Source: Thiovibrio frasassiensis
GTDB lineage: Bacteria > Desulfobacterota > Desulfobulbia > Desulfobulbales > Desulfurivibrionaceae
Length of the DNA: 64,000 nt
Assembly: GCF_029607905.1 (NCBI RefSeq)
Contig: NZ_JAPHEH010000001.1
Span: forward strand, 2,447,530-2,511,529
Reading direction: 5' to 3'
A program made the position numbers and the translations under genes. Below the pieces are notes generated by a model. The model worked only from the letters and a program-made list of their open reading frames with translations. It did not search any database and was not told the origin of the DNA. Numbering within the stretch: the first letter of the stretch is position 1; each line of letters opens with the position of its first letter. Positions 1 to 64,000 of this stretch are shown here, one piece after another.

Positions 1-993
1 ACCGATGAGACGGCAGAGCAGCTCGTCGCCTACATCAAAAAGCGTTTCACCCCGGGCAAGAAAAGACTCCAGCTCCAGCTTTACGGCGGCGAGCCGCTCC
101 TCTACAGGCAACGCATCATCGGCCTGGCTGCACAGCTCAAGCCCTTTGTCGAATCCCGGGGCGGCGATCTTACCATCGACCTGGTTTCCAACGGCTCGCT
201 CCTCACCCCGCAGGTGGTAGACGAATTGAACCGATGGGGGCTGGACGGGGTCAAAGTTACGTTGGACGGCCCTCCGGATAACCACAACCATTTTCGCCCC
301 TTCAAAAACGGCGCACCGAGCTTCGAGACCATCGTCAACAATTTGGCCAAGGTCTGCACCAAAACCAAGATCCGATTAGGCGGCAACTATACCTCCGACA
401 ACTTTCGGAGCTTTCCGCCCATCCTCGATACCCTTGCCGCCCGCGGTATTACCCCGGGTCGGTTGGAACTGGTCAACTTCAATATCGTCATGCAAATCAA
501 CGATACCGTCGCCAACAATGACTACCATGGCGGCTGCTGCACCATCAACGAACCATGGTTGCAAGAGGCCTCCCTGCATATTCGGGAAGAGGTGTTCAAG
601 CGGGGCTACCCCCTTGGCGAACTGGGTCCGGAACCCTGTGCAGTGGAAGTGGACGACGCCTTCAGCGTGAATTACGACGGCAGCCTGTACAAGTGCATAA
701 CCTTAGTCGGCCATGAACAGTTCAAAATCGGCGATATCTGGCAGGGGATAGACGAGGGATACCAAGCAACCCATCACCTGGGCCACTGGCAAAGGGAAGA
801 AAAATGCCGGGAGTGCGAATACCTGCCGCTCTGCTTCGGAGGCTGCCGCTACATGGCCTACCAGCGGGACGGGAGCATGGCTAAGGTCGATTGCCGCAAG
901 CCATTCTTCAAGACAACTCTGGAGAAGATGCTGATGCAGGATTTAAAATACCGTTACGGGACCGAGACCGCGCCTACAGATCCCGCTGCCTGA
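1..993 (+). CDS. Radical SAM/SPASM peptide maturase, 5'-truncated by window edge
   Basis: The reading frame is open from base 1 to the TGA at 991-993, so the start and the CX3CX2C radical SAM cluster lie upstream of the window. What remains shows the YGGEPLLY motif of the radical SAM core, a VSNGSLL strand, a TLDGP strand and a C-terminal SPASM region. That region has a cysteine in GPEPCAVEVDD and a CX2CX5CX3C cluster (CRECEYLPLCFGGC, about nt 805-850) followed by a last cysteine in DCRKPF. This arrangement is typical of anaerobic sulfatase maturases and of RiPP thioether maturases that bind auxiliary 4Fe-4S clusters. A Geobacter-type geopeptide maturase is possible, but the precursor peptide would be outside the window. 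The gene converges on trmL and overlaps its 3' end by about 20 bp. Confidence 0.85.
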   Translation, partial: TDETAEQLVAYIKKRFTPGKKRLQLQLYGGEPLLYRQRIIGLAAQLKPFVESRGGDLTIDLVSNGSLLTPQVVDELNRWGLDGVKVTLDGPPDNHNHFRPFKNGAPSFETIVNNLAKVCTKTKIRLGGNYTSDNFRSFPPILDTLAARGITPGRLELVNFNIVMQINDTVANNDYHGGCCTINEPWLQEASLHIREEVFKRGYPLGELGPEPCAVEVDDAFSVNYDGSLYKCITLVGHEQFKIGDIWQGIDEGYQATHHLGHWQREEKCRECEYLPLCFGGCRYMAYQRDGSMAKVDCRKPFFKTTLEKMLMQDLKYRYGTETAPTDPAA

Positions 994-1441
994 TCGCCTC
1001 GTAGAGCACCACCGCAGCGGCCATGCCCAGGTTGATGCTGCGGATGTTGGGGTTGGACATGGGGATGGTGGCGCAACGTTCCCGGTAGAGAGCGATGATC
1101 TCCTCGGGCAGCCCCTTGGTTTCGCGGCCGAAGACCAGATAGTCACCGGGCTGGTAGGCTACCTCGGTGTAGGCTCGCTCCACCTTGGTGGTGAAGAAGT
1201 GCAACCGTAGCTCGTCCTGGGCTGCGAGAAATTCCTCGAAACTCTCCCAGTAGCGGATGTCGACAAACTTCCAGTAGTCAAGGCCGGCACGCTTCAGATG
1301 CTTGTCATCGGTGGAAAAGCCCAGGGGGCGAACCAGGTGCAGGATGGTGTCCGTGGCTCCGCACAGCCGGGAAATGCTCCCGGTGTTGGGGGGGATCTCC
1401 GGCTCGACCAGGACGATATGAAAAGGGGCAGGGGAGGGCAA
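974..1441 (-). CDS. trmL: tRNA (cytidine(34)-2'-O)-methyltransferase TrmL
   Basis: This 155-aa protein has the length and layout of TrmL, a small SPOUT-class methyltransferase that methylates the wobble base of certain tRNAs using SAM. The family signatures are visible: IVLVEPEIPPNTG near the N-terminus, LVFGRETKGLP in the knot region, and IPMSNPNIRSINL with MAAAVVLYEA at the C-terminus. The start appears to be TTG, one base after the stop of the upstream M23 peptidase gene, so the two are probably translated together. It converges on the radical SAM gene at its 3' end. Nothing in the sequence looks damaged. Confidence 0.93.
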   Translation of the reverse strand: MPSPAPFHIVLVEPEIPPNTGSISRLCGATDTILHLVRPLGFSTDDKHLKRAGLDYWKFVDIRYWESFEEFLAAQDELRLHFFTTKVERAYTEVAYQPGDYLVFGRETKGLPEEIIALYRERCATIPMSNPNIRSINLGMAAAVVLYEAIRQRDL

Positions 1442-1442
1442 G

Positions 1443-2876
1443 TTACAGCATGGAGATCGGGTTTTTCGAGGTCACCACCACGTTTTTCACCACCACAATC
1501 TTGGGATCATCAAGACTTTTGGCCAACTGGGTGAGCGACTGCAGGTCCTGACGGAAAAGCACCAACTGGGTTCCCGTCAGCTGGGAGCGCGGGCGAAACT
1601 TGACATTAAATGGGTTGGTGAAGACTCCGTTCTGCGCCATCCGGTAATCCAGATGGGGACCGGTGGAGATGCCGGTGGAACCGACATAGCCGATGATCTG
1701 CTTTTGATGCACCTTGGCCCCGGCCGTAATGTTCTTGGCGAAACCGGAAAGATGCCCGTAGTAGGTCTGGTTGCCGCCGCCATGCTCAAGGATGATCTGC
1801 TTGCCGTAGCCCCCTTTCCAGCCGGCAAATTTCACCCGACCATCGGAGGTGGCCATGATCGGAGTGCCCATGGGCGCTGCGAGGTCAACCCCCAAGTGGG
1901 GGCGGACAATATCCAGGACCGGATGGCGGCGGTTATAGGTGAAACCGGAAGAAACCCTGGCCATGGGCACGGGGGAGCGGATAAACGATTCGCCAAGCTC
2001 GTAGCCCCGGTGGTCGAAATACGCGGACTTGCCGTCCTGGTCAAAATAATACCCTTCGAGGGGACCGACTTCCTTGCTGTTGTAACGCGCCACCAGAATC
2101 TTGCCGTAGCCGACAAACTCGTTGCTTTTGTAATATTTCTCGACAACCAGCTCAAAGGTATCGCCAAACCGGGTCTCGGTGTTGAAATCGATCTTTGAGG
2201 CAAAGATGTCGGCAAAGGTGTAGACCAGTTTGGCATCTTCCTTAAAGGCGGCCAGCGCGGCAAAAAGGGAGGATTCGATCTTGCCCTGCAACTTCACGGT
2301 CCGGCAATCAAGCGAGACGTCGAGCTTCTTGGCCGCCAAGGAACCCTGGGGCGTGCGCTCGATGGCATGGACATCCAGCGGGCCTGACTCGTAGAGACAT
2401 TTGACCAAAGTTCCGTCGTTGTCAAGGGTCAGGGTATAGCGATCATTGGGCTTCATCTCCCTGAAATCCATCACCCCGTCAAAGGCGGAGATCACCGACT
2501 GCCTGATATCTTCATCAACCCCGTTGGAACGGAAGGAGGAAGTGAGCGAATCCCCGGGTTGGATCTCACCGACAATCTCCCGGACATTGGGCAGGAATTC
2601 TTCCGTCTCAACAGTAACGGTAGAATTGGTCATGGAGCGCAACAGAGTGGATTCTCCATCCACGGCATAGAGAAAGAATGCCGTGATCAGGGCGAAGGAA
2701 ACACCAACGGTGAGAAAATGGGAGGTATTCAGGAAAACGACCAGTTGTCTTTTGGTGTAGCCGAGGAAGCGGAACAAACCTCTAGAGAAGGCGGCGAGGC
2801 AGGTCGGAAATCTTCGAAACACAAACTCTGTGAACATCTTGTAAAGAAGGGAGAATCTGCTGATTTTATTAACCAT
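1443..2876 (-). CDS. M23-family murein endopeptidase, membrane-anchored (MepM-like)
   Basis: The 477-aa protein starts with a basic, aromatic segment and one transmembrane helix (about residues 45-70, LTVGVSFALITAFFLY). A central region resembles the OapA/LysM-type part of MepM-like enzymes. The C-terminal third is an M23 (LytM) domain with HLGVDLAAPMGTPI, YGKQIILEHGGG, YYGHLSG and GPHLDYRM. Such enzymes cut peptide cross-links in murein in the periplasm. The first zinc motif (HxxxD) is intact, but the last HxH motif reads H-L-D, a substitution of a metal ligand that is common in related deltaproteobacterial sequences but could alter activity. It lies directly upstream of trmL. Confidence 0.9.
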   Translation of the reverse strand: MVNKISRFSLLYKMFTEFVFRRFPTCLAAFSRGLFRFLGYTKRQLVVFLNTSHFLTVGVSFALITAFFLYAVDGESTLLRSMTNSTVTVETEEFLPNVREIVGEIQPGDSLTSSFRSNGVDEDIRQSVISAFDGVMDFREMKPNDRYTLTLDNDGTLVKCLYESGPLDVHAIERTPQGSLAAKKLDVSLDCRTVKLQGKIESSLFAALAAFKEDAKLVYTFADIFASKIDFNTETRFGDTFELVVEKYYKSNEFVGYGKILVARYNSKEVGPLEGYYFDQDGKSAYFDHRGYELGESFIRSPVPMARVSSGFTYNRRHPVLDIVRPHLGVDLAAPMGTPIMATSDGRVKFAGWKGGYGKQIILEHGGGNQTYYGHLSGFAKNITAGAKVHQKQIIGYVGSTGISTGPHLDYRMAQNGVFTNPFNVKFRPRSQLTGTQLVLFRQDLQSLTQLAKSLDDPKIVVVKNVVVTSKNPISML

Positions 2877-3198
2877 AACTACGCTCTTCCATAGGGATTT
2901 CAGCGGACAAACATGCCTCCGCCTGGATGCCGACCGTGGATAAACTTCCTTTGTTTAGCAAGATCAGGCCACTATTACAAGTTTATTTTTCTTTTTTTTC
3001 ACATAGATAGAGATCTTGCCCCCACCTTTTGGAAAAACCTGCGCCAAACAATTTGTTCGGTTGAAAAAATAATAAAATTGTTGCACACTGCGATTTCGGT
3101 TTTTCCCGGCATCGATAAACGGGATCCGGGTCCTCTCAACACGGGTCGGCTTCCCGCGGATTTTTCTTAACTTTACTTATCAGGAGCAGCAGGCAGCA
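2877..3198. other. Divergent intergenic region between M23 peptidase and lysC
   Basis: This stretch of about 320 bp separates the minus-strand peptidase gene from plus-strand lysC and must hold both promoters. It is AT-rich in the middle (about 2965-3080), with several A/T runs but no promoter I would assign firmly. The last 75 bp contain a hairpin and T-run described separately. No convincing gene was seen; an 85-codon plus-strand ORF here has neither a clear ribosome site nor a recognisable product. Confidence 0.5.
3124..3166 (+). terminator. Possible attenuator-like hairpin upstream of lysC
   Basis: ATCCGGG (3124-3130) can pair with CCCGCGGAT (3153-3161), leaving a two-base bulge and a loop of about 22 nt. 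A T-run follows at 3161-3165, and the lysC ribosome site AGGAG starts about 15 nt further on. The position fits leader attenuation, but the loop is long and no leader peptide or known lysine riboswitch was recognised. Confidence 0.25.
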
Positions 3199-4515
3199 AT
3201 GGCGTTAATCGTGCAGAAATTTGGCGGGACCTCGGTGGCGAATCCGCAAAAAATCAAGGCGGTGGCCGAACGGGTCATGGGCTACAGCCGCAAGGGACAC
3301 AGGATGGTTGTCGTCCTCTCGGCCATGGCCGGCGAGACCAACCGTTTTGTCGATCTGGCCAACCAGATGCAGGCCATCCCCGACCCCCGGGAAATGGACG
3401 TGCTCCTGGCCACCGGCGAGCAGGCGACCATCGCCCTTTTCGCCATGGCGGTCAAGGAGGCCGGGCTTGATGCCATCTCGCTTTTGGGCGATCAGGTGAA
3501 GATCACCACCGACCGGATGCACACCAAGGCCAGGATTCAGACCATCGATGCGGCGCTGATCAACCGCCACCTCGACGCGGGCAAGATCGTGGTGGTGGCC
3601 GGGTTTCAAGGGGTCACCGAAGACGGCGACCTGACCACCCTGGGTCGGGGCGGCTCCGATACCACGGCGGTTGCCTTGGCCGCGGCGCTGAAGGCGGACG
3701 AATGCGAAATCTACACCGATGTGGAAGGGGTGTACACCACCGATCCCAACGTCTGCAAGAATGCCCGCAAGATCGACCGCATCTCCTATGATGAAATGCT
3801 CGAACTGGCCAGTCTCGGTGCCAAGGTTCTGGACATCCGCTCGGTCGGTTTTGCCAAACGATATAAAGTTCCTGTCCATGTTCGTTCCACCTTCACGGAA
3901 ACCGAAGGAACATGGGTGGTAGAGGAGGATAAAGAAATGGAATCGAATCCCGTATCCGGAGTTACCTGCAACAAAAACGAGGCCCGCATCACCATCAGCA
4001 AGGTGCCCGATGTGCCCGGCACCGCCTCGAAAATTTTCACCCCGATCACCAGCCAGGGGATCGTGGTGGACATGATCATCCAGAACACCCGGGAAGGTAA
4101 ACTGACCGACATGACCTTTACGGTGCCGCGCACCGACTACAAGAAAACCATGCAGATCATGAAGAAGGTGGTGGCGGATATCGGGGCCGAAGGGGTGACC
4201 GGATCGGACAACATCGCCAAGGTTTCCATTGTCGGGGTCGGGATGCGCAACCACGCCGGCATTGCCTCCACCATGTTCAAGGTGCTCTCCGACGAGGGGA
4301 TCAACATCTTGATGATCTCCACCTCGGAGATCAAGGTTTCCTGCGTCATCGAGGAAAAATACACGGAGCTGGCAATTAGGGCTCTGCATGACGCCTTCCA
4401 CCTGGATAAGGGGCCTGCCAAGAAAAAGCCGGCCAAGAGTGCTGCCCCGGCGAAAGCCAAGGTCGCCCCTAAGGCCAAGGCGGCAACAAAGCCGAAAGCC
4501 AAAAGCAAAAAGTAA
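3199..4515 (+). CDS. lysC: Aspartate kinase with Lys/Ala-rich C-terminal tail
   Basis: Aspartate kinase phosphorylates L-aspartate, the first step towards Lys, Thr, Met and Ile. The kinase domain begins with VQKFGGTSVA, carries LATGEQ and a GRGGSDTTA loop. Two ACT domains follow (about residues 265-405), which bind the feedback effector. The start is set by AGGAG about 14 nt upstream. The last 30 or so residues (from GPAKKKPAKS) are almost entirely Lys, Ala and Pro, an extension that ordinary LysC proteins lack and that resembles a disordered, nucleic-acid-like tail. cimA follows on the same strand, fitting a shared role in isoleucine and threonine supply. Confidence 0.96.
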   Translation: MALIVQKFGGTSVANPQKIKAVAERVMGYSRKGHRMVVVLSAMAGETNRFVDLANQMQAIPDPREMDVLLATGEQATIALFAMAVKEAGLDAISLLGDQVKITTDRMHTKARIQTIDAALINRHLDAGKIVVVAGFQGVTEDGDLTTLGRGGSDTTAVALAAALKADECEIYTDVEGVYTTDPNVCKNARKIDRISYDEMLELASLGAKVLDIRSVGFAKRYKVPVHVRSTFTETEGTWVVEEDKEMESNPVSGVTCNKNEARITISKVPDVPGTASKIFTPITSQGIVVDMIIQNTREGKLTDMTFTVPRTDYKKTMQIMKKVVADIGAEGVTGSDNIAKVSIVGVGMRNHAGIASTMFKVLSDEGINILMISTSEIKVSCVIEEKYTELAIRALHDAFHLDKGPAKKKPAKSAAPAKAKVAPKAKAATKPKAKSKK

Positions 4516-4560
4516 GAAACTATCCAATTTGATGCCGGGATTGAACGGAAACCACGGAAT

Positions 4561-4691
4561 GTAACTGTTCAGCACTGCTGGAGATGCGCGTGTCAATTGT
4601 CGGCAGAAGTGCCGACAAAGAGGTCAGCGAAGTGTGCTATTGCACATGAGCTGGCCGATGACAACGCAGATGTGGTGCTGCTGGCAGTTAC
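4561..4691 (+). repeat. Structured intergenic element, copy 1, upstream of cimA
   Basis: This 131-bp element begins GTAACTGTTCAGCA and ends TGCTGGCAGTTAC, so its ends form an inverted repeat. A second copy lies at 18040-18159, upstream of serC and in the same orientation relative to the gene. Both copies share AGATGCGCG near the 5' end, GGCCGATRACA near the 3' end and GCAGATGTGGTGCTGCTG at the 3' end. An internal stem GGTCAGC/GCTGGCC (starting about 4622 and 4652) closes an apical hairpin TGTGC-TATT-GCACA. This copy also carries an extra hairpin, TTGTCGGCA-GAAG-TGCCGACAA (about 4597-4618), that copy 2 lacks. The element ends 18 nt before the cimA start, so it is probably in the 5' UTR. Confidence 0.75.
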
Positions 4692-4709
4692 AAAAAGTAA
4701 GGAATGAGA

Positions 4710-6302
4710 ATGGCTCAAAACGTCGCCATCTACGACACCACCCTGCGGGACGGAACCCAGGCCGAGAATTTCAATCTCTCGCTGGAGGACAAGCTGCGCA
4801 TCACCCTCAAGTTCGACGAACTGGGGATCGACTTTGTCGAAGGCGGCTGGCCGGGCTCCAACCCCAAGGATGTGGAGTACTTCAAGGAGATCCGGAAGTA
4901 CGAGCTCAAACATACCAAGGTGACGGCCTTTGGCTCAACCCGACTCTTTGCCAACCCGGCGGAGCAGGATGGCAACCTTAATGCCCTGATCGCCGCGAAA
5001 ACCCCTGGGATCACCATCTTCGGCAAGACTTGGGACATCCATGTCCACGATGCCCTGCGCATCGAACTGGCGGACAACCTGCTGATCATCGAGGAATCGC
5101 TCAAGTATCTGCGGCCCCATGTTCAGTATCTTACCTACGATGCCGAGCATTTTTTCGACGGCTTCAAAGCCAACCCGGAATACGCTTATGCCACCTTGGA
5201 TCGGGCCATCGCCGGCGGCGCCGACTGTCTGGCGCTTTGCGAGACCAACGGCGGCACCCTGCCCACCGAGCTTTCCGCGATCATCGATGCGGTGAAAGCA
5301 CATCTGAAGGCGAAAAAATCCACGATCCAATTCGGCATCCATGCCCACAACGATTCCGAATGCGCCGTGGCCAACTCCCTGATCGCCGTTTCCATGGGCG
5401 CCACCCAGGTGCAGGGCACGGCCAACGGCTTCGGCGAGCGGTGCGGCAACGCCAACCTCACCTCGATCATGCCGGCCCTGGCCCTGAAGATGGGCTACGG
5501 TTTTACAGCCGCTCCCAACCTGCATCGGCTCACCGAGGTTTCCCACTTTGTTTCCGAACTGGCCAACCTCTCGCCCAACAAGTACCAGCCCTACGTGGGA
5601 CAGTCGGCCTTTGCCCACAAGGGCGGGATCCATGTCAGCGCCGTGCAGCGCAACCCCCTGACCTACGAGCACATGGTGCCGGAAAAGGTCGGCAACGTCC
5701 GGCGGGTGCTGATCTCCGATCTTTCCGGCAAAAGCAACGTGCTGGTCAAGGCGAAGAAAATGGGCTTGGACCTGGACAGCAAGGATCCGGTGGTCAGCGC
5801 CATCGTCAAGGAGCTGAAGGACCTGGAAAATCAGGGCTTTCAGTACGAAGGGGCCGAGGCCTCCTTCGAGCTCCTCATGCGCCGCGCCATGGGAACCCCG
5901 AAGAAGTACTTCGACCTGCACGGTTTTCGGGTGATGAGTCAAAAGACCCCGGACGGGGTGCTCCAGGAAGAGGCCACCATCCGGCTGGCCGTGGGCGGAG
6001 AAGAGGTGCATACCGCTGCCCTTGGCAACGGGCCGGTCAACGCCCTGGACAAGTCGCTGCGCAAGGCCCTGACCCGCTTCTACCCCAATCTCAAGGAGAT
6101 GGAGCTGCGGGATTACAAGGTGCGGGTCCTGGCCAGCGAGCACGGCACCGAGGCGAGGGTGCGGGTGCTGATCGAATCCCGCGATCAGGACTCCATGTGG
6201 GGCACGGTGGGGGTTTCACCGGACATCATCGAGGCAAGCTGGCAGGCGCTGGTGGACTCCATCACCTACAAGCTCATGAAGGATGAACAGAACAGAAAAT
6301 GA
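4710..6302 (+). CDS. cimA: (R)-citramalate synthase
   Basis: CimA condenses pyruvate with acetyl-CoA to (R)-citramalate, the entry to the threonine-independent isoleucine route. This suits an organism with plenty of acetyl-CoA from the Wood-Ljungdahl pathway. The 530-aa protein has the DRE-TIM metallolyase signature (YDTTLRDGTQ at the N-terminus), FVEGGWPGSNP, FGIHAHNDSECAVANS and the NGFGERCGNA motif. A C-terminal LeuA-type allosteric domain spans about residues 400-525 (AALGNGPVNALDKSLR). There are two candidate ATGs. AAGGA at 4699-4703 abuts the first (4704) but sits 6 nt from the second (4710), so I chose 4710. The 3' end overlaps the ComEA-like gene by 20 bp. Confidence 0.95.
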   Translation: MAQNVAIYDTTLRDGTQAENFNLSLEDKLRITLKFDELGIDFVEGGWPGSNPKDVEYFKEIRKYELKHTKVTAFGSTRLFANPAEQDGNLNALIAAKTPGITIFGKTWDIHVHDALRIELADNLLIIEESLKYLRPHVQYLTYDAEHFFDGFKANPEYAYATLDRAIAGGADCLALCETNGGTLPTELSAIIDAVKAHLKAKKSTIQFGIHAHNDSECAVANSLIAVSMGATQVQGTANGFGERCGNANLTSIMPALALKMGYGFTAAPNLHRLTEVSHFVSELANLSPNKYQPYVGQSAFAHKGGIHVSAVQRNPLTYEHMVPEKVGNVRRVLISDLSGKSNVLVKAKKMGLDLDSKDPVVSAIVKELKDLENQGFQYEGAEASFELLMRRAMGTPKKYFDLHGFRVMSQKTPDGVLQEEATIRLAVGGEEVHTAALGNGPVNALDKSLRKALTRFYPNLKEMELRDYKVRVLASEHGTEARVRVLIESRDQDSMWGTVGVSPDIIEASWQALVDSITYKLMKDEQNRK

Positions 6303-6744
6303 TCCCAAGCGAAAGGACCTGCGCCCAATGGTGCTGGTCCTTTTCGCCGTGGGAATCCTGAGCGTTACCGCGCTTCGCACCGGCTGGCTTGCCAACCGGT
6401 GCGAAGAACCAGCACCTGCGCCGCAAAGCCTTGCCTGGCGGACTGGTCCTGGCACCCCAGGTCTGTATCGGGTGGAAGCCCACTCCCCCTCAGGCGAGGA
6501 ACCGCTCCCCACCGCACCAACCCCGGCCAGACTGGCCCCCCTGTTTTTCAAGCCCATCCCCATCAATCAAGCCGATGAAGAGCTGCTCACCACCATTTCC
6601 GGCATCGGGCCGGTCTTTGCCCGGAGAATCATTGCCTTTCGCAACCAGCAGGGGAGGATCAACGCCATAGAGGAACTGGATTCGGTGGAGGGGGTAGGGC
6701 CGGCCAAGTTGAAGATACTCAAGGCTAACCTGGTTGTTGATTAG
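6283..6744 (+). CDS. ComEA-like membrane-anchored helix-hairpin-helix protein
   Basis: The 153-aa product has a basic N-terminus, one transmembrane segment (about residues 15-33, PMVLVLFAVGILSVTAL), a Pro-rich linker and a C-terminal tandem helix-hairpin-helix (INQADEELLTTISGIGP and SVEGVGPAKLKIL). This is the ComEA layout, in which the domain binds double-stranded DNA outside the inner membrane during natural transformation. It overlaps cimA by 20 bp and is probably translated from the same mRNA; no functional tie to isoleucine synthesis is implied. No other competence gene is next to it, so a general DNA-binding role is also possible. Confidence 0.82.
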   Translation: MNRTENDPKRKDLRPMVLVLFAVGILSVTALRTGWLANRCEEPAPAPQSLAWRTGPGTPGLYRVEAHSPSGEEPLPTAPTPARLAPLFFKPIPINQADEELLTTISGIGPVFARRIIAFRNQQGRINAIEELDSVEGVGPAKLKILKANLVVD

Positions 6745-6819
6745 TTGCCCCTTGGAATTTCACTCCCCCATTTGTCCTGCCACGCTTCGCTGATAAGGGA
6801 ATGAAACAACAATAATCTT

Positions 6820-8058
6820 CTACGGGAGAAAGAGCCGGTCCTGGGCCAGACATTTACCCAACTCCCGGTACACCTCCCGAAACCGCTCCCGCTCAGGCTT
6901 CTCGCCAAGCGCCCGGATAATCCGCCGGGACAAGGGCCCCTGCGCAAGCAGACTCTCGACACAGTGCCTGATGGCATGCCCGGCTTCGGCCAAATCCTGA
7001 GCGCAATCCGCAGCCAGTTCCTGCCAAAGCTCGCCCGCAGTCATGGCCACGTTTTCCCCTCTGCCAAAGAGGGCCAGATACCCACGGTCATCAAGCACCG
7101 TCTCTTCGCCGTCCCTGATGGTTTGGACAAAGATCTCCGCCAGAGGCGCGGTTGCTGCCGTCATCTGCTCCTCCAATCCGGACCAACGCCCTTCAGTCAA
7201 TCCCTTGAGCACCGCACAGATCAGTACAGCCAGGGAAACATCCGCCAACGGGCACTCTTGGATGTCCAACACCCGGATCTCGATGGCGTTGCGGTCGAAA
7301 CGGGCGATGGCCCCCCGGGAGTTGAGCCATTCCGCTGCCAGCACCCCTTCCGGATCATGGGGGGCAATGGCGCGGCGCAGGGGCTGGTAAATCTCCCGCT
7401 CATACGCGGATTCGCTGAACACCGGCTCCGGGATCACCTGGCCGGTGATGAAGGGAATGCGCTTTTGGTTCTTTCGGTAATACTCAAGCCTCGTATCCAG
7501 CCAGCCGGTGAGCGCACCGTCCGCCGCCGGCGAGCTGGCCGCAATGGCGGGCAGGATCGGGAGCAACAGCCGGATCGCCGCGTGCAAGCGGGCAAACCCC
7601 GCGTCGGTGGTAAAGCCCAGGTTGAGATGGGTGGACTGCACATTGGACCAGCCATGGCCCTGGCAGTTGAAGATCCGGTTGTAAGTATTGTAGATAGCTT
7701 TGTTGCCGTGGGGCCACAGAATGGTTTCGCGATGCGGATCCATCCAGGGATGCATGGCGGTGGGCAGGAGCATCGCCCCCGCTTGCGCTGCGCATCGGCT
7801 CAGCTCCTCAACCTCTTTCTGAAGTTTTTCCGCCAGCATCGGCAGGCTTGCAACCGGACTGCTGTTCTTGATCTCAATCACATGCAGGGCCAGTTCGTTG
7901 GACCAGGCCATGATGCCCCGTTCCACCTCGTTGGTGATGGTGCCCGCAGCCTGCGCCAAAACACGGTCGGCAATGGGGGCAATATCCAGAGTATCCGCGC
8001 CAACCAGCATGTACTCCAGTTCGATGCCGAATTTTCGGAACAATTCGTCCCCACTCAT
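6820..8058 (-). CDS. GCS2-type carboxylate-amine ligase (glutamate-cysteine ligase family)
   Basis: The 412-aa protein opens with FGIELEYMLVG, a glutamate-binding strand typical of GCS2 ligases. It also has HVIEIKNSSP, TAMHPWMDP and VQSTHLNLGF, the last resembling the substrate and metal site. Family members form amide bonds by activating a carboxylate with ATP. It is the last gene of a four-gene minus-strand set, and its ATG overlaps the stop of the RimK-like gene (ATGA), so the two are translationally coupled. Pairing with an ATP-grasp ligase suggests a small peptide-like product rather than classical glutathione synthesis, but the substrates cannot be read from the sequence. Confidence 0.8.
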   Translation of the reverse strand: MSGDELFRKFGIELEYMLVGADTLDIAPIADRVLAQAAGTITNEVERGIMAWSNELALHVIEIKNSSPVASLPMLAEKLQKEVEELSRCAAQAGAMLLPTAMHPWMDPHRETILWPHGNKAIYNTYNRIFNCQGHGWSNVQSTHLNLGFTTDAGFARLHAAIRLLLPILPAIAASSPAADGALTGWLDTRLEYYRKNQKRIPFITGQVIPEPVFSESAYEREIYQPLRRAIAPHDPEGVLAAEWLNSRGAIARFDRNAIEIRVLDIQECPLADVSLAVLICAVLKGLTEGRWSGLEEQMTAATAPLAEIFVQTIRDGEETVLDDRGYLALFGRGENVAMTAGELWQELAADCAQDLAEAGHAIRHCVESLLAQGPLSRRIIRALGEKPERERFREVYRELGKCLAQDRLFLP

Positions 8059-9536
8059 GCCCAGAGCCCTCCGCCCTTACGCTCGTCCACCCTGCGGGCG
8101 AACACCCGCATCAAGCGCAAGTAAAGCTCGTCTTTCAGCACCTTGTCCTCCACTCCCGCGTCGATATTGGGATTGTCGTTGATCTCGATGAGATAGAAGC
8201 GGTTGCCCACCTGTTTGATGTCCACACCGTAAAGGCCGTCACCGATGAGGGCCGAGGCCTTGAGAGCCAGCTTGATCAGGCCGGGGGGGCAATGCTCCAC
8301 CGGCAGGGTTTCCGCCTCGCCGTCGGTGAGCTTGCACCCGTCCTGATCACGCTTGATGATCTGCCAATGCTTCCGGGCCATGAAATATTTGCAGGCAAAG
8401 AGCGGCTGGCGGTCAAAAACGCCGATCCGCCAGTCATAGGTGGTGGGCATGAATTCCTGGGCGATGACCAGCTCGGATTTCTGCAGTAGGGCCGAAACCT
8501 CACGGGCCAGCTCGGCTTCATTCTCAACCTTAACCACCCCTTGGGAAAAAGAGCTGTCCGGTTTCTTGAGCACGCAGGGAAAGCCCAGCTCCACACTGAA
8601 CTGCTGCCAGTTGCCTTGGTGGAGAATACGGGTCTTGGGGATGGGAATCCGGTGCCGGGTGAAAATCTCGGCCAAAAACACCTTATTGGTGCAGCGCAGG
8701 ATGGATTCCGGATCATCGATCACCACCAGCCCTTCGGCCACACCCCTTCTGGCAAAGCGGTAGGTATGGTGGAGGACGCTGGTGGTTTCCCGGATAAACA
8801 GAGCGTCAAACTCGGCAAGCCTGCCGTAATCGTCCTTCTGGATGAACTCGACGCCAAAGCCAACCGCCTCGGCGCCCTTGACTATGCGCTGCAAGGCCTT
8901 GGCGTTGGAAGGCGCTTCCGCCTCGGCAGGATCGTGGAGAATGGCGAGATCGTAGCGAGCGGTGCGCCGCCGATGAAAGATGCGATGCCGCCCCTTGAAA
9001 TACTCACGGGCCATTTCCACCGCGAAATCGCGGTGGTCCTCGGGGATATCGCTGGCCGCCATGGGGGTGATCCCGGCCAGCTGCCATTTCCCTTCTTTCT
9101 CGTTATGGCTGAAGCCGGCGCGCAGGAAGGGGGCCTGGAAGATCTTAAAGAGCTGTTGGGCCAGCTTTTCGTGCCGTTTCGCAACATTATGGCCGAAATA
9201 GATACTCACCACAAACTCCGGTGATTTGATCTGAGCCAGGCTCTGCTGGATGATCTGGTCCAAGTCGTCGGAGGCGATGCGGATAATGGCCTGGGTCTTG
9301 AAATCCTGGATGGTGGCCACATCCGGCAAGGGCTTATGGCCACGAGCCGCAGCGAGCAGGGAGACATAATAACCCGTGCTCTGGTAGCGGTAGGATTTAC
9401 AGAGGTTGAAGACCCTGGCCGAGGTCATCTCCGCGTAGGCGGCATCGGTCAGGTAGGCGCGGGCCGGGACGATCTGGACATCGCTGATGGCCAGGGGCCA
9501 GTCCTTGGGATCGTTGACCACGATCAGCACCTTCAT
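8055..9536 (-). CDS. RimK-like ATP-grasp ligase with N-terminal RLAN-type domain
   Basis: This 493-aa protein is longer than RimK. About 180 N-terminal residues match the RimK-like ATP-grasp N-terminal type of domain, and the C-terminal ATP-grasp fold has FPCVLKKPDSSFSQGVVKV (ATP-binding lysine) and GVDIKQVGNRFYLIEINDNP (metal-binding E-x-N). ATP-grasp enzymes join a carboxylate to an amine through an acylphosphate. The gene overlaps its neighbours on both sides (ATGA junctions with the C39-like gene upstream and the GCS2 gene downstream), a sign of a tightly coupled pathway. Genes of this type have been grouped with GCS2 ligases in comparative studies of amidoligase systems; the product remains unknown. 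Confidence 0.82.
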   Translation of the reverse strand: MKVLIVVNDPKDWPLAISDVQIVPARAYLTDAAYAEMTSARVFNLCKSYRYQSTGYYVSLLAAARGHKPLPDVATIQDFKTQAIIRIASDDLDQIIQQSLAQIKSPEFVVSIYFGHNVAKRHEKLAQQLFKIFQAPFLRAGFSHNEKEGKWQLAGITPMAASDIPEDHRDFAVEMAREYFKGRHRIFHRRRTARYDLAILHDPAEAEAPSNAKALQRIVKGAEAVGFGVEFIQKDDYGRLAEFDALFIRETTSVLHHTYRFARRGVAEGLVVIDDPESILRCTNKVFLAEIFTRHRIPIPKTRILHQGNWQQFSVELGFPCVLKKPDSSFSQGVVKVENEAELAREVSALLQKSELVIAQEFMPTTYDWRIGVFDRQPLFACKYFMARKHWQIIKRDQDGCKLTDGEAETLPVEHCPPGLIKLALKASALIGDGLYGVDIKQVGNRFYLIEINDNPNIDAGVEDKVLKDELYLRLMRVFARRVDERKGGGLWA

Positions 9537-10276
9537 GCAATCACCGGGCGGGCGGGCTGGCCATGGTTTTTTTTCTTAGCGGGCTCGATGATGAGCAGAT
9601 TGGCGTCATAGGTGACGATGCCCAGGAGGATCGAGCAGATGACCCGGTCGATGGACACCTCGTATTTCTGGCCTTCGGCCATGGGGTTATCCATGTGGGG
9701 ATCGGCGATGGCCACCAGCCGGTCGGGCCGGTTGTAGCCGCAGAGCAGGACAAAATGGCCGGAGGGGTTGCCGCGCACATCGTCATCCGCGCAGAGATCG
9801 CCGTATTCCCGCATGCTCCGGTACAGATAGGTGGAACTCAAGCCGGTGAGCACCGGGATGGAGCGTTTCAGGTATTTGCGGAGCAGGGCAGGGGTGAGGT
9901 CGGCAAAGCGCAGCTCCCCGCCGAGGTTGAGAAAATCGAGATAGCCCCGGGTGGCAAGGTGGAGTTTCTGGTCCTCCTTGGCCGCCATCTGGGCCAGGAG
10001 CCGTTCCTCGATATACTCCGGGCCATGAGAAAACCAGGTGGGGTCGAAAACCTGGAGATTGTAGGTGTAGATCCGCGCTTTGTAACCCCGGCGCAGGGCG
10101 TGGCAGGCGAGGAAGACATCCAGGGTGCCGCCGGTTTCCAGGCTTTTCACCTCGTCGATCACTTGCGCCAGGTGGATGGTATCGCCGTAATACTGGTACA
10201 CGGCATGGAGACAGGTCGGGCCGCAGGTGGTGTCGTCGGGCTGCGGCAGGATGGTGACGTCAAGGAAGGCTTCCAT
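9533..10276 (-). CDS. Peptidase C39-like cysteine protease/transferase
   Basis: The 247-aa protein has the papain-like C39 arrangement. A catalytic cysteine lies in DDTTCGPTCLHAVYQYYG (about residues 14-31), a histidine in SGHFVLLCGYNR and an acidic residue in IADPHMDNP. No signal peptide or transporter domain is seen, so it probably acts in the cytoplasm, unlike C39 domains of bacteriocin exporters. In this operon it could mature, cut or transfer the product of the two downstream ligases. The start is preceded by AAGGA, and the gene begins 30 nt after the PHP gene ends. Confidence 0.78.
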   Translation of the reverse strand: MEAFLDVTILPQPDDTTCGPTCLHAVYQYYGDTIHLAQVIDEVKSLETGGTLDVFLACHALRRGYKARIYTYNLQVFDPTWFSHGPEYIEERLLAQMAAKEDQKLHLATRGYLDFLNLGGELRFADLTPALLRKYLKRSIPVLTGLSSTYLYRSMREYGDLCADDDVRGNPSGHFVLLCGYNRPDRLVAIADPHMDNPMAEGQKYEVSIDRVICSILLGIVTYDANLLIIEPAKKKNHGQPARPVIA

Positions 10277-10306
10277 AGGGGTCCTTCTGTCAATAACGCA
10301 AGAGGA

Positions 10307-10957
10307 TCAGCCGGCTACTCTTGCAACCAGCGCCGCCATACCTGTACGAATCCGTCCGTACTCCTCAAGGGAGAGTCCGGCGCCAAGCGCCACCGTTTCC
10401 GCCATCTTGGCGGTGAGGAAATCGCCTGGGCCATGGGCATCGGCGTTCACCGCCATGCCAGCCCCGGCGGCCAGGGCCATCTTGGCCACATGCCCGTTGG
10501 TGAGCGAATGCCCACGGCGGCCGGAAAGTTCTAACAGGATGCCCTTGTCCGCGGCAAGCTTGGCCTCTTCCAGGGTAATGAAGCCTGGGTGGGCGAGAAC
10601 ATCGACGCCAGCCTCAAGGGAAGCGCGATTGGTCCCGGGCCGCACCGGCTCCACCGGGGTTTCCCCGTGGCCGACCACGATCAGAGCCCCAAGCTTTCTC
10701 GCCCTGCGGGTGAGTTCAGCAAATTGCTCCGGCGGCACATGGGTCAGTTCGATGCCTGGCAGGAGCTGGGTCTTGGAATACTTGTTCAAATCAGCTGCCG
10801 CCTGCACAATGCGCGGGATAATGAAATCCAGATTGGAGGAATCGGCGTGATCGGTGATGGCGATGGCGGAATATCCGAGGATTTCCACCCTCCGCAGGTG
10901 CTCGGCCGGAACAAGTTCACCATCGCTGAACAGGGAATGGGTATGCAGATCGATCAT
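10307..10957 (-). CDS. PHP-domain metal-dependent phosphoesterase
   Basis: The 216-aa product begins MIDLHTHSLFSDGEL, the first metal motif of PHP hydrolases. It continues with AITDHAD, a GHGETPVEP histidine motif, LAHPGF and NADAHGPGD, which together could bind three metal ions. Histidinol phosphatase and several cyclic or nucleoside phosphatases share this fold, so the substrate is open. A good ribosome site (GGAGACC) precedes the ATG. It is the first gene of the set with the C39-like, ATP-grasp and GCS2 genes, and the 30-nt spacing suggests cotranscription. Confidence 0.82.
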   Translation of the reverse strand: MIDLHTHSLFSDGELVPAEHLRRVEILGYSAIAITDHADSSNLDFIIPRIVQAAADLNKYSKTQLLPGIELTHVPPEQFAELTRRARKLGALIVVGHGETPVEPVRPGTNRASLEAGVDVLAHPGFITLEEAKLAADKGILLELSGRRGHSLTNGHVAKMALAAGAGMAVNADAHGPGDFLTAKMAETVALGAGLSLEEYGRIRTGMAALVARVAG

Positions 10958-11023
10958 GGGAGGTCTCCATTTTTTTTAGCCACGATTTTTTTTGCCACGA
11001 AATCCACAAAATAAGGCAGTAGA

Positions 11024-11056
11024 GTAGGTCGGGTAGAGCACAGCGAAACCCGACAT
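11024..11056. repeat. Small palindromic repeat (GTAGGTCGGGT type)
   Basis: The intergenic gap between the PHP gene and miaB contains GTAGGTCGGGTAGAGCACAG followed by CGAAACCCGACAT. TCGGGT pairs with ACCCGA around a short centre. This is a widespread class of short intergenic palindrome seen in many proteobacteria. It lies in the leader of the minus-strand PHP operon. The flanking 10970-11010 segment has A/T runs (GCCACGATTTTTTTTGCCACG) with a repeated GCCACG word. Confidence 0.6.
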
Positions 11057-11133
11057 TTTCCTTACCGAAACACAGGTTGAAATTATCTTCATCATAACAC
11101 AACGTTGCCCGAATATTTCCTGACTTTCGCGCC

Positions 11134-12462
11134 CTAAATCATTTTCCCCCGCAAGGAATTCTGGCAGGCACTCTCGATCTCCACCATAAGCAAATCCCCG
11201 GGCACCAACTTGCGATCGCAGGAAAAATTCACGATCTGATTACCACCGGTGCGGCCGCTCCATTGATTGGCCGGCGCCTTGCTTGCCCCTTCCACCATAA
11301 CCTCCACACTTTTGCCGATCTCAGCCTGCTTGAGCTCCAGGGCAATCTCCTCCTGCCGCACCTGCAAGCGGGCGAGCCGTTCACTCTTGACCGCTTCCGC
11401 GACCTTGTCGGGAAAATCAGCGGCCTTGGCATTGGGACGGTCGGAATACTTGAAGGAATAGGAGCCATGGTAGCGCACAGTCTCCACCACCTGCATGGTG
11501 GCGGCAAAGTCCTCCTCCGTTTCGCCCGGAAAACCCACGATAATATCGGTGGTCAGGGCGATGTCCGGCCGGTATTCCCGCAGCCTGGCCGCCTTGTCGA
11601 GATAGGCTTCGATGGTGTACTTGCGGTTCATCCGCTCCAGTATCCTGTTTGAGCCGGACTGCACCGGGAGATGGAAATGGGGGCAAAGCACGGGAATCTC
11701 GGCAAAACAACGCATCAGCTCTTCGGAAAGATCCTTGGGATGGGAAGAGGTGAAACGCAGCCGCTGCAAGCCGTCAATGCCGGCGACCGCCCGCAGGAGT
11801 TCGGGAAAACTCTTGTTCTGGGCGGCGTCCCCTTTTTTACCGTAGGAATTGACGTTCTGGCCGATGAGGGTGATCTCCTTGACCCCCTGAGCAACAAGAT
11901 GGGTCGCCTCCCCAAGGATATCCGTAAAGCTCCGGCTGATCTCGCGGCCCCGGGTATAGGGAACCACACAGTAGGTGCAGAAATTATCACATCCCTGCAT
12001 GATGGTGATAAACCGTTTATGCGGGGTGGACTCCGCCAGATTGGGAAGAAAGGGGGGGATAACGAAATCGGCGGAAAGCTCCGTGGCCACCTGGGGCTTT
12101 TTGCTCCGACGGGCCTCGGCAACCAAAGAGGGCAGGGTGTAGATCGACTGCGGCCCCATGACGATATCGATGTAGGGCATCCGCTCCAGAAGGGCCGTGC
12201 CATCCTGCTGGGCCACGCAACCGGTCACGGCCAGGATAAAATCGTGGTGCTTTTCCTTGAGCTTCTTGTAGCGCCCGAAACAGCTGTACGCCTTGTGCGC
12301 GGCCTTGCCCCGGATACTACAGGTGTTGACCACAACCACGTCGGCCAGTTCGGGCTTATTGGTCTGGACATAAGAGTGCTCGCCAAGAAGCTGGGCCATG
12401 ATCTCGGAATCACGCTCATTCATCTGACAGCCAAAGGTTTCTATGTAAAGACGCTGGGTCAT
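11134..12462 (-). CDS. miaB: tRNA-2-methylthio-N6-dimethylallyladenosine synthase MiaB
   Basis: MiaB adds a methylthio group to i6A37 of tRNAs reading UNN codons, acting after MiaA, which is also encoded in this window. The 442-aa protein has the N-terminal auxiliary-cluster cysteines (FGCQMNERDSE, NTCSIRGKA, VTGCVAQQ), the radical SAM motif CDNFCTYCVVPYTRG and a C-terminal TRAM region. The NTCSIR and TYCVVPYTRG variants distinguish it from MtaB and RimO. It heads a run of minus-strand housekeeping genes but is separated from them by a repeat-bearing gap. Confidence 0.97.
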   Translation of the reverse strand: MTQRLYIETFGCQMNERDSEIMAQLLGEHSYVQTNKPELADVVVVNTCSIRGKAAHKAYSCFGRYKKLKEKHHDFILAVTGCVAQQDGTALLERMPYIDIVMGPQSIYTLPSLVAEARRSKKPQVATELSADFVIPPFLPNLAESTPHKRFITIMQGCDNFCTYCVVPYTRGREISRSFTDILGEATHLVAQGVKEITLIGQNVNSYGKKGDAAQNKSFPELLRAVAGIDGLQRLRFTSSHPKDLSEELMRCFAEIPVLCPHFHLPVQSGSNRILERMNRKYTIEAYLDKAARLREYRPDIALTTDIIVGFPGETEEDFAATMQVVETVRYHGSYSFKYSDRPNAKAADFPDKVAEAVKSERLARLQVRQEEIALELKQAEIGKSVEVMVEGASKAPANQWSGRTGGNQIVNFSCDRKLVPGDLLMVEIESACQNSLRGKMI

Positions 12463-12506
12463 GCTTAATGTATTACCTTAACTATAAATGAAAGCTGCAA
12501 CACCAG

Positions 12507-12606
12507 CCCTTCGACAGGCTCAGGGCGAACGGATATTTTCTTAACGTATGTCATTACGATCGTGCTGAGCACTTCGACAAGTTCAGAAGAGCCTTGTCGA
12601 AGCACA
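12507..12606. repeat. Dispersed CTTCGACA-type intergenic repeat
   Basis: CCCTTCGACAGGCTCAGGGC (from 12507) is followed by GAACGG, and a second unit at 12572-12602 carries a perfect 10-bp inverted repeat, CTTCGACAAG and CTTGTCGAAG, separated by 11 nt. This type of repeat is common between genes in many environmental bacteria and is not tied to a gene function. It lies between miaB and the small DUF4911-like gene. Confidence 0.7.
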
Positions 12607-12614
12607 GTTGTTCC

Positions 12615-12845
12615 CTAAACAAATTCTTCCAACCTGAGACGCTGGGCCATGCTCCGCACCACTCCGAGAACATCCTCCTCAAGTTCCGAGGGATATTTCA
12701 GCTCAACCACCCCCTCACGCTGATCCACGGTGGACATGATGGTCAGATTGTCATACGCCTCGAGAATGAATTTGAGGAAATAGATCTGTTCCGGGTCGAT
12801 GCGAAACTGAAGCTTGGCCAGGGAAGTTTCCATGGTACCAATCAC
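12615..12845 (-). CDS. Small conserved protein, DUF4911-like
   Basis: A 76-aa acidic protein with an alternating strand/helix pattern, running from LAKLQFRIDPEQIYFLKFIL through YDNLTIMSTVDQREGVVELKYP to a C-terminal helix. I recognise it only as resembling DUF4911 proteins of anaerobic deltaproteobacteria; it may be a small ligand-binding fold. The GTG start overlaps the purB stop (GTGA), which indicates translational coupling. An ATG four codons further in (12833) is the alternative start. Conservation next to purB would be needed to suggest a role. Confidence 0.65.
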   Translation of the reverse strand: MIGTMETSLAKLQFRIDPEQIYFLKFILEAYDNLTIMSTVDQREGVVELKYPSELEEDVLGVVRSMAQRLRLEEFV

Positions 12846-14287
12846 ACCGAAAGAGCGGAATCGATGCCGCCGAGGATATCTTTATACTGGGCAAGCCGGG
12901 GCATAACAACTTCATCGAGGAATTCATCGGTCTGCTGGGGAGCCCGACCGACAAACTCGCTGCCGTCTCCAACCAGCTCCTTGAGCTCCTGCACAGAGAA
13001 GGGCACCGCCGGATCATTGGCCAGCCGAGTAAGCAGGTCGTTTTCCATGCCTTCTTCTTTAACCACCTTGCCGGCGGCGACAGAATGCACCTTGACCACC
13101 TCATGCATCTCCTGACGGCTCCTTCCTTTCTCTACACAGGCCATGAGAATCTTTTCCGTGGCCATGAAGGGGAGCTCCTGAGCCAAATGGCGAGCAATTT
13201 GTTTCGGATAGACAACCATTCCCTGGGAAACATTAAGAAACAACTTTAAGATTGCATCGGTGAGCAAAAAGGCCTGGGGGATATCCATGCGCCGGATGGC
13301 CGAATCGTCCAGGGTGCGCTCAAACCATTGATTGGCGTAGGTTGCGCCGAAATTGCCTACCAGACCCATGAGCTTTCTAGCCAAGCCGGTCATCCGCTCG
13401 GAACGCATGGGGTTGCGCTTATAGGCCATGGCCGAGCTGCCCACCTGATTCTTTTCAAAAGGTTCTTCCTGAACCTTGAGGTTACTGAGCAACCGCAGGT
13501 CCACGGCAAACTTGTGGGCAGAAGCGCCGATGCCGGCCAGGGTTTCCACGGTTTTCATGTCGAGCTTGCGGGTGTAGGTCTGGCCGGTAACGGCAAAAAC
13601 CTCGCCAAATCCAAGCTTTGCCGCGACAAGCTCATCCATCTTCCGCACCTTATCGTGATCCCCCTTAAAGAGCTCGATAAAGGTGGCCTGGGTGCCCACG
13701 GTGCCCTTGGCTCCCCGGGCCTTGACCTGCGATTCAAGATGTTCAATATAGTCAAGATCCATGAGAAGGTCCTGAATATACAGGGTGTTACGCTTGCCGA
13801 CCGTAGTGGGCTGGGCGGCCTGATAATGGGTATAGCCCAGGGTTGCCAGATCTTTGTGCTGGCGACAGAACCCGGCGAGATTGGCAATGACATTCACCAA
13901 GCTCTTCTTAACCAGTTGCAGCCCCTTTTTTTGGAGAAGCAGATCGGTGTTGCAGCCAACAAACTGGGAGGTGGCGCCAAGATGGATAATCGGCTCGGCA
14001 GTAGGGCACTTGAGGCCATAGGCATAGACATGGGCCATAACATCATGACGGATCTCTTTCTCCTTGGCCGCGGCCACCTCAAAATCGATATCCGTGGCAT
14101 GGGCCCGCAGTTCATCAAGCATGGCCGGGGTAACGAGATCGGTAAGGCCCAATTCATGCTGGGCCTCGGCCAGGGCGATCCAGCAACGGCGCCAGGTTTC
14201 AAACTTGGTGCGCTCGGAAAAAAGCTCCTGCATCTCGCGGCTGGTGTAGCGGCTGACCAGGGGCTCCTGATAGATATCACGATTCAT
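12842..14287 (-). CDS. purB: Adenylosuccinate lyase
   Basis: PurB cleaves SAICAR and adenylosuccinate, releasing fumarate, in purine synthesis. The 481-aa product has HLGATSQFVGCNTDLLL, THYQAAQPTTVGKR (catalytic His region) and the family signature SSAMAYKRNPMRSERM with the catalytic serine loop. The sequence resembles the longer ADSL subtype also found in animals and some bacteria rather than the E. coli type. I placed the start at the ATG of MNRDIYQ because GGAGAG lies just upstream of it; an in-frame ATG four codons earlier has no ribosome site. The last codon overlaps the next small gene. Confidence 0.96.
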   Translation of the reverse strand: MNRDIYQEPLVSRYTSREMQELFSERTKFETWRRCWIALAEAQHELGLTDLVTPAMLDELRAHATDIDFEVAAAKEKEIRHDVMAHVYAYGLKCPTAEPIIHLGATSQFVGCNTDLLLQKKGLQLVKKSLVNVIANLAGFCRQHKDLATLGYTHYQAAQPTTVGKRNTLYIQDLLMDLDYIEHLESQVKARGAKGTVGTQATFIELFKGDHDKVRKMDELVAAKLGFGEVFAVTGQTYTRKLDMKTVETLAGIGASAHKFAVDLRLLSNLKVQEEPFEKNQVGSSAMAYKRNPMRSERMTGLARKLMGLVGNFGATYANQWFERTLDDSAIRRMDIPQAFLLTDAILKLFLNVSQGMVVYPKQIARHLAQELPFMATEKILMACVEKGRSRQEMHEVVKVHSVAAGKVVKEEGMENDLLTRLANDPAVPFSVQELKELVGDGSEFVGRAPQQTDEFLDEVVMPRLAQYKDILGGIDSALSV

Positions 14288-14499
14288 GACACTCTCCATC
14301 TGCAGAATAAAGTGATTCGGTTCGAGACAAATTCACCCGAAAATATCGGCTCAAATATACGGTTCAACACCAGGGGATTCTTTACCAAAAAAAAAGAAAA
14401 AATGCTCGTGAAAGGGGGGCTCGGCCAGCCTCAAGTTTCGCCTCAATATACAACGTCGCATAATGTATATTATGTATAGTAAAATAAAATAGTATAAAA

Positions 14500-16245
14500 T
14501 CATATGGATAACTGCTTAAAATCCACCGCTTCCACCTGCCAACTGGTTTTATTGCGAAAAGTATTACGACGGATCTTAAAGGCGATTTTGAGCGGCTGAC
14601 CACTGTCAAGGAGGCTGTGAAATTCCCCCAAACCGAAACCAATGCCGTCGAGAATCGCGCCGTTGAATCGCGCGGTGAACTTCAGATGATTGGTGCCAAC
14701 CTCACGGGGGTTCTCCGGGAGACCCTGGGCGCTAAAAACCGGCTCCGGATTTCCCATGCCGAACGGCCCGAGCCGTTCATAGTTCCGCAGGAACTCCTTT
14801 GTAAAGATAGCGCCGCCTTCTTCGTGCCAGTCGATACCAATCTTGGGGGCAAGCATCGTTTCCGTTACGATTGCATCGACTCTTTTTTGGAAATGCATTT
14901 CCAGTTCGGGGAGATTCTCCGCCAACAGGGTCAGCCCAACTGCCGCCTCATGCCCGCCAAAAGCGAGAAAAAGCTCAGGACGTTCCTGAAGTATTCCGTA
15001 CAGATTCACCCCGGGCAGCGAGCGGCCGGACCCCTTCGCCACCCCATCCTGCACAGCAAAAAGCAAGGTTGGCCGGTTAAACCGCTCCACCATTCTGGCC
15101 GCACCGATGCCGATCACCCCGGGATGCCACCCTTCGCCGCTGATAATGAGGCCGTTTTTCCCTGCATCCACAGCTGCTTCGGCCATAACCGCGGCCTCAA
15201 GGCAGATTTCCTCCAGCACGGATTTTCGCAGTTCGTTCTCGCTGTTCAATTCCTGGGCCAGCGCCCTGGCGCTCGCATCATCCTCCGTCACCAGCAGCGC
15301 CAAGGCACGGCCGGCATCCCCCATACGCCCCGCGGCATTGAGCCGGGGGCCGAGCCGATACCCGATATCCTCGCAGGTCACCGCGGAGCCGTCAATGCCG
15401 GACACCCTGTTCAAGGCAGCAAGTCCCGGCCGAATAGTAGCCCCTAAAACCTCAAGTCCAGCCTTAACAAAAATACGGTTTACCCCTGTAATCGGGACCA
15501 TATCCGCCACAGTGCCAACGGCCACCAAGTCAAGATATGATTTCAGGTTGGGCATCTCTTGCCCTGCCCCATACTGCCCCTGCTCATGGAGCGATTTCCT
15601 GATCCCCATGGCCAGATAAAATGCCACCCCGACTCCGGCCAGATACTTTTCCGGAAATGCACACCCTTTTTGCCATGGGTTCAGCACCGCCTCGGCTCGG
15701 GGCAACACCTCGGGCGCTTGATGGTGATCCGTAATAATGACCCGGCAGCCAAGTTCCTGCAGCTGTCGGACCTCTTCATCGTTTGAAATCCCGCAATCCG
15801 CGGTGATCACCAGGGGGGCTAAGGCCAAAATACCCTTGGCCACAATCCGGCGAATCGCCTCCAGATGCAGCCCGTATCCTTCATGTATCCGATGCGGTTG
15901 ACAGGTGTAGACCTCTGAAAAACCGATCTTTTTCAAAAAAAGATACAGCAGGGCTGTGCCGGTGGTGCCGTCCACGTCGTAGTCGCCATAGACAATCACC
16001 GGAGCCTGCCTCCCAAGTGCCTGCAAAACCACGTACACCGCCTCCGTCATCCCCTTCATCAAAAAGGGCGAGGGCAGATCACTGAGTGAGGGCGAAAAAA
16101 ACCGTTCCGCCTGCTCCCTGTTTTCCACGCCTCTTGCCAGAAGAATCGCCGCGAGCGGCTTGGGCAGGTCAAGTTCGGTCGCCAAGAGAGTTACGCGCGC
16201 CGGATCAATGGGAGCTCTCTCCCAGATTTTTGCTATTCTGGACAA
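14500..16245 (-). CDS. recJ: Single-stranded-DNA-specific exonuclease RecJ
   Basis: RecJ degrades single-stranded DNA 5' to 3' in recombination and mismatch repair. The 581-aa protein carries the DHH-family motifs GDYDVDGTTGTALL, ITADCGISN and IITDHHQAP. The DHHA1 region has AGRMGDAGRA and GGHEAAVGLTL, and a C-terminal OB-like domain follows. The start codon is TTG with AAGGAG seven bases upstream; no ATG in a suitable place competes with it. pgsA lies about 60 bp further on the same strand. Confidence 0.96.
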   Translation of the reverse strand: MSRIAKIWERAPIDPARVTLLATELDLPKPLAAILLARGVENREQAERFFSPSLSDLPSPFLMKGMTEAVYVVLQALGRQAPVIVYGDYDVDGTTGTALLYLFLKKIGFSEVYTCQPHRIHEGYGLHLEAIRRIVAKGILALAPLVITADCGISNDEEVRQLQELGCRVIITDHHQAPEVLPRAEAVLNPWQKGCAFPEKYLAGVGVAFYLAMGIRKSLHEQGQYGAGQEMPNLKSYLDLVAVGTVADMVPITGVNRIFVKAGLEVLGATIRPGLAALNRVSGIDGSAVTCEDIGYRLGPRLNAAGRMGDAGRALALLVTEDDASARALAQELNSENELRKSVLEEICLEAAVMAEAAVDAGKNGLIISGEGWHPGVIGIGAARMVERFNRPTLLFAVQDGVAKGSGRSLPGVNLYGILQERPELFLAFGGHEAAVGLTLLAENLPELEMHFQKRVDAIVTETMLAPKIGIDWHEEGGAIFTKEFLRNYERLGPFGMGNPEPVFSAQGLPENPREVGTNHLKFTARFNGAILDGIGFGLGEFHSLLDSGQPLKIAFKIRRNTFRNKTSWQVEAVDFKQLSI

Positions 16246-16305
16246 CGATAACTCCTTACTGTTTACTTTATGTTTTAAGTGGATTGACCCGAAAGGCTGT
16301 GCTTT

Positions 16306-16869
16306 TTACTGATCGGTTGTCTTCTGATGAACAATGGCCTCCGGGTCGCCGAGAATGCGCAATCCCCGAAGGATGTAATGGATTCCCGAAAGGATGGTGA
16401 AACCGGCGGTGGGATAAACCAGATAGATTCCCAAGGGGAAAATTGGCTGCAGGAACTCATGGCCAAGATAAAAAACCACGGTGAGCAGCTGCAGGAAGGT
16501 GGTCACCTTGCTGACCAGGGAAGGCTTAAACTTGAACTCCCGGTCATAGAGCATGAGAATGCCGATGCCGCCGCAGATGATGACATCCCTGCTCACCACC
16601 AGCACGGCCAGCCATTGCGGCAAGATACCCAGGACGGCCAGGGTGATGTACGAGGTGATCAGCAGCAGCTTGTCGGCGATGGGATCGATAAACGCGCCGA
16701 AATCGGTTTTCTGTTTCAGCACCCGGGCCAGGAATCCGTCCAGGGCATCGGTCACCCCGGCTAGGACAAAAACCCAAAAGGCGGCAAGTTCCTTGCCGTC
16801 CAATAGGAAGATAACCAAGAGGGGGACGAGCAGAATTCTGCCGATGGTGAGAAGATTTGGAATGTTCAT
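16306..16869 (-). CDS. pgsA: CDP-diacylglycerol-glycerol-3-phosphate 3-phosphatidyltransferase
   Basis: This 187-aa integral membrane enzyme makes phosphatidylglycerol phosphate. It contains a complete CDP-alcohol phosphotransferase signature, D-x2-D-G-x2-A-R-x8-G-x3-D-x3-D, in the DALDGFLARV to DPIADK segment (about residues 40-67), within four or five predicted transmembrane helices. Its length is normal for PgsA, and the N-terminal NIPNLLTIGRILLVPLLV is characteristic. It lies just downstream of miaA, about 10 bp apart, on the minus strand. Confidence 0.95.
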   Translation of the reverse strand: MNIPNLLTIGRILLVPLLVIFLLDGKELAAFWVFVLAGVTDALDGFLARVLKQKTDFGAFIDPIADKLLLITSYITLAVLGILPQWLAVLVVSRDVIICGGIGILMLYDREFKFKPSLVSKVTTFLQLLTVVFYLGHEFLQPIFPLGIYLVYPTAGFTILSGIHYILRGLRILGDPEAIVHQKTTDQ

Positions 16870-16878
16870 GCGAACCTG

Positions 16879-17835
16879 TTACTCTCCTTTTGCCCCAGCA
16901 AGAAACCCCTCAACGCAACCAAAAATCGGTCCCGTATCGGCGGGCGCAAACCAACGGATAGCGGGATCGTTGCCAAACCAGGTCATCTGCCGCTTGGCAT
17001 AACGCCGGGTATCCCGGGCCAGGAGGAAAAGGGTTTCCTCCCAATCCCACTCCCCCTTGAGAAACTGGACCATGTGCCGGTAGCCGATGGACTGCATGGA
17101 TTTCAAACCAGGATCATACCCCATACCCAGTAATTTTTCCACCTCCCCCAGCAACCCCTCGCTAACCATCTGCTCCACCCGCAGGTTGATCCGCTCGTAA
17201 AGCACGCTCCGCTCGCACAACAAACCAAGCTGCAGCACATTGGTCAAGGCGGGCTGCGCTTTTTGCGCGCGGAGATGCTCGCTCCAAGGACGACCGGTGG
17301 CCTGAAAAATCTCCAGGGCCCGCAGCAGCCGGTGGGTATCGTTGGGATGGATGCGTCCGGCGGATTCCGGGTCGCAGCGGGAGAGTTCCGCAAAAAGCAG
17401 CGCCCTGCCCTCTTCCGCCAAGCGCTGGTTCAAGGAGGCCCGTATCGTCTCCGGCACCGGCGGGATCTCGAACAGCCCCTCCAGTAATCCCTTAAGATAC
17501 AATCCCGTACCGCCAACCAACAGAGGGCGATTGCCCCGACCGATAATCTGCCGGCACGCCTCGGTGGCGTCCGCAACATAGCGGGCCACATGGTACTCCT
17601 CGTCGGGATCGACCACATCGAGGAGATGATGGGGTACCCGCGCCCGCTCCTCGGGGGTGGCCTTGGCAGTGCCGATATCCATGTGCCGGTAGATCTGCAT
17701 GGAATCCAACCCAACAATCTCGCAGGAAAACCGCTCGGCCAGGGCGAGGGAGAGCGCGGTCTTGCCCACGGCGGTGGGTCCGATGAGAATAAGCACCGGT
17801 GCGGAGAGGGGCGTTTCTATAACAGAGCCAGCCAT
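16879..17835 (-). CDS. miaA: tRNA dimethylallyltransferase
   Basis: MiaA transfers the dimethylallyl group of DMAPP to A37 of tRNAs, making the substrate of MiaB. The 318-aa product has the P-loop GPTAVGKT, GLDSMQIYRHMDIGTAK, VGGTGLYLKGLLEG and the Arg-rich RDTRRYAKRQMTWF region. The frame stays open for 47 more codons upstream, but that part is not conserved in type. MAGSVIETPL, just before the first beta strand, is the best start (17835), with AAGGA about 12 nt upstream. Confidence 0.95.
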   Translation of the reverse strand: MAGSVIETPLSAPVLILIGPTAVGKTALSLALAERFSCEIVGLDSMQIYRHMDIGTAKATPEERARVPHHLLDVVDPDEEYHVARYVADATEACRQIIGRGNRPLLVGGTGLYLKGLLEGLFEIPPVPETIRASLNQRLAEEGRALLFAELSRCDPESAGRIHPNDTHRLLRALEIFQATGRPWSEHLRAQKAQPALTNVLQLGLLCERSVLYERINLRVEQMVSEGLLGEVEKLLGMGYDPGLKSMQSIGYRHMVQFLKGEWDWEETLFLLARDTRRYAKRQMTWFGNDPAIRWFAPADTGPIFGCVEGFLAGAKGE

Positions 17836-18039
17836 GTCTTGCGGCGTATCCTTATATGTGACAAAGAAAAGAATTGTTCTTCGAGCTGGTTTCCGGTACA
17901 AATACAAGTTTGCAATCCGGCCGAAACCCCAACGGGTCCGGGCCGGAAAAACCAGCATTATCAACGAATAAGACATCTATATACCATATATTTGCAACTA
18001 TCCAACTTAAGGCGAACAAAAATCTAATAACCCAGAACT

Positions 18040-18159
18040 GTAACTGTTTATCAGGGCCGCAGATGCGCGACAGAGGCCTGAGTGCTATACATCGGTATGC
18101 AAACAGGCCGATAACAGCAGCGCAGCGGCGAAGCAGATGTGGTGCTGCTGAACAGTTAC
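18040..18159 (+). repeat. Structured intergenic element, copy 2, upstream of serC
   Basis: This 120-bp element begins GTAACTGTT and ends AACAGTTAC, a perfect 9-bp terminal inverted repeat. It is the partner of the element at 4561-4691 in the same orientation. Shared words are AGATGCGCG, AGTG with CTAT, GGCCGATAACA and GCAGATGTGGTGCTGCTG. The internal stem here is GGCCTG/CAGGCC, where copy 1 has GGTCAGC/GCTGGCC; the bases differ but pairing is kept. The apical part can form GC-ATAC-ATCG-GTAT-GC with one bulged T. It ends 24 nt before the serC start, just before the ribosome site. Confidence 0.75.
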
Positions 18160-18183
18160 CTATATTTAATAAAGGAGAAGATC

Positions 18184-19266
18184 ATGCCCGAGAGAATTTA
18201 CAACTTCAGCGCCGGACCGTCCACCCTCCCCGAGGAGGTGCTCGCCCAGGCCGCCAAGGACATCGTCAACTTCAACAACAAGGGCATGGGCCTCATCGAG
18301 ATGAGCCACCGCTCCAAGGATTTCATCGCCGTGGCCGACGAGTGCGAGGCGAACCTGCGCGAACTGATGAAGATCCCGGCCAACTACAAGGTCCTCTTTC
18401 TCCAAGGCGGCGCTTCCACCCAATTCGCCATGATCCCCATGAACCTGCTGGGCGAGGGCAAGAGTGCCACCTACCTCAACACCGGGGTCTGGGCCAAGAA
18501 GGCGATCAAGGAGGCCAAGCTCTTCGGCAAGGTGCAGGTCGCCTACACCAGCGAGGAGTCCACCTTCAACCACGTGCCCAAGGATAGCGACTATACCGTT
18601 GATCCGGCGTCGGAATACCTCTACTTCGTGACCAACAACACCATCTACGGCACCCAGTTCCCGGCCATGCCCAAGTGCGAGAAGATGCTGATCGCCGATA
18701 TGTCCTCGGACATCCTCTCCCGCGAATTCGACATCACCCCCTTCGGCATCGTCTATGCCGGAGCCCAGAAGAACATGGGCCCTGCCGGGGTTACGGTGGT
18801 CATCATCCGCGAAGATCTGCTGGATCGGTCCCCGGAAAACCTGCCCACCATGTTCAAGTACAAAACCCACGCCGACAACGGCTCCATGTTCAACACCCCG
18901 CCCTGCTTTTCCATCTACGTGGTGGGCTTGGTTCTTAAATGGCTCAAAAAATTGGGCGGCGTTGCGGCCATGGAGAAGATCAATAAGGAAAAAGCAGCCC
19001 TTCTATACAACGCCATCGACTCCTCCGATTTCTACCGGGGCCATGCCCAGCCAGGCTCCCGCTCCAACATGAACATCACCTTCAACCTCCCAACCCCGGA
19101 GCTGGAGGCCCAGTTCATCAAAGAGGCTGCTGCCCTTGGGATGGACGGCCTCAAGGGTCACCGCTCGGTCGGCGGCTGCCGGGCCTCGATCTACAACGCC
19201 TTCCCCAAGGCCGGGGTAGAGGCGCTGGTTGCTTTTATGAAGGAATTTGAAAAGAAAAACAGCTGA
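18184..19266 (+). CDS. serC: Phosphoserine aminotransferase
   Basis: SerC is a PLP enzyme that converts phosphohydroxypyruvate to phosphoserine, using glutamate as amino donor. The 360-aa protein has the usual MPERIYNFSAGPSTLP start, LFLQGGASTQF, FVTNNTIYGTQF and the PLP-lysine segment YAGAQKNMGPAG. The C-terminal GLKGHRSVGGCRAS motif recognises the substrate phosphate. The frame is open upstream to 18139, but AAAGGAG at 18171-18177 fixes the start at 18184. The 5' UTR contains copy 2 of the structured element, and a strong terminator follows the gene. Confidence 0.97.
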   Translation: MPERIYNFSAGPSTLPEEVLAQAAKDIVNFNNKGMGLIEMSHRSKDFIAVADECEANLRELMKIPANYKVLFLQGGASTQFAMIPMNLLGEGKSATYLNTGVWAKKAIKEAKLFGKVQVAYTSEESTFNHVPKDSDYTVDPASEYLYFVTNNTIYGTQFPAMPKCEKMLIADMSSDILSREFDITPFGIVYAGAQKNMGPAGVTVVIIREDLLDRSPENLPTMFKYKTHADNGSMFNTPPCFSIYVVGLVLKWLKKLGGVAAMEKINKEKAALLYNAIDSSDFYRGHAQPGSRSNMNITFNLPTPELEAQFIKEAAALGMDGLKGHRSVGGCRASIYNAFPKAGVEALVAFMKEFEKKNS

Positions 19267-19289
19267 TTTTTCTTAACTGTAAACCCTAT

Positions 19290-19332
19290 GGTCAGCTGGT
19301 TTCCTCTGAAACCGCTGACCATTTTTTATTTT
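19290..19332 (+). terminator. Rho-independent terminator of serC
   Basis: GGTCAGC plus GGTTTC (from 19290) pair with GAAACC plus GCTGACC (to 19320) around a CTCT loop, with a single bulged T. ATTTTTTATTTT follows directly. Stem, loop and T-run are all canonical. Confidence 0.92.
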
Positions 19333-19350
19333 AAACGCCGTTCCAGTATC

Positions 19351-19574
19351 TCCCCCATTGGCACGCAGCCGAGCACCGGAAAAGCTGCCGAAAAGGGAGG
19401 TTGCACTGTTTGAGCGCAGCGAGTTTGCAACGTCCCGGCAGCTTTGAGGAGCGCCGGGAATCCCGCCAAAGGCGGGACAAGAGACACAGGGTGCCCTTTC
19501 TTTGGTTCGTTTCTTTGGGCACGCAAAGAAATGAACAGAAGCAAAGTTACCTTGAAACATAACTGAAGTTCGAT
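19351..19574. repeat. Dispersed long repeat, copy A
   Basis: A 224-bp sequence running from TCCCCCATTGGCACGCAGCC to the word TTCGAT. It is matched by copy B at 21534-21842 in the same orientation. Internal landmarks are GGCGGGACAAGAGACAC, TTTCTTTGGTTCGTTTCTTT and a small hairpin TTTCTTTG/CAAAGAAA. On the minus strand it reads as an open frame with ISLRAQRNEPKKGHPVSLV, a pattern often seen in spurious hypothetical proteins. I take it as a repeat, not a gene. It lies between the serC terminator and the following radical SAM gene. Confidence 0.85.
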
Positions 19575-19602
19575 GGTACGCAGAAGCTAACGGATCAAAA
19601 AA

Positions 19603-20475
19603 ATGCATTACGAAGGCGCCCACATCATCCGCCCGCCCAGCGAGGCGGACAGCATCATCCTCCAGGTAACGGTGGGCTGTTCGCACAACCGGTGCACCTT
19701 CTGCGGCACCTATAAGGAAGAGCGCTTCCGCATCAAGGATCAAGCCGTTGTCGAGGCGGATCTTGATTTTGCCGCCCAGTACTGCCTCAAGCAATCCCGG
19801 GTTTTCCTGGCCGACGGCGATGTCCTGTCCCTGAGCCAGCGCCCTCTGGTGGAACTGCTCAGCAAGATCAAGCAGCGTCTGCCCTGGGTGAACCGGGTCA
19901 GCCTCTACGGCAATGCCAAGGCCATCCGCAATAAAAGCGTGGAGCAGCTCCTGGAACTGAAAGGGCTCGGCTTGCACCGGGTGTACATGGGGCTGGAAAG
20001 CGGCTACGATCCGGTCCTTCTTGCCATCGACAAGGGCGCCGATGCCGTGGCGATGATCGAGGCGGGCCAGCGGGTGAAGGCGGCCAATCTTTTTCTCTCG
20101 GTCACCGCCCTGCTCGGCATCGCTGGCAGTGCGCTCTCCCTTGAGCATGCCAAGGCCACCGGCCAAGTGTTGTCCGGCATGGAGCCCAACCAAATCGGCA
20201 TCCTCACCCTGATGCTTCTTGAGAACACCAAGCTCTATCGCCTTGAACAAGCGGGGGAATTCAAACTCCCAACCCAGCAGGGGATGCTGAGTGAACTGCG
20301 CACCATGGTGGAGCATCTTGACCTGAAAAAAGGCCAGCTCCAGAGCAACCACGCCTCCAACTACCTGGCGATCAACGCCAGAATGCCCCGGGACAAAGAG
20401 GCGGTGCTTGCTGCCATCGACCAGGCCCTGGCCGGAAAGACCCGACTCAAACCCGAATATCTGCGAGCCTTATAA
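19603..20475 (+). CDS. Radical SAM protein with CX4CX2C cluster motif
   Basis: The 290-aa protein has VTVGCSHNRCTFCGTYK near residue 25, where the iron-sulfur cysteines are spaced CX4CX2C rather than the usual CX3CX2C. This spacing is known from a group of short radical SAM proteins in anaerobes. YMGLESGYDPVL and TALLGIAG fit the SAM-binding barrel. The substrate is unknown. The stop codon overlaps the rlmN start (TAATG), so the two are coupled. The ribosome site is weak, and any promoter must lie within or beside repeat copy A. Confidence 0.85.
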   Translation: MHYEGAHIIRPPSEADSIILQVTVGCSHNRCTFCGTYKEERFRIKDQAVVEADLDFAAQYCLKQSRVFLADGDVLSLSQRPLVELLSKIKQRLPWVNRVSLYGNAKAIRNKSVEQLLELKGLGLHRVYMGLESGYDPVLLAIDKGADAVAMIEAGQRVKAANLFLSVTALLGIAGSALSLEHAKATGQVLSGMEPNQIGILTLMLLENTKLYRLEQAGEFKLPTQQGMLSELRTMVEHLDLKKGQLQSNHASNYLAINARMPRDKEAVLAAIDQALAGKTRLKPEYLRAL

Positions 20476-21518
20476 TGGATAAAATCGAACTGAAAAACCT
20501 TACCCTGCTCCAGATGCGCGATTGGGTCAAAGCCCAGGGCTGGCCCGCCTTCCGGGCCCAGCAGATCTTTGCCTGGCTCTACCGCACCGGGATCAGCGAA
20601 TTCTCCCAGATGACCGACATCTCCAAGGAGGTTCGGGCAAAGCTGGCGGCAATCGCCACGATCAGCCGGATCACCCCGGCCATGGAGGAGCGCTCCCAGG
20701 ACGGCAGCGTCAAATACGGCTTCCGCTTGGCAGACGGGGCAGTCATCGAATCCGTGCTCATCCCCGAGGGAGACCGCTTGACCTTATGTGTCTCCTCCCA
20801 GGTGGGCTGCGCCATGGGCTGCAACTTCTGCCTCACCGGCACCATGGGCTTTGTCCGCAACCTGAGTCCGGCCGAGATTGTCGGCCAGGTCCAGGCGATC
20901 ACCGAGATTGTCCAGGCTTTAGGAAAGAACCGGATCAACAACCTGGTCTTCATGGGCATGGGCGAGCCGCTGGCCAACTTCGACAACCTGATCGACGCAC
21001 TCAACATCCTCATGGAACAAACCGGCCTCGATTTTTCCAGCCGGAGGATCACCATCTCCACCTGCGGCATCATCCCCAAACTTAAAGAATTGGGCGAAGC
21101 GGTGACGGTCAATCTCGCCATCTCCCTGCACGCGGCGGACGACGAAACCCGCACCCAGCTGATGCCCATCAACAAGACCTACCCGGTGGACGAGTTGTTG
21201 GCCGCCTGCCGTGCCTTTCCCCTGCCCAGCCGCCGCAAGGTCATGATCGAGTACATCATGATCAAGGATCTCAACGATTCCGTCCGCCACGCCCGGCTGC
21301 TGATCAAAAAGCTGCACGGCCTAAGCTGCAAGGTCAACCTTCTGCCCTACAACGAAAACAAAACCTTCCCCTACCAGAGCCCCGCCCGCGAACAGGTGGA
21401 ACTGTTCCAAAAAACCCTGCGCGATTCCGGGATCACCGCCCTGATCCGCGAGTCCCGAGGCGGTGATATCTCTGCGGCCTGCGGCCAGCTTGCGGCGGAA
21501 GCGGACGAAGAAGAATAG
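20475..21518 (+). CDS. rlmN: Dual-specificity 23S rRNA/tRNA adenine-C2 methyltransferase RlmN
   Basis: RlmN methylates A2503 of 23S rRNA and A37 of some tRNAs by radical chemistry. The 347-aa protein has VGCAMGCNFCLTG (CX3CX2C), FMGMGEPLANFDN, ISTCGIIPK and the C-terminal SRGGDISAACGQL, whose cysteine resolves the protein-RNA intermediate. All catalytic parts are intact. It overlaps the upstream radical SAM gene by one base, and repeat copy B follows 15 bp after the stop. Confidence 0.97.
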   Translation: MDKIELKNLTLLQMRDWVKAQGWPAFRAQQIFAWLYRTGISEFSQMTDISKEVRAKLAAIATISRITPAMEERSQDGSVKYGFRLADGAVIESVLIPEGDRLTLCVSSQVGCAMGCNFCLTGTMGFVRNLSPAEIVGQVQAITEIVQALGKNRINNLVFMGMGEPLANFDNLIDALNILMEQTGLDFSSRRITISTCGIIPKLKELGEAVTVNLAISLHAADDETRTQLMPINKTYPVDELLAACRAFPLPSRRKVMIEYIMIKDLNDSVRHARLLIKKLHGLSCKVNLLPYNENKTFPYQSPAREQVELFQKTLRDSGITALIRESRGGDISAACGQLAAEADEEE

Positions 21519-21533
21519 TCCCTCTTAATATTT

Positions 21534-21842
21534 TCCCCCATTGGCACGCAGCCGAGCACCGGAGAGGCTGCCGAAAAGGGATTTAGGTAAGCGAAGCCAC
21601 GCAGTGGCGGAGACTCCGACTGTTTGAGGTACCCTTGCGGGCATAAACTCCGCGAGTTTGCAAAGCCCCGGCAGCATCGAGGAGTTCCCGCAGGGGATAA
21701 ACTCCGGGCATCCCGCTTTCGGCGGGACAAGAGACACGGGGTGCCATTTCTTTGGTTCGTTTCTTTGTACCCTGAAGGGCATAAAGTTCCGCAAAGAAAT
21801 GAACAGAAGCAAGTTTACCGAAAAACATGACTGAAATTCGAT
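21534..21842. repeat. Dispersed long repeat, copy B, with four mini-insertions
   Basis: It is collinear with copy A (19351-19574) but 85 bp longer. Three extra segments of exactly 21 bp lie at 21630-21650, 21684-21704 and 21768-21788. They share a pattern of CCC, three or so variable bases, GGG, then (C/G)ATAAA and a pyrimidine-rich end. A fourth insertion near 21581-21615 carries the palindrome GCCAC-GCA-GTGGC. On the minus strand the 21-mers keep frame and encode EFMPARV, EFIPCGN and NFMPFRV. Copies A and B flank the radical SAM-rlmN pair as direct repeats. Confidence 0.85.
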
Positions 21843-22008
21843 AGACCACAAATATCCTTTTCAGGTTTTTCCATTGACTTCCCACCAGCATTGGGCATAA
21901 CATTCCGATGAAGAAGGCTCCAAGCGCCTCATCTATCCAAACCCTAAAAATACGCAATGCCGGGCTCTTCCGGCGCAAAGAATAAGAGAAGAACCTAAGG
22001 AGAACACC

Positions 22009-22620
22009 ATGCTGCACTTCACCCCTCGCCGTCGCAACCTGTTGGCCCTTTCCCTGATGGCCCTGCTTATCCTCGGGGGCTGCGCAACCTACACCCGTCA
22101 GGTGGTGCTGCGCTACGATCCCATCACCACCAGCCGCTTCGGCGGCGGCGACCTCTATCTCATCAATGCCGAGTTGCAGCCGCCAACCGCTTCCGGGGCC
22201 TGGGCCATCGGCAACACCAAGAACGGTGACGGCGTGATGGTCGATACCCTGTGGAGCGGCGTCTCCCCCGCCGGCCTGGTGCAGAGCGCCTTGCACCGCG
22301 AGTTGAGCCAGACCGGTTATGCGGTGATCCCGGCCAAGAAAGCCCCGGATATGTACAGCAAGGTAGTGGAGATCACCGAGGCCACGGTGAATGTTGACCA
22401 GATCACCAAGATTCCCCAGGTCGACGCCACCTGCACCGTCAGCGTTTCCCTGACGGTGCTGAAGAACGGCACCCCGGTGCGTAAGCTGCACTACGAAGCA
22501 AAGGGCAGCGATCTGGCGATCAAGGATCGCGACCGGTTGGCGGAAACCATGCTCCGTACCACCATGCAGGATCTGATGAAGCAGGCTATTCCGGATATTG
22601 TTTCTAATCTGGAGCAGTAA
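22009..22620 (+). CDS. Outer-membrane lipoprotein, YajG-like
   Basis: The 203-aa product has a basic N-terminus, a hydrophobic stretch and a lipobox LILGGC, with Cys near residue 25, followed by Ala-Thr, which suggests sorting to the outer membrane. The rest resembles YajG-type lipoproteins, with RQVVLRYDP, repeated beta strands and TMQDLMKQAIPDIVSNL at the end. Its function is unknown. TAAGGAG eight or nine bases upstream supports the start. The last ten codons recur in diverged form about 1.2 kb downstream (23812-23843), which points to a lost duplicate. Confidence 0.78.
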   Translation: MLHFTPRRRNLLALSLMALLILGGCATYTRQVVLRYDPITTSRFGGGDLYLINAELQPPTASGAWAIGNTKNGDGVMVDTLWSGVSPAGLVQSALHRELSQTGYAVIPAKKAPDMYSKVVEITEATVNVDQITKIPQVDATCTVSVSLTVLKNGTPVRKLHYEAKGSDLAIKDRDRLAETMLRTTMQDLMKQAIPDIVSNLEQ

Positions 22621-22632
22621 CGAAAAGTTCGA

Positions 22633-22711
22633 GACAGGACCGGTGTGCGAAAGCAGGCCGGTCCTTGTCCTCTGTATGGTGAGATAATATGGCCACACAG
22701 AGGACAAAGGC
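22633..22711. other. Overlapping alternative hairpins downstream of the lipoprotein gene
   Basis: GACAGGACCGG (22633-22643) pairs with CCGGTCCTTGTC (22658-22669), leaving one bulge. The overlapping segment CCTTGTCCTCTGT (22663-22675) can instead pair with ACAGAGGACAAAGG (22697-22710). The two stems share GTCCTTGTC and exclude each other. Neither is followed by a clear T-run, so this is either a mobile-element end or a switch-like RNA. Confidence 0.5.
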
Positions 22712-22768
22712 AATAATAGTACAGAAGTTGTATACCTCTTTACTTTAAGTAGTTTTCCTCAATGCGTT

Positions 22769-22802
22769 AACCGGCAATACCAGATTATCCGGTTCTTTTT
22801 TC
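22769..22802 (+). terminator. Probable Rho-independent terminator
   Basis: AACCGG (22769-22774) pairs with CCGGTT (22789-22794), extended weakly by AAT/ATT. A run of T follows at 22796-22801. It probably ends the lipoprotein transcript ahead of the next, AT-richer gene. Confidence 0.65.
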
Positions 22803-22850
22803 TCCTGCTATTGATCGGTACGAACACAAACTAATAATTAAAAGGTAGAT

Positions 22851-23738
22851 ATGTTTAAAAGTATAAAAGACCTTATTTACCACATTTTAATACTTGTCTT
22901 GAGCGCAACCATTGCTCTCTCGCTGCCATACACCGGCAAACTCATTGCAGACAATTACCTGACCTACTGGACGCTCATCGAAAGCGAAAAACCATTCCTC
23001 ATCTCCGTGGAAATTGCGGTTGCGGTATTTCTCATCCTGCTTTTCAACTATTTGCTGAGTAATTGGCAAAACAGAAAATTCGCTAAAATGGCGCGCAATG
23101 ATCTGGGCCTTGTCCGTGCAGCGCACCCAAAAAGTTTTCGCATAAAAAAACGAATCAGAAAGTTCAAGGAACAAGAGGGGATGGAAAAAGATGTGATGTT
23201 GATCGGCTCAACGGGCTTCAATACCTTTGTCGACCCGGAAAGCGACCTGCACCATATAATCCAGAATTGCCGGGCAGCAAAGATAATGCTTCTCAACCCC
23301 TTCGGTGAAGGGGCTTTCCTCCGGGCAAAGAGCATTCCTGATCCTGACATCACGCTTGAACATTTCAGGGAGCAGATAGCAAAAAGTGTCGATTTCCTGA
23401 AAAGTCTTAAGGTTTGCGAAAAAGACATAACACTGAAACTGTACAAGGAAACACCATTGTTTAAGCTTACCGTCCTCGGGGATTATGTCTTTATGAAGTA
23501 TTATCACGCGGGACTGAACGTCAAGGAGATGCCGGAATACATATTTAGACATTCTTCAAACCACGGCAGCCTGTTCCATCCCCTCTATCAATTTTTTCTT
23601 TCGAGATGGCGCGATTCAAATATCCCGGAATACGATTTTGATACGGACGAGCTGGTATACAGGGATAATTCCGGAAATGAGGTTAAAAGAGAGAAGCTTG
23701 ACAGTTTAGCAATGAACCCATGCAGCATTAATTGCTGA
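22851..23738 (+). CDS. Two-helix membrane protein with PLD-like cytoplasmic domain
   Basis: The 295-aa protein has two N-terminal transmembrane helices (about residues 10-32 and 48-70). A basic stretch follows, then a soluble domain with DVMLIGSTGFNTFV, CRAAKIMLLNPFGEG and a later FKLTVLGDYVFMKYYHAG. This pattern resembles PLD-like domains without the HKD catalytic motif, so it may bind rather than cut. The gene is clearly more AT-rich than its neighbours, which suggests acquisition. It lies between the lipoprotein gene and a duplicated copy of that gene's end. Its function is unknown; a sensor or defence role is conceivable but not shown. Confidence 0.65.
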   Translation: MFKSIKDLIYHILILVLSATIALSLPYTGKLIADNYLTYWTLIESEKPFLISVEIAVAVFLILLFNYLLSNWQNRKFAKMARNDLGLVRAAHPKSFRIKKRIRKFKEQEGMEKDVMLIGSTGFNTFVDPESDLHHIIQNCRAAKIMLLNPFGEGAFLRAKSIPDPDITLEHFREQIAKSVDFLKSLKVCEKDITLKLYKETPLFKLTVLGDYVFMKYYHAGLNVKEMPEYIFRHSSNHGSLFHPLYQFFLSRWRDSNIPEYDFDTDELVYRDNSGNEVKREKLDSLAMNPCSINC

Positions 23739-23811
23739 ACTACACAATGAAAAACCATACAATTACGGATTGCGTTGAAAGTCAAAATGTCAAACCTGAC
23801 CCTGTTGTCTT

Positions 23812-23843
23812 TCCCGGATATCGTTGCCAATCTGGAGCAGTAA
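23812..23843 (+). pseudogene. Remnant of duplicated lipoprotein gene end
   Basis: CCCGGATATCGTTGCCAATC followed by TGGAGCAGTAA repeats the last codons of the lipoprotein gene at 22589-22620 with about five differences, and still reads PDIVANLEQ-stop in frame. Only this end survives; upstream of it lies GTCAAAATGTCAAACCTGAC, a word often seen near transposon and REP-type repeats. It marks the right border of the segment holding the PLD-like gene. Confidence 0.65.
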
Positions 23844-23858
23844 AGAAAGGTGTCTAAC

Positions 23859-24029
23859 ATGACAGAAATAACCGAATACCAAAAAGATCTGATAGAGGCG
23901 TTGACAAATCCGAAAGAAGCGGCGGCATATCTGAATGCGGCCCTTGAAGAGGTAGACAGGGAAACCCTTCTGTTGGCTTTACGCAACGTCGCTGAAGCCA
24001 ATAGCGGACCAGAACAGGATACAGCATAA
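23859..24029 (+). CDS. Small antitoxin-like protein (HigA-type N-terminal fragment)
   Basis: The 56-aa ORF reads MTEITEYQKDLIEALTNPKE, continues AAAYLNAALEEVD and ends LLALRNVAEAN. This closely resembles the N-terminal part of addiction-module antidote proteins of the HigA/XRE type. In those proteins a helix-turn-helix follows; here the frame stops at 56 residues, so the DNA-binding part is missing. No toxin gene is adjacent. AAAGAAAGG, about 9-10 nt upstream of the ATG, could serve as a ribosome site. It is either a degraded antitoxin or an orphan antidote. Confidence 0.6.
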   Translation: MTEITEYQKDLIEALTNPKEAAAYLNAALEEVDRETLLLALRNVAEANSGPEQDTA

Positions 24030-24043
24030 AAAAAACAGGGAAC

Positions 24044-24418
24044 ATGCTTAATGCAATGAAAAACCTACCCCAAAAAACAATTACCATAATTGCATTAGCA
24101 TTAATTTCAGTTCTTTGCCTAGTTTCGTATTTCAATTATTCCCACAAACAGGAAATGTATGAAAAGTTTTCCTCACGTCTTCCAGATGGCTTTTTTAATC
24201 AAGATGACCCAACCTTTTGGCGCGTAGCAATAAAAGTTTCTGAGCAAAAAATAAAAGACATTGAAACCTCAGGTTATAAGCAACTTGAACAGAAAAAAAT
24301 GGAAAGAATGGGAATTAATATTACCGTCACTGACGAGCTGATTAGTGAAGAATATAAACAAACCAAAAAAGAATTAAATTTTGCCCGAAAAGAGCTGAAG
24401 AGACTTACAGAAAAATAA
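24044..24418 (+). CDS. Small single-pass membrane protein, cassette-like
   Basis: The 124-aa product has one N-terminal transmembrane segment (about residues 12-31, TITIIALALISVLCLVSYFN). A Lys/Glu-rich, largely helical tail follows (VSEQKIKDIETSGYKQLEQ and a C-terminal KELNFARKELKRLTEK), probably outside the membrane. No family is recognised. The gene is the most AT-rich in the window. It ends a few bases before an attC-like palindrome, the arrangement of an integron gene cassette. A second ATG (24056) is an alternative start. Confidence 0.6.
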   Translation: MLNAMKNLPQKTITIIALALISVLCLVSYFNYSHKQEMYEKFSSRLPDGFFNQDDPTFWRVAIKVSEQKIKDIETSGYKQLEQKKMERMGINITVTDELISEEYKQTKKELNFARKELKRLTEK

Positions 24419-24424
24419 AAGCAT

Positions 24425-24492
24425 GCATAACCAGTGGGTTGAGTTCGACGGTCAAACCTGCGGTTTGCCGCGTCTCACCCAAAAAGTTAGAC
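24425..24492 (+). repeat. attC-like recombination site
   Basis: A 68-bp imperfect palindrome starts GCATAAC (RYYYAAC with one mismatch) and ends GTTAGAC, an exact GTTRRRY box. Between them GGGTtGAG pairs with CTCACCC, and GGtCAAACC pairs with GGTTTGCC around TGC. The single unpaired T residues are on one arm, like the extrahelical bases of integron attC sites. It follows the 124-aa gene at once, and the next ATG is 5 bp beyond its end. No integrase gene is visible. Confidence 0.65.
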
Positions 24493-24497
24493 ATCAC

Positions 24498-25211
24498 ATG
24501 ACACAGCCATCTGAACAATTCGATGTAACATCACACTTTGACGAAAGTCTTGCGGCGAAGTACGACCGCAGGATTCGTCTGTTTTGTCAAAACTACGACG
24601 CCTTGCACCAAATGATTGTGCCCTGGCTTCAAGGGTTGCCGGAAGGTTCTACTTTTCTTGCGGCAGGCGCAGGCACTGGCGCTGAAATAGTCACCCTCGG
24701 CAAATGCTTTCCATCTTGGCGCTTTGTCGCTGTGGATGCCTCACCGGACATGCTCAACGCTTGTCGGCACAGAGCGGCCGAAGCCGGGATGGCAAACCGA
24801 GTTACATTCTTTAACGGTCGGTTGCAGGAGTATCAATCGCCCGCCCCGTTTGATGCTGCATCCTCTGTCTTCGTAGCCCACTTCATCAAGGGCCGAGAAG
24901 AGAAGCTCGCTTACTTCCGTTCAATTGCCGCAAGTCTCAAACCCGGCGGCCTGCTTGTCCTCGCCGATCTTTTCGGTGACAAAAGCTCACCTGCCTTTTC
25001 CCGATTGTTGCACACCTGGCTGCTGTCTTATGCATCTCACGGCATTTCTGCCGAAGAGTTGGCTCAAGACCGCGCCCATATCGAAAGAGATGTGGACTTC
25101 ATCCCAGAGAACGAGCTAATTGCCCTCTTGAGTGCAGCGGGATTCGCCAGCCCTTTGCGTTTCTACCAAACCTATTTGTTTGGTGGCTGGGTGACCACAA
25201 AAAAATTCTAA
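24498..25211 (+). CDS. Class I SAM-dependent methyltransferase
   Basis: The 237-aa product has the Rossmann methyltransferase motifs TFLAAGAGTGAEIVTLG (SAM-binding loop), FVAVDASPDML, ASSVFVAHFI and PGGLLVLADLF. It resembles the UbiE/Methyltransf_25 group of small-molecule enzymes; the substrate is unknown. The frame is open 75 nt upstream, but that part is the attC-like palindrome, so the start is the ATG at 24498, right after the putative recombination site. A second, weaker attC-like palindrome overlaps its stop codon, so it may be a gene cassette. Confidence 0.82.
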   Translation: MTQPSEQFDVTSHFDESLAAKYDRRIRLFCQNYDALHQMIVPWLQGLPEGSTFLAAGAGTGAEIVTLGKCFPSWRFVAVDASPDMLNACRHRAAEAGMANRVTFFNGRLQEYQSPAPFDAASSVFVAHFIKGREEKLAYFRSIAASLKPGGLLVLADLFGDKSSPAFSRLLHTWLLSYASHGISAEELAQDRAHIERDVDFIPENELIALLSAAGFASPLRFYQTYLFGGWVTTKKF

Positions 25212-25269
25212 CATTGCTGTCGTGAAGGACGCTCCGCCGACAAGCGGCTCCACGCCCCTCACCTTGAAC
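25206..25269 (+). repeat. Degenerate attC-like palindrome
   Basis: TTCTAAC (25206-25212) and CTTGAAC (25263-25269) each differ at one position from the RYYYAAC and GTTRRRY boxes. Between them GTGAaGGaCG pairs with CGcCCcTCAC, and CCGC pairs with GCGG around CGACAA. It bounds the methyltransferase gene on its 3' side. It is weaker evidence than the site at 24425. Confidence 0.4.
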
Positions 25270-25320
25270 TCATCAATCAAAAAAAACAACCCGTTCCTTT
25301 TTTTGTTATCGGAATAAATC

Positions 25321-25764
25321 ATGGAATTTTTCGAATACGCCGACATTCTGACCACCCAGGAAGAAATCAGAAACAAGGTAGCCATAGACACCCTGCCCTT
25401 CTTTTGCGAAGAGATTGATGAGGTGGATGCAGCGGAGGAGTTGGGCCGGGTCATTTACTTCCGCCACTGGGGCCGCTTTCACCTCCGGCAGGAAGATATC
25501 ATGGGCGGGGTGCGTTTTTCCGTGCCGGACTGCCCCAATGCCCTGGCCTGGACCGTAACCACCGGCTATCCGCCCTACCCCGAGAAGATCGTCCTGCATG
25601 GGACCATCAACAGGCTTGCGCACGATGCCGAATTTATTGAAGCGACACAGGCGCTCCTGGCCACGTTAAAGGCCGGGCTGGAAGCAAATTTCACCAGCGC
25701 ATCAAGCCAAGGCCAAGCGGAACCCCGCCCCTTTCAGATGCCCGACCTGCGCAACAACCTCTAA
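25321..25764 (+). CDS. Hypothetical protein
   Basis: A 147-aa acidic protein of unknown function. Visible features are an N-terminal helix EYADILTTQEEIRNK, a central strand-rich part (GRVIYFRHWGRFHLR, MGGVRFSVPDC) and a Gln/Pro-rich end. There are no signal peptide or membrane helices. Base composition returns to the GC-rich level of the main chromosome, so it is probably not part of the cassette-like patch upstream. It converges on the MFS gene. Confidence 0.6.
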   Translation: MEFFEYADILTTQEEIRNKVAIDTLPFFCEEIDEVDAAEELGRVIYFRHWGRFHLRQEDIMGGVRFSVPDCPNALAWTVTTGYPPYPEKIVLHGTINRLAHDAEFIEATQALLATLKAGLEANFTSASSQGQAEPRPFQMPDLRNNL

Positions 25765-25814
25765 TCCTCTTGCCAGCGCAGTCCCTGTCTCAACAAAGCC
25801 CCACCCCGCACTAA

Positions 25815-27068
25815 TCACTGCGCCCCACCACTCGCCAATCGCCGCCGCTGCCTGGTTTCCGTTTCCAACGGCGGCAGGAAAATAGCCAGCAGCCCGATCG
25901 CGGGCAGATACGAGCAGAGGTGATACACGTAGCCAAGGCTGGTTACATCGGCGAGATGCCCGAGCACCGCCGCCCCGATCCCACCCATGCCAAAGGCAAA
26001 ACCAAAAGACATCCCGGCCACCGTGCCGACCCTGGCCGGAAGCAGCTCCTGGGCATAGACCACTATGGCCGGGAAGGCGGAGGCGAGGATCACCCCGATG
26101 AAGACACTGAGCACCCCGGTCCAGAACAAATTGGCATAGGGCAGGGCCAGGGTAAAGGGCAGCACCCCCAAAATCGAGACCCAGATCACGACCTTGCGGC
26201 CAAAGCGGTCGCCGATCGGGCCGCCGACCAGGGTGCCGGTGGCCACCGCGCCGAAAAAGGCAAAGAGATGGAGCTGCGCGCTCTGCACCGGGAGCTGGAA
26301 CCTCTCCATCAGATAAAAGATATAGTAGCTGGAGATGCTGGCCATGTAGAAAAACTTGGAGAACATCAGGGCCAGGAGCACCGCCAGGGTAAGGGCCACC
26401 CTGCCGCGGGGCAGCTCCATCTGGGGCACTGCGGCGCCGGCGCTGGAGATAAGCCGCATCAGCCCGTGGACCTTGTACCAGTGACCGACCCGGATCAGGA
26501 GATAGATGCCCAACAGAGCGGCGAGGGAAAACCAGGCCAGGCTTGTTTGCCCGTGGCGCAAGACGATGAGCGCGGCCAGCAGGGGGCCGATAGCCGAACC
26601 GGCATTGCCCCCCACCTGAAACAACGACTGGGCCAAGCCGTGCCTGCCGCCGGAAGCCATCCGCGCCACCCGGGAGGATTCGGGATGAAACACCGAGGAG
26701 CCGGTCCCCACCAGGGCCGCGGCCAGCAGGAGCACCGGATAGCTGCCGGCCTGGGAAAAGAGCACCAGCCCCACCAAGGTCAGGGTCATGCCCACGGCCA
26801 GGGAATAGGGCCTGGGGTTCCGGTCGATGAAAAAACCGACCAGGGGCTGGAGGATCGAGGCGGTGCCCTGGAAGGTGAGGGTGATCATGCCGATCTGGGC
26901 GAAGCTCAGGCCATAGTTGCTCTGGAGCAGCGGATAGATCGCGGACAACAGGGTCTGCATCATGTCGTTGAGCAGATGACAGACACTGATGATGATCAGG
27001 ATGATGAAGGCTGTTTTTTCAGCGGGCGGCTGGGCACTTGCAGCGGGCGAATTCACTGGGCAATCCAT
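25815..27068 (-). CDS. MFS exporter, fosmidomycin-resistance (Fsr) type
   Basis: A 417-aa protein with about twelve transmembrane helices. SVCHLLNDMMQTLLSAIYPLL near the start and FHPESSRVARMASGGRHGLAQS are characteristic of the Fsr subfamily, whose members export fosmidomycin and related compounds. The natural substrate here is not known. The frame extends to 27122, but I prefer MDCPVNSP (27068) as start, because the upstream residues are not of a membrane-protein type. It lies head to tail with the periplasmic protein gene on the same strand. Confidence 0.85.
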   Translation of the reverse strand: MDCPVNSPAASAQPPAEKTAFIILIIISVCHLLNDMMQTLLSAIYPLLQSNYGLSFAQIGMITLTFQGTASILQPLVGFFIDRNPRPYSLAVGMTLTLVGLVLFSQAGSYPVLLLAAALVGTGSSVFHPESSRVARMASGGRHGLAQSLFQVGGNAGSAIGPLLAALIVLRHGQTSLAWFSLAALLGIYLLIRVGHWYKVHGLMRLISSAGAAVPQMELPRGRVALTLAVLLALMFSKFFYMASISSYYIFYLMERFQLPVQSAQLHLFAFFGAVATGTLVGGPIGDRFGRKVVIWVSILGVLPFTLALPYANLFWTGVLSVFIGVILASAFPAIVVYAQELLPARVGTVAGMSFGFAFGMGGIGAAVLGHLADVTSLGYVYHLCSYLPAIGLLAIFLPPLETETRQRRRLASGGAQ

Positions 27069-27152
27069 ACTGGCGGCTTCGTGAATTCCCCGCTCAAGGC
27101 CGCAGCAAGAGAGAGTACTCATATGAACAGGGAAAGGGATTACGCCAGGGGA

Positions 27153-27614
27153 TTAACGACCACCGCCGTGCCCTTTATCCTTACCATTCCCATGCCCTTT
27201 GCCGTTTCCATGGCCATCATTCCGACCATCGTCACGACGGTCATCGCGACGGTCATCGTGGCGCTCGCGATGTCTTTCCTGATAACGGGGAACATACTCC
27301 TGCTCGTACCAGTCGTCATGAACAAAAAAGACCCGCTCGCCGCAGGCGTTGTATTCGCGACAGTGCTTTCTCCAATTTTTGATGTGACCCGGCGGAACGC
27401 GGAGATAGATGGGCGGGCGGTCCAACCGGGCCCCACGGAGAATGATTCTCGGTTGGGCGTAGATCACTCGGGGCTGCGGGAAATCGCCGATGTCAATATG
27501 CCCATAGAAACCGGGTTGGCCGATGCTGACCGAAACGCCAACGTCGGCAGCAAGTGCCGGGGTGGAGAAAGTGGCTGCGGCTATCGCCGCAACAATGAGA
27601 AAACGTTTCATCAT
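27153..27614 (-). CDS. Periplasmic protein with Asp/His/Gly/Lys-rich tail
   Basis: The 153-aa product has a clear signal peptide (KRFLIVAAIAAATFSTPALA, cleavage near residue 23), then DVGVSVSIGQPGFYGHIDIG and a central segment YLRVPPGHIKNWRKHCREYN with two cysteines that may form a disulfide. The last 40 residues are low-complexity Arg/Asp, then Gly/His/Asn/Lys (DDRRDDRRDDGRNDGHGNGK). Similar proteins are common in proteobacteria and have no known function; the histidine-rich tail could bind metal. Promoters for this gene and the divergent regulator share 27615-27718. Confidence 0.72.
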   Translation of the reverse strand: MMKRFLIVAAIAAATFSTPALAADVGVSVSIGQPGFYGHIDIGDFPQPRVIYAQPRIILRGARLDRPPIYLRVPPGHIKNWRKHCREYNACGERVFFVHDDWYEQEYVPRYQERHRERHDDRRDDRRDDGRNDGHGNGKGHGNGKDKGHGGGR

Positions 27615-27718
27615 GAATCTCCTCGGGTTGGGGTTTGCTAAAATGTTAGTATACCACTTTCAAAAAAAAGAGGACGTTGTTGTTTGCCTGACGTACACTC
27701 AAATTCAGGAGAAGCGTC

Positions 27719-28066
27719 ATGAAGAAAAAAATACGAGCCCCAATGGTTCCCCGCACGGCCCAAGAGACGACCCGTCATGGTATTATGGCCCTTCTCGGTG
27801 AGGGACCAGTCTCGGCCAAGGATATTTCCGTGGCGCTCCATCTCGCGGAAAAGGAGGTCTGCTCCCATCTCGAGCATATCCGCCGCAGCCTGCACGCCAG
27901 CGGCGGGGTGCTTGAAATTGTCCCGGCCGAGTGCCGAAGCTGTGGGTTTGTTTTTGCCAAACGGGAACGGCTGACCCCGCCGGGCAGATGCCCGGTCTGC
28001 CGGAGCGAAGCGATTAACGATCCGCTTTTTTCCCTGCGGGGCGCGCAGGGAAATCCGCCGGATTGA
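27719..28066 (+). CDS. Small HTH/zinc-ribbon transcriptional regulator
   Basis: The 115-aa protein combines an N-terminal winged-helix-like region (VSAKDISVALHLAEKEVCSHL) with a C-terminal zinc ribbon, CRSCG then CPVCRSEA. This is the arrangement of predicted regulators of the COG3357 type, more often seen in archaea and anaerobes. The ribosome site CAGGAG is about 9 nt upstream. It is transcribed away from the periplasmic protein gene, which it might control, and mgtC-like follows after about 95 bp. Confidence 0.78.
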   Translation: MKKKIRAPMVPRTAQETTRHGIMALLGEGPVSAKDISVALHLAEKEVCSHLEHIRRSLHASGGVLEIVPAECRSCGFVFAKRERLTPPGRCPVCRSEAINDPLFSLRGAQGNPPD

Positions 28067-28161
28067 CAGCATGCGGTTTCGGGAATAGAGTGCCAGCAAG
28101 AGAAACAACTTTCCCCTGGCCAAAGCAACACAGCAAAACACTCCCCCTGGAGCCATAGACC

Positions 28162-28662
28162 ATGCCCGTGTTCGACCCATTCACCCCGATCTTCTGGCAA
28201 CGCATCTTCGTTGCCCTGCTCTGCGGCGGCATCATCGGCTTGGAGCGCCAGCTGCGCGGCAAACCGGCGGGTATCCGCACCAGCATCCTGATCTGCCTCG
28301 GCACCGAGGTCTTTGTCGCCTTAGGCGCCCTGCTCACCACGGAACCCGGCGGCGACCCAAGCCGGGTGGTGGGCCAGGTGGTCACCGGCATCGGCTTTCT
28401 CGGCGCCGGGGTTATCATGGCCAAGGAAGGGTTGCTGCAGGGGGTGACCTCGGCGGCGGTGATCTGGATGCTCGCAGCCATTGGCGCGGTTATCGGCTTG
28501 GGCTATGAACATGGGGCGGTGGTCCTGGCCGTGCTCACGGTCGGGGTCCTGACCGGGGTCGAACTGCTGGAAACCAGCTTCACCATGCTGCGGGAGGGAA
28601 TACACCCACCGCATCTGCCTTTTAAACGCCGCCGAAAAGACGACGAATCCGACCAGCAATAA
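28162..28662 (+). CDS. MgtC/SapB-family membrane protein
   Basis: A 166-aa integral membrane protein with about five transmembrane helices. It has the family motifs GGIIGLERQLRGKPAGIRT, GQVVTGIGFLGAGVIM and VTSAAVIWMLAAIG. MgtC proteins affect Mg2+ homeostasis, acid tolerance and ATP synthase activity in some species; in this organism only membership is supported. The C-terminus is short and charged (RRRKDDESDQQ) and lacks the soluble ACT-like domain of longer relatives. It converges on the YitT-like gene. Confidence 0.88.
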   Translation: MPVFDPFTPIFWQRIFVALLCGGIIGLERQLRGKPAGIRTSILICLGTEVFVALGALLTTEPGGDPSRVVGQVVTGIGFLGAGVIMAKEGLLQGVTSAAVIWMLAAIGAVIGLGYEHGAVVLAVLTVGVLTGVELLETSFTMLREGIHPPHLPFKRRRKDDESDQQ

Positions 28663-28697
28663 AACGCATCCCGGCAGAAATCACTCCCCTTCCCGGT

Positions 28698-29564
28698 TCA
28701 ATATATCTTGCGCCGCGAGAAGGTCGAGCCGATCACGTTGAAGGTGTTTTCCACGATGAACAGCGCGTGGGGATCGATGGTGAAGGCGATCTCCTCCAGA
28801 CGCTTGAGCTGAATGTTATTGGTCACCACCATCAGGACCCGGCGCGGTTCCTTTTTGTACGCCCCCACCCCTTCGAGAAAGGTGGCCCCGACCTTAAGTT
28901 TTTCCATCACCTTGTCGGCAATGTCGGAATTTTGGCTGGAGATGATGAGGCAGAGTTTGCGCTGGTTGAACAGCGACAGGCTGTACTCAACGGCGCTCGC
29001 CGCGACAAAGGCGGCGATCAGCGAGGCGATCACCAGGTCGTTGTCCAGACTGGCGAAGCTGAAGGAAAAGAGCACCAGATTGAAACCAAAATAGGTTTTG
29101 CCGACCCCGATGTTATAGCGCTGGTTGAGAATGACCGCGACCACGTCCAGGCCGCCGTTGGAACCCAGCGAACGCAGCACGATCCCGGCGCCGGTGCCGA
29201 CGATGACCCCAAAACAGACCGCGGCATAGAGCTGATTCTGGATATGGAGCTGAAAATCGATCACCATATAGCCCAGGGAAATCACCAGCATGGAGACGAA
29301 GCTGTAAGCGAGAAAGCGCCGGCCGATGAGGAGATAGCCGAGAATGAACATGGGCACGTTGAGCAACAGATACCAGCCTCCGGCGTTCAGCAGGCCGGTC
29401 TTGTACTCGATGAGCGCGGCCACCCCGAACAAGCCGCTGGGCACAAAGCCGTGCGCCGCGGCAATGGCCTTGAAACCAACGGTCTGCACGAGAGAGCCGA
29501 CGATGATCAGGATCAGATTCCAGGTCACTGAATAACTAAAATCACGTTTTACCGCCACCTTCAT
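28698..29564 (-). CDS. YitT-family membrane protein (DUF161 plus DUF2179)
   Basis: The 288-aa product has five or six transmembrane helices in two repeat-like parts (residues 1-195), with LRSLGSNGGLDVVAVILNQR between them. A C-terminal cytoplasmic DUF2179-type domain follows (GATFLEGVGAYKKEPRRVL, then VVTNNIQLKRLEEI). Function is unknown for the family; transport or nucleotide-signal sensing has been suggested. It is transcribed away from fdhA. Confidence 0.87.
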   Translation of the reverse strand: MKVAVKRDFSYSVTWNLILIIVGSLVQTVGFKAIAAAHGFVPSGLFGVAALIEYKTGLLNAGGWYLLLNVPMFILGYLLIGRRFLAYSFVSMLVISLGYMVIDFQLHIQNQLYAAVCFGVIVGTGAGIVLRSLGSNGGLDVVAVILNQRYNIGVGKTYFGFNLVLFSFSFASLDNDLVIASLIAAFVAASAVEYSLSLFNQRKLCLIISSQNSDIADKVMEKLKVGATFLEGVGAYKKEPRRVLMVVTNNIQLKRLEEIAFTIDPHALFIVENTFNVIGSTFSRRKIY

Positions 29565-29746
29565 CCTCCTTGGACAACCTGCCTGCGTTGCCGATAAATT
29601 GAGGCTACAGGCAAACCATACCTCCCTGCCCCTGTCAACCGAAAGCCAATTATCCCTTTGGTTCCGCTGCTGTTTCTCTGCTACACTGAGTGCAGGCTAT
29701 GTGGACGCATCCGTGTCCCTGCCTGGAACAAACAGGAGAAACGCTG

Positions 29747-31786
29747 ATGGATGATGTGCTGACCACCTGTGTTTACTGCGGCTGCGGCTGCGGTCTTTAC
29801 CTGCACGTGGAGAAGGACAAGGTCTGCGGCAGCCAGCCCAGCCGGTACCACCCGGTCTCCCGGGGCAACCTCTGCGTCAAGGGCTGGCACATCCATGAAT
29901 CCGTCAACCATCCCGATCGGCTCACCACCCCGCTGATCCGTAAAAACAACGTACTCACCCCGGCCACCTGGGAAGAGGCCCTGGATTTTACCGCCCAGCA
30001 GCTCGGCCGGATCCGCGAGCAGCATACCGGCACCGCCATCGGCGTGCTGGCCTCGGCCAAGTGTACCAACGAGGAGAACTATCTGCTGCAAAAGTTCGCC
30101 CGCACCGCGCTTGGCACCAACAACGTGGACCACTGCGCCCGACTCTGACACGCCCCCACGGTGGCAGGTCTTGCCACCACCTTCGGCAGCGGGGCCATGA
30201 CCAACTCGATCAACGAGATCGAAAACGCCGAGGTGATCCTGGTTTCCGGCTCCAACACCACCGAGGCCCATCCCCAGGTGGCCCGACGGATGCTGGACGC
30301 GGTGGACCGGGGCGCCCGGCTGATTGTGATCGATCCGCGCCGCACCCGCTTGGCCGAGTGCGCCCATCTCCATCTGGCGCTAAAGCCCGGCACCGATATC
30401 CCGCTCATCAATGCGATGATGCGGGTTCTATTGGACGAGGGGCTGGCCGACGATCTCTTCATCGAGATGCGCACCGAAAACTTCCTCGCCCTGCGCGACA
30501 TGCTCCACCGCCTGGACCTTGAGGAAACCGCCGAACTCACCGGGGTGGAGCTGCCCCTGATCCGCCAGGCGGCCGAGCTCTACGGGAGAGCCCGCAAGGC
30601 GGTGATCTGCTACTGCCTGGGCATCACCCAGCATGTCTGCGGCACCGAAAACGTGCAGACCATCGCCAACCTGGCCATGCTCGCCGGACACATCGAAAAG
30701 GAAGACACCGGGGTCGACCCGCTCCGCGGCCAGAACAACGTCCAGGGCGCCTGCGACATGGGGGCGCTGCCCAACATGCTCCCCAGCTACCAGGGCGTAC
30801 ACCACGATGATTTCCGCGACAAGTTCGAACGCGCCTGGGGAGCAACCCTGCCGACAGACCCCGGCCTGACCCTGGTGGAAATGACCCACGGCGGGCCGCA
30901 GGGACCGATCCGGGGGATGTACATCATGGGCGAAAACCCCATGCTCAGCGACCCCACCCTGAACAAGGTGGAGGAAACCCTGCGGGGCTTGGATTTTCTG
31001 GCGGTGAGCGACATCTTCCTCACCGAAACGGCGCAGCTTGCCCACGTTGTTTTCCCGGCCGCCTGCTTTGCCGAAAAAAGCGGCACCTTCACCAACTCCG
31101 AACGCAGGGTGCAGATGGTGCGCCAGGCAACCGAGCCGCCGGGAGAATGCCGGGCTGACAGCGCGATCATCATGGCGCTTTCCACCCGCTTGGGCTATGC
31201 GATGGAATACGACTCCAGCGCTGAAGTGATGGAAGAGATCGCCCTGCTCTCCCCCATCTACGGCGGCATCTACCATGACCGTTTGGACCGGAGCTGGGGG
31301 TTGCAATGGCCCTGCTGGGACCGCGAACATCCGGGCACCCCTTTTCTGCACAAGTACTATTTTACCCGGGGTCGGGGTCATTTTATGCCCGCCAGCCACA
31401 CTGCGCCCAGCGAGCTGCCGGACCGGGAATATCCCCTCCTGCTGATGACCGGCCGGATCTACCACCAGTACCACACCGGCACCATGAGCCGTAAAAGCGA
31501 ACGGTTGAGCAGGGAGTGCGGCCAGGCCGAACTCCAGCTCAACCCGGCGGACGCCAAAACCCTCAGCCTGCGCCAGGGCGAAATGGTGCGGCTCATCTCC
31601 CGGCGGGGCGAGATAACCCTCAGGGTCTCCATCACCGAACAGGTGGCTGCCGGGATGGTCTACACCACCTTCCACTTTTCCGAGGCGCCCATCAATCGGC
31701 TCACCAACGACGCCTTTGACACCGGCTCCCGCTGCCCGGAGTACAAGGTCTGCGCGGTGCGGGTGGAAAAATCGCAGCTCCTGTAA
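29747..31786 (+). CDS. fdhA: Formate dehydrogenase catalytic subunit, selenocysteine-containing
   Basis: A molybdopterin (or tungstopterin) formate dehydrogenase of 679 aa when the in-frame TGA at 30146-30148 is read as selenocysteine (residue 134). The context DHCARL-U-HAPTVAGL matches the Sec site of FdhF-type enzymes, and the frame continues without break to 31786. The N-terminus has a 4Fe-4S motif CVYCGCGCG with NLCVKG; NNVQGACDMG and the C-terminal Molydop_binding region are also present. A SECIS-like hairpin lies just after the TGA. The start is set by AGGAGA before ATG 29747. It heads an operon with two HydB/HydG-like genes, so it probably passes formate electrons to NAD(P) or ferredoxin in the cytoplasm. 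Confidence 0.95.
30160..30178 (+). promoter_or_regulatory. SECIS hairpin of fdhA
   Basis: GGTGGCA (30160-30166) and TGCCACC (30172-30178) form a perfect 7-bp stem with a GGTCT loop, starting 11 nt after the TGA. The GGTCT loop and the distance match the E. coli fdhF SECIS that binds SelB. Confidence 0.9.
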
Positions 31787-31800
31787 CCCAAGGAAAGCCC

Positions 31801-32862
31801 ATGCCCCACGTATCCGACAATGCCAACAGCCATCTGATAAAAAAAGATCACATGAAGGGCTTCCTGCGCAAGCTGAGCAAGGAGTACCGCCTGGTGGCGC
31901 CGGTGCGCAATCGCCATGGCGATGTGCTCTTCACCGTGATCAACGACCTGGACGCGGCGGAGATCGAACTGAACGAACCGCCCCAGAATTCGCTCAAGCA
32001 GTTCTTCTTCCCCCAACAGGAACAGCTCTCCACCTATAGCCTCACCGCCAAGGGCTATGCGTTCCACACCACCCAGGAAACCATCCCGCCCACGGTCTAC
32101 TTCGGGGTGCATTCCTGCGATCTCTCCGCAGTGCTCTACATGGATGTGGTCTTCTCCCGCCGGCAGCGCGATCCCTTCTATCTCCGGCGCCGCCAGAGTT
32201 CGGTGCTGATCGGCATCAACTGCAACACCCCTTCTCCGAACTGCTTTTGCAACGCCACCGGCTCCGGGCCCTTTCTTGAGCTGGGCAGCGACCTGCAACT
32301 CACCGATCTCGGCGACCGCTTCCTGGTGGAAGTCGGCCGGGCTCCGGGCCATACCCTGCTGCAGCGCTGGGAGCGTTTTTTCTCCCCCTCCACCGACAAG
32401 GACCACAGCGGCCGGTATCAGGCCTTTCTTGAGGCGCGCGGCCGCTTCAGCCGCCAGGTCCATGTGGAACAGGCCATCCGACGGCTGGAGGCGGACACAG
32501 TGCCGGAGGCGGTCTGGGCAGAACTGTCGCTACGCTGCCAGGACTGCGGCGGCTGCGCCTATCTCTGCCCCACCTGCACCTGCTTCACCATCAGCGACCA
32601 GCCGTTCGACGCCACGAGCGGCCAGCGGTTGCGGAGCTGGGACGCCTGCACCTTTGCCGGCTTCACCGGGATGGCCGGGGGCCACAACCCGGTGGAGGCG
32701 AAAACCGGGGCCATCCGCCAGCGCTTTACCCACAAGCTCCGCGACGATGTGCGCCAAAATGGCCGCCCGAGCTGTGTGGGCTGCGGCCGCTGCGTGTCCA
32801 TCTGCTTCGGCGGCACCGACATCGTTCGTTTTGTGGAGCGCGCCTGTCAGGGCAGCCTCTAG
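31801..32862 (+). CDS. HydB-like 4Fe-4S electron-transfer subunit
   Basis: The 353-aa protein resembles the beta subunit of sulfhydrogenase-type complexes: a long N-terminal region with VHSCDLSAVLYMD and two C-terminal 4Fe-4S motifs, CQDCGGCAYLCPTCTC and CVGCGRCVSICF. Extra cysteines in NCNTPSPNCFCNATG may hold another cluster. It would carry electrons between FdhA and the flavoprotein encoded next. AAGGAAAG precedes the chosen ATG, 15 nt after the fdhA stop. An alternative start is MKGFLRKL at 31852. Confidence 0.85.
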   Translation: MPHVSDNANSHLIKKDHMKGFLRKLSKEYRLVAPVRNRHGDVLFTVINDLDAAEIELNEPPQNSLKQFFFPQQEQLSTYSLTAKGYAFHTTQETIPPTVYFGVHSCDLSAVLYMDVVFSRRQRDPFYLRRRQSSVLIGINCNTPSPNCFCNATGSGPFLELGSDLQLTDLGDRFLVEVGRAPGHTLLQRWERFFSPSTDKDHSGRYQAFLEARGRFSRQVHVEQAIRRLEADTVPEAVWAELSLRCQDCGGCAYLCPTCTCFTISDQPFDATSGQRLRSWDACTFAGFTGMAGGHNPVEAKTGAIRQRFTHKLRDDVRQNGRPSCVGCGRCVSICFGGTDIVRFVERACQGSL

Positions 32863-32893
32863 CACTTACCCTCAACCCAAGCGGGAAAAAACC

Positions 32894-33739
32894 ATGCCTC
32901 AGACCAGCATCGATATCTATCTGCCCCAACAGGCCAGGGTGGAGGAAATCATTGTCGAGAATTCCCAGATCTCCACCTTTGTCCTCTCCTTCAGCGACCG
33001 GGCTTACAACAACGGTTTCCGCCACCGGCCAGGCCAGTTCGTCCTTGTCTCCATGCCCCATTGCGGGGAGGCGCCCATTTCGATCTCCTCCCCTTCTACC
33101 CGACCCGGAACCATCCACTTGAGCGTCCGCAGGGCCGGCACACTCACCACTGCCATGCACGGGCTCAGGCTGGGCGACACCCTCGGCTTGCGCGGCCCGT
33201 ATGGACGCCCCTTTCCCATGGAGCAGCTTGCGGGCCAGGATCTGTTGTTCGTGGCCGGCGGCATCGGCCTGGCGCCGCTGCGGGGTGTGCTCAACACCTG
33301 TCTGGATCAGCGGGAGCGATACGGCGCCCTCACCGTGCTCTACGGCAGCCGCACCCCCTCGGACATCGCCTTTCAGGCTGACCTTGAACTGTGGCGGGAA
33401 AAAGGGGTGGATTGCCGCCTCACCGTGGATGCGACGGAGGCTGGCTGGAGTGGCTCGGTGGGATTGGTCACCGCCCTGCTGGACACCGTGCCCCCGGAGC
33501 TGAGCCGAAGCACCGCCTTGCTCTGCGGCCCGCCCCTGATGTTTCGGGCGGTGCTCGGCAAACTGGCCACCATGGGCTTTAGCGACGAACAGGTGCTCAC
33601 CACCATGGAGCGCCAGATGAAATGCGGAGTGGGCATCTGCCGCCACTGCCACATGGACGGCAAGCTGGCCTGCGTGGACGGACCGGTCTTCAGCCTGGCA
33701 GAGCTACGGAAGCTGAAGATCCTGGAACTGGCCGAATGA
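32894..33739 (+). CDS. HydG-like FAD/NAD(P)-binding subunit with 2Fe-2S site
   Basis: The 281-aa product belongs to the ferredoxin-NADP reductase-like family, near sulfhydrogenase gamma and PyrK. It has RPGQFVLVSMP (FAD), DLLFVAGGIGLAPLRG (NAD(P)) and a C-terminal four-cysteine cluster (MKCGVGICRHCHMDGKLACV) for 2Fe-2S. With the preceding HydB-like protein it forms a diaphorase module for FdhA, implying an NAD(P)-linked formate dehydrogenase. A reading frame reaches back into the HydB-like gene, but ATG 32894, after the intergenic gap, is the natural start. Confidence 0.87.
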   Translation: MPQTSIDIYLPQQARVEEIIVENSQISTFVLSFSDRAYNNGFRHRPGQFVLVSMPHCGEAPISISSPSTRPGTIHLSVRRAGTLTTAMHGLRLGDTLGLRGPYGRPFPMEQLAGQDLLFVAGGIGLAPLRGVLNTCLDQRERYGALTVLYGSRTPSDIAFQADLELWREKGVDCRLTVDATEAGWSGSVGLVTALLDTVPPELSRSTALLCGPPLMFRAVLGKLATMGFSDEQVLTTMERQMKCGVGICRHCHMDGKLACVDGPVFSLAELRKLKILELAE

Positions 33740-33822
33740 AAATACTTCCCCCAATAAAATCAGGTTGCTACAATAAAAAGTAAGCCAGTAAACGCGTAAC
33801 ACCATCGAACACAGAGGTCGGC

Positions 33823-34218
33823 ATGCCTGTTACTCTCAGCCACAACCCTCAGAAAAAGATCCTGTATATCACCGTGATTGGTCCTTTGTTATTCGAGGAC
33901 TTTTTTGCGGCAATGGAACAAATTAGCCACTCGGATGAGTATCCGCCTGACATCCCAACCCTGTGGGATCTACGAGAAACCGACATCCAGGGCTGGGATC
34001 AAACTTTTTTAAAAAAAATTCTCCGCACCCGCAAGGAGTATGGCGAACGAATGCATGCGAAGGTGTCTCTCATTGCCTCCAGTGATCTGGCATACGGCAT
34101 GGGCCGCATGTTTGAAGCGTTATCGCAAGACGCAGCAACTCCCCAGAAGATCATGGTGTTCAGGGACTTTGAGGAAGGGGAAAACTGGCTTCTTGCCCAT
34201 GATTCCAAGACTGAATAA
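33823..34218 (+). CDS. SpoIIAA-like (STAS-fold) protein
   Basis: A 131-aa soluble protein with the pattern of SpoIIAA-like domains: an N-terminal strand pair (KILYITVIGPLLFEDFFAAM), DIPTLWDLRETDIQG and AKVSLIASSDLAYGMGRMFE, ending in a short helix. These domains are found alone in many proteobacteria and have no firm function; lipid or protein binding is suspected. It lies between the formate dehydrogenase operon and the chemoreceptor gene, about 80 bp after the former. Confidence 0.7.
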   Translation: MPVTLSHNPQKKILYITVIGPLLFEDFFAAMEQISHSDEYPPDIPTLWDLRETDIQGWDQTFLKKILRTRKEYGERMHAKVSLIASSDLAYGMGRMFEALSQDAATPQKIMVFRDFEEGENWLLAHDSKTE

Positions 34219-34760
34219 ACCTTCCCCATCCGCTTTTGACAGTTCGTCCTTGAGAGCGCGCCTGCCCAATTCGCAAGATTCCCTTATTTTACGGCCAGGA
34301 CCTGGATGTTGCTCAAGATGCGGCGCCGTGTTCTTGCTGGATTTCATCTACTGACTCGTCCCTTCTAACGTTCCCATTCTGATCGCAACCGAGGTGTTAC
34401 CAGGTCCCGTTCCAAAAAGGGGGGGTAACGCCACGGCGCACGCGCTGGCCATCCATCTCCACCCAGGCAACGCCGCACACGCAACCGTGTCGATTCTCCA
34501 TCTCGATCGCGGAGCGTGTTTTCCCGTGCCGATAGCGGATACGGAAACCCAGCCAAAATTTAAAAATTACATTTCAGAAATCTTTTCCTTTCAAAAACCT
34601 ACATTATTGAAATATCCAAAAAGGTCACAGACCGTCAAAAATCACAAAAACAACGTGTTAGGGGTTGGCACACATTTTGTTTTTTCAGCTAACAGTTAAA
34701 TACCCTAAAACCAGCACTCCGTTTGGGGAGAGCACCATAACCCTTTCATCAGGAACCGCC
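34219..34760. other. Intergenic region before the chemoreceptor gene
   Basis: About 540 bp with no convincing gene. The first 330 bp are GC-rich and may be decayed coding sequence; ORFs here have no recognisable product or ribosome site. From about 34555 it turns AT-rich, and a sigma-54-like promoter sits near its end. Confidence 0.5.
34665..34680 (+). promoter_or_regulatory. Sigma-54-like -24/-12 promoter
   Basis: TTGGCACACATTTTGT matches the TGGCAC-N5-TTGC consensus, with GG and the downstream G twelve bases apart; the -12 element reads TTGT instead of TTGC. It lies about 80 bp upstream of the chemoreceptor start. No enhancer site was identified. Confidence 0.45.
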
Positions 34761-36188
34761 ATGACCATAACGCATAAAACCTTTACAAATTATCTCTTTT
34801 TTTTCGGGACTGTCCTGCTCATGCAAGTGATCCACTATCTGCAATTTTCTTCTATCATCGGCGCCGATATCTTTTGGCTGCCGAATGACGCCAACGCCTT
34901 GCCATCCTTGACTGCTGGCTCGCCCACCATTTCCGCAGGGCTTTTACAAATGCAATTCTCTCTCCTGCTTGGCCTCGGGATAACCCTGCTGACCGGCACA
35001 GCAGCGTTCGTGGGCATCAGGAACCCCCTGAAAAAATTTCTCCGCGAAACCTCCAGCACCTTGGACGACATTGCCGGCAAAATGGATGGCACGACCTACC
35101 ACGTCCGAACCACGAGCTATTCCCTCGCGGATGTGGTTTCTCGAAAAGCCACCGCTCTAACCCAGATGGTTTCTTCCCTTCAAGAGATCGCGGCCAAAAC
35201 CACAAGCAATGCAGGAGACGCCCAGCAGGCGGACAGCCAGATTCAGGATGTGACTTCAGAAATTGAACTTGCCCAGTCGGTCATGGGCAGATTGAGCCAA
35301 TCCATGCATGACATATCCTTGGCAAGCAGCGAAGCAAGCCTGGTGATCAGGGAGATAAATTCCATAGCCTTCAAGACCAACCTGCTTGCCCTGAATGCTG
35401 CGGTCGAGTCTGCCCGGGCCGGAGAAGCAGGGGCAGGATTTGCGGTGGTGGCGAACGAAGTGCGCAATCTGGCCTTGGAGGCGACCGAATCTTCCCGGAG
35501 AACACAGGAAATCCTGGAGACCAATGCCGTCCGGGTCAAGACAGGAGAAGAAACGGCCATTCACGTGGCGAATATCTTTGCGGAAGTGTTTACCCGGATG
35601 GCCTCGGCCAAAGGAAAGATCAGCGAAATTGCCCGAGCCTGCGAAGAACAAGCCGCCGACATAGAGCAGGTCAACCAAGCTGCCCTGGAGATGGAAAGCC
35701 TCACCGCGGAAAATGAAACAAGCGCCTCCACAACCGCCCAAGCCTCCGAGGAGATCAGCAATCAAAGCGAGGCCATGCGCCACTTCATCGGCGAACTTAT
35801 CCAGCAGGCGGAAGGAGGAGGCACCGAGGATGCAGGACAACTCTCTCTGATTCGTGGGGAGCTTGTTGCCCTAGCCAACTCCTCCGCCCTGCTCAACGCC
35901 GGGCCGCAGCACACCGCCGCACTCACCAGATTTATGGCCGGCCACGAGAGGGTCCAGGCCGTCTACAGCTGCCGCCATGACGGATCTTTCATCTTTTCCA
36001 AACCGGCAGCCGGAATCAAGGATGCGCGGGTACGGCCCTGGTGGCAAAAAGCCATGGAGGACGAGGTCTATCTCTCTCCCCTCTACATTTCCGCCATTAC
36101 GGACAAGCCGTGCCGGACCCTTTCCGCCCCCATCAAGACTGTGGCCGGGGATATTCTCGGCGTAGTGGGGATTGACTTCAGCAACTGA
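34761..36188 (+). CDS. Methyl-accepting chemotaxis protein with C-terminal Cache-like segment
   Basis: The 475-aa receptor has two N-terminal transmembrane helices (about residues 9-30 and 60-85) with only a short periplasmic loop, and no ordinary ligand domain between them. The signalling domain holds the hairpin motif [20 protein letters not shown] and the nearby [13 protein letters not shown]. After it comes a soluble C-terminal region. [37 protein letters not shown] and TLSAPI resemble half of a Cache/PDC sensor. That places the sensor in the cytoplasm. ATG 34761 is preceded by CAGGAA. Confidence 0.88.
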
Positions 36189-36230
36189 GAGTCGTTGGCC
36201 TGCTGCGGCCGGTTTTCTCTGTGCCACGAC

Positions 36231-36270
36231 AAAAAAACGGGAGGTGCGCACTCTGCTCGCACCTCCCGTT
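36231..36270 (-). terminator. Terminator of the mvhD/Wood-Ljungdahl cluster
   Basis: AACGGGAGGTGCG (36236-36248) and CGCACCTCCCGTT (36258-36270) form a perfect 13-bp stem. On the minus strand the stem is followed by seven T (complement of 36231-36237). It closes the long minus-strand transcript and may also slow readthrough from the chemoreceptor gene. Confidence 0.93.
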
Positions 36271-36301
36271 GGCATCCCATCTTTTCTACTCATTACCGCG
36301 T

Positions 36302-36934
36302 TTACTTCTTGGCCGCAACCTCCGCCCCACCGCCTTGCAATCCGGCAGTGATGGTTTTCGCCAGCTTGTCTTCGATAACGGCGGTGATCCCCTCCTGGGT
36401 AAAAATCGCCTCCTTGCGGATGGTCTTGGTGGCGTTGCCCAGGGCAATCCGCAGCTTGCGGTCGCTCACCAGGGCAAGGGCCTTGTCGATCCGCACCTTC
36501 AACTCCTCGGGGCTCAAGCCTTCGGCCTGGCCGATCGGACCAAGCTCCTTGGTCTTCATGGTAAAATCGGTGATCAGTTTGACAAAACGCGGCGCCTCCG
36601 CCGCGGAAGCCCACTGCAGACCAAACCTGTCCGGATTGATCCCGACCTCGGCCAGAACCTTTTTCACCAATGCACTCACACCCATCGCGTCGTAATTACC
36701 AACCTGGTAATGGCATTCCCCGAGTTGTCAGCCACCGGAGAAGATGGCGTCGGCACCTTCGGCAAAGCCCCGCAGAACAAAGGCCGGATCGAGACGTCCG
36801 GTACACATCACCCGGATAGTCCGCAAATTCGGCGGATACTGGTAACGGGAAACCCCGGCACTGTCCGCTGCGGCATAGCAGCACCAGTTGCAGAGAAAAC
36901 CCAGGATCTTCGGGTTGAAATCTTTCTGACTCAT
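36302..36934 (-). CDS. mvhD: MvhD-like iron-sulfur subunit, selenocysteine-containing
   Basis: A 210-aa protein if TGA at 36728-36730 is read as selenocysteine (residue 69). Before it lie [15 protein letters not shown] and VMCTGRLDP, the 2Fe-2S region of MvhD. After it comes [14 protein letters not shown], where ordinary MvhD has the second cysteine pair (GCHPGDCHY type), so the Sec replaces a conserved cysteine. MvhD passes electrons to HdrA. The C-terminal part is a helical extension of about 110 residues. GAGGAG before ATG 36934 sets the start. hdrA lies 13 bp upstream. A SECIS-like hairpin follows the TGA. Confidence 0.9.
36695..36711 (-). promoter_or_regulatory. SECIS-like hairpin of mvhD
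   Basis: On the minus strand ATTACC and GGTAAT form a 6-bp stem around AGGTT, starting 16 nt after the TGA. Loop composition and distance fit bacterial SECIS elements. Confidence 0.72.
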
Positions 36935-36947
36935 AACCACTACTCCT

Positions 36948-39900
36948 CTATTGTGCACCAAAGGCGGTGATTTGCGCGTTTATCTGTTCATCGGTGTATC
37001 CGCCCATGGAGATGGCAAATACCGGGCAGTGCGAGGCGCAGATGCCGCAGCCCTTGCATGAGGCGGTGATGGTTTCGGCCTTGCGCTTGCCGTTTTCGTC
37101 CTTGCCGATCCGGATGGACTGATACGGGCAGAGCGACTCGCACAAGCCGCAGCCGATGCAGGCATCCTTGTCCACGCAGGAGATGGTGGGCTCCACCGAA
37201 ACAAATCCCTTGCAGAGCGGAATGGAGGCCTTGGCCGCCGCCGCCTGCGCCTGAACGATGATCTCCTCAACCGGCTTGGGCGAATGGGCCAGGCCGCAGA
37301 CATAGACCCCGCTCACCGGCAGTTCCACCGGGCGCAGCTTGACATGGGCCTCAAGGAAGAACTTGTCTTCGTTCACCGGAATCTTCAAGAGCTTGCTGAG
37401 ATCCTCGGTCCCTTCGGAAACAATACCGACACTCAAGGCCAGTACCTCGGGGGTCATGGTGACCTCGTCGCGGAGGATCGGATCCTGGAAGGTGACGCTC
37501 ATCTTCTTGCCGCTGGACTTGAATTTGGGCTTGTTGTCCATGGTGTAGGGGATGAAGACCACCCCTTTTTCCCTGGCCTCGCGGTAAGCGTCTTCGGCAA
37601 AGCCGTAGGTGCGCATATCGCGGTAGAGCACCACCACCTGGGAAGCGGGATCAAGCGCTTTGATCTTGAGGGCGTTTTTGACCGCATGGTTACAGCAGAC
37701 CTTGCTGCAATAGTTGAGATCATCACCCCGGGAACCGGCGCACTGCACCATGACCACCGATTTGGGCGCCGGATTCTTGCCCTTGCCGGAGAGCCGCTGC
37801 TCCAGCTCACGCTGGGTAACCACCGTTTCGGAATACTTCACCGGGTTACCCAGCACCACTTCCGGCCGATGTTCGCGGCCGCCGGTGGCGATGATGATCA
37901 CCCCGTGATCGATGGTGGTTTCCGTGGCTTTCTTGCCCTTGGTGGTGGTAAGCACCGAGCTGAAATTGCCGACAAAGCCGTTGACCAAGGTCATTTCCGT
38001 ACTGGTCAGCACCTCGATCAACTTGCTCTTTTTCACCTTATCGGTGAGATCGCTCAAGACCGTGGACACCGTATCGCCCTGCAAGGTGTAGGAGAGATGC
38101 TGGAGATGGCCGCCAAGCTTCTCTTCCTTTTCGATCACATAGGAATGGAACCCTTGCTCGGCGATGGTCAAAGCGGCGGTAAGTCCTGCCACCCCGCCGC
38201 CGAGAATCAGGGCCTTGTTGGTGACCGGCACGGTCTGCTCGGGGAGGGGCTGGATGTGACGGGCCTTGGCAATGCCCATCCGCACCAAATCCTTGGATTT
38301 TTGCGTCGCGGCCACGGGCTCGTTGGCATGGACCCAGGAGCAGTGGTCGCGGATATTGACCATCTCAAAAAGACAACGGTTCAGGCCAGCGTCCTTCAGG
38401 GTTTCCTGGAAGAGCGGCTCATGGGTTCTCGGGGAACAGGCGGCAATGACCACCCGGTTCAGGTTATGCTCCTTGATCTTGGCCTTAAGCACCTCCTGGG
38501 CATCCTGGGAACAGCTGTACAGGCTCTGGGCATGGTAGACCACGCCTTCCATGCCCTCGGTGTACTGCTCGACCGAGGCGACATCCACCACGCTGGAGAT
38601 GTTGATCCCGCAATGGCAGACAAAGACGCCGATCCGGACCTCTTCGTCCTTGCCGGTTTTCTGTTCCTTGGGATAGGTCTTGTGCACCAACGCCTTGCCG
38701 CGATCCTTGGCGATAAGCCCGGCGGCTAAGCCGGCGGCCGCGCTGGACTGGGTGACGCTTTCCGGAATATCCTTGGGACCCTGGAAGGCGCCGGCGACAA
38801 AAACGCCCGGCTTGGTGGTGAGCAAGGGAGCAAAGGTCTCGGTCTTGCAGAAATCGTAATGGTTCAAGGCAAAACCGGCAATCTCGCTCAGGTTTTTGGC
38901 ATCGGCCGGCGCATCGAGGCCCACGGAGAGCACGACGATATCGTAGGGCTCAAAGGAGTGGGTCCCGTCCATGGTGGAGAAGGTAAGCTTGAGATTCTTC
39001 TCCCAGGGCATGACATCCGCCACCCGGGCCCGGACAAACCTGATCCCCATGGCCTCCGCCTTCTTCTGGGCGGCATCGAACCCCTTACCCTGGGTCCGCA
39101 TATCCATGTAGTAGATGGTGATCTCCACCTCGGGGTCATGTTCCTTGGCAACCATGGCCTCCTTGATGGCATACATGCAGCACACCGAAGAGCAATAGCC
39201 GTTGTTGCAGCCGAGATCCCGGGAACCCACGCACTGGATAAAGGCGATTTTCTTGGGATGCCTGCGGTCGGAGAGGCATTTGACCTCGCCCTCGAAGGGG
39301 CCGGAGGCGCAGAGCAGCCGCTCGAACTCCAGACTGGTCATCACGTCGGGGTGCTGGCCATAACTGTACTTGGCCAGGGTTGCATCAGGGATCCGGCCAA
39401 AGCCCGGGGCCATGATCACCGCACCGATCTGCAGCTCTTTTTCCTCCGGCTTCTGGCTGAAATCAATGGCCTTGCTCTGACAGGTGCAGACGCAGATCTG
39501 GCAGGTCCCGTGCTTGAGGTACAGACACGCCTCCGGATCAATGAAATAGGTGGCGGGCACGGCCTGGGCATAGTCGATGTGGATCGGCCGCGTAACCGCT
39601 AAGCCCTCATTGTATCCATCAACCAGATGCTTGGGGCAATACTTGGTGCACAAGCCGCAGGCCGTACACTTGTCCGCATCGATATAGCGCGGACGCATCC
39701 GCAGCTTGGCGGTAAAACTGCCCGGCTTTCCGTCGAGGGAAAGGAAATCAGCGTTGCTCAGAATTTCGATATTGGGAGACCGACCGGCCTCTACCAGCTT
39801 AGGCGCGAGTATTCAAAGCGAGCAGTCATTGGTAGGAAAGGTTTTATCCAGCTGGGCCATGGCACCGCCAATGGCTGCAGACTTTTCTACCAGATAGACA

Positions 39901-40001
39901 TAGTAGCCAAGCTCGGTTAAATCAAGGGCCGCCTGGACCCCGGCAATACCGCCGCCGACGACCATGACTGTCCCTGATTTTTTATCTTTTGCTTGTCCCA
40001 T
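36948..40001 (-). CDS. hdrA: HdrA-like flavoprotein, selenocysteine-containing
   Basis: A 1017-aa HdrA when TGA 39813-39815 is read as selenocysteine (residue 63). The context [18 protein letters not shown] is the HdrA site that usually has Cys-x-x-Cys. The protein begins with an FAD motif [15 protein letters not shown], then [12 protein letters not shown] second FAD motif, [18 protein letters not shown], lies near the middle, and two C-terminal 4Fe-4S motifs follow ([13 protein letters not shown] and [13 protein letters not shown]). It looks like two HdrA units in tandem. HdrA proteins split electron pairs between high- and low-potential acceptors. No HdrB or HdrC is encoded nearby, so its partners are presumably MvhD and the adjacent formate dehydrogenase. 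Confidence 0.93.
39776..39791 (-). promoter_or_regulatory. SECIS-like hairpin of hdrA
   Basis: On the minus strand GAGGCC and GGTCTC pair (one G-U) around a GGTC loop, about 21 nt after the TGA. The GGTC loop resembles known bacterial SECIS loops, though the distance is slightly long. Confidence 0.6.
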
Positions 40002-40158
40002 CGTGTAACTCCACTCAAATTAAAAAAGTTAGGGTCCGTTACGAAAAAGCCAATACCGTGGCCATTCCCTTACGGATCCTTATGCCGATCAAGGCATTCC
40101 AATGTTACGTTTATTTTCAAATTTCAGCTTGCTTGCCGCATCGGACCGTTTTAAAAAA

Positions 40159-43100
40159 TCAGTCCGGCAACTCGTCGCCCAACACTTCAACCTTTATGGC
40201 GCACAGCTTATACTCAGGCGTTCTGGAAAGACGATCCAGAGCGTCCAGGGTCAACATATTCACCAGCGCCTGCAAATGGTTATAGGTGCTGAAGACCGTG
40301 CCCTCCTGGGTCTTGTCGGTGATGATGGCCCGCATCTGCACTGAACCGCGCCGCGAGGTGAGCCGCACCCAATTCTTCTCTTTCAGGCCCAAACGTTGGG
40401 CATCGCCAGGATGGACCTCGGCAAAGCATTCCGGGCTGATCTCGTCGATCTCCGGGGTCTTGCCGGTCATGCTGCTGAAGTTATAGCGGGCAATATCGCG
40501 GCCGGTGGTAAAGAGCAGCGGATATTCCTCATCGGGCAGCTCCACCGGGGGGATGTAATCCTCGGGGATAAAAAGCCCCTTGCCGCGGGTAAACTTCTCC
40601 GTATGCAGCACCGCGGTGCCGGGATGATGCTGGTCCGGTACCGGCCACTGCAGGCCGACCTTTTCCAAGCGCTCGTAGGACAATCCCTTGTACTGGGGCA
40701 GCAACTGGCAGATCTCGTCAAAGATCTCCGAAGCGGAATTATAATGCATGGGATAGCCCATCCGCTGGGAAAGCAGGGAGATGATCTGCCAGTCCGGCTT
40801 GGCCTCGCCCGGCGGCTCAACCGCCTTGCGAATCCGCTGGACCCTGCGCTCGGTACAGGTGAAGGTGCCGTCCTTTTCCGCATAACAGGCAGCGGGCAAA
40901 ACCACATCCGCCATCTTCGCGGTATCGGTCAGGAAGAGATCCTGAACCACCAGAAAATCAACCTTTTCCAGGGCGGACTGGACATGGGCGATATTGGCGT
41001 CGGCCACGGCCGGGTCTTCCCCGAAGATATAGAGGCCGCGGATATCGCCCTTAAAGACATTTTCCCACACCTCGGTGGCCGGTTTTCCTGGGCGCCGTGG
41101 CAGCTTGATGCCCCAATGTTTTTCATACTTGGCAAAAAGATCGTCACCCTCAAGACCGCCATAGCCCGGCAGGGTATTGAACAGGGCGCCCATGTCGCAG
41201 GCGCCTTGGACATTGTTCTGACCGCGGAGCGGATTGCAGCCCATACCTTCCTTACCGATCTTGCCGCAGAGCATGGCCAGGTTGGCAATAGATTTCACCC
41301 GGTCCGTACCGGTAACATAGTGGGTGATACCCATCCCCCAGAAAGCAGCATGCCTGCCTTCCGCCGCATACATGCGGGCAACCTGACGCAACTGGGCTTC
41401 GTTGATGCCGGTGATTTTTTCCACCACCTCAGGCGTATATTTCTTGACCAAGCGGCTGAGTTCGTCAAAATCCTCGGTCCGCTCCTCGACAAACTTCTTA
41501 TCCCAGAGCCCTTCCTCGAGAATGACCTGCATCATCCCGTTTAAAAAGGCGACGTCGGTCCCCGGCACGATTCGCAGCCAGAGATCGGCCCGCTCGGCCA
41601 ATTTGGTACGCCGGGGATCAACCACCACCAATTTAGCACCGCGGTCAACGGCCTGGTGAATCCGCAGCCCGATGGTCGGATGGCTGGTGTCCGGGTTGCT
41701 GCCGACCATGAAGAAGAGATCTGTTTTCTTTGTATCCGCAATGGAGTTGGTCATTGCGCCGCTGCCGAATGTGAGGGCCAAACTGGCCACCGTGGGAGCG
41801 TGTCAGAGTCGGGCACAGTGATCGATATTATTCGTTCCGATCGCTGTCCGCATGAATTTTTGCATCAGATAATTTTCTTCGTTACTGGCCCGGGCGCAAC
41901 TGAAACCGGAAATGGAATCCGGTCCGTACATGGCCTTGAGGTCGAAGAAACGCTTCGCCACCACATTGAGGGCATCTTCCCAGCTGGTCTCCACCAACTG
42001 GGAGCCCCGACGCACCAGGGGTTGGGTCAGACGCTCCTTGTGCTGAACAAAATTATGGCCAAATCTCCCCTTGACGCAGAGGGCGCCATAATTCGGGGCC
42101 AGATCCGGATCCGCGGTGACCTCCATCAGGGTATTGCCCTTGACCTTGAGGATGATCTGACAGCCGGCGCCGCAGTAAGGGCAGGTGGAGCGCACCTCGC
42201 GGATGGCCTCATTGACCACCGGCACCAGGACGTCTTTCTTGTTCAGCGCTCCGGTGGAACAGTTGTCCACACAGGCTCCGCAGTTGACACAGTTTTCCTT
42301 GAATTTAAAGCGCAGCCCCTTGGGACGGCCCTTGTCATCGACATCATCGGCGCTGATTTCCAGGGCATTGTATTCACAGCTGTTCTCGCAGCGCTTGCAG
42401 TAGATGCACTTGTTCAGATCCACCAGAATCATGGGATGGTTGATCTTTTCCGTATAGGTCGGCTGTGCCGCCATCCCGGTCCGGCTGGGATCGAGGCCGA
42501 AATCCATGGCCAATTGCTTCAAATCACAACGGTCAAAGGCACGACAGCCGCAGGATAGACAACGCTTGGCCTCGGTGATCGCCATCTGTTCCGAAAAGCC
42601 GAGTTTGATCTCGCTGAAATCCTGGGTCGCGATCTGGGGCGGACGGGTGGGCATCTTCTCCCGCAGCTTGATGTTGATCCCCTCGAAGTTCCGCAGATCC
42701 ACATCATCAAACCCCTTCCCCCGGCTGAAGTTGAAACGGCTCTCAGCCACGGTCTTGGTGATGGACATGACCTGGGCATGGATATTATCCGCCGCCCGCC
42801 GGGCCGCAACCACGGCCTGGATCACCGAGCGGGGACCGCTGGTCACATCCCCGGCCGCATAGATGCCGGGATGATTGGTCAACGAGGTTCGCGGGTTGGC
42901 CTTCACATTACATTTCGGGGTCAATTCCAGAGTGGCTTCGAGCTCGCCGCCCTCGAACTTCTCGCTACAAGCACTCAAGCCTTGGGCAACAATGACCGTA
43001 TCCGCCTTGATGTTCACTGTGGAGCCGGGGATCGCCTCCGGATAACGGATACCCTTTTCATCGGGCTCGCCGAGCTTCGTCCGGATCAACTGGACGCTGA

Positions 43101-44274
43101 TGCCGTTGTCGGTATCGCTGAAATTCACCGGTGCGGCCATGAGGAGAAACTGCACGCCCTCTTTTTCCGCCACCCGGATGTTGCGCTGGTTGGCGGGCAT
43201 CTCGGTCTGGGCCCGGGGATAAATGATCGTTACCTGGCCGACTTCCTTACGCAGCAGGGAGCGGGCAACCTCCATGGCCACATTGTTGCCGCCGAAGACC
43301 ACGGCGGAACGGCCGTAATTGCCGCCCTTGCCTTCGGCCAAGTCGCGCAGGAATTTCGTGGCCGGGATAACCTTGGGCAGAGCACAGCCAGGCACATCAA
43401 GGCTTTCATCCACCGGGGTGCCGGTGGCAATGAGGATCGCCTCGTACCCTTGGTCCTTGAGGGATTGCAGGGTGAAATCCTCGCCCCATTTCTGGCTCAA
43501 GCGGACATTGATCCCCATGCGCAGGATGGTGCTGATTTCGTAATCAAGCACATCCTGGGGAATCTTGTAGTCGGGGATACCGTAGCGCAGCATGCCGCCA
43601 AGCTTGGAGGCTGACTCGAACACCGTGACATCATGGCCTTTGCGCGCCAAATAGTACGCGCCGGTCAGACCGGAAGGCCCGCCGCCGATAACGGCGATCT
43701 TTTTGCCGGTGGAGGCATCACGGGGAATACGCAGGTCAATCTTGTGCGCCATGCACCAATCGGCGACAAAACGCTTCAGATGGTTGATGGAGACCGGCTC
43801 ATCCACCAAAATACGGCGGCAGCGGGTCTCACAAAAACGGGGACAGACCCGACCTACGGAAAAGGGAAAAGGATTGCGCTCCATGACCAGGCGCAGAGCC
43901 TCTTCATACTGGCCTTTGGCCACATGGGCGATGTACCCCTGGACATTGATCTGCCCTGGACAGGTGAGATTGCAGGGCGCCTTGCAGTCACCGAAATGGG
44001 TCTCCATCAGGAGGGTCATGCGCTCGGCGCGCTTGGCCTGGAGCTCCTTGGATTCGGTGGTGATCTGCATCCCTTCGCCAATCGGGGTTATACAGGAACG
44101 CACCGGCGCATCGATCCCATCCACGCTGACCACGCAGAGTTCGCACGGAATATCCGAGGTCCCCTTGTTCACGTAGCACAGGGTCGGGATATGGATATCC
44201 GCCCGCTTTGCCGCTTCGAGGATGGTGATCCCTTCTTCGGCAACAATTTCATGACCGTTGATTGTGATATTCAT
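40159..44274 (-). CDS. Large fused formate dehydrogenase, selenocysteine-containing
   Basis: Reading TGA 41803-41805 as selenocysteine (residue 824, context DHCARL-U-HAPTVASL) gives one 1371-aa protein. Order of domains: an N-terminal NuoG-like 2Fe-2S part (CELCVV, RSCITP), a GltD-type 4Fe-4S region (CKAPCNLTCPG, CPRFCETRC), an FAD/NAD(P) oxidoreductase (VIGGGPSGLTGAYYLA and VFGGNNVAMEVARS), two ferredoxin motifs (CIYCKRCENSC, CVNCGACVDNC), then the FdhF-type molybdopterin subunit from CPYCGAGCQ. Formate oxidation or CO2 reduction and the NAD(P)-type flavin site are thus on one chain. It lies between acsC and hdrA in the Wood-Ljungdahl cluster, which makes it the likely CO2-to-formate entry enzyme, working with HdrA/MvhD. 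Confidence 0.93.
41776..41788 (-). promoter_or_regulatory. SECIS-like hairpin of the fused formate dehydrogenase
   Basis: On the minus strand GGCC-AGTTT-GGCC forms a short strong stem beginning 14 nt after the TGA, with possible further pairing of GTG and CAC across a bulge. It aligns in position with the clearer SECIS of fdhA. Confidence 0.62.
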
Positions 44275-44347
44275 AGCCGGTTCAGTCGGTGTTGAAGGTA
44301 TAAGGTCAGGATCGAGATGAAAGATTTTCCCCTCGATCCTTTTCTTC

Positions 44348-45703
44348 TTATGCCGCGGGCTTCCATTCCTTCAGGAAGGCAGGCAGATGTCCGGCTTCAC
44401 GGGGACCGATGGTAATAGTCCAACCGGCCAGTTCTTCTTCAAGTTCACCCTTCATGGAGGCGAGGTAACCGGGAATAATCAACTCCCGATGCTTGACCTT
44501 GGACTCGATCCCGGATTTTTTCATAAACGCCGCGATCATATCCGCGCCGAACTTGCCGGCAGCCCAAGCGGTGAGAACCGAAAGACCTTCCGTGTCCTTG
44601 ATCAACAACCAGGAAGGCACCTTGCTCCCTTCGATCTCGCCGGAAACGATGAAGTAGGTGAGCGAGAAGTTACAGGTAATGAGTACCGGCGAATCCTCGG
44701 TCGGGCCATTGATGTTATAAACATCTTCCTGAACCACCATGGGGCGTTGCGGATCGGTGAAGATATTCAACCGCTCCAGCAAGAGCGGGAAGAGAATATC
44801 GCCCTGCAGGTCGGAAAGGACGACAATGCCTGCGTATTTGGCAATCAGCACCGAGGCGACCATGGCCTCCATCAGCGGATCGGCGGAGATCTCGCAGGGA
44901 AAGGTGATGGTCGGAAAGCCCAGGGGCTTGAATTTGGCCCGAATGGCGGAACGCCGACCAACCACACTGTCTTCCAGGGCGGCACGGACCGTGCGGGCAC
45001 CGGAATCGAGCATCAAATCCTTGAGGCCCGCGGCAATAAGTTTTTCAGAAATCGCCACGGTGTCGTCAAGGTTTGTTCCCTTGGCAACCAGAGGGCAGCC
45101 GGTCTCCTTGGCAAGAGCAGCCATGGCCTCGGCATTCTCTGCGGTGGCACCATAGAGCAAAGGCTTGCGCTCACCGCAGACACCAGCGGCAGCCTTGAGG
45201 TTGTCTGCCTTGTCGCTCATCAAAATAATGCCTGCATCGGCTGCGCCGTCCAATACCTTCTTGGTCAGCGCGGTGAAGGCAGCACTGTCGCCCTTGGTGT
45301 CTTTGATCGCGATCAGGTCGGCCTTGAGGAGCACCCCAACCCGCTCGTAACGAAGATTCTTGAACCGAGTGATACGACCATCGACATCGGCTTCGTTCAT
45401 CTCGGTGGTGACCAGCACCGCAATACCGGTGGGATTCTCAAAACGTTTCTCATGGCGAAACAGACAGGTCTCGCCGCCGGTGGTATAGGCACTGTCCCCG
45501 GAGCCGAGTTTAATAGTCCGGATCGGAGGAGCAGAGGCCTCGCCGATCTGCTCCTTGACCTCCTCACTCACATACGGACATTCGCCGATCTCCGTCTGTC
45601 CGGCTGCCACCTTCATGGCAAAGGCAAGACAGGTAGGAATACCGCACTCCCCACAGTTCTTCTTGGGAAGCATTTTGAGGATTTGAATACCTGTTAAAGC
45701 CAT
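44348..45703 (-). CDS. acsC: Corrinoid iron-sulfur protein large subunit (AcsC/CdhE)
   Basis: The gamma subunit of the corrinoid iron-sulfur protein carries the methyl group from methyl-THF to acetyl-CoA synthase. The 451-aa protein starts with the 4Fe-4S domain CGECGIPTCLAFAMKVAAGQ followed by GECPYV. A TIM-barrel B12-binding region and a C-terminal domain (KKSGIESKVKHRELIIPG) follow. It is of ordinary length. GGGAGGA precedes the ATG. It lies between acsB and the formate dehydrogenase gene; the 121-bp gap to acsB contains AGGTTAAA/TTTAACCT that could pair across a long loop. Confidence 0.95.
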   Translation of the reverse strand: MALTGIQILKMLPKKNCGECGIPTCLAFAMKVAAGQTEIGECPYVSEEVKEQIGEASAPPIRTIKLGSGDSAYTTGGETCLFRHEKRFENPTGIAVLVTTEMNEADVDGRITRFKNLRYERVGVLLKADLIAIKDTKGDSAAFTALTKKVLDGAADAGIILMSDKADNLKAAAGVCGERKPLLYGATAENAEAMAALAKETGCPLVAKGTNLDDTVAISEKLIAAGLKDLMLDSGARTVRAALEDSVVGRRSAIRAKFKPLGFPTITFPCEISADPLMEAMVASVLIAKYAGIVVLSDLQGDILFPLLLERLNIFTDPQRPMVVQEDVYNINGPTEDSPVLITCNFSLTYFIVSGEIEGSKVPSWLLIKDTEGLSVLTAWAAGKFGADMIAAFMKKSGIESKVKHRELIIPGYLASMKGELEEELAGWTITIGPREAGHLPAFLKEWKPAA

Positions 45704-45824
45704 CTGTCTGTTCCTCCCGTAGATCGAAAACTCACAATTATTAGTAAAGGTGAAAAGGTTAAATCAAAATGCTTTTTTTGTGTGTCTTAGTCCTTTAACC
45801 TGATCCCTTTATTTCTTTCGGACC

Positions 45825-48029
45825 TTAAACAAGCGCTTCCATTTCAAGGGCCGGGTGACCGACCTTTTTCATGAAGGCGAGGATTTCCTCTTCCGTGGTA
45901 CCGTTCTCCTCGGTGGCGATCATATCGTAAAACTCCGGCCTGCCGATTTCCTTGCAGCGCTCCATGAGTTTGTCCTTGATCTCCTCTTTCATCATCTTGG
46001 GCAGCCAAACCATCCGGGTGAGCCCGCCTTCGGCGACAAAGAGCTTGGGGCTGGTCATGAAATGCTTGGAAACCCCGATAAAACCAGGAGTCTGCGCCCC
46101 ACCGCCGGCCATGCCGGCCAAGGAGGTGAACTTCATCCCGGAAGGGGTCATGCCGCTGTAGTCGCGGTTGACCACCATGATCCCGTTGCACTGGGGGAGC
46201 ATGGCGGCAATGGCCTCAAAACAGCCGCAAGCGGTCATCGGGCTGTTCATCAGGGAATACAAGGCAAGATCGGTCACGGCCCCGCGGGAGGTCTGATCGA
46301 CAAAATCGTTGATCCCCTTGAAACGGCCGAGCTTTTCATCCAGACAGTCGCCTTTCTGAATCGGCTGGTTGGGGCCGGTGGGGTTGATCTGGAAGGAGGC
46401 CTTGCCATCCAGCCAGTTATAGGCGCCGCACATCCCGATCCGCTCCGGGGTGATAACACAGACATGACTCGGAGCAAAGGACTGGCACAGGGTGCAGGAA
46501 TAGAAGACCTCTTCGGTCTCGTCGGTCATGGAGCCCAAACGCTCATCGCGCTCTGCGTACACCTTGCGGGCAAGCTCCTGCACCTCTTCCACCTTGTCCA
46601 ACTCGGTGTAGAGCTTGACCTGGATCTTGTCGACAATGGCGCCGAATTCCTGATGGAGTTTGCCGTGCAGCACCTTGCCGATATGGGTGAAGGAAAAGCC
46701 CTTTTCCACCGCAGCCTTGCCAATCCGGAGCCACATGATGTTCCGCTGGCCCATGTGCATGATGCCCTGGATATAGTTGATCAGGTGATGGAACTGACGC
46801 TCGAGGATGGGCTCGAAATCCGACTGCATGCCACGTCCGGCAACCTCAACCAGGATGCCGAGGGGCACGTTTTGGCCCACCTGAAGATCCTTGATGTCCG
46901 GCCCTTCGATGGTGACCTTGCCGTCCTCAACCTCGGACATATCCTTGGAAACGAGCACCTCAACCCCAGAAGTCCGGCCGCCGCCGCATTCCATGAAGAG
47001 ATCGTCCTTACGGATACGCTCGCCCTCAAAGGCAGGGCCAAAGGACAGGGGAATATCGATCTTGGTGACGTTGACCTTGAGGCCGCGCACCTCGATGGCC
47101 TTCTGCACGATCTCGTCGTGAGGCACCCGGCTGACCACGTGCTCGTAGGTACAGATCCCGGTGGGCAGGATCTCGGGGATGTCGTAGTCGGAGATGGTGG
47201 GGAAACCCCAGTTGATGGCGCCGGCCGCGTTGGCGTACCACTCGTCGGATACCGGACCAAAGGCCATAATAAAAGCGAAGGTCCGATCTTTGTTGTAAAT
47301 CAGATTGCCCTTGTAATCGCCGGGCTTGATGCCGCCGAAGGCCATGGCCACCCGGCAGGCAAAACCGATGGCGAAGACCGCGGAGGTGTAACTCTTGCCA
47401 AAGGGAACCAGACGGGTATTCCAGCCGACCTGGACCTTATTTTCCACCAGACGCTCGGCCATGTTCTTGCCGTTGGTCTGGTCGTGCATGAAGATATAAA
47501 GGTTTTTCTCCTGCAGCTCAAGGGCGATGCGCGAAGCAACCGCATTGTCATCCGGGGTGCCCATGATGGCGGCAAAGCCGGGGGCCGTGCCGTCAACGAA
47601 CTCAACGCCGCGTTTGCGGAAGATAACGTCGTCGGCGGCACCCAGCCAGATATTGTTCTCCAGCGGGTCCTCGGTTTTCGTATAGAAATCCGGGGTCTCA
47701 AGATACCGGATGGCCTCGTACATCTCTTCGGCAAAAAAGGTGGCCATGCCGGCATCGAGAGCCGGGGCGAGGTACGGCAGCCAGATATTCTCACTCACCT
47801 GCGCCGGCAGCAGGGTGCGGCATTCCTGAAAGATATCCTTCATATCGCCAAGCTTCTCCACCTTGGCACCCAGCATACTGTAAATAATCGGCAGGAAGTA
47901 AGCGGTGTTGGGGTAAGAAACCTCATGTTCGGGGCCGTATTTCTTGATGGCTTCCTCGAACTTCGCTTCCGCCATATCAACTATTTTGTGAGCCCCACGG
48001 ATGGCGGCCGAACAGATGATCTTAGACAT
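45825..48029 (-). CDS. acsB: Acetyl-CoA synthase (AcsB/CdhC)
   Basis: AcsB joins CO, a methyl group and CoA at the nickel-containing A cluster. The 734-aa length is that of bacterial AcsB (about 730). Cluster ligands are visible in YSCTLCQSFAPSHVC and GMCGAYNW, and the Cys-Gly-Cys pair that binds the distal nickel is present in PMTACGCFEAIA. TGICTYEHVVSR and the N-terminal CODH-contact region are intact. GAGGAG about 10 nt upstream supports the start. It is transcribed between the metF-acsD fusion and acsC. Confidence 0.96.
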   Translation of the reverse strand: MSKIICSAAIRGAHKIVDMAEAKFEEAIKKYGPEHEVSYPNTAYFLPIIYSMLGAKVEKLGDMKDIFQECRTLLPAQVSENIWLPYLAPALDAGMATFFAEEMYEAIRYLETPDFYTKTEDPLENNIWLGAADDVIFRKRGVEFVDGTAPGFAAIMGTPDDNAVASRIALELQEKNLYIFMHDQTNGKNMAERLVENKVQVGWNTRLVPFGKSYTSAVFAIGFACRVAMAFGGIKPGDYKGNLIYNKDRTFAFIMAFGPVSDEWYANAAGAINWGFPTISDYDIPEILPTGICTYEHVVSRVPHDEIVQKAIEVRGLKVNVTKIDIPLSFGPAFEGERIRKDDLFMECGGGRTSGVEVLVSKDMSEVEDGKVTIEGPDIKDLQVGQNVPLGILVEVAGRGMQSDFEPILERQFHHLINYIQGIMHMGQRNIMWLRIGKAAVEKGFSFTHIGKVLHGKLHQEFGAIVDKIQVKLYTELDKVEEVQELARKVYAERDERLGSMTDETEEVFYSCTLCQSFAPSHVCVITPERIGMCGAYNWLDGKASFQINPTGPNQPIQKGDCLDEKLGRFKGINDFVDQTSRGAVTDLALYSLMNSPMTACGCFEAIAAMLPQCNGIMVVNRDYSGMTPSGMKFTSLAGMAGGGAQTPGFIGVSKHFMTSPKLFVAEGGLTRMVWLPKMMKEEIKDKLMERCKEIGRPEFYDMIATEENGTTEEEILAFMKKVGHPALEMEALV

Positions 48030-48100
48030 TGTGTTTTTCTCCTCTTTACTCTGTGAGGCTTTTCAGTATTACGACAGTAATAATGGACAATTTCAGTACG

Positions 48101-50752
48101 TTAATCCATGAGCCCGCTGATCAGCGACTTGGTCAAAGAAACAGCCCTCGGATGCCGCATGATCATCAACTCGCCACCCGCCATCAACATGCAGGAAGCG
48201 GTAATGGCCTCCATGAGGATACCGCGGGTTTCCTGATCACCAATCATCTCGTCGGACGGCAACCGGCATTCCTTGGCCTTCCAAACCTCGCGGCCCAGGT
48301 TGCAGATAAAGGGCACCTGAAGCTTCTCGTCTTTCTGGGTCAGGGCGGCAAGACGGATCCGCTCCATAACCGAGTAGGTATATTCGATCCCGTAGCCAAG
48401 AGCGCCGATGGAGGGATCGATCAAAACGGACTCCAGGGAGACCCCGAGATTCTCAAGGAGAATATTGAGCTGCTTGGCCAGGTTGACGTCGATGGGCGAC
48501 GCTGCAACCATGGGATACTGGAAGGCCATGGCGGTGGCGCCGATGGCCCGGTAGTTGCTGTCGGAGAGCGGCGCCAGACACACCTTCTTGTCGCCGATCA
48601 GGGAGGTGATCTCCCGCAGGGTCTCGGTATCCTTTTCCCCGTTGCCGCAGCCCCAGACAATCACCGGTACTTCGATATTTTTCACCACCTCGGCCGCTGC
48701 TTTCGCAGCCTCGCCGGAAGGCCGGTTCAAGCCGTTGGGGTCGGTGCTGACCATGGAGATACAGATAGCTTCGGCGCCGTATTCCTTGACACATTTCTGA
48801 GCCCAGGCCACGGGATTGTCCATGACGTCCTGATAATGGCGGGCCAGAGAATCGGGCCACTCGTCGGGTTTGACATCGAGGATATCAAAGGCGATCATGG
48901 GCTTGTTGGGCATCGCCCCTTCAAAGAGATGGAACGGCAGGGTGCTTTCGCCGCCCACCTTGATGCCGCTCGCCGCATCGCCCAATACGGTCTGGCGGAT
49001 GGCGCCGGTGTATGCCTGTTTGTAAGAGGCCTCGGGCACCTTGGCTGCCCGTTCAGACAACGGGGCCTTCTCCAGGGCAAGTGCAGCCGCGCCAACGGCC
49101 GCAGAGACCGGAGCGGCAGCGGCCGGCGCTTTCTTTTCTGCGGGGGCGGCCGGTTTCTTCGTCGCTTCCGCAGCCTTGGCCTCGGCGGCTTTCTTAGATG
49201 CCTCAATCTTCTTGGCCTCTTCAGCGGCTGCCGCCTCAGCTGCCTTCTTTGCAACTTCGGCCTGCTTGGCCTCTTCCGCAGCCTTAGACTCAGCAGCTTT
49301 CTTCGCGGCCTCACCCTTTTTGGCATCTTCGAGCGCCGCAGCCTCGGCAGCTTTCTTGGCTGCGCCCTCATCCGTAACCGGAGCAGGAGCAACCGGGGCA
49401 ACCGACGCTGCCGCCGGAGCAGCAGGAGCAGCAGGAGCAGCGAGTACCGGCTCGCGCTTGAGAATAGCCTCAGCGCCGGCGAATTTCGTCAGTGCATCAA
49501 ATTGATCGTCCGACAAGCCATAGGCCTTTTTCAGCGCATCAAGACCGAGGCGTACCGACTCCAGCGCCATTTGCCGTTCTTTTTCGTTCATCGCATCCTC
49601 TCCTGCTTGATCTATTTCAATCCTTGCCTGATCAACCGCCCCAGCGCCGCTGACGCTGCTGGCCGATGCCCGGAACTGAGCAGCTTCCGCCTGAGCCGCG
49701 GCAACAATCTTTTCTGCCTCAGCCTTGGCTGCCGCCAGGACAACATCACTTTCCTTCTCTGCGGCCACCGCGGACCGAACCTCGATGGGTGCCTCCGGTC
49801 TTGCCGCCGCCAAAGCGACAGGCTCGTCGGCAAACACCGGCCGGGTAGCAAGTCCTGCCCGGCTGACGATCTCCGGCACAGCGCTCTCCCATTCGATGGC
49901 CATGATATGTACGCCGGCCACCCCTTCTATCTCCCGAACCTGCCGGATGATATCAACGCAGATGTTGATACCCTCGTCTTCCTTGTCCTTGGCCCCTTGC
50001 ATCCGCTTGATCACCTCATCGGTGACATCCATGCCGGGGACGGAACTCTTCATGTAACGCGCCATGCCCACGGATTTCGGTGGGGTTACCCCTGCGAGGA
50101 TATGCACCTTTTTGTGGAGACCGAGATCACGGACCGCCTGCATGAATTTGGCAAAGCGCTCAACATTGTAAATGATCTGGGTCTGGACAAAATCAGCGCC
50201 ATTGGCGACCTTTTTTGCCAACCGGGCAGCCCGGAACTGTTCCGATGGTCCGGCAAAGGGGTTTGCCGCGGCACCGAGAAAAAGCTTGGGCTCATGGGAC
50301 TTGATCAGTTCGCCACATTGAAATTTCTTCTCATCCCGCATGGTCTTCACCATACCGAGCAACTGGATGGAATCCATATCAAAGACGCCCTTGGAACCGG
50401 GATGATTGCCGAACTTCTGATGATCGCCGGTAAGACAGAGGAGATTCTTGAGCCCCAGAGCGGCAGCCCCGAGAATATCACTCTGCATCCCGATCCGGTT
50501 CCGGTCGCGGCAGGTCATCTGAATGACCGGCTCCACCCCCTCGGCCAAGGTCAACAAGCCAGCACTGATACTGGACATGCGGACGATGGCGGTCTGACAG
50601 TCGGTGATATTGACGGCGTCAACACTGCCTTTGAGCAGACGGGCCTTTTCCCGAACATGTTCGGCGTTACCGTTCTTGGGTGGTCCCAACTCACCGGTAA
50701 CTGCGAACTCTCCTGATGTTAAAATCCGTTCTAAACGGCTTCCCGATTTCAT
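48101..50752 (-). CDS. MetF-AcsD fusion: methylene-THF reductase plus corrinoid protein small subunit
   Basis: One uninterrupted frame of 883 aa. Residues 1-300 are MetF-like: AVTGELGPPKNGNAEH, MTCRDRNRIGMQSD, NLLCLTGDH, ADFVQTQIIYNVERF and HILAGVTPPKS. Residues 300-600 are low-complexity Ala/Glu/Lys with long stretches of helical AAKKAAE type. From about residue 640 the protein is AcsD/CdhD, the delta subunit of the corrinoid iron-sulfur protein (MIAFDILDVKPDEWPD, ICISMVSTDPN, DPSIGALGYGIEYTYS). The fusion would hold the enzyme that makes methyl-THF next to the corrinoid protein. Within the frame, AGGAGAGG lies 5 nt before an ATG (49591), so a separate 496-aa AcsD may also be made. Confidence 0.92.
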   Translation of the reverse strand: MKSGSRLERILTSGEFAVTGELGPPKNGNAEHVREKARLLKGSVDAVNITDCQTAIVRMSSISAGLLTLAEGVEPVIQMTCRDRNRIGMQSDILGAAALGLKNLLCLTGDHQKFGNHPGSKGVFDMDSIQLLGMVKTMRDEKKFQCGELIKSHEPKLFLGAAANPFAGPSEQFRAARLAKKVANGADFVQTQIIYNVERFAKFMQAVRDLGLHKKVHILAGVTPPKSVGMARYMKSSVPGMDVTDEVIKRMQGAKDKEDEGINICVDIIRQVREIEGVAGVHIMAIEWESAVPEIVSRAGLATRPVFADEPVALAAARPEAPIEVRSAVAAEKESDVVLAAAKAEAEKIVAAAQAEAAQFRASASSVSGAGAVDQARIEIDQAGEDAMNEKERQMALESVRLGLDALKKAYGLSDDQFDALTKFAGAEAILKREPVLAAPAAPAAPAAASVAPVAPAPVTDEGAAKKAAEAAALEDAKKGEAAKKAAESKAAEEAKQAEVAKKAAEAAAAEEAKKIEASKKAAEAKAAEATKKPAAPAEKKAPAAAAPVSAAVGAAALALEKAPLSERAAKVPEASYKQAYTGAIRQTVLGDAASGIKVGGESTLPFHLFEGAMPNKPMIAFDILDVKPDEWPDSLARHYQDVMDNPVAWAQKCVKEYGAEAICISMVSTDPNGLNRPSGEAAKAAAEVVKNIEVPVIVWGCGNGEKDTETLREITSLIGDKKVCLAPLSDSNYRAIGATAMAFQYPMVAASPIDVNLAKQLNILLENLGVSLESVLIDPSIGALGYGIEYTYSVMERIRLAALTQKDEKLQVPFICNLGREVWKAKECRLPSDEMIGDQETRGILMEAITASCMLMAGGELMIMRHPRAVSLTKSLISGLMD
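49589..49604 (-). promoter_or_regulatory. Internal ribosome site and start for a separate AcsD
   Basis: On the minus strand AGGAGAGG (49604-49597), a 5-nt spacer and ATG (49591-49589) lie in frame inside the metF-acsD ORF, before MNEKERQMALES. Translation from here would give a 496-aa AcsD with its Ala/Lys-rich N-terminal extension. The site is stronger than that of the metF start at 50752. Confidence 0.65.
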
Positions 50753-50811
50753 CGGTTATAATCCTTATCCTTATTCTTGCTTGGTAACAGCACGTTCTCT
50801 CAAAAAAAAAA

Positions 50812-52806
50812 TCAAGAAGCGGTCGGGCCATGACAGCCAACGTCCTTCAACGGACCGCCACCAAGGTCACGACGCATGTCCATATCGAAAAGAACACGCT
50901 CTTTCTTCTTGTTGATGCCTAGGGCGTCGCGCTTTGCCTCGATCTTCTCGATCATGATCCTGGCGATTTCCAAGGGCTCCGAAGCGATATTCCAGTGGGC
51001 ACCCACCTCGCCCATCAAGCCTTCGGTGAGGTATTTATTGAAATTCTTGGCCCCGGAGATGGGCAGATTCTGGAAAACAACCTGGGCCCCGCTGGCCACG
51101 AAATACTGACCAATGGCCACGGCCTTTTCGCTCATCCAGAGAGGAGCGGTACCGATGGCGGGCAGGTCGGAGATATCGTCGCCCAAGCCCCCTTGCCGGA
51201 CCATTTCGGTGGCTGCGATAAGGATCCGGGAGTTGTCAACGCAAGAACCCATATGGAGAACCGGCGGCATGCCCACGGTCTCACACACCTCCCGCAGGGA
51301 GTCGCCGCAGAAACGGGCCGCCTCGGGATTCAGCAGGCCGGCCTTGCCCAGTGAGGTTGCGGCGCAACCCGTGGCCAGGACGAGGATATTGTTTTTCAAC
51401 AACTCCCGGACAATGGTTTCATGGGTGTCGTCCGCAAGCTTGAAATTGTCACAACCGACAATGGCTGCCACCCCGCGGATGCGGCCATTGATGATATTGT
51501 CGTTCAGCGGCCGGTAACTGGCGCGGAAACGGCCGCCCAACATGGTGTTGATGGTTTCATGGCTGAAACCCACAACCACGTCCATCTTAGTTTCCTTGGG
51601 AATAAAACACTTGCCGCGCTTCTTGAAATTTTTGATGGCATGGGTCAGGATCTGCTTGGCGGAATTGAGCGCCTCGTGTTCCTCAAACTGGATATGGATA
51701 CCGCCGGGCATCTTGGCCCGATAGTTGGTGGTAATGATGTCGGTGTGGAAATTCTTTGCCACCTCGGCCACGGACTGCATGACGCACTGCACATCAACCA
51801 CCATCGCCTCCACCGCCCCGGTGGCCAGGACGATCTCCTGCTGGACAAAACCACCGGCCACCGGAATCCCGCGGCGCATGAGGATCTCGTTACCGGTGCA
51901 GCAGACGCCGGCAAGGTTGATCCCCTTGGCGCCCTGCTTCTTGGCCAGCTCCAGCATTTCCGGATCCTGGGCCGCGATGCACAAGGCCTCCGCCAGCAAA
52001 GGCTCATGCCCGTGCACGGTGATATTAACCTGATCGAGTTTCAGTACGCCAAGATCAACAATGGCGCGACGGGGCACCGGAGTGCCGAACATGATGTCGG
52101 TCAACTCGGTGGAAAGCATGGAAGCGCCCCAGCCGTCGGACAAGGCGGTGCGGGAGGCCTGGAGCATGAGGTTATGGTATTCCTGGTCAACACCCATGTG
52201 GGTACGGTGCATCATCTCCACCACCTCACGGTCGATGCCGCGGGGGGCGATGCCCAATTTCTGCCAGAGGGCCTGCCGTTTCGGCGTAGCCCGTTTCAGC
52301 ATGGAAAGCGGCGCATCATCCTGCTTGCCGAATTCGGCCAGGGCTTTTTCCCCGAGCTCAAGGGCGATATCCTTCACCTCACGCTCTTCGGTGACGATAC
52401 CAAAGTCCGCAGCCAGCTTTTTCAGCTTATCCACATCCTTGATCTGATGCAGCCCTTCCCCTTTGGCAGCCTCAATGAAACCTTTGACCATCTCCCGGGC
52501 ATGGTCGGTGTGCGCGGCAGACCCGGCAGCCACGGTACGGGCGAAATTCCTGGCCGCCACGGTGTCGGCGGTGGCGCCACAGATACCGAGCATGTCATCA
52601 ACGCCGTCGATGATCTGACAAGGCCCCATATTGCAGTTGCGGCAGCAGGTCCCGCTGGAGCCGAAAAGACAGGCCGACATCCCCCGCGCTTTTACCCGGT
52701 CATAGGCAGTCTTGACGTTCTTGGCCACATCCTGAGAGAGAACCTGTTGCGTGGAAACGCAGGTAATATCCGTGCATCCCTCACATCCATTTCGTTTGAT
52801 CGCCAT
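50812..52806 (-). CDS. cooS: Nickel carbon monoxide dehydrogenase (CooS/AcsA)
   Basis: This enzyme reduces CO2 to CO, or oxidises CO, at a Ni-Fe-S C cluster. The 664-aa protein has N-terminal cluster cysteines (GSSGTCCRNCNMGPCQI) and GICGATADTVAARN. It also has VNITVHGHEPLLAEAL, AGVCCTGNEIL, VVDVQCVMQSV, VATGCAATSLGKAG and MGSCVDNSR, the last holding C-cluster ligands. The length is that of AcsA paired with AcsB. No CooC nickel-loading ATPase gene is seen in the window. It lies between folD and metF-acsD, with GAGGA ahead of the ATG. Confidence 0.96.
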   Translation of the reverse strand: MAIKRNGCEGCTDITCVSTQQVLSQDVAKNVKTAYDRVKARGMSACLFGSSGTCCRNCNMGPCQIIDGVDDMLGICGATADTVAARNFARTVAAGSAAHTDHAREMVKGFIEAAKGEGLHQIKDVDKLKKLAADFGIVTEEREVKDIALELGEKALAEFGKQDDAPLSMLKRATPKRQALWQKLGIAPRGIDREVVEMMHRTHMGVDQEYHNLMLQASRTALSDGWGASMLSTELTDIMFGTPVPRRAIVDLGVLKLDQVNITVHGHEPLLAEALCIAAQDPEMLELAKKQGAKGINLAGVCCTGNEILMRRGIPVAGGFVQQEIVLATGAVEAMVVDVQCVMQSVAEVAKNFHTDIITTNYRAKMPGGIHIQFEEHEALNSAKQILTHAIKNFKKRGKCFIPKETKMDVVVGFSHETINTMLGGRFRASYRPLNDNIINGRIRGVAAIVGCDNFKLADDTHETIVRELLKNNILVLATGCAATSLGKAGLLNPEAARFCGDSLREVCETVGMPPVLHMGSCVDNSRILIAATEMVRQGGLGDDISDLPAIGTAPLWMSEKAVAIGQYFVASGAQVVFQNLPISGAKNFNKYLTEGLMGEVGAHWNIASEPLEIARIMIEKIEAKRDALGINKKKERVLFDMDMRRDLGGGPLKDVGCHGPTAS

Positions 52807-52995
52807 CTTGTGTCCTCAGCATCTTGGGTTCGCTATGTAACAGAAAAGCAGATACCTTCTGATTACTTTTTTGTTTGCGGCAGCCGCTTATTTGATGAAA
52901 TCGCACAAAGACGCGATTACATCGGTTATTGCCTTGTGCTCTTTGATTTCGTGTTGCGGACCTTGCTATTTTTGTTCTTTTATTGCGAAACTATT

Positions 52996-53883
52996 TTATT
53001 TCACGCCTGCGATCTGCTTGGCCGCCTGTACGGTATTTTTCATGAGCATGGTGATGGTCATGGGGCCGACTCCACCCGGAACAGGGGTAATATACGAAGC
53101 TTTTTCCTTTACCGCATCAAAATCCACATCACCGGCGAGAATGGCCTTGCCTTCCGCGGTCTTGCCGATCCGGTTCACACCGACATCGATGACCACCACC
53201 CCGTCTTTCACCATATCGGCGGTTACCATTTTCGGCACACCGACAGCGGCGATGATGATATCGGCCCGCTTACAATGGGCGGCCATATCCTTGGTGCGGG
53301 TATGGCACAGGGTGATCGTAGCGTTGCCGCCTTTTCTTTTCTGGAGCATGAGATTGGCGATGGGCTTACCGACGATGTTGCTGCGGCCGATGATCACCAC
53401 CTCGGCGCCGCTGGTCTCCACGCCACTGCGGGTAAGCAACTCGAGGATACCGTGGGGCGTGCAAGGCAGGAAACACTCCTCGCCCAAGACCATCTTGCCC
53501 ACGTTCACCGGATGAAAACCATCCACGTCCTTGTCCGGATCAATGGCATAGAGGATATTGGTCTCATTGATATGCTTGGGCAGAGGCAACTGCACGAGAA
53601 TGCCGTGGATATTCTTGTCTTTGTTGTATTTCTCCACCGTGGCCAGCAGATCCTGTTCCGTGGTGTCGGCGGCAAGGGTTACCTGCTCGGAATGGATGCC
53701 GAGGGCATGGGCGGTCTTATTTTTTGCGCTCACATACGATTGAGAGGCCGGATCTTCTCCCACCAGAATCGTGACAAGACCGGGAACAATATCATGCTTT
53801 TCCTTAAGCTCCGTGACCTCGGTCTTTAACTCTTCACGAATAGCCTTTGCAACTTCCGTCCCGCTGATAATCTTGGCACTCAT
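52996..53883 (-). CDS. folD: Bifunctional methylene-THF dehydrogenase/methenyl-THF cyclohydrolase
   Basis: FolD carries out the two middle steps of the methyl branch, between formyl-THF and methylene-THF. The 295-aa protein has SYVSAKNKTAHALGI (catalytic Tyr and Lys), LPLPKHINE, PCTPHGILELL, the NADP-site GRSNIVGKP and DVGVNRIG. Length and motifs are normal. It is the first gene of the long cluster that runs to mvhD; AAGGAG sits about 7 nt before the ATG. As no fchA was seen, FolD presumably does both reactions. Confidence 0.96.
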   Translation of the reverse strand: MSAKIISGTEVAKAIREELKTEVTELKEKHDIVPGLVTILVGEDPASQSYVSAKNKTAHALGIHSEQVTLAADTTEQDLLATVEKYNKDKNIHGILVQLPLPKHINETNILYAIDPDKDVDGFHPVNVGKMVLGEECFLPCTPHGILELLTRSGVETSGAEVVIIGRSNIVGKPIANLMLQKRKGGNATITLCHTRTKDMAAHCKRADIIIAAVGVPKMVTADMVKDGVVVIDVGVNRIGKTAEGKAILAGDVDFDAVKEKASYITPVPGGVGPMTITMLMKNTVQAAKQIAGVK

Positions 53884-54292
53884 TCATTTTCTCCTTATAT
53901 CAAAAAGTGATGGACTCGCAAAAAAAGGGACACCAGTCACATGTCCGTGGCACAACCTGAAAATGTTTACAGCAGCGAAGCGATAACCGTTGTAATCGCG
54001 GCTTCTTTGCAATTTCAACAAAAAGTTATAGATATCTCTCTCGGTGCGCGTCTCGCCAGAAAAAAACCTGCCGCCTCATCTCCCAGACAGACGACATCTC
54101 GAATGATGGCCCCGGCATGGCAAAATGGTGATCAGAGCTCACAAAACTACCCAATTAAACACGATATTTCAATAGGTAGATATACTTGCAAAAAGCCCCG
54201 TACTATACATTTTTCGAAGGAAAATAGAAGAAAAAAACGAGGGGAAATGAATAATTGCCTGGGAGATAAAAAATGAAAAGGCTATCGCCTCA
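53884..54292. other. Leader region of the Wood-Ljungdahl cluster
   Basis: About 400 bp between folD and the PilB-like gene upstream on the same strand. It is AT-richer than its surroundings and must hold the promoter for the folD-to-mvhD cluster unless the PilB transcript reads through. TTGAAA with TTACAA about 18 bp on (minus strand, about 54015) is a weak promoter candidate. Short hairpins such as GCGAT/ATCGC (about 53980-54000) are present. No riboswitch and no gene was recognised. Confidence 0.4.
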
Positions 54293-56509
54293 TCATTCCG
54301 GTCTTTTCGCCCGATCACCTGCCAGTTTGACAATGATATTGTTCGCCTGGCCCAAGCGGTTGACCACGGTTTTAAAAAGATGGTTGGCCACATCGGGATA
54401 TTTTTGAATAACCTCCTGCAGCTTATCGCCGGGAAACCGCTTAATCTTGGAGCGTCCCTTCGAGGTGATGGAGGCGGAACGAGGCTCGCCGGAAATGGCG
54501 CTCATCTCGCCGAAATACTCGCCCGGTTCGGTGATCTCGGCGATCTTCTTGCCATCCTTGATTACGGATACAGCACCGGTAACCAGTTTAAAGAAATCAA
54601 TGTCGTTGTTGTTCTGCCGGATGATGAAATCCCCGTCATCGTACTCTTCGATATCCGGATGGACCAGGTAGGCGGGCAGACTCTCTTCGGTGATAACCGT
54701 TCGCCGTAAAATCTCTTCGATGCTGGTGGCCCCTTCGATGACCTTTTTCACTCCGGCCCGTCTGAGAGGGGTCATCCCCTCTTGCATGGCAATCTTTCGC
54801 AGCTGGTCCTCCGGCACCTCGGCGCTGATCGCCTTGGCCACCTCATCGGTGATCTCCATCAGCTCAAAAAGGCCGACCCGGCCCTTATAGCCGCCGCCGT
54901 TACATTTCTGGCATCCCTTGGGGCCATAGACAACAAAATCCTTCTCAAAATCCTTCTCTTTGAAACCCAGGGCAATAAGCTCTTCCTTGGGCGGGCGAGG
55001 AACCTCCTCCTTACAATGGACGCAGAGCTTTCTCGCCAGCCGCTGGGAAAGAACCATGGTAACGGCCGAGGCCAGCATGAAGGGGGGAATGCCGATATCG
55101 ACCAGACGGCCGATGGTGGCGGGACAGTCATTGGTATGGAGGGTAGAAAAAACAAGATGGCCGGTCATGGCCGCCTTGATGGCAATTTCCGCGGTTTCCA
55201 TATCCCGGATCTCGCCGACCATGATGATGTCGGGATCCTGGCGGAGAAAAGCCTTGAGCGCAGCGGGAAAGGTCATCCCCACTTCTTTTTTGACATTGAC
55301 CTGGTTGATCCCCTTGAAGTTGAACTCAACCGGATCTTCGGCGGTGAGGATCTTGGTGTCTTCGCTGTTGAGCGAATTGAGCACCGAATAGAGGGTTACC
55401 GTTTTACCGCTGCCGGTAGGGCCGGTAACGAGCAGCAGCCCTTGGGGCCGGTCGATGCAGCGCTGGAGGGTGGCAAAGGTCTCCTTCTCAAAACCGAGCT
55501 TGGTGAGATCGACATTGAGGCTGCCCTTGTCAAGGATACGCAGAACGATACTCTCCCCAAACAGGGTGGGCAGGGTGGAAACGCGGAAGTCAACAGCCCT
55601 GGTCCGCCCCATCTTGATCCGGATCCGGCCGTCCTGGGGCACCCTCCGCTCGGTGATATCGAGCTGGGACATGATTTTTATCCGCGAATTCAGAGCATTT
55701 TTGATCGAGAGGGGCAGATTCATGGACTTGTACAGGGAGCCATCCATGCGGTAACGCACCTGAAGCGTTTTTTCGTAAGGCTCGATGTGGATATCGCTCA
55801 CCCCATCATTAACCGCCTTGACCAGGATACCGTTCACCAGCTTGATGATGGGAGCGTCCGAGGCGGAATACTGATCGCCGCCCGCATCATCTTCAAACGA
55901 GGCAATCTCCATACCTTCGGCCGCCTCGGACGCCAGGGTGCCGAAATCGTCGATCTGGGTAATGGGCTCCTCATCTTTATCCTCCCCGCCGACCGAGGTG
56001 AAAAAAGATTGATATTCCTCCTCACTGATCTTGTAATAGGTCTTGTATGCGTCAACGATGTCCTTTTCGGTGGCGACACAGACGGTCAACGGCATTTTGA
56101 CCGCGGCCTGCAGGTTTTCCACCGCCCCGGTATCGGTGGGCTCGGACATGGCGACATGCAGCGATTTACCGACCTGCCGCAACGGAAAGGCCAGATATTT
56201 CTTGGCAATCTCGTAGGGGAGAACCTTCAGGACCTCAGGCTTGGGCGGTTCCCTGCTGATGACAACGGGCTGGTAATTGTGCAGGCGGCTTAAAAAATTG
56301 AGGATGGTTGATTCTTCGATATGGCCAAGACGCAGAAGAATACTGGACAGACGACCCCCCGATTTTTTCTGGGCGGCCAGGGCCTCATCGAGCTGGTAGC
56401 TGCTGATCTGCCCGGCCTTGCGCAGCAGTTCGCCTATCTTGATCTTTCCGGCTCCGGATTGATCTTTTACCGTGGAACGCAAATTTGATTTACTGTCTGC
56501 TTCGGCCAT
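54293..56509 (-). CDS. PilB/GspE-type secretion ATPase fused to a cyclic-nucleotide-binding domain
   Basis: The first 590 or so residues are a complete type IV pilus/type II secretion ATPase. They include an N-terminal MshEN-like domain (GELLRKAGQISSYQLDEALA), SDIHIEPYEKTLQVRYRMDG, the Walker A GPTGSGKT, an Asp box MVGEIRDMETAEIA, HTNDCPAT and the zinc site CVHCKEE with CQKCNGGG. After EGATSIEEILRRT an additional domain of about 125 residues begins. YDDGDFIIRQNNNDIDF, ITEPGEYFGEMSAIS and GEPRSASITSK form a cNMP phosphate-binding cassette with the key Glu and Arg. The ATPase may therefore be gated by cAMP, cGMP or a related nucleotide. It lies between folD and fhs, both on the same strand. Confidence 0.92.
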   Translation of the reverse strand: MAEADSKSNLRSTVKDQSGAGKIKIGELLRKAGQISSYQLDEALAAQKKSGGRLSSILLRLGHIEESTILNFLSRLHNYQPVVISREPPKPEVLKVLPYEIAKKYLAFPLRQVGKSLHVAMSEPTDTGAVENLQAAVKMPLTVCVATEKDIVDAYKTYYKISEEEYQSFFTSVGGEDKDEEPITQIDDFGTLASEAAEGMEIASFEDDAGGDQYSASDAPIIKLVNGILVKAVNDGVSDIHIEPYEKTLQVRYRMDGSLYKSMNLPLSIKNALNSRIKIMSQLDITERRVPQDGRIRIKMGRTRAVDFRVSTLPTLFGESIVLRILDKGSLNVDLTKLGFEKETFATLQRCIDRPQGLLLVTGPTGSGKTVTLYSVLNSLNSEDTKILTAEDPVEFNFKGINQVNVKKEVGMTFPAALKAFLRQDPDIIMVGEIRDMETAEIAIKAAMTGHLVFSTLHTNDCPATIGRLVDIGIPPFMLASAVTMVLSQRLARKLCVHCKEEVPRPPKEELIALGFKEKDFEKDFVVYGPKGCQKCNGGGYKGRVGLFELMEITDEVAKAISAEVPEDQLRKIAMQEGMTPLRRAGVKKVIEGATSIEEILRRTVITEESLPAYLVHPDIEEYDDGDFIIRQNNNDIDFFKLVTGAVSVIKDGKKIAEITEPGEYFGEMSAISGEPRSASITSKGRSKIKRFPGDKLQEVIQKYPDVANHLFKTVVNRLGQANNIIVKLAGDRAKRPE

Positions 56510-56818
56510 GGATATGAGACAACCCCGAGATGTTATTATACACGGAAAAAATCACCTAATATTTAGATACTATATCCTGGCTACTACTGACAAGCATATC
56601 TGTCCCGAACAAACAAAAAAGGGTCCCGGGATCGGGACGCTGCCATGGCAGTCAAAGACCACCTGCCAGCAATTACAATTTTTCTGCCTACTCTGCAAAA
56701 AAAAACTGGTCAAAAGACATACGTCATTTGACCAGTTTTAGATGAAAAGATGTGTAAACGAAATGTCTACCCAAAGGGCATACGTTTCGCTGGAGCAGCC
56801 TAGCTGCGCAACTCAGCT
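56510..56818. other. Intergenic region between fhs and the PilB-like gene
   Basis: About 310 bp holding the fhs terminator (listed separately) and, nearer the PilB start, an AT-rich segment that could carry its promoter. No ORF here is convincing. Confidence 0.6.
56697..56739 (-). terminator. Rho-independent terminator of fhs
   Basis: AAAACTGGTCAAAAGAC (56702-56718) and GTCATTTGACCAGTTTT (56723-56739) pair over 17 positions with one A-A mismatch and a 4-nt loop. On the minus strand the stem runs into nine T. A clear end for the fhs transcript. Confidence 0.94.
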
Positions 56819-58582
56819 TTAGAACAGCCCTGAAACCTTACCTGATTCCGTGTCGACATCAATACGGCGGAAGGCCGGATTCGAACTGGTGCCGGGCATC
56901 AGGCTGATTGATCCCGCACACGGGCAGAGGAACTTGGCGCCGGAATAGATCAAGATGTCCCGAACCGGCAAACGCCAGCCCTTGGGCACACCCTTGAGGG
57001 TCGGATCATGACTCAGGCTCAGGTGGCTCTTGACCATCATGGTGGCATAATCGGCATACTGGGGATCTTTTTCCAGCATCTCAGCCTTGGCATTAGCCTC
57101 TGGTGACCAATCGACACCGTCACCGCCATACACTTCCTTGGTGATCATCTCAACCCGGTCGCGCAGTTTCATCTCCAGAGGATAGAGGAACTTGAAATCA
57201 TTCTCTTCGTTACAGGCATCGATAACCGTATCGGCGAATTCCAGCGCTCCGTCGCCGCCCAGTTCCCAATGCTTGGACTCGGCGCAACGGGCACCGGCAG
57301 CCTCGGCGATCCGACGAACAACCCTGCACTCTTCGTCGGTGTCGGAATAGAAGCGGTTGATGCAGACCACCGGGTTGATGCCGGCCTTGCGGATAACATT
57401 GATCAGATGAACCATGTTCTCGCAACCCTTCTCCACCAGCCCGACGTTCTCCTTGGTATAGGCGTCATCAAGGGGCTTGCCCGGAACGACCTTGGGTCCG
57501 CCGCCATGCATCTTCAGGGCGCGGATCGTGGCGGTAAGAACCGAAACATGCGGCTTGAGACCGGAGTAGCGGCATTTCACGTTCCAGAATTTCTCGAAAC
57601 CGATGTCGGCGGCAAAGCCGGACTCGGTGATGTTGTAATCAAAAAGTTTCAGGGCAACCCGGTCGGCGATGATGGAAGACTGGCCGACGGCGATGTTGGC
57701 GAAAGGTCCGGCATGGACCAGGCAGGGGTTGTACTCGGCGGTGCACATCAGGGTCGGGTTGATGGTGTTGCGCATGAAAGCGGCCATGGCGTTGCCCACT
57801 TCCAGGTCGCGGCAGGTGACCGGCTTACCGCTCTTGTCAAAGGCCACGGTGATATTGTTGATCCGTTCCTTCAGGTCAGCCAGATCGGTGGCAATGGACA
57901 GGATGGCCATGAGCTCGGAGCCCACGGCAATGCCGAATTTGGACTGCATGGTGTAGCCGTCCGTACGGCCACCGAGGCCGATGACGATGTTGCGCAGGGC
58001 CTGGGCGCAGAAGTCGATGATCCAGCCGAACTCCACCCGGGTGGGGTCGATGTCGAGCCGCCGCATGCCGGTCAATCTGGCCAGCTGCTCGTCGTTGTAG
58101 TTGCGCTCATGCTGCATGCGGGCGGTCATGGCCACCATGCCCAGGTTGTGGGCGTTCATGATGTCGTTGATGTCCCCGGTGAGCCCGAGAGAGAACTCGG
58201 TCATCGGGATCAGGAGGGAGTTGCCACCGCCTGCCGCGGTTCCCTTGACGTTCATGGTCGGGCCGCCGGAAGGCTGGCGCAGGGCGCCGCCGACATTCAT
58301 GCCGCGCTTGCCCAGACCTTCCATCAGGCCGCAGGAAGTAGTACTTTTCCCCTCGCCCAGAGGCGTCGGGGTAATCGCCGTTACCTCGATGTACTTGCCG
58401 TCCGGCTTGTTTTTGAGGCGATTCATGATTTTAAGGAAATCGAGCTTGGCCAACCTGCCCATGGGAAGAATTTCGTCTTTCTCAAGCCCTAATTTGTCTC
58501 TCCACTCCTCAGGGGTGGGCATGTTCTTTTCGGCAGCCTCGGAAATCTGCCAATCCGCCATATTCACCGCATCAAAAGCCAT
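56819..58582 (-). CDS. fhs: Formate-tetrahydrofolate ligase
   Basis: Fhs makes formyl-THF from formate, ATP and THF, the second step of the methyl branch. The 587-aa product has the P-loop [41 protein letters not shown] and [15 protein letters not shown]. It is about 25-30 residues longer than the classic acetogen enzyme, mostly in the N-terminal part ([12 protein letters not shown]). An earlier in-frame start at 58819 is possible, but AAGGAGAGAG just before ATG 58582 is decisive. It follows thyX on the minus strand and ends at a strong terminator. Confidence 0.96.
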
Positions 58583-58683
58583 CTCTCTCTCCTTCTTAAA
58601 ATAAGTTGTTCTCGATTTCTCTGTAGCAACAAAAACATGGGGCGTCAGGCTCTCGCCCGCCCCCCGGATTTTCCTAGCATTTT

Positions 58684-59640
58684 CTATTCCGCAGCAAAGG
58701 TAACATCCGCGAAAACCGCCGGATATCGCCCCTGAAAGGCCTTGGCCAGCGGGATCATCACCTCGCGCATGGAAGGCTCGGCATTCTTGGGGGTGCGTAG
58801 CCGGAAGATATGCAGCCACTCCAGCAGATTGGCAAAGACAATGATCTCGGTCTTGCAGGAGTTGGGCAATACCGTCCGCGCGGCTTGGGGCGACGAGGTG
58901 CCAAGGAGCTTGAGGTAAATCTTCTCCGTCTCCAGCATCGCCTTTTCCCAGAGCTTATATTCGCTGCTTCCCTCGGCAAAAAACATAGGTTTGATAAAGG
59001 TTATCTCGTTGCCGAACTTGTCATCGGCATACCGGCAATAGCGCTGGCTTTCCTGCAAAAAAGAACAGGGGCGGTGGCGAACCAGTTCATGGGTCACCGC
59101 CCGATTGGTTATAAAACGCACCGCAACATAACGGTGTTTTGCCAGCAGATCCGCGGACAGAGCCTCCACCTCGGCCAGCGGCAGCCGGGTGACGACAACC
59201 CCGTCCTGGGGAAGCCAGCCGCGTTTCGGCGCCAGGTCCGAAAAGAAGAGCGGATACAGTTCGGCAAGGTGCCCGGCTATCCCCTTGATCACCTTGACCT
59301 TGCCGTAATCCCGGGCCAGTTCCCGGAACGCCCGGATCGTCCCGGTGATGAGCAGTACTTTCTTCTCAAGCCGGTCAAACTGGACGTATTTAGGGATCAC
59401 GCTCAAAAACTGGGTAGCAAGCGATTCACTGTCAATCTCAACCCGCAGGGTCAAAGCCGCCATCTCCATGACCGAATTATGGCCATGCTTGACAATCCCC
59501 TGTATAAACGGCTCAGCCGAGGCCTCGGTGATCTTGTCCTCGGATTTGTAGCACAAACGCCCGCAGGCCTCGATGCGCACAGCCAAGCTCTGGTGGTCCA
59601 GTTCCTCAAGTATCTGAAACGAAGCCGGTATAACTTTCAT
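58684..59640 (-). CDS. thyX: Flavin-dependent thymidylate synthase
   Basis: ThyX makes dTMP from dUMP using methylene-THF and reduced flavin, so it draws on the same folate pool as the Wood-Ljungdahl genes next to it. The 318-aa protein has the hallmark [11 protein letters not shown] (RHRX7S) followed by QRYCRY, and [12 protein letters not shown] near residue 50. It is somewhat longer than typical ThyX (220-250 aa), with an extra C-terminal portion rich in [20 protein letters not shown] precedes the ATG. Confidence 0.95.
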
Positions 59641-59664
59641 GGTGTTATCCTTATCACGTTTCTA

Positions 59665-60882
59665 TTAGGAGCAACTGCACTTGCACTGGCTGGAGCCGAC
59701 TTTGCCCTTGTGTTCGCTCTGCCAAAACGGCGACATCTCGCGGAGCTGGGCAATGACCGGGGGCAATTTTTCCAACACAAAATCAACCTCGGCCTCGGTG
59801 TTGTACACGCTGAGACTCAAGCGAATCGAGCCGTGCGCCGCGGTAAAAGGCACGCCCATGGCCCGCATGACATGCGACGGCTCAAGGGAACCGGAGGTGC
59901 ATGCGGAACCGGAGGAAGCGCAGATCCCAAAGCGGTCGAGATGCAGGAGTATCGCCTCTCCCTCCACATACTCAAAACTGATATTGGTCGTATTGGGCAG
60001 ACGCAGGGTCTTGTGTCCATTGAGCAGCGAGCTTGGAATGGAGGCCAGCAAGCCATCCTCCAGCTTGTCCCGCAGCGCCTTCACCCGGGTGTTTTCTTCC
60101 TGCATCTGGTTGGCCGCCATCTCACAGGCCTTGCCCAAACCGACGATGGCGGCCACGTTTTCCGTGCCCCCCCGACGCCCGTGTTCCTGATGCCCGCCGA
60201 TAATAAAGGGGACAAAAGGCGTACCCTTACGAACATAGAGAACCCCTATTCCCTTTGGAGCATGTAATTTATGCCCGGAAAGCGAGAGGAAATCAATCGG
60301 TACTTGTGACAGGTTGATGGGAATTTTTCCCACCGCCTGCACCGCATCGGTGTGAAACAAGATGCCCCGACTCTTAGCGATCTCCGCCATCTCTTTTATG
60401 GGAAAGATGACCCCGGTCTCGTTGTTTGCCCACATGGCGCTGACAATGGCGGTTTCATCCGTCAAGCTCTCTTCGTAGAGCCCCAGATCCAGGGTGCCGT
60501 CGCTGTTCACCGGCAACTGGGTTATCTTATGCTTATGACCGGTGAGTTTATCCAAGCTCTCACAAAGGTTTTTTACCGCCGGATGTTCGACCCGGGTGGT
60601 AACGATATGCCGTTTTTCCGGGAAAGACTGCAAGGCTGAGAGGATGGCGGTGGAGTCGGACTCCGTGCCGCAACTGGTAAAGATAAGCTCGTCGGGCCGG
60701 GCGCCAAGGAGCGAGGCGATTTTCCCCCGCGCCTCCTCAACGGCGCGGCCTACCTGACCGCCGAAGGTGTGCATGCTGGAAGGATTGCCGTACAGATCGG
60801 AATAATAGGGGAGCATGACCTCGACTACCTCCGGAGCAACCCGGGTGGTGGCGTTATTGTCCATATAGACAGGAGCGTTCAT
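59665..60882 (-). CDS. nifS: Cysteine desulfurase NifS
   Basis: NifS takes sulfur from cysteine for iron-sulfur cluster building. The 405-aa PLP enzyme has YMDNNATTRVAPEV, HTDAVQAVGKIP, the PLP lysine in SLSGHKLHAPKG and the catalytic cysteine loop SSGSACTSG. The end is unusual, QCKCSCS, with three cysteines in the last six residues. Its ATG overlaps the nifU stop (TAATG). With nifU it would serve the many iron-sulfur enzymes of this region; a selenium-delivery role for the selenoproteins is possible but not shown. Confidence 0.95.
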   Translation of the reverse strand: MNAPVYMDNNATTRVAPEVVEVMLPYYSDLYGNPSSMHTFGGQVGRAVEEARGKIASLLGARPDELIFTSCGTESDSTAILSALQSFPEKRHIVTTRVEHPAVKNLCESLDKLTGHKHKITQLPVNSDGTLDLGLYEESLTDETAIVSAMWANNETGVIFPIKEMAEIAKSRGILFHTDAVQAVGKIPINLSQVPIDFLSLSGHKLHAPKGIGVLYVRKGTPFVPFIIGGHQEHGRRGGTENVAAIVGLGKACEMAANQMQEENTRVKALRDKLEDGLLASIPSSLLNGHKTLRLPNTTNISFEYVEGEAILLHLDRFGICASSGSACTSGSLEPSHVMRAMGVPFTAAHGSIRLSLSVYNTEAEVDFVLEKLPPVIAQLREMSPFWQSEHKGKVGSSQCKCSCS

Positions 60883-61715
60883 TATTTACCCTCCTCAACG
60901 ATCAGGGTATCCAACACCTGTTCGCGCAGCTTCTTTTCCACATACTCCTTGAGAGTGGTCTGCGATTTTTTGCAGGAACCGCAGGCCCCGCGCAGGGAAA
61001 CAATGACAAAATCGCCATCCACATCGATCAGCTCGATATCGCCGCCATCCTTGCGCAGGGTCGGCCGCACTTCGCGCTCGAGAACCTCCTCGATGAGCTT
61101 GATCTTCTGGATATTGGTCAAGCGGGTCGGGCGTTTGTCCGGGATGATTTGCTGCACCTCATGCCGGGCCTCGCGGAGAAGTTCTTCCAAACGATCATGG
61201 CACTTGCCGCAGCCGCCGCCGGCCTTGGTGAAATTGGTGATCTCCTCAACCGAACGCAGATTGCTCTCGGCAATTGCCCGCTTCACCTCAAGATCCGTGA
61301 CCCCGAAGCATTCGCAGACCACCTCCCCTTCCGCCATGGGGAGAGGGATTCCGCGGTAGTAGGCAATTGCCGCTTCCAGCGCCTCACGGCCCATGACCGA
61401 GCAGTGCATCTTCTCTTTAGGCAGACCGCCAAGATACTCGGCGATATCCTCGTTGGTAATCTTTTCCGCCTCCACAAGGGGGAGCCCCTTGATCATCTCG
61501 GTGAGGGCGGAAGAAGAGGCAATGGCACTGGCACAGCCAAAGGTTTTGAACTTGGCATCGATAATCCGTTCGGTTTCGTCCAGTTTAAAGTAGAGGGTCA
61601 AGGCATCGCCGCAGGCAAGAGAGCCGACCTCGCCGATCCCGTCCGCATTCTCAATCTCGCCCACATTCCGGGGATTCATGAAATGATCCCGAACCTTATC
61701 CGTATATTCCCACAT
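60882..61715 (-). CDS. nifU: Iron-sulfur scaffold protein NifU
   Basis: The 277-aa protein has all three NifU parts. The N-terminal IscU-like scaffold reads FMNPRNVGEIENADG, LACGDALTL, FGCASAIASSSA and MHCSVMG. The central 2Fe-2S domain has VVCECFGVTDLEV and GGGCGKCHD. The C-terminal Nfu domain has GGDIELIDVDGDFVIV and RGACGSCKKSQ. Full-length NifU outside nitrogenase clusters is common in anaerobes, where it serves as the general scaffold. I start at MWEYTDKV (61715), six codons inside the longest frame. It overlaps nifS. Confidence 0.95.
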   Translation of the reverse strand: MWEYTDKVRDHFMNPRNVGEIENADGIGEVGSLACGDALTLYFKLDETERIIDAKFKTFGCASAIASSSALTEMIKGLPLVEAEKITNEDIAEYLGGLPKEKMHCSVMGREALEAAIAYYRGIPLPMAEGEVVCECFGVTDLEVKRAIAESNLRSVEEITNFTKAGGGCGKCHDRLEELLREARHEVQQIIPDKRPTRLTNIQKIKLIEEVLEREVRPTLRKDGGDIELIDVDGDFVIVSLRGACGSCKKSQTTLKEYVEKKLREQVLDTLIVEEGK

Positions 61716-61940
61716 AGTCTCGTCTCCAGGCAATCAAAGCAAAAGAGGCGGATCGTGTGTCGGCCAAACAACCCGCACACACTCGCCATCCAAGTTCATC
61801 GTTCATCCAGCAAGGGCAGCCGCTACAAACAGCGCGAAAGCTCTCCATTACGGAACTAGGTAATTTAGTTTTTCAGGGTGCAAAAAGCAACAATAATCCG
61901 CGATCTTCTGCCTTACCCCCTTCAGCTGGACCCTTTCGGC

Positions 61941-63794
61941 TTATTCTTCCCCACCCTCCCCTACCAAAGCAGAACCATCCTCAGCATGCAGGGCGTGCCA
62001 GATCTGGGCAGCCAGTGCCGAGCCTATCCCGGGCACCGCCGCGATTTCCGCAACACTTGCCCGGGCAAGACGATGCATACTGCCGAGCTCCCGCAGCAAC
62101 AACTCCCTGCGCCCCTTGCCCACTCCGGGAATCTGCTCAAGGGAAGAGGTCAGACTCTCCTTGGCCCGCAATTTCCGGTGCAAGGTTATGCCGTAGCGAT
62201 GCGCTTCATCCCTGATCCGCATGAGATAGAGAAGTACCGGGGAATGGTTGTTCAAAAGCAGCGGATTTTTCCGCCCTGGCCGGTAGAGTTTTTCCCCCTC
62301 CCCTGCTTTCTCCTTGGCAATACCGGCAAGCTCAAGCGTACCGGCAATACCAGCATCCGCCAAGGCCTGGAGGGCCACGCCGAGTTGGCCCTTGCCGCCG
62401 TCAACCAGAAGGAGATCGGGCAGATCATTTTCCGCGAGCCCCTTGGCAAAACGCCGTCTCAACACCTCTCCCATCATGGCGTAATCATCCGGCCCTGCCA
62501 CCGTATGGATTCCATAATGGCGGTAACGATGCTTGGCCATCTCTCCAGCAACAAAACAGACCAGAGAGCCCACTGCCTGCTGGCCGCCCAGATTGGAGAT
62601 ATCCAGGCACTCGATCCGTTCCGGCAGCCTTGCCAGGCCGAGGGCTTTTTGCACCCCCTCGGCCAAAGCCTGCCAGGAGGTCTGCCGGGTTTTTCTCGCC
62701 ACCAAGACCTGTTGGGCATTGGTGGCGGCCATCTCCAACAGCCGCACCCTGTCGCCCCGCTGCGGGCAGGCAATGGTCACGGTGGTGCCCTTCTCTTCGC
62801 TCAGCCATTCCGCCAGCAAAGGATCATCGGTGCCCGCAAAGGGCAGCAGAATCTCCTGGGGAAGATAGCGCCCCTCCTCGCCGTAAAACCGGGAAAGCAC
62901 CTCGGTCAGCACCTCGGGGTCCGTGCCCACCGGCTCGGCAAGGAAGAAGGATTGCTGGCCGGTGATCACCCCCTTGCGGATAAAGAGCAAGGCCACGGCC
63001 ACGGAAGCGTCCTGGCGGGCAAAGCCCAGCACATCCTGATCCCTGGTGTGCGCCGCCACCACCTGCTGCTTTTCCAGGGTCTTGTTCAAGGAATTGATCC
63101 GGTCCCGCAACTGAGCCGCCTCCTCAAAACGCAGGGCTTCCGCAGCCAGCGCCATCTTTCTGGAGAGCTCCTTGACCAGTTGCTGGTTCTTCCCCTCCAG
63201 CACCAGGAGCACATTGTTGACCAGCTCCCGGTACTCCTCGCGGCTGACCTTGTCCGCACAGGGGGCAAGACAACGGCCCATCTGGTGGTTGAGGCAGGGC
63301 CGGGACTTGGGCTTGAGGCTCTTTTCCTTGCAACGGCGCAGGGGAAAGAGCGAGTTGAGGTAGCGGATGGTCTCCCACATGGCCGAGGGGGAGGAAAAGG
63401 GGCCGAAATACCGGGCCCCGTCCTTGACACGCCGCCGAGTCATCACCAGCCTGGGCCACTGCTCCTGCACCGTCACCTTGAGGAGCGGGTAGCTTTTGTC
63501 GTCGCGGAGAATGACATTGTACTTGGGCCGGTGCTGCTTGATCAGCGAGGATTCAAGGATCAGGGCCTCTTTTTCCGTATTGGTGACGATGGTCTCAATT
63601 AAGCGCACCTGGGAGAGCAGCATCGCGGTTTTGCCGTGCTGGGTCTGATCGATGCGACCATAAGAGGAGAGCCGCTTGCGCAGCTCCCTGGCCTTGCCCA
63701 CATAAAGCACCTCGCCCGCCCGGCTCTTCATCAGATAGACGCCGGGCTGCAAGGGAACGGTGGGGAGAAATTCTTTGAAATCAAATGGGGGCAT
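61941..63794 (-). CDS. uvrC: Excinuclease ABC subunit C
   Basis: UvrC makes the dual incisions in nucleotide excision repair. The 617-aa protein has the GIY-YIG nuclease start (QPGVYLMKSRAGEVLYVGKA), four cysteines (CRGSCLAPC-like PCLNHQMGRCLAPC region), a UvrB-binding UVR motif (EEAAQLRDRINSLNK), the RNase H-like C-terminal nuclease (ECLDISNLGG, LLLVDGGKGQL) and tandem helix-hairpin-helix at the end. The frame is open further, but MPPFDFKEF is the conserved-type start. Nothing appears broken. Confidence 0.96.
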   Translation of the reverse strand: MPPFDFKEFLPTVPLQPGVYLMKSRAGEVLYVGKARELRKRLSSYGRIDQTQHGKTAMLLSQVRLIETIVTNTEKEALILESSLIKQHRPKYNVILRDDKSYPLLKVTVQEQWPRLVMTRRRVKDGARYFGPFSSPSAMWETIRYLNSLFPLRRCKEKSLKPKSRPCLNHQMGRCLAPCADKVSREEYRELVNNVLLVLEGKNQQLVKELSRKMALAAEALRFEEAAQLRDRINSLNKTLEKQQVVAAHTRDQDVLGFARQDASVAVALLFIRKGVITGQQSFFLAEPVGTDPEVLTEVLSRFYGEEGRYLPQEILLPFAGTDDPLLAEWLSEEKGTTVTIACPQRGDRVRLLEMAATNAQQVLVARKTRQTSWQALAEGVQKALGLARLPERIECLDISNLGGQQAVGSLVCFVAGEMAKHRYRHYGIHTVAGPDDYAMMGEVLRRRFAKGLAENDLPDLLLVDGGKGQLGVALQALADAGIAGTLELAGIAKEKAGEGEKLYRPGRKNPLLLNNHSPVLLYLMRIRDEAHRYGITLHRKLRAKESLTSSLEQIPGVGKGRRELLLRELGSMHRLARASVAEIAAVPGIGSALAAQIWHALHAEDGSALVGEGGEE

Positions 63795-63878
63795 GATCAC
63801 CGCAATTTGGCGCTGTTCTTGTGGGAGATACACCAAGGACTTTGCGATATGACTACCCTTCCCGGACGATTTTGTCAA

Positions 63879-64000
63879 ACAGGACGGGCCTCATTGTGTT
63901 GGTTGCACCCGTTATCGCCCTGCCGCATCCTCTTAATACCCCGTATTTTTTCGGGATTGCCTACAGGTTGGTATTCTGGTAACAAGATTTGTCAGGCATA
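63879..64000. other. Window end, no gene seen
   Basis: The last 120 bp upstream of uvrC hold no recognisable gene. A small CCCCG/CGGG hairpin around a T-run (about 63939-63957) is the only structure. The uvrC promoter is expected here or beyond the window. Confidence 0.4.

Follow-up and report, generated by a model that had tools for sequence, protein, structure and literature searches.

A conserved metF-acsD fusion gene with a putative internal start codon in Thiovibrio frasassiensis and related Desulfobacterota

The metF-acsD gene and its neighbourhood

The window analysed here, a stretch of 64,000 nucleotides from Thiovibrio frasassiensis to which all unprefixed coordinates refer, contains a cluster of Wood-Ljungdahl pathway genes. 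In this pathway, MetF produces methyl-THF, AcsE transfers its methyl to the AcsCD cobalt and AcsB joins this methyl to CO. Within the cluster, methylenetetrahydrofolate reductase (MTHFR, MetF) and AcsD, the small subunit of the corrinoid iron-sulfur protein (CFeSP), are encoded by a single gene. The genes and domains concerned are as follows:

56819 to 58819, minus strand: fhs, formate-THF ligase (NF010032)
52996 to 53883, minus strand: folD (PF02882/PF00763)
50812 to 52806, minus strand: cooS, CO dehydrogenase catalytic subunit, next gene upstream of the fusion, order conserved (TIGR01702)
48101 to 50752, minus strand: metF-acsD fused gene, 883 codons plus stop (open frame, Pfam)
49853 to 50752, minus strand: MTHFR (MetF) domain, residues 1-300 (PF02219 at 6-300; match to MTHFR structures)
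48104 to 49024, minus strand: AcsD (CFeSP small subunit) domain, residues 577-883 (PF03599, NF003376, fold search)
45825 to 48029, minus strand: acsB, acetyl-CoA synthase, next gene downstream of the fusion, order conserved (NF040764)
44348 to 45703, minus strand: acsC, CFeSP large subunit and partner of AcsD (NF003195, 597.9 bits)

The family match of fhs begins at residue 80, so that its true start lies further in. The gene order folD, cooS, metF-acsD, acsB, acsC, formate dehydrogenase is conserved among the loci with the fusion, which recurs across Desulfobulbales and related lineages. The formate dehydrogenase gene (40162-44274, minus strand) contains an in-frame TGA at codon 824, within the motif DHCARLUHAP, which probably encodes selenocysteine; its product is fused at the N-terminus to ferredoxin-like and glutamate-synthase-small-subunit-like domains. 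A second formate-dehydrogenase-like frame (29690-31786, plus strand) also bears an in-frame TGA in DHCARLUHAP.

The single 883-codon frame of the original prediction proved real: it runs open from ATG to stop (50752 to 48101) and Pfam recognizes both of its halves. MTHFR was detected at residues 6-300 (E 3e-37), with a full-length match to PF02219 (128.9 bits for a cut-off of 24, profile positions 1-287 of 287), and CdhD at residues 589-828 (E 2e-42; PF03599, 145.9 bits). NCBIfam models widened the AcsD domain to residues 577-883, which passes the cut-off of NF003376 (367.9 bits for 280) and falls under those of NF003377 and NF040759. A predicted model of the whole protein matches the CFeSP small subunits 2ycl, 2h9a and 4djd as well as the MTHFRs 8eac and 1zp3; Foldseek aligned the MTHFR fold to chain B of 8eac (TM 0.81 by target length), and the AcsD domain is 40% identical to chain B of 2ycl in the fold search. 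With a pLDDT of 68.6 and a pTM of 0.46, the AlphaFold model has medium confidence, and it was read for folds and helices rather than for the relative position of the domains. Glu21 and Asp110 of the MTHFR domain are invariant in 46 sequences and, judging by motif likeness, may be equivalent to Glu28 and Asp120 of the Escherichia coli enzyme.

The fused gene is the sole AcsD gene found in its genome. It does not encode the sole MTHFR of the cell, as a second MTHFR with a DUF5981 domain was found at C1:594.7 kb. Replacement of a missing AcsE by the fusion was likewise ruled out, since an AcsE-like methyltransferase gene (297 aa, pterin-binding) lies elsewhere in the genome. At L117:6755-8461 and L117:11240-12907 (plus strand) lie a second MTHFR fused to DUF5981 (MetV-like) and, close to it, genes for ferredoxin-like, MvhD-like and stand-alone DUF5981 proteins, possibly another MTHFR system. 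MTHFR genes that stand alone, with products sharing 56-59% identity with the fused domain, were found at L124:264-1163 and L125:3647-4540 (both minus strand): one adjoins the fusion in genome G042, and one is in G031, whose AcsD fragment is on another contig.

Conservation of the fusion and of the region between the domains

The comparison took in 80 related loci from named genomes, 72 of which extend far enough upstream to show the junction. MTHFR and AcsD share one open frame in 67 of these 72 loci. The other five are frameshifted, and at no common point: three breaks fall within MTHFR, one in a conserved segment covering residues 384-432 and one between this segment and AcsD. A hidden stop codon or frameshift at the junction, and more generally a sequencing or assembly error, is thereby ruled out as the source of the fusion. 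The fusion occurs, among others, in Desulfobulbus, Desulfocapsa and Desulfurivibrio as well as in the cable bacteria Electronema and Electrothrix, the copy of Electrothrix aarhusensis being one of the five frameshifted loci.

AcsD was detected in 164 of 247 genomes of the phylum Desulfobacterota, 23 of which have an AcsD frame long enough for a fusion with MTHFR. The remaining ones encode AcsD alone, often with a C-terminal Ala/Lys-rich tail. No AcsD match was found in family f11 of the Desulfobulbales (genomes G036, G046, G055, G164 and G212), where the pathway consequently seems to have been lost. Phylogenetic analysis gathered the fused AcsD proteins (40 in the tree, including one split row) into one branch (support 100/99), which extends beyond the Desulfobulbales. 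This topology fits one old fusion that would predate the order. A former gene boundary had been proposed to have become a read-through that kept the second start; conservation of that start at the nucleotide level, detailed below, agrees with the latter part of this proposal, but the fusion is neither local nor recent and defines one old clade.

The region between the two domains comprises about 276 residues (301-576) and divides into three parts:

49613 to 49852, minus strand: linker 1, residues 301-380, specific to the fusion product; helix predicted at 332-365
49457 to 49603, minus strand: conserved segment, residues 384-432; predicted helix-turn-helix with helices at 390-411 and 415-425
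49025 to 49456, minus strand: linker 2, residues 433-576, Ala/Pro-rich, then an Ala/Lys/Glu helix at 472-526 in the model

The original prediction described some 300 residues of low-complexity and probably helical linker. Four helices are predicted in this region, which is somewhat shorter and not of low complexity throughout, as segment 384-432 is conserved nearly to the level of the enzyme domains. This segment begins around an internal ATG at codon 388 and is retained in fusions devoid of this ATG, which argues for a role of its own, perhaps as a docking or oligomerisation piece.

Residues 301-380 belong to the fusion product only. Their dN/dS ratios in three groups of close relatives (0.28, 0.17 and 0.34) exceed those of the enzyme domains and are well under 1, indicating that the stretch is translated and constrained, with the caveat that, in a linker of low complexity, composition may contribute to a mean ratio under 1. 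Additionally, 42 different linker lengths were observed among relatives and all of these variants keep the frame. These observations bear on the possibility that AcsD works in its free form, the read-through fusion being either incidental or cut by proteases into two proteins. Such a reading would accord with the separate AcsD and MTHFR genes of most of the phylum and of the four split genomes described below. Yet the frame remains open in nearly all loci despite the many linker lengths, the fusion-only stretch is constrained, and lineages having only the fusion depend on it unless it is cut, all of which make this reading highly improbable. The predicted fusion product thus gains comparative support from the constraint on residues 301-380.

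The internal Shine-Dalgarno and ATG388

Inside the fused gene, three further features define a putative second translation start:

49597 to 49604, minus strand: internal Shine-Dalgarno AGGAGAGG, 5 nt before ATG388; GGAG in 60 of 60 sequences
49589 to 49591, minus strand: internal start codon ATG388 (MNEKERQ...), ATG in 60 of 60 Desulfobulbales sequences
48101 to 49591, minus strand: predicted second product, free AcsD of 496 aa with a helical segment at its N-terminus, deduced from the internal start; the acsD genes of loci L194-L197 begin at the matching place

As originally noted, AGGAGAGG lies exactly 5 nt 5' of the in-frame ATG388. In 60 Desulfobulbales sequences the consensus of the site reads [AG]GGAGA..., followed by ATG AAY GAR. 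The 3' end of the 16S rRNA of the same genome, GGCTGGATCACCTCCTT, terminates in CCTCCTT. With an energy of -7.4 to -8.0 kcal/mol, hybridisation at the site is favourable yet does not stand out from that at other in-frame ATGs, for which reason pairing strength alone was dropped as evidence and the case for an internal start rests on conservation. Since the site had been fixed beforehand by a first reading of the sequence, the conservation figures at ATG388 are not inflated by a search for sites. Just 5' of codon 388, an out-of-frame ATG opens a three-codon ORF (49589-49596, minus strand) whose TGA overlaps the internal ATG; it occurs in most, not all, relatives.

Conservation of the site was assessed by exchanging the six codons before ATG388 for synonyms according to the codon usage of each gene. 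GGAG precedes ATG388 in all 60 sequences, versus a mean of 14.6 and a maximum of 23 in 400 such recodings, and it is found in front of only 5.3% of the other in-frame ATGs of the same genes. The codon of Gly384 is GGA in 60 of 60 sequences, while GGA accounts for 16% of the Gly codons in these genes; the runner-up among Gly columns is 65% uniform. On the tree, its third base underwent no change, compared with 18.5 +/- 5.4 changes for 143 fourfold columns and at least 12 third-base changes for every other Gly column. Synonymous divergence, followed in nine-codon windows in three groups of close relatives, is lower around codons 379-389, taken as window centres, than anywhere else in the gene. 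It drops to 0.011 at codon 384 for a median of 0.495, the next dip (0.117) being the start of the gene itself. The codons at the internal site are the most synonymously conserved of the gene, beyond its own start. The mRNA around ATG388 is also open, with a mean MFE of -3.3 versus -10.2 kcal/mol (96th percentile of the gene). By these comparisons, the internal Shine-Dalgarno is under selection at the nucleotide level and conserved beyond coding needs, which lends comparative support to the predicted retention of a second start.

The same data speak to the view that the fusion alone is functional and that the Shine-Dalgarno and ATG are relics of a former boundary between genes or simply follow from conserved amino acids. 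Gly384, Glu385 and Met388 are indeed conserved as residues, and other lineages have the fusion without an internal start. A relic would nevertheless decay, whereas synonymous positions are frozen at the internal site only, and the Shine-Dalgarno is lost from about three quarters of the sequences upon synonymous recoding. We therefore regard this explanation as very unlikely.

Beyond the Desulfobulbales, the internal start was looked for in f39, a second family of the phylum with small genomes. Among its 24 fused loci, 12 carry a GGAG-type Shine-Dalgarno, mostly GGAGG 7 nt before the ATG, and an in-frame ATG where the helical segment starts; none was found in the 12 others. In four further f39 genomes (L194-L197) the genes are split, a stop codon following MTHFR and acsD having a ribosome site and start ATG of its own at the corresponding position. 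These four form one clade (100/100) nested among the fusions, beside those with the internal site. Split genes as the ancestral state within f39 are consequently unsupported, and the nested pairs are later fissions. The simplest reading is that a new stop codon caused the fission and that acsD has since begun at what was once the internal start. In one f72 genome, GGAGG and ATG occupy this position too; most of the order of f72, along with family f75, has the fusion without an internal start. The presence of such lineages indicates that free AcsD is not always needed. Internal-site labels require about four changes on the tree.

Finally, an internal Shine-Dalgarno could serve as a ribosome pause between the domains, aiding folding without any free AcsD being made. 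The site does sit between two folded domains, and Shine-Dalgarno-like motifs at such positions have been proposed to slow ribosomes. Pausing, however, needs neither an ATG at start distance nor the Asn and Glu codons that follow it, both present in 60 of 60 sequences, nor an open mRNA; moreover, in the split genes the site has to serve as a start. We consider pausing unlikely as the explanation of the site.

Proposed products and known systems

The reading that we favour, and hold to be likely from these sequence comparisons, is that one gene yields both a MetF-AcsD fusion and free AcsD, a fraction of CFeSP being tethered to the reductase and the rest mobile. Translation from the first ATG would give the 883-residue fusion, while the internal Shine-Dalgarno and ATG388 would give a free AcsD of 496 residues with the small conserved helical segment at its N-terminus. 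Fused and free AcsD alike would combine with AcsC into the corrinoid iron-sulfur protein. The long helical linker would tie part of this protein to the reductase, methyl-THF being passed on via AcsE, and the mobile pool of free AcsD would shuttle to acetyl-CoA synthase. Comparative evidence suggests that both products are probably made; that tethering helps methyl transfer is our guess from the order of the pathway. More broadly, the ratio of fused to free AcsD may tune the tethering of CFeSP to MTHFR across a broad class of Desulfobacterota, with moves among fusion plus start, fusion only and split genes, a proposal that we judge somewhat better than even.

The enzymes of the Wood-Ljungdahl pathway are often treated as separate entities that reach one another by diffusion at the methyl branch. 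That MTHFR and the corrinoid protein share a conserved tether, in cable bacteria, Desulfocapsa and Desulfurivibrio too, suggests that methyl delivery is organised across a large group of anaerobes. These carriers are sulfur-cycling bacteria in which one gene appears to provide tethered and free AcsD. Since fusions with the internal start, fusions lacking it and split genes all occur in nature, the value of the tether is open to comparative testing. Annotation of the longest frame only would overlook free AcsD.

In agreement with the original prediction, a search of mainly open-access literature turned up no account of the metF-acsD fusion or of its internal start. Compared with the separate MetF and AcsD proteins of the bacterial pathway (CFeSP 4djd, 2h9a and 2ycl; MTHFR 8eac and 1zp3), the fusion has the same folds and family scores and likewise lies in a cooS-acsB-acsC-folD cluster with fhs nearby. 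It differs in being one polypeptide with a conserved helical segment, an Ala/Lys-rich linker and an internal start. AcsD is also linked to another pathway enzyme in two other families of the phylum, where a one-frame AcsD-CooS fusion with an Ala/Pro/Lys-rich linker was detected (L156:5315-8683, plus strand; L157, minus-strand frame of 1150 aa). The partner there is CO dehydrogenase, on the C-terminal side, and this fusion is, as read from its sequence, a second kind of AcsD tether.

Among proteins produced in two lengths, CcmM35 of beta-carboxysomes arises by internal initiation. The long form, CcmM58, has an extra N-terminal enzyme-like domain, the short form corresponds to the C-terminal scaffold part, and both are essential (PMC11973430). 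The likeness to metF-acsD lies in the long and short isoforms; there is no sequence relation, and CcmM is a Rubisco scaffold whereas both halves of metF-acsD are pathway enzymes. Similarly, in CRISPR types I-B, I-C and I-D the C-terminal part of Cas8 is also made alone, as Cas11, from an internal ribosome site (PMC13199841). These proteins are again unrelated, and Cas11, the short product, acts as a structural subunit attached to the long product. The component families of the fusion are thus known, and the nearest precedents for their arrangement would be, by analogy, CcmM58/CcmM35 and Cas8/Cas11.
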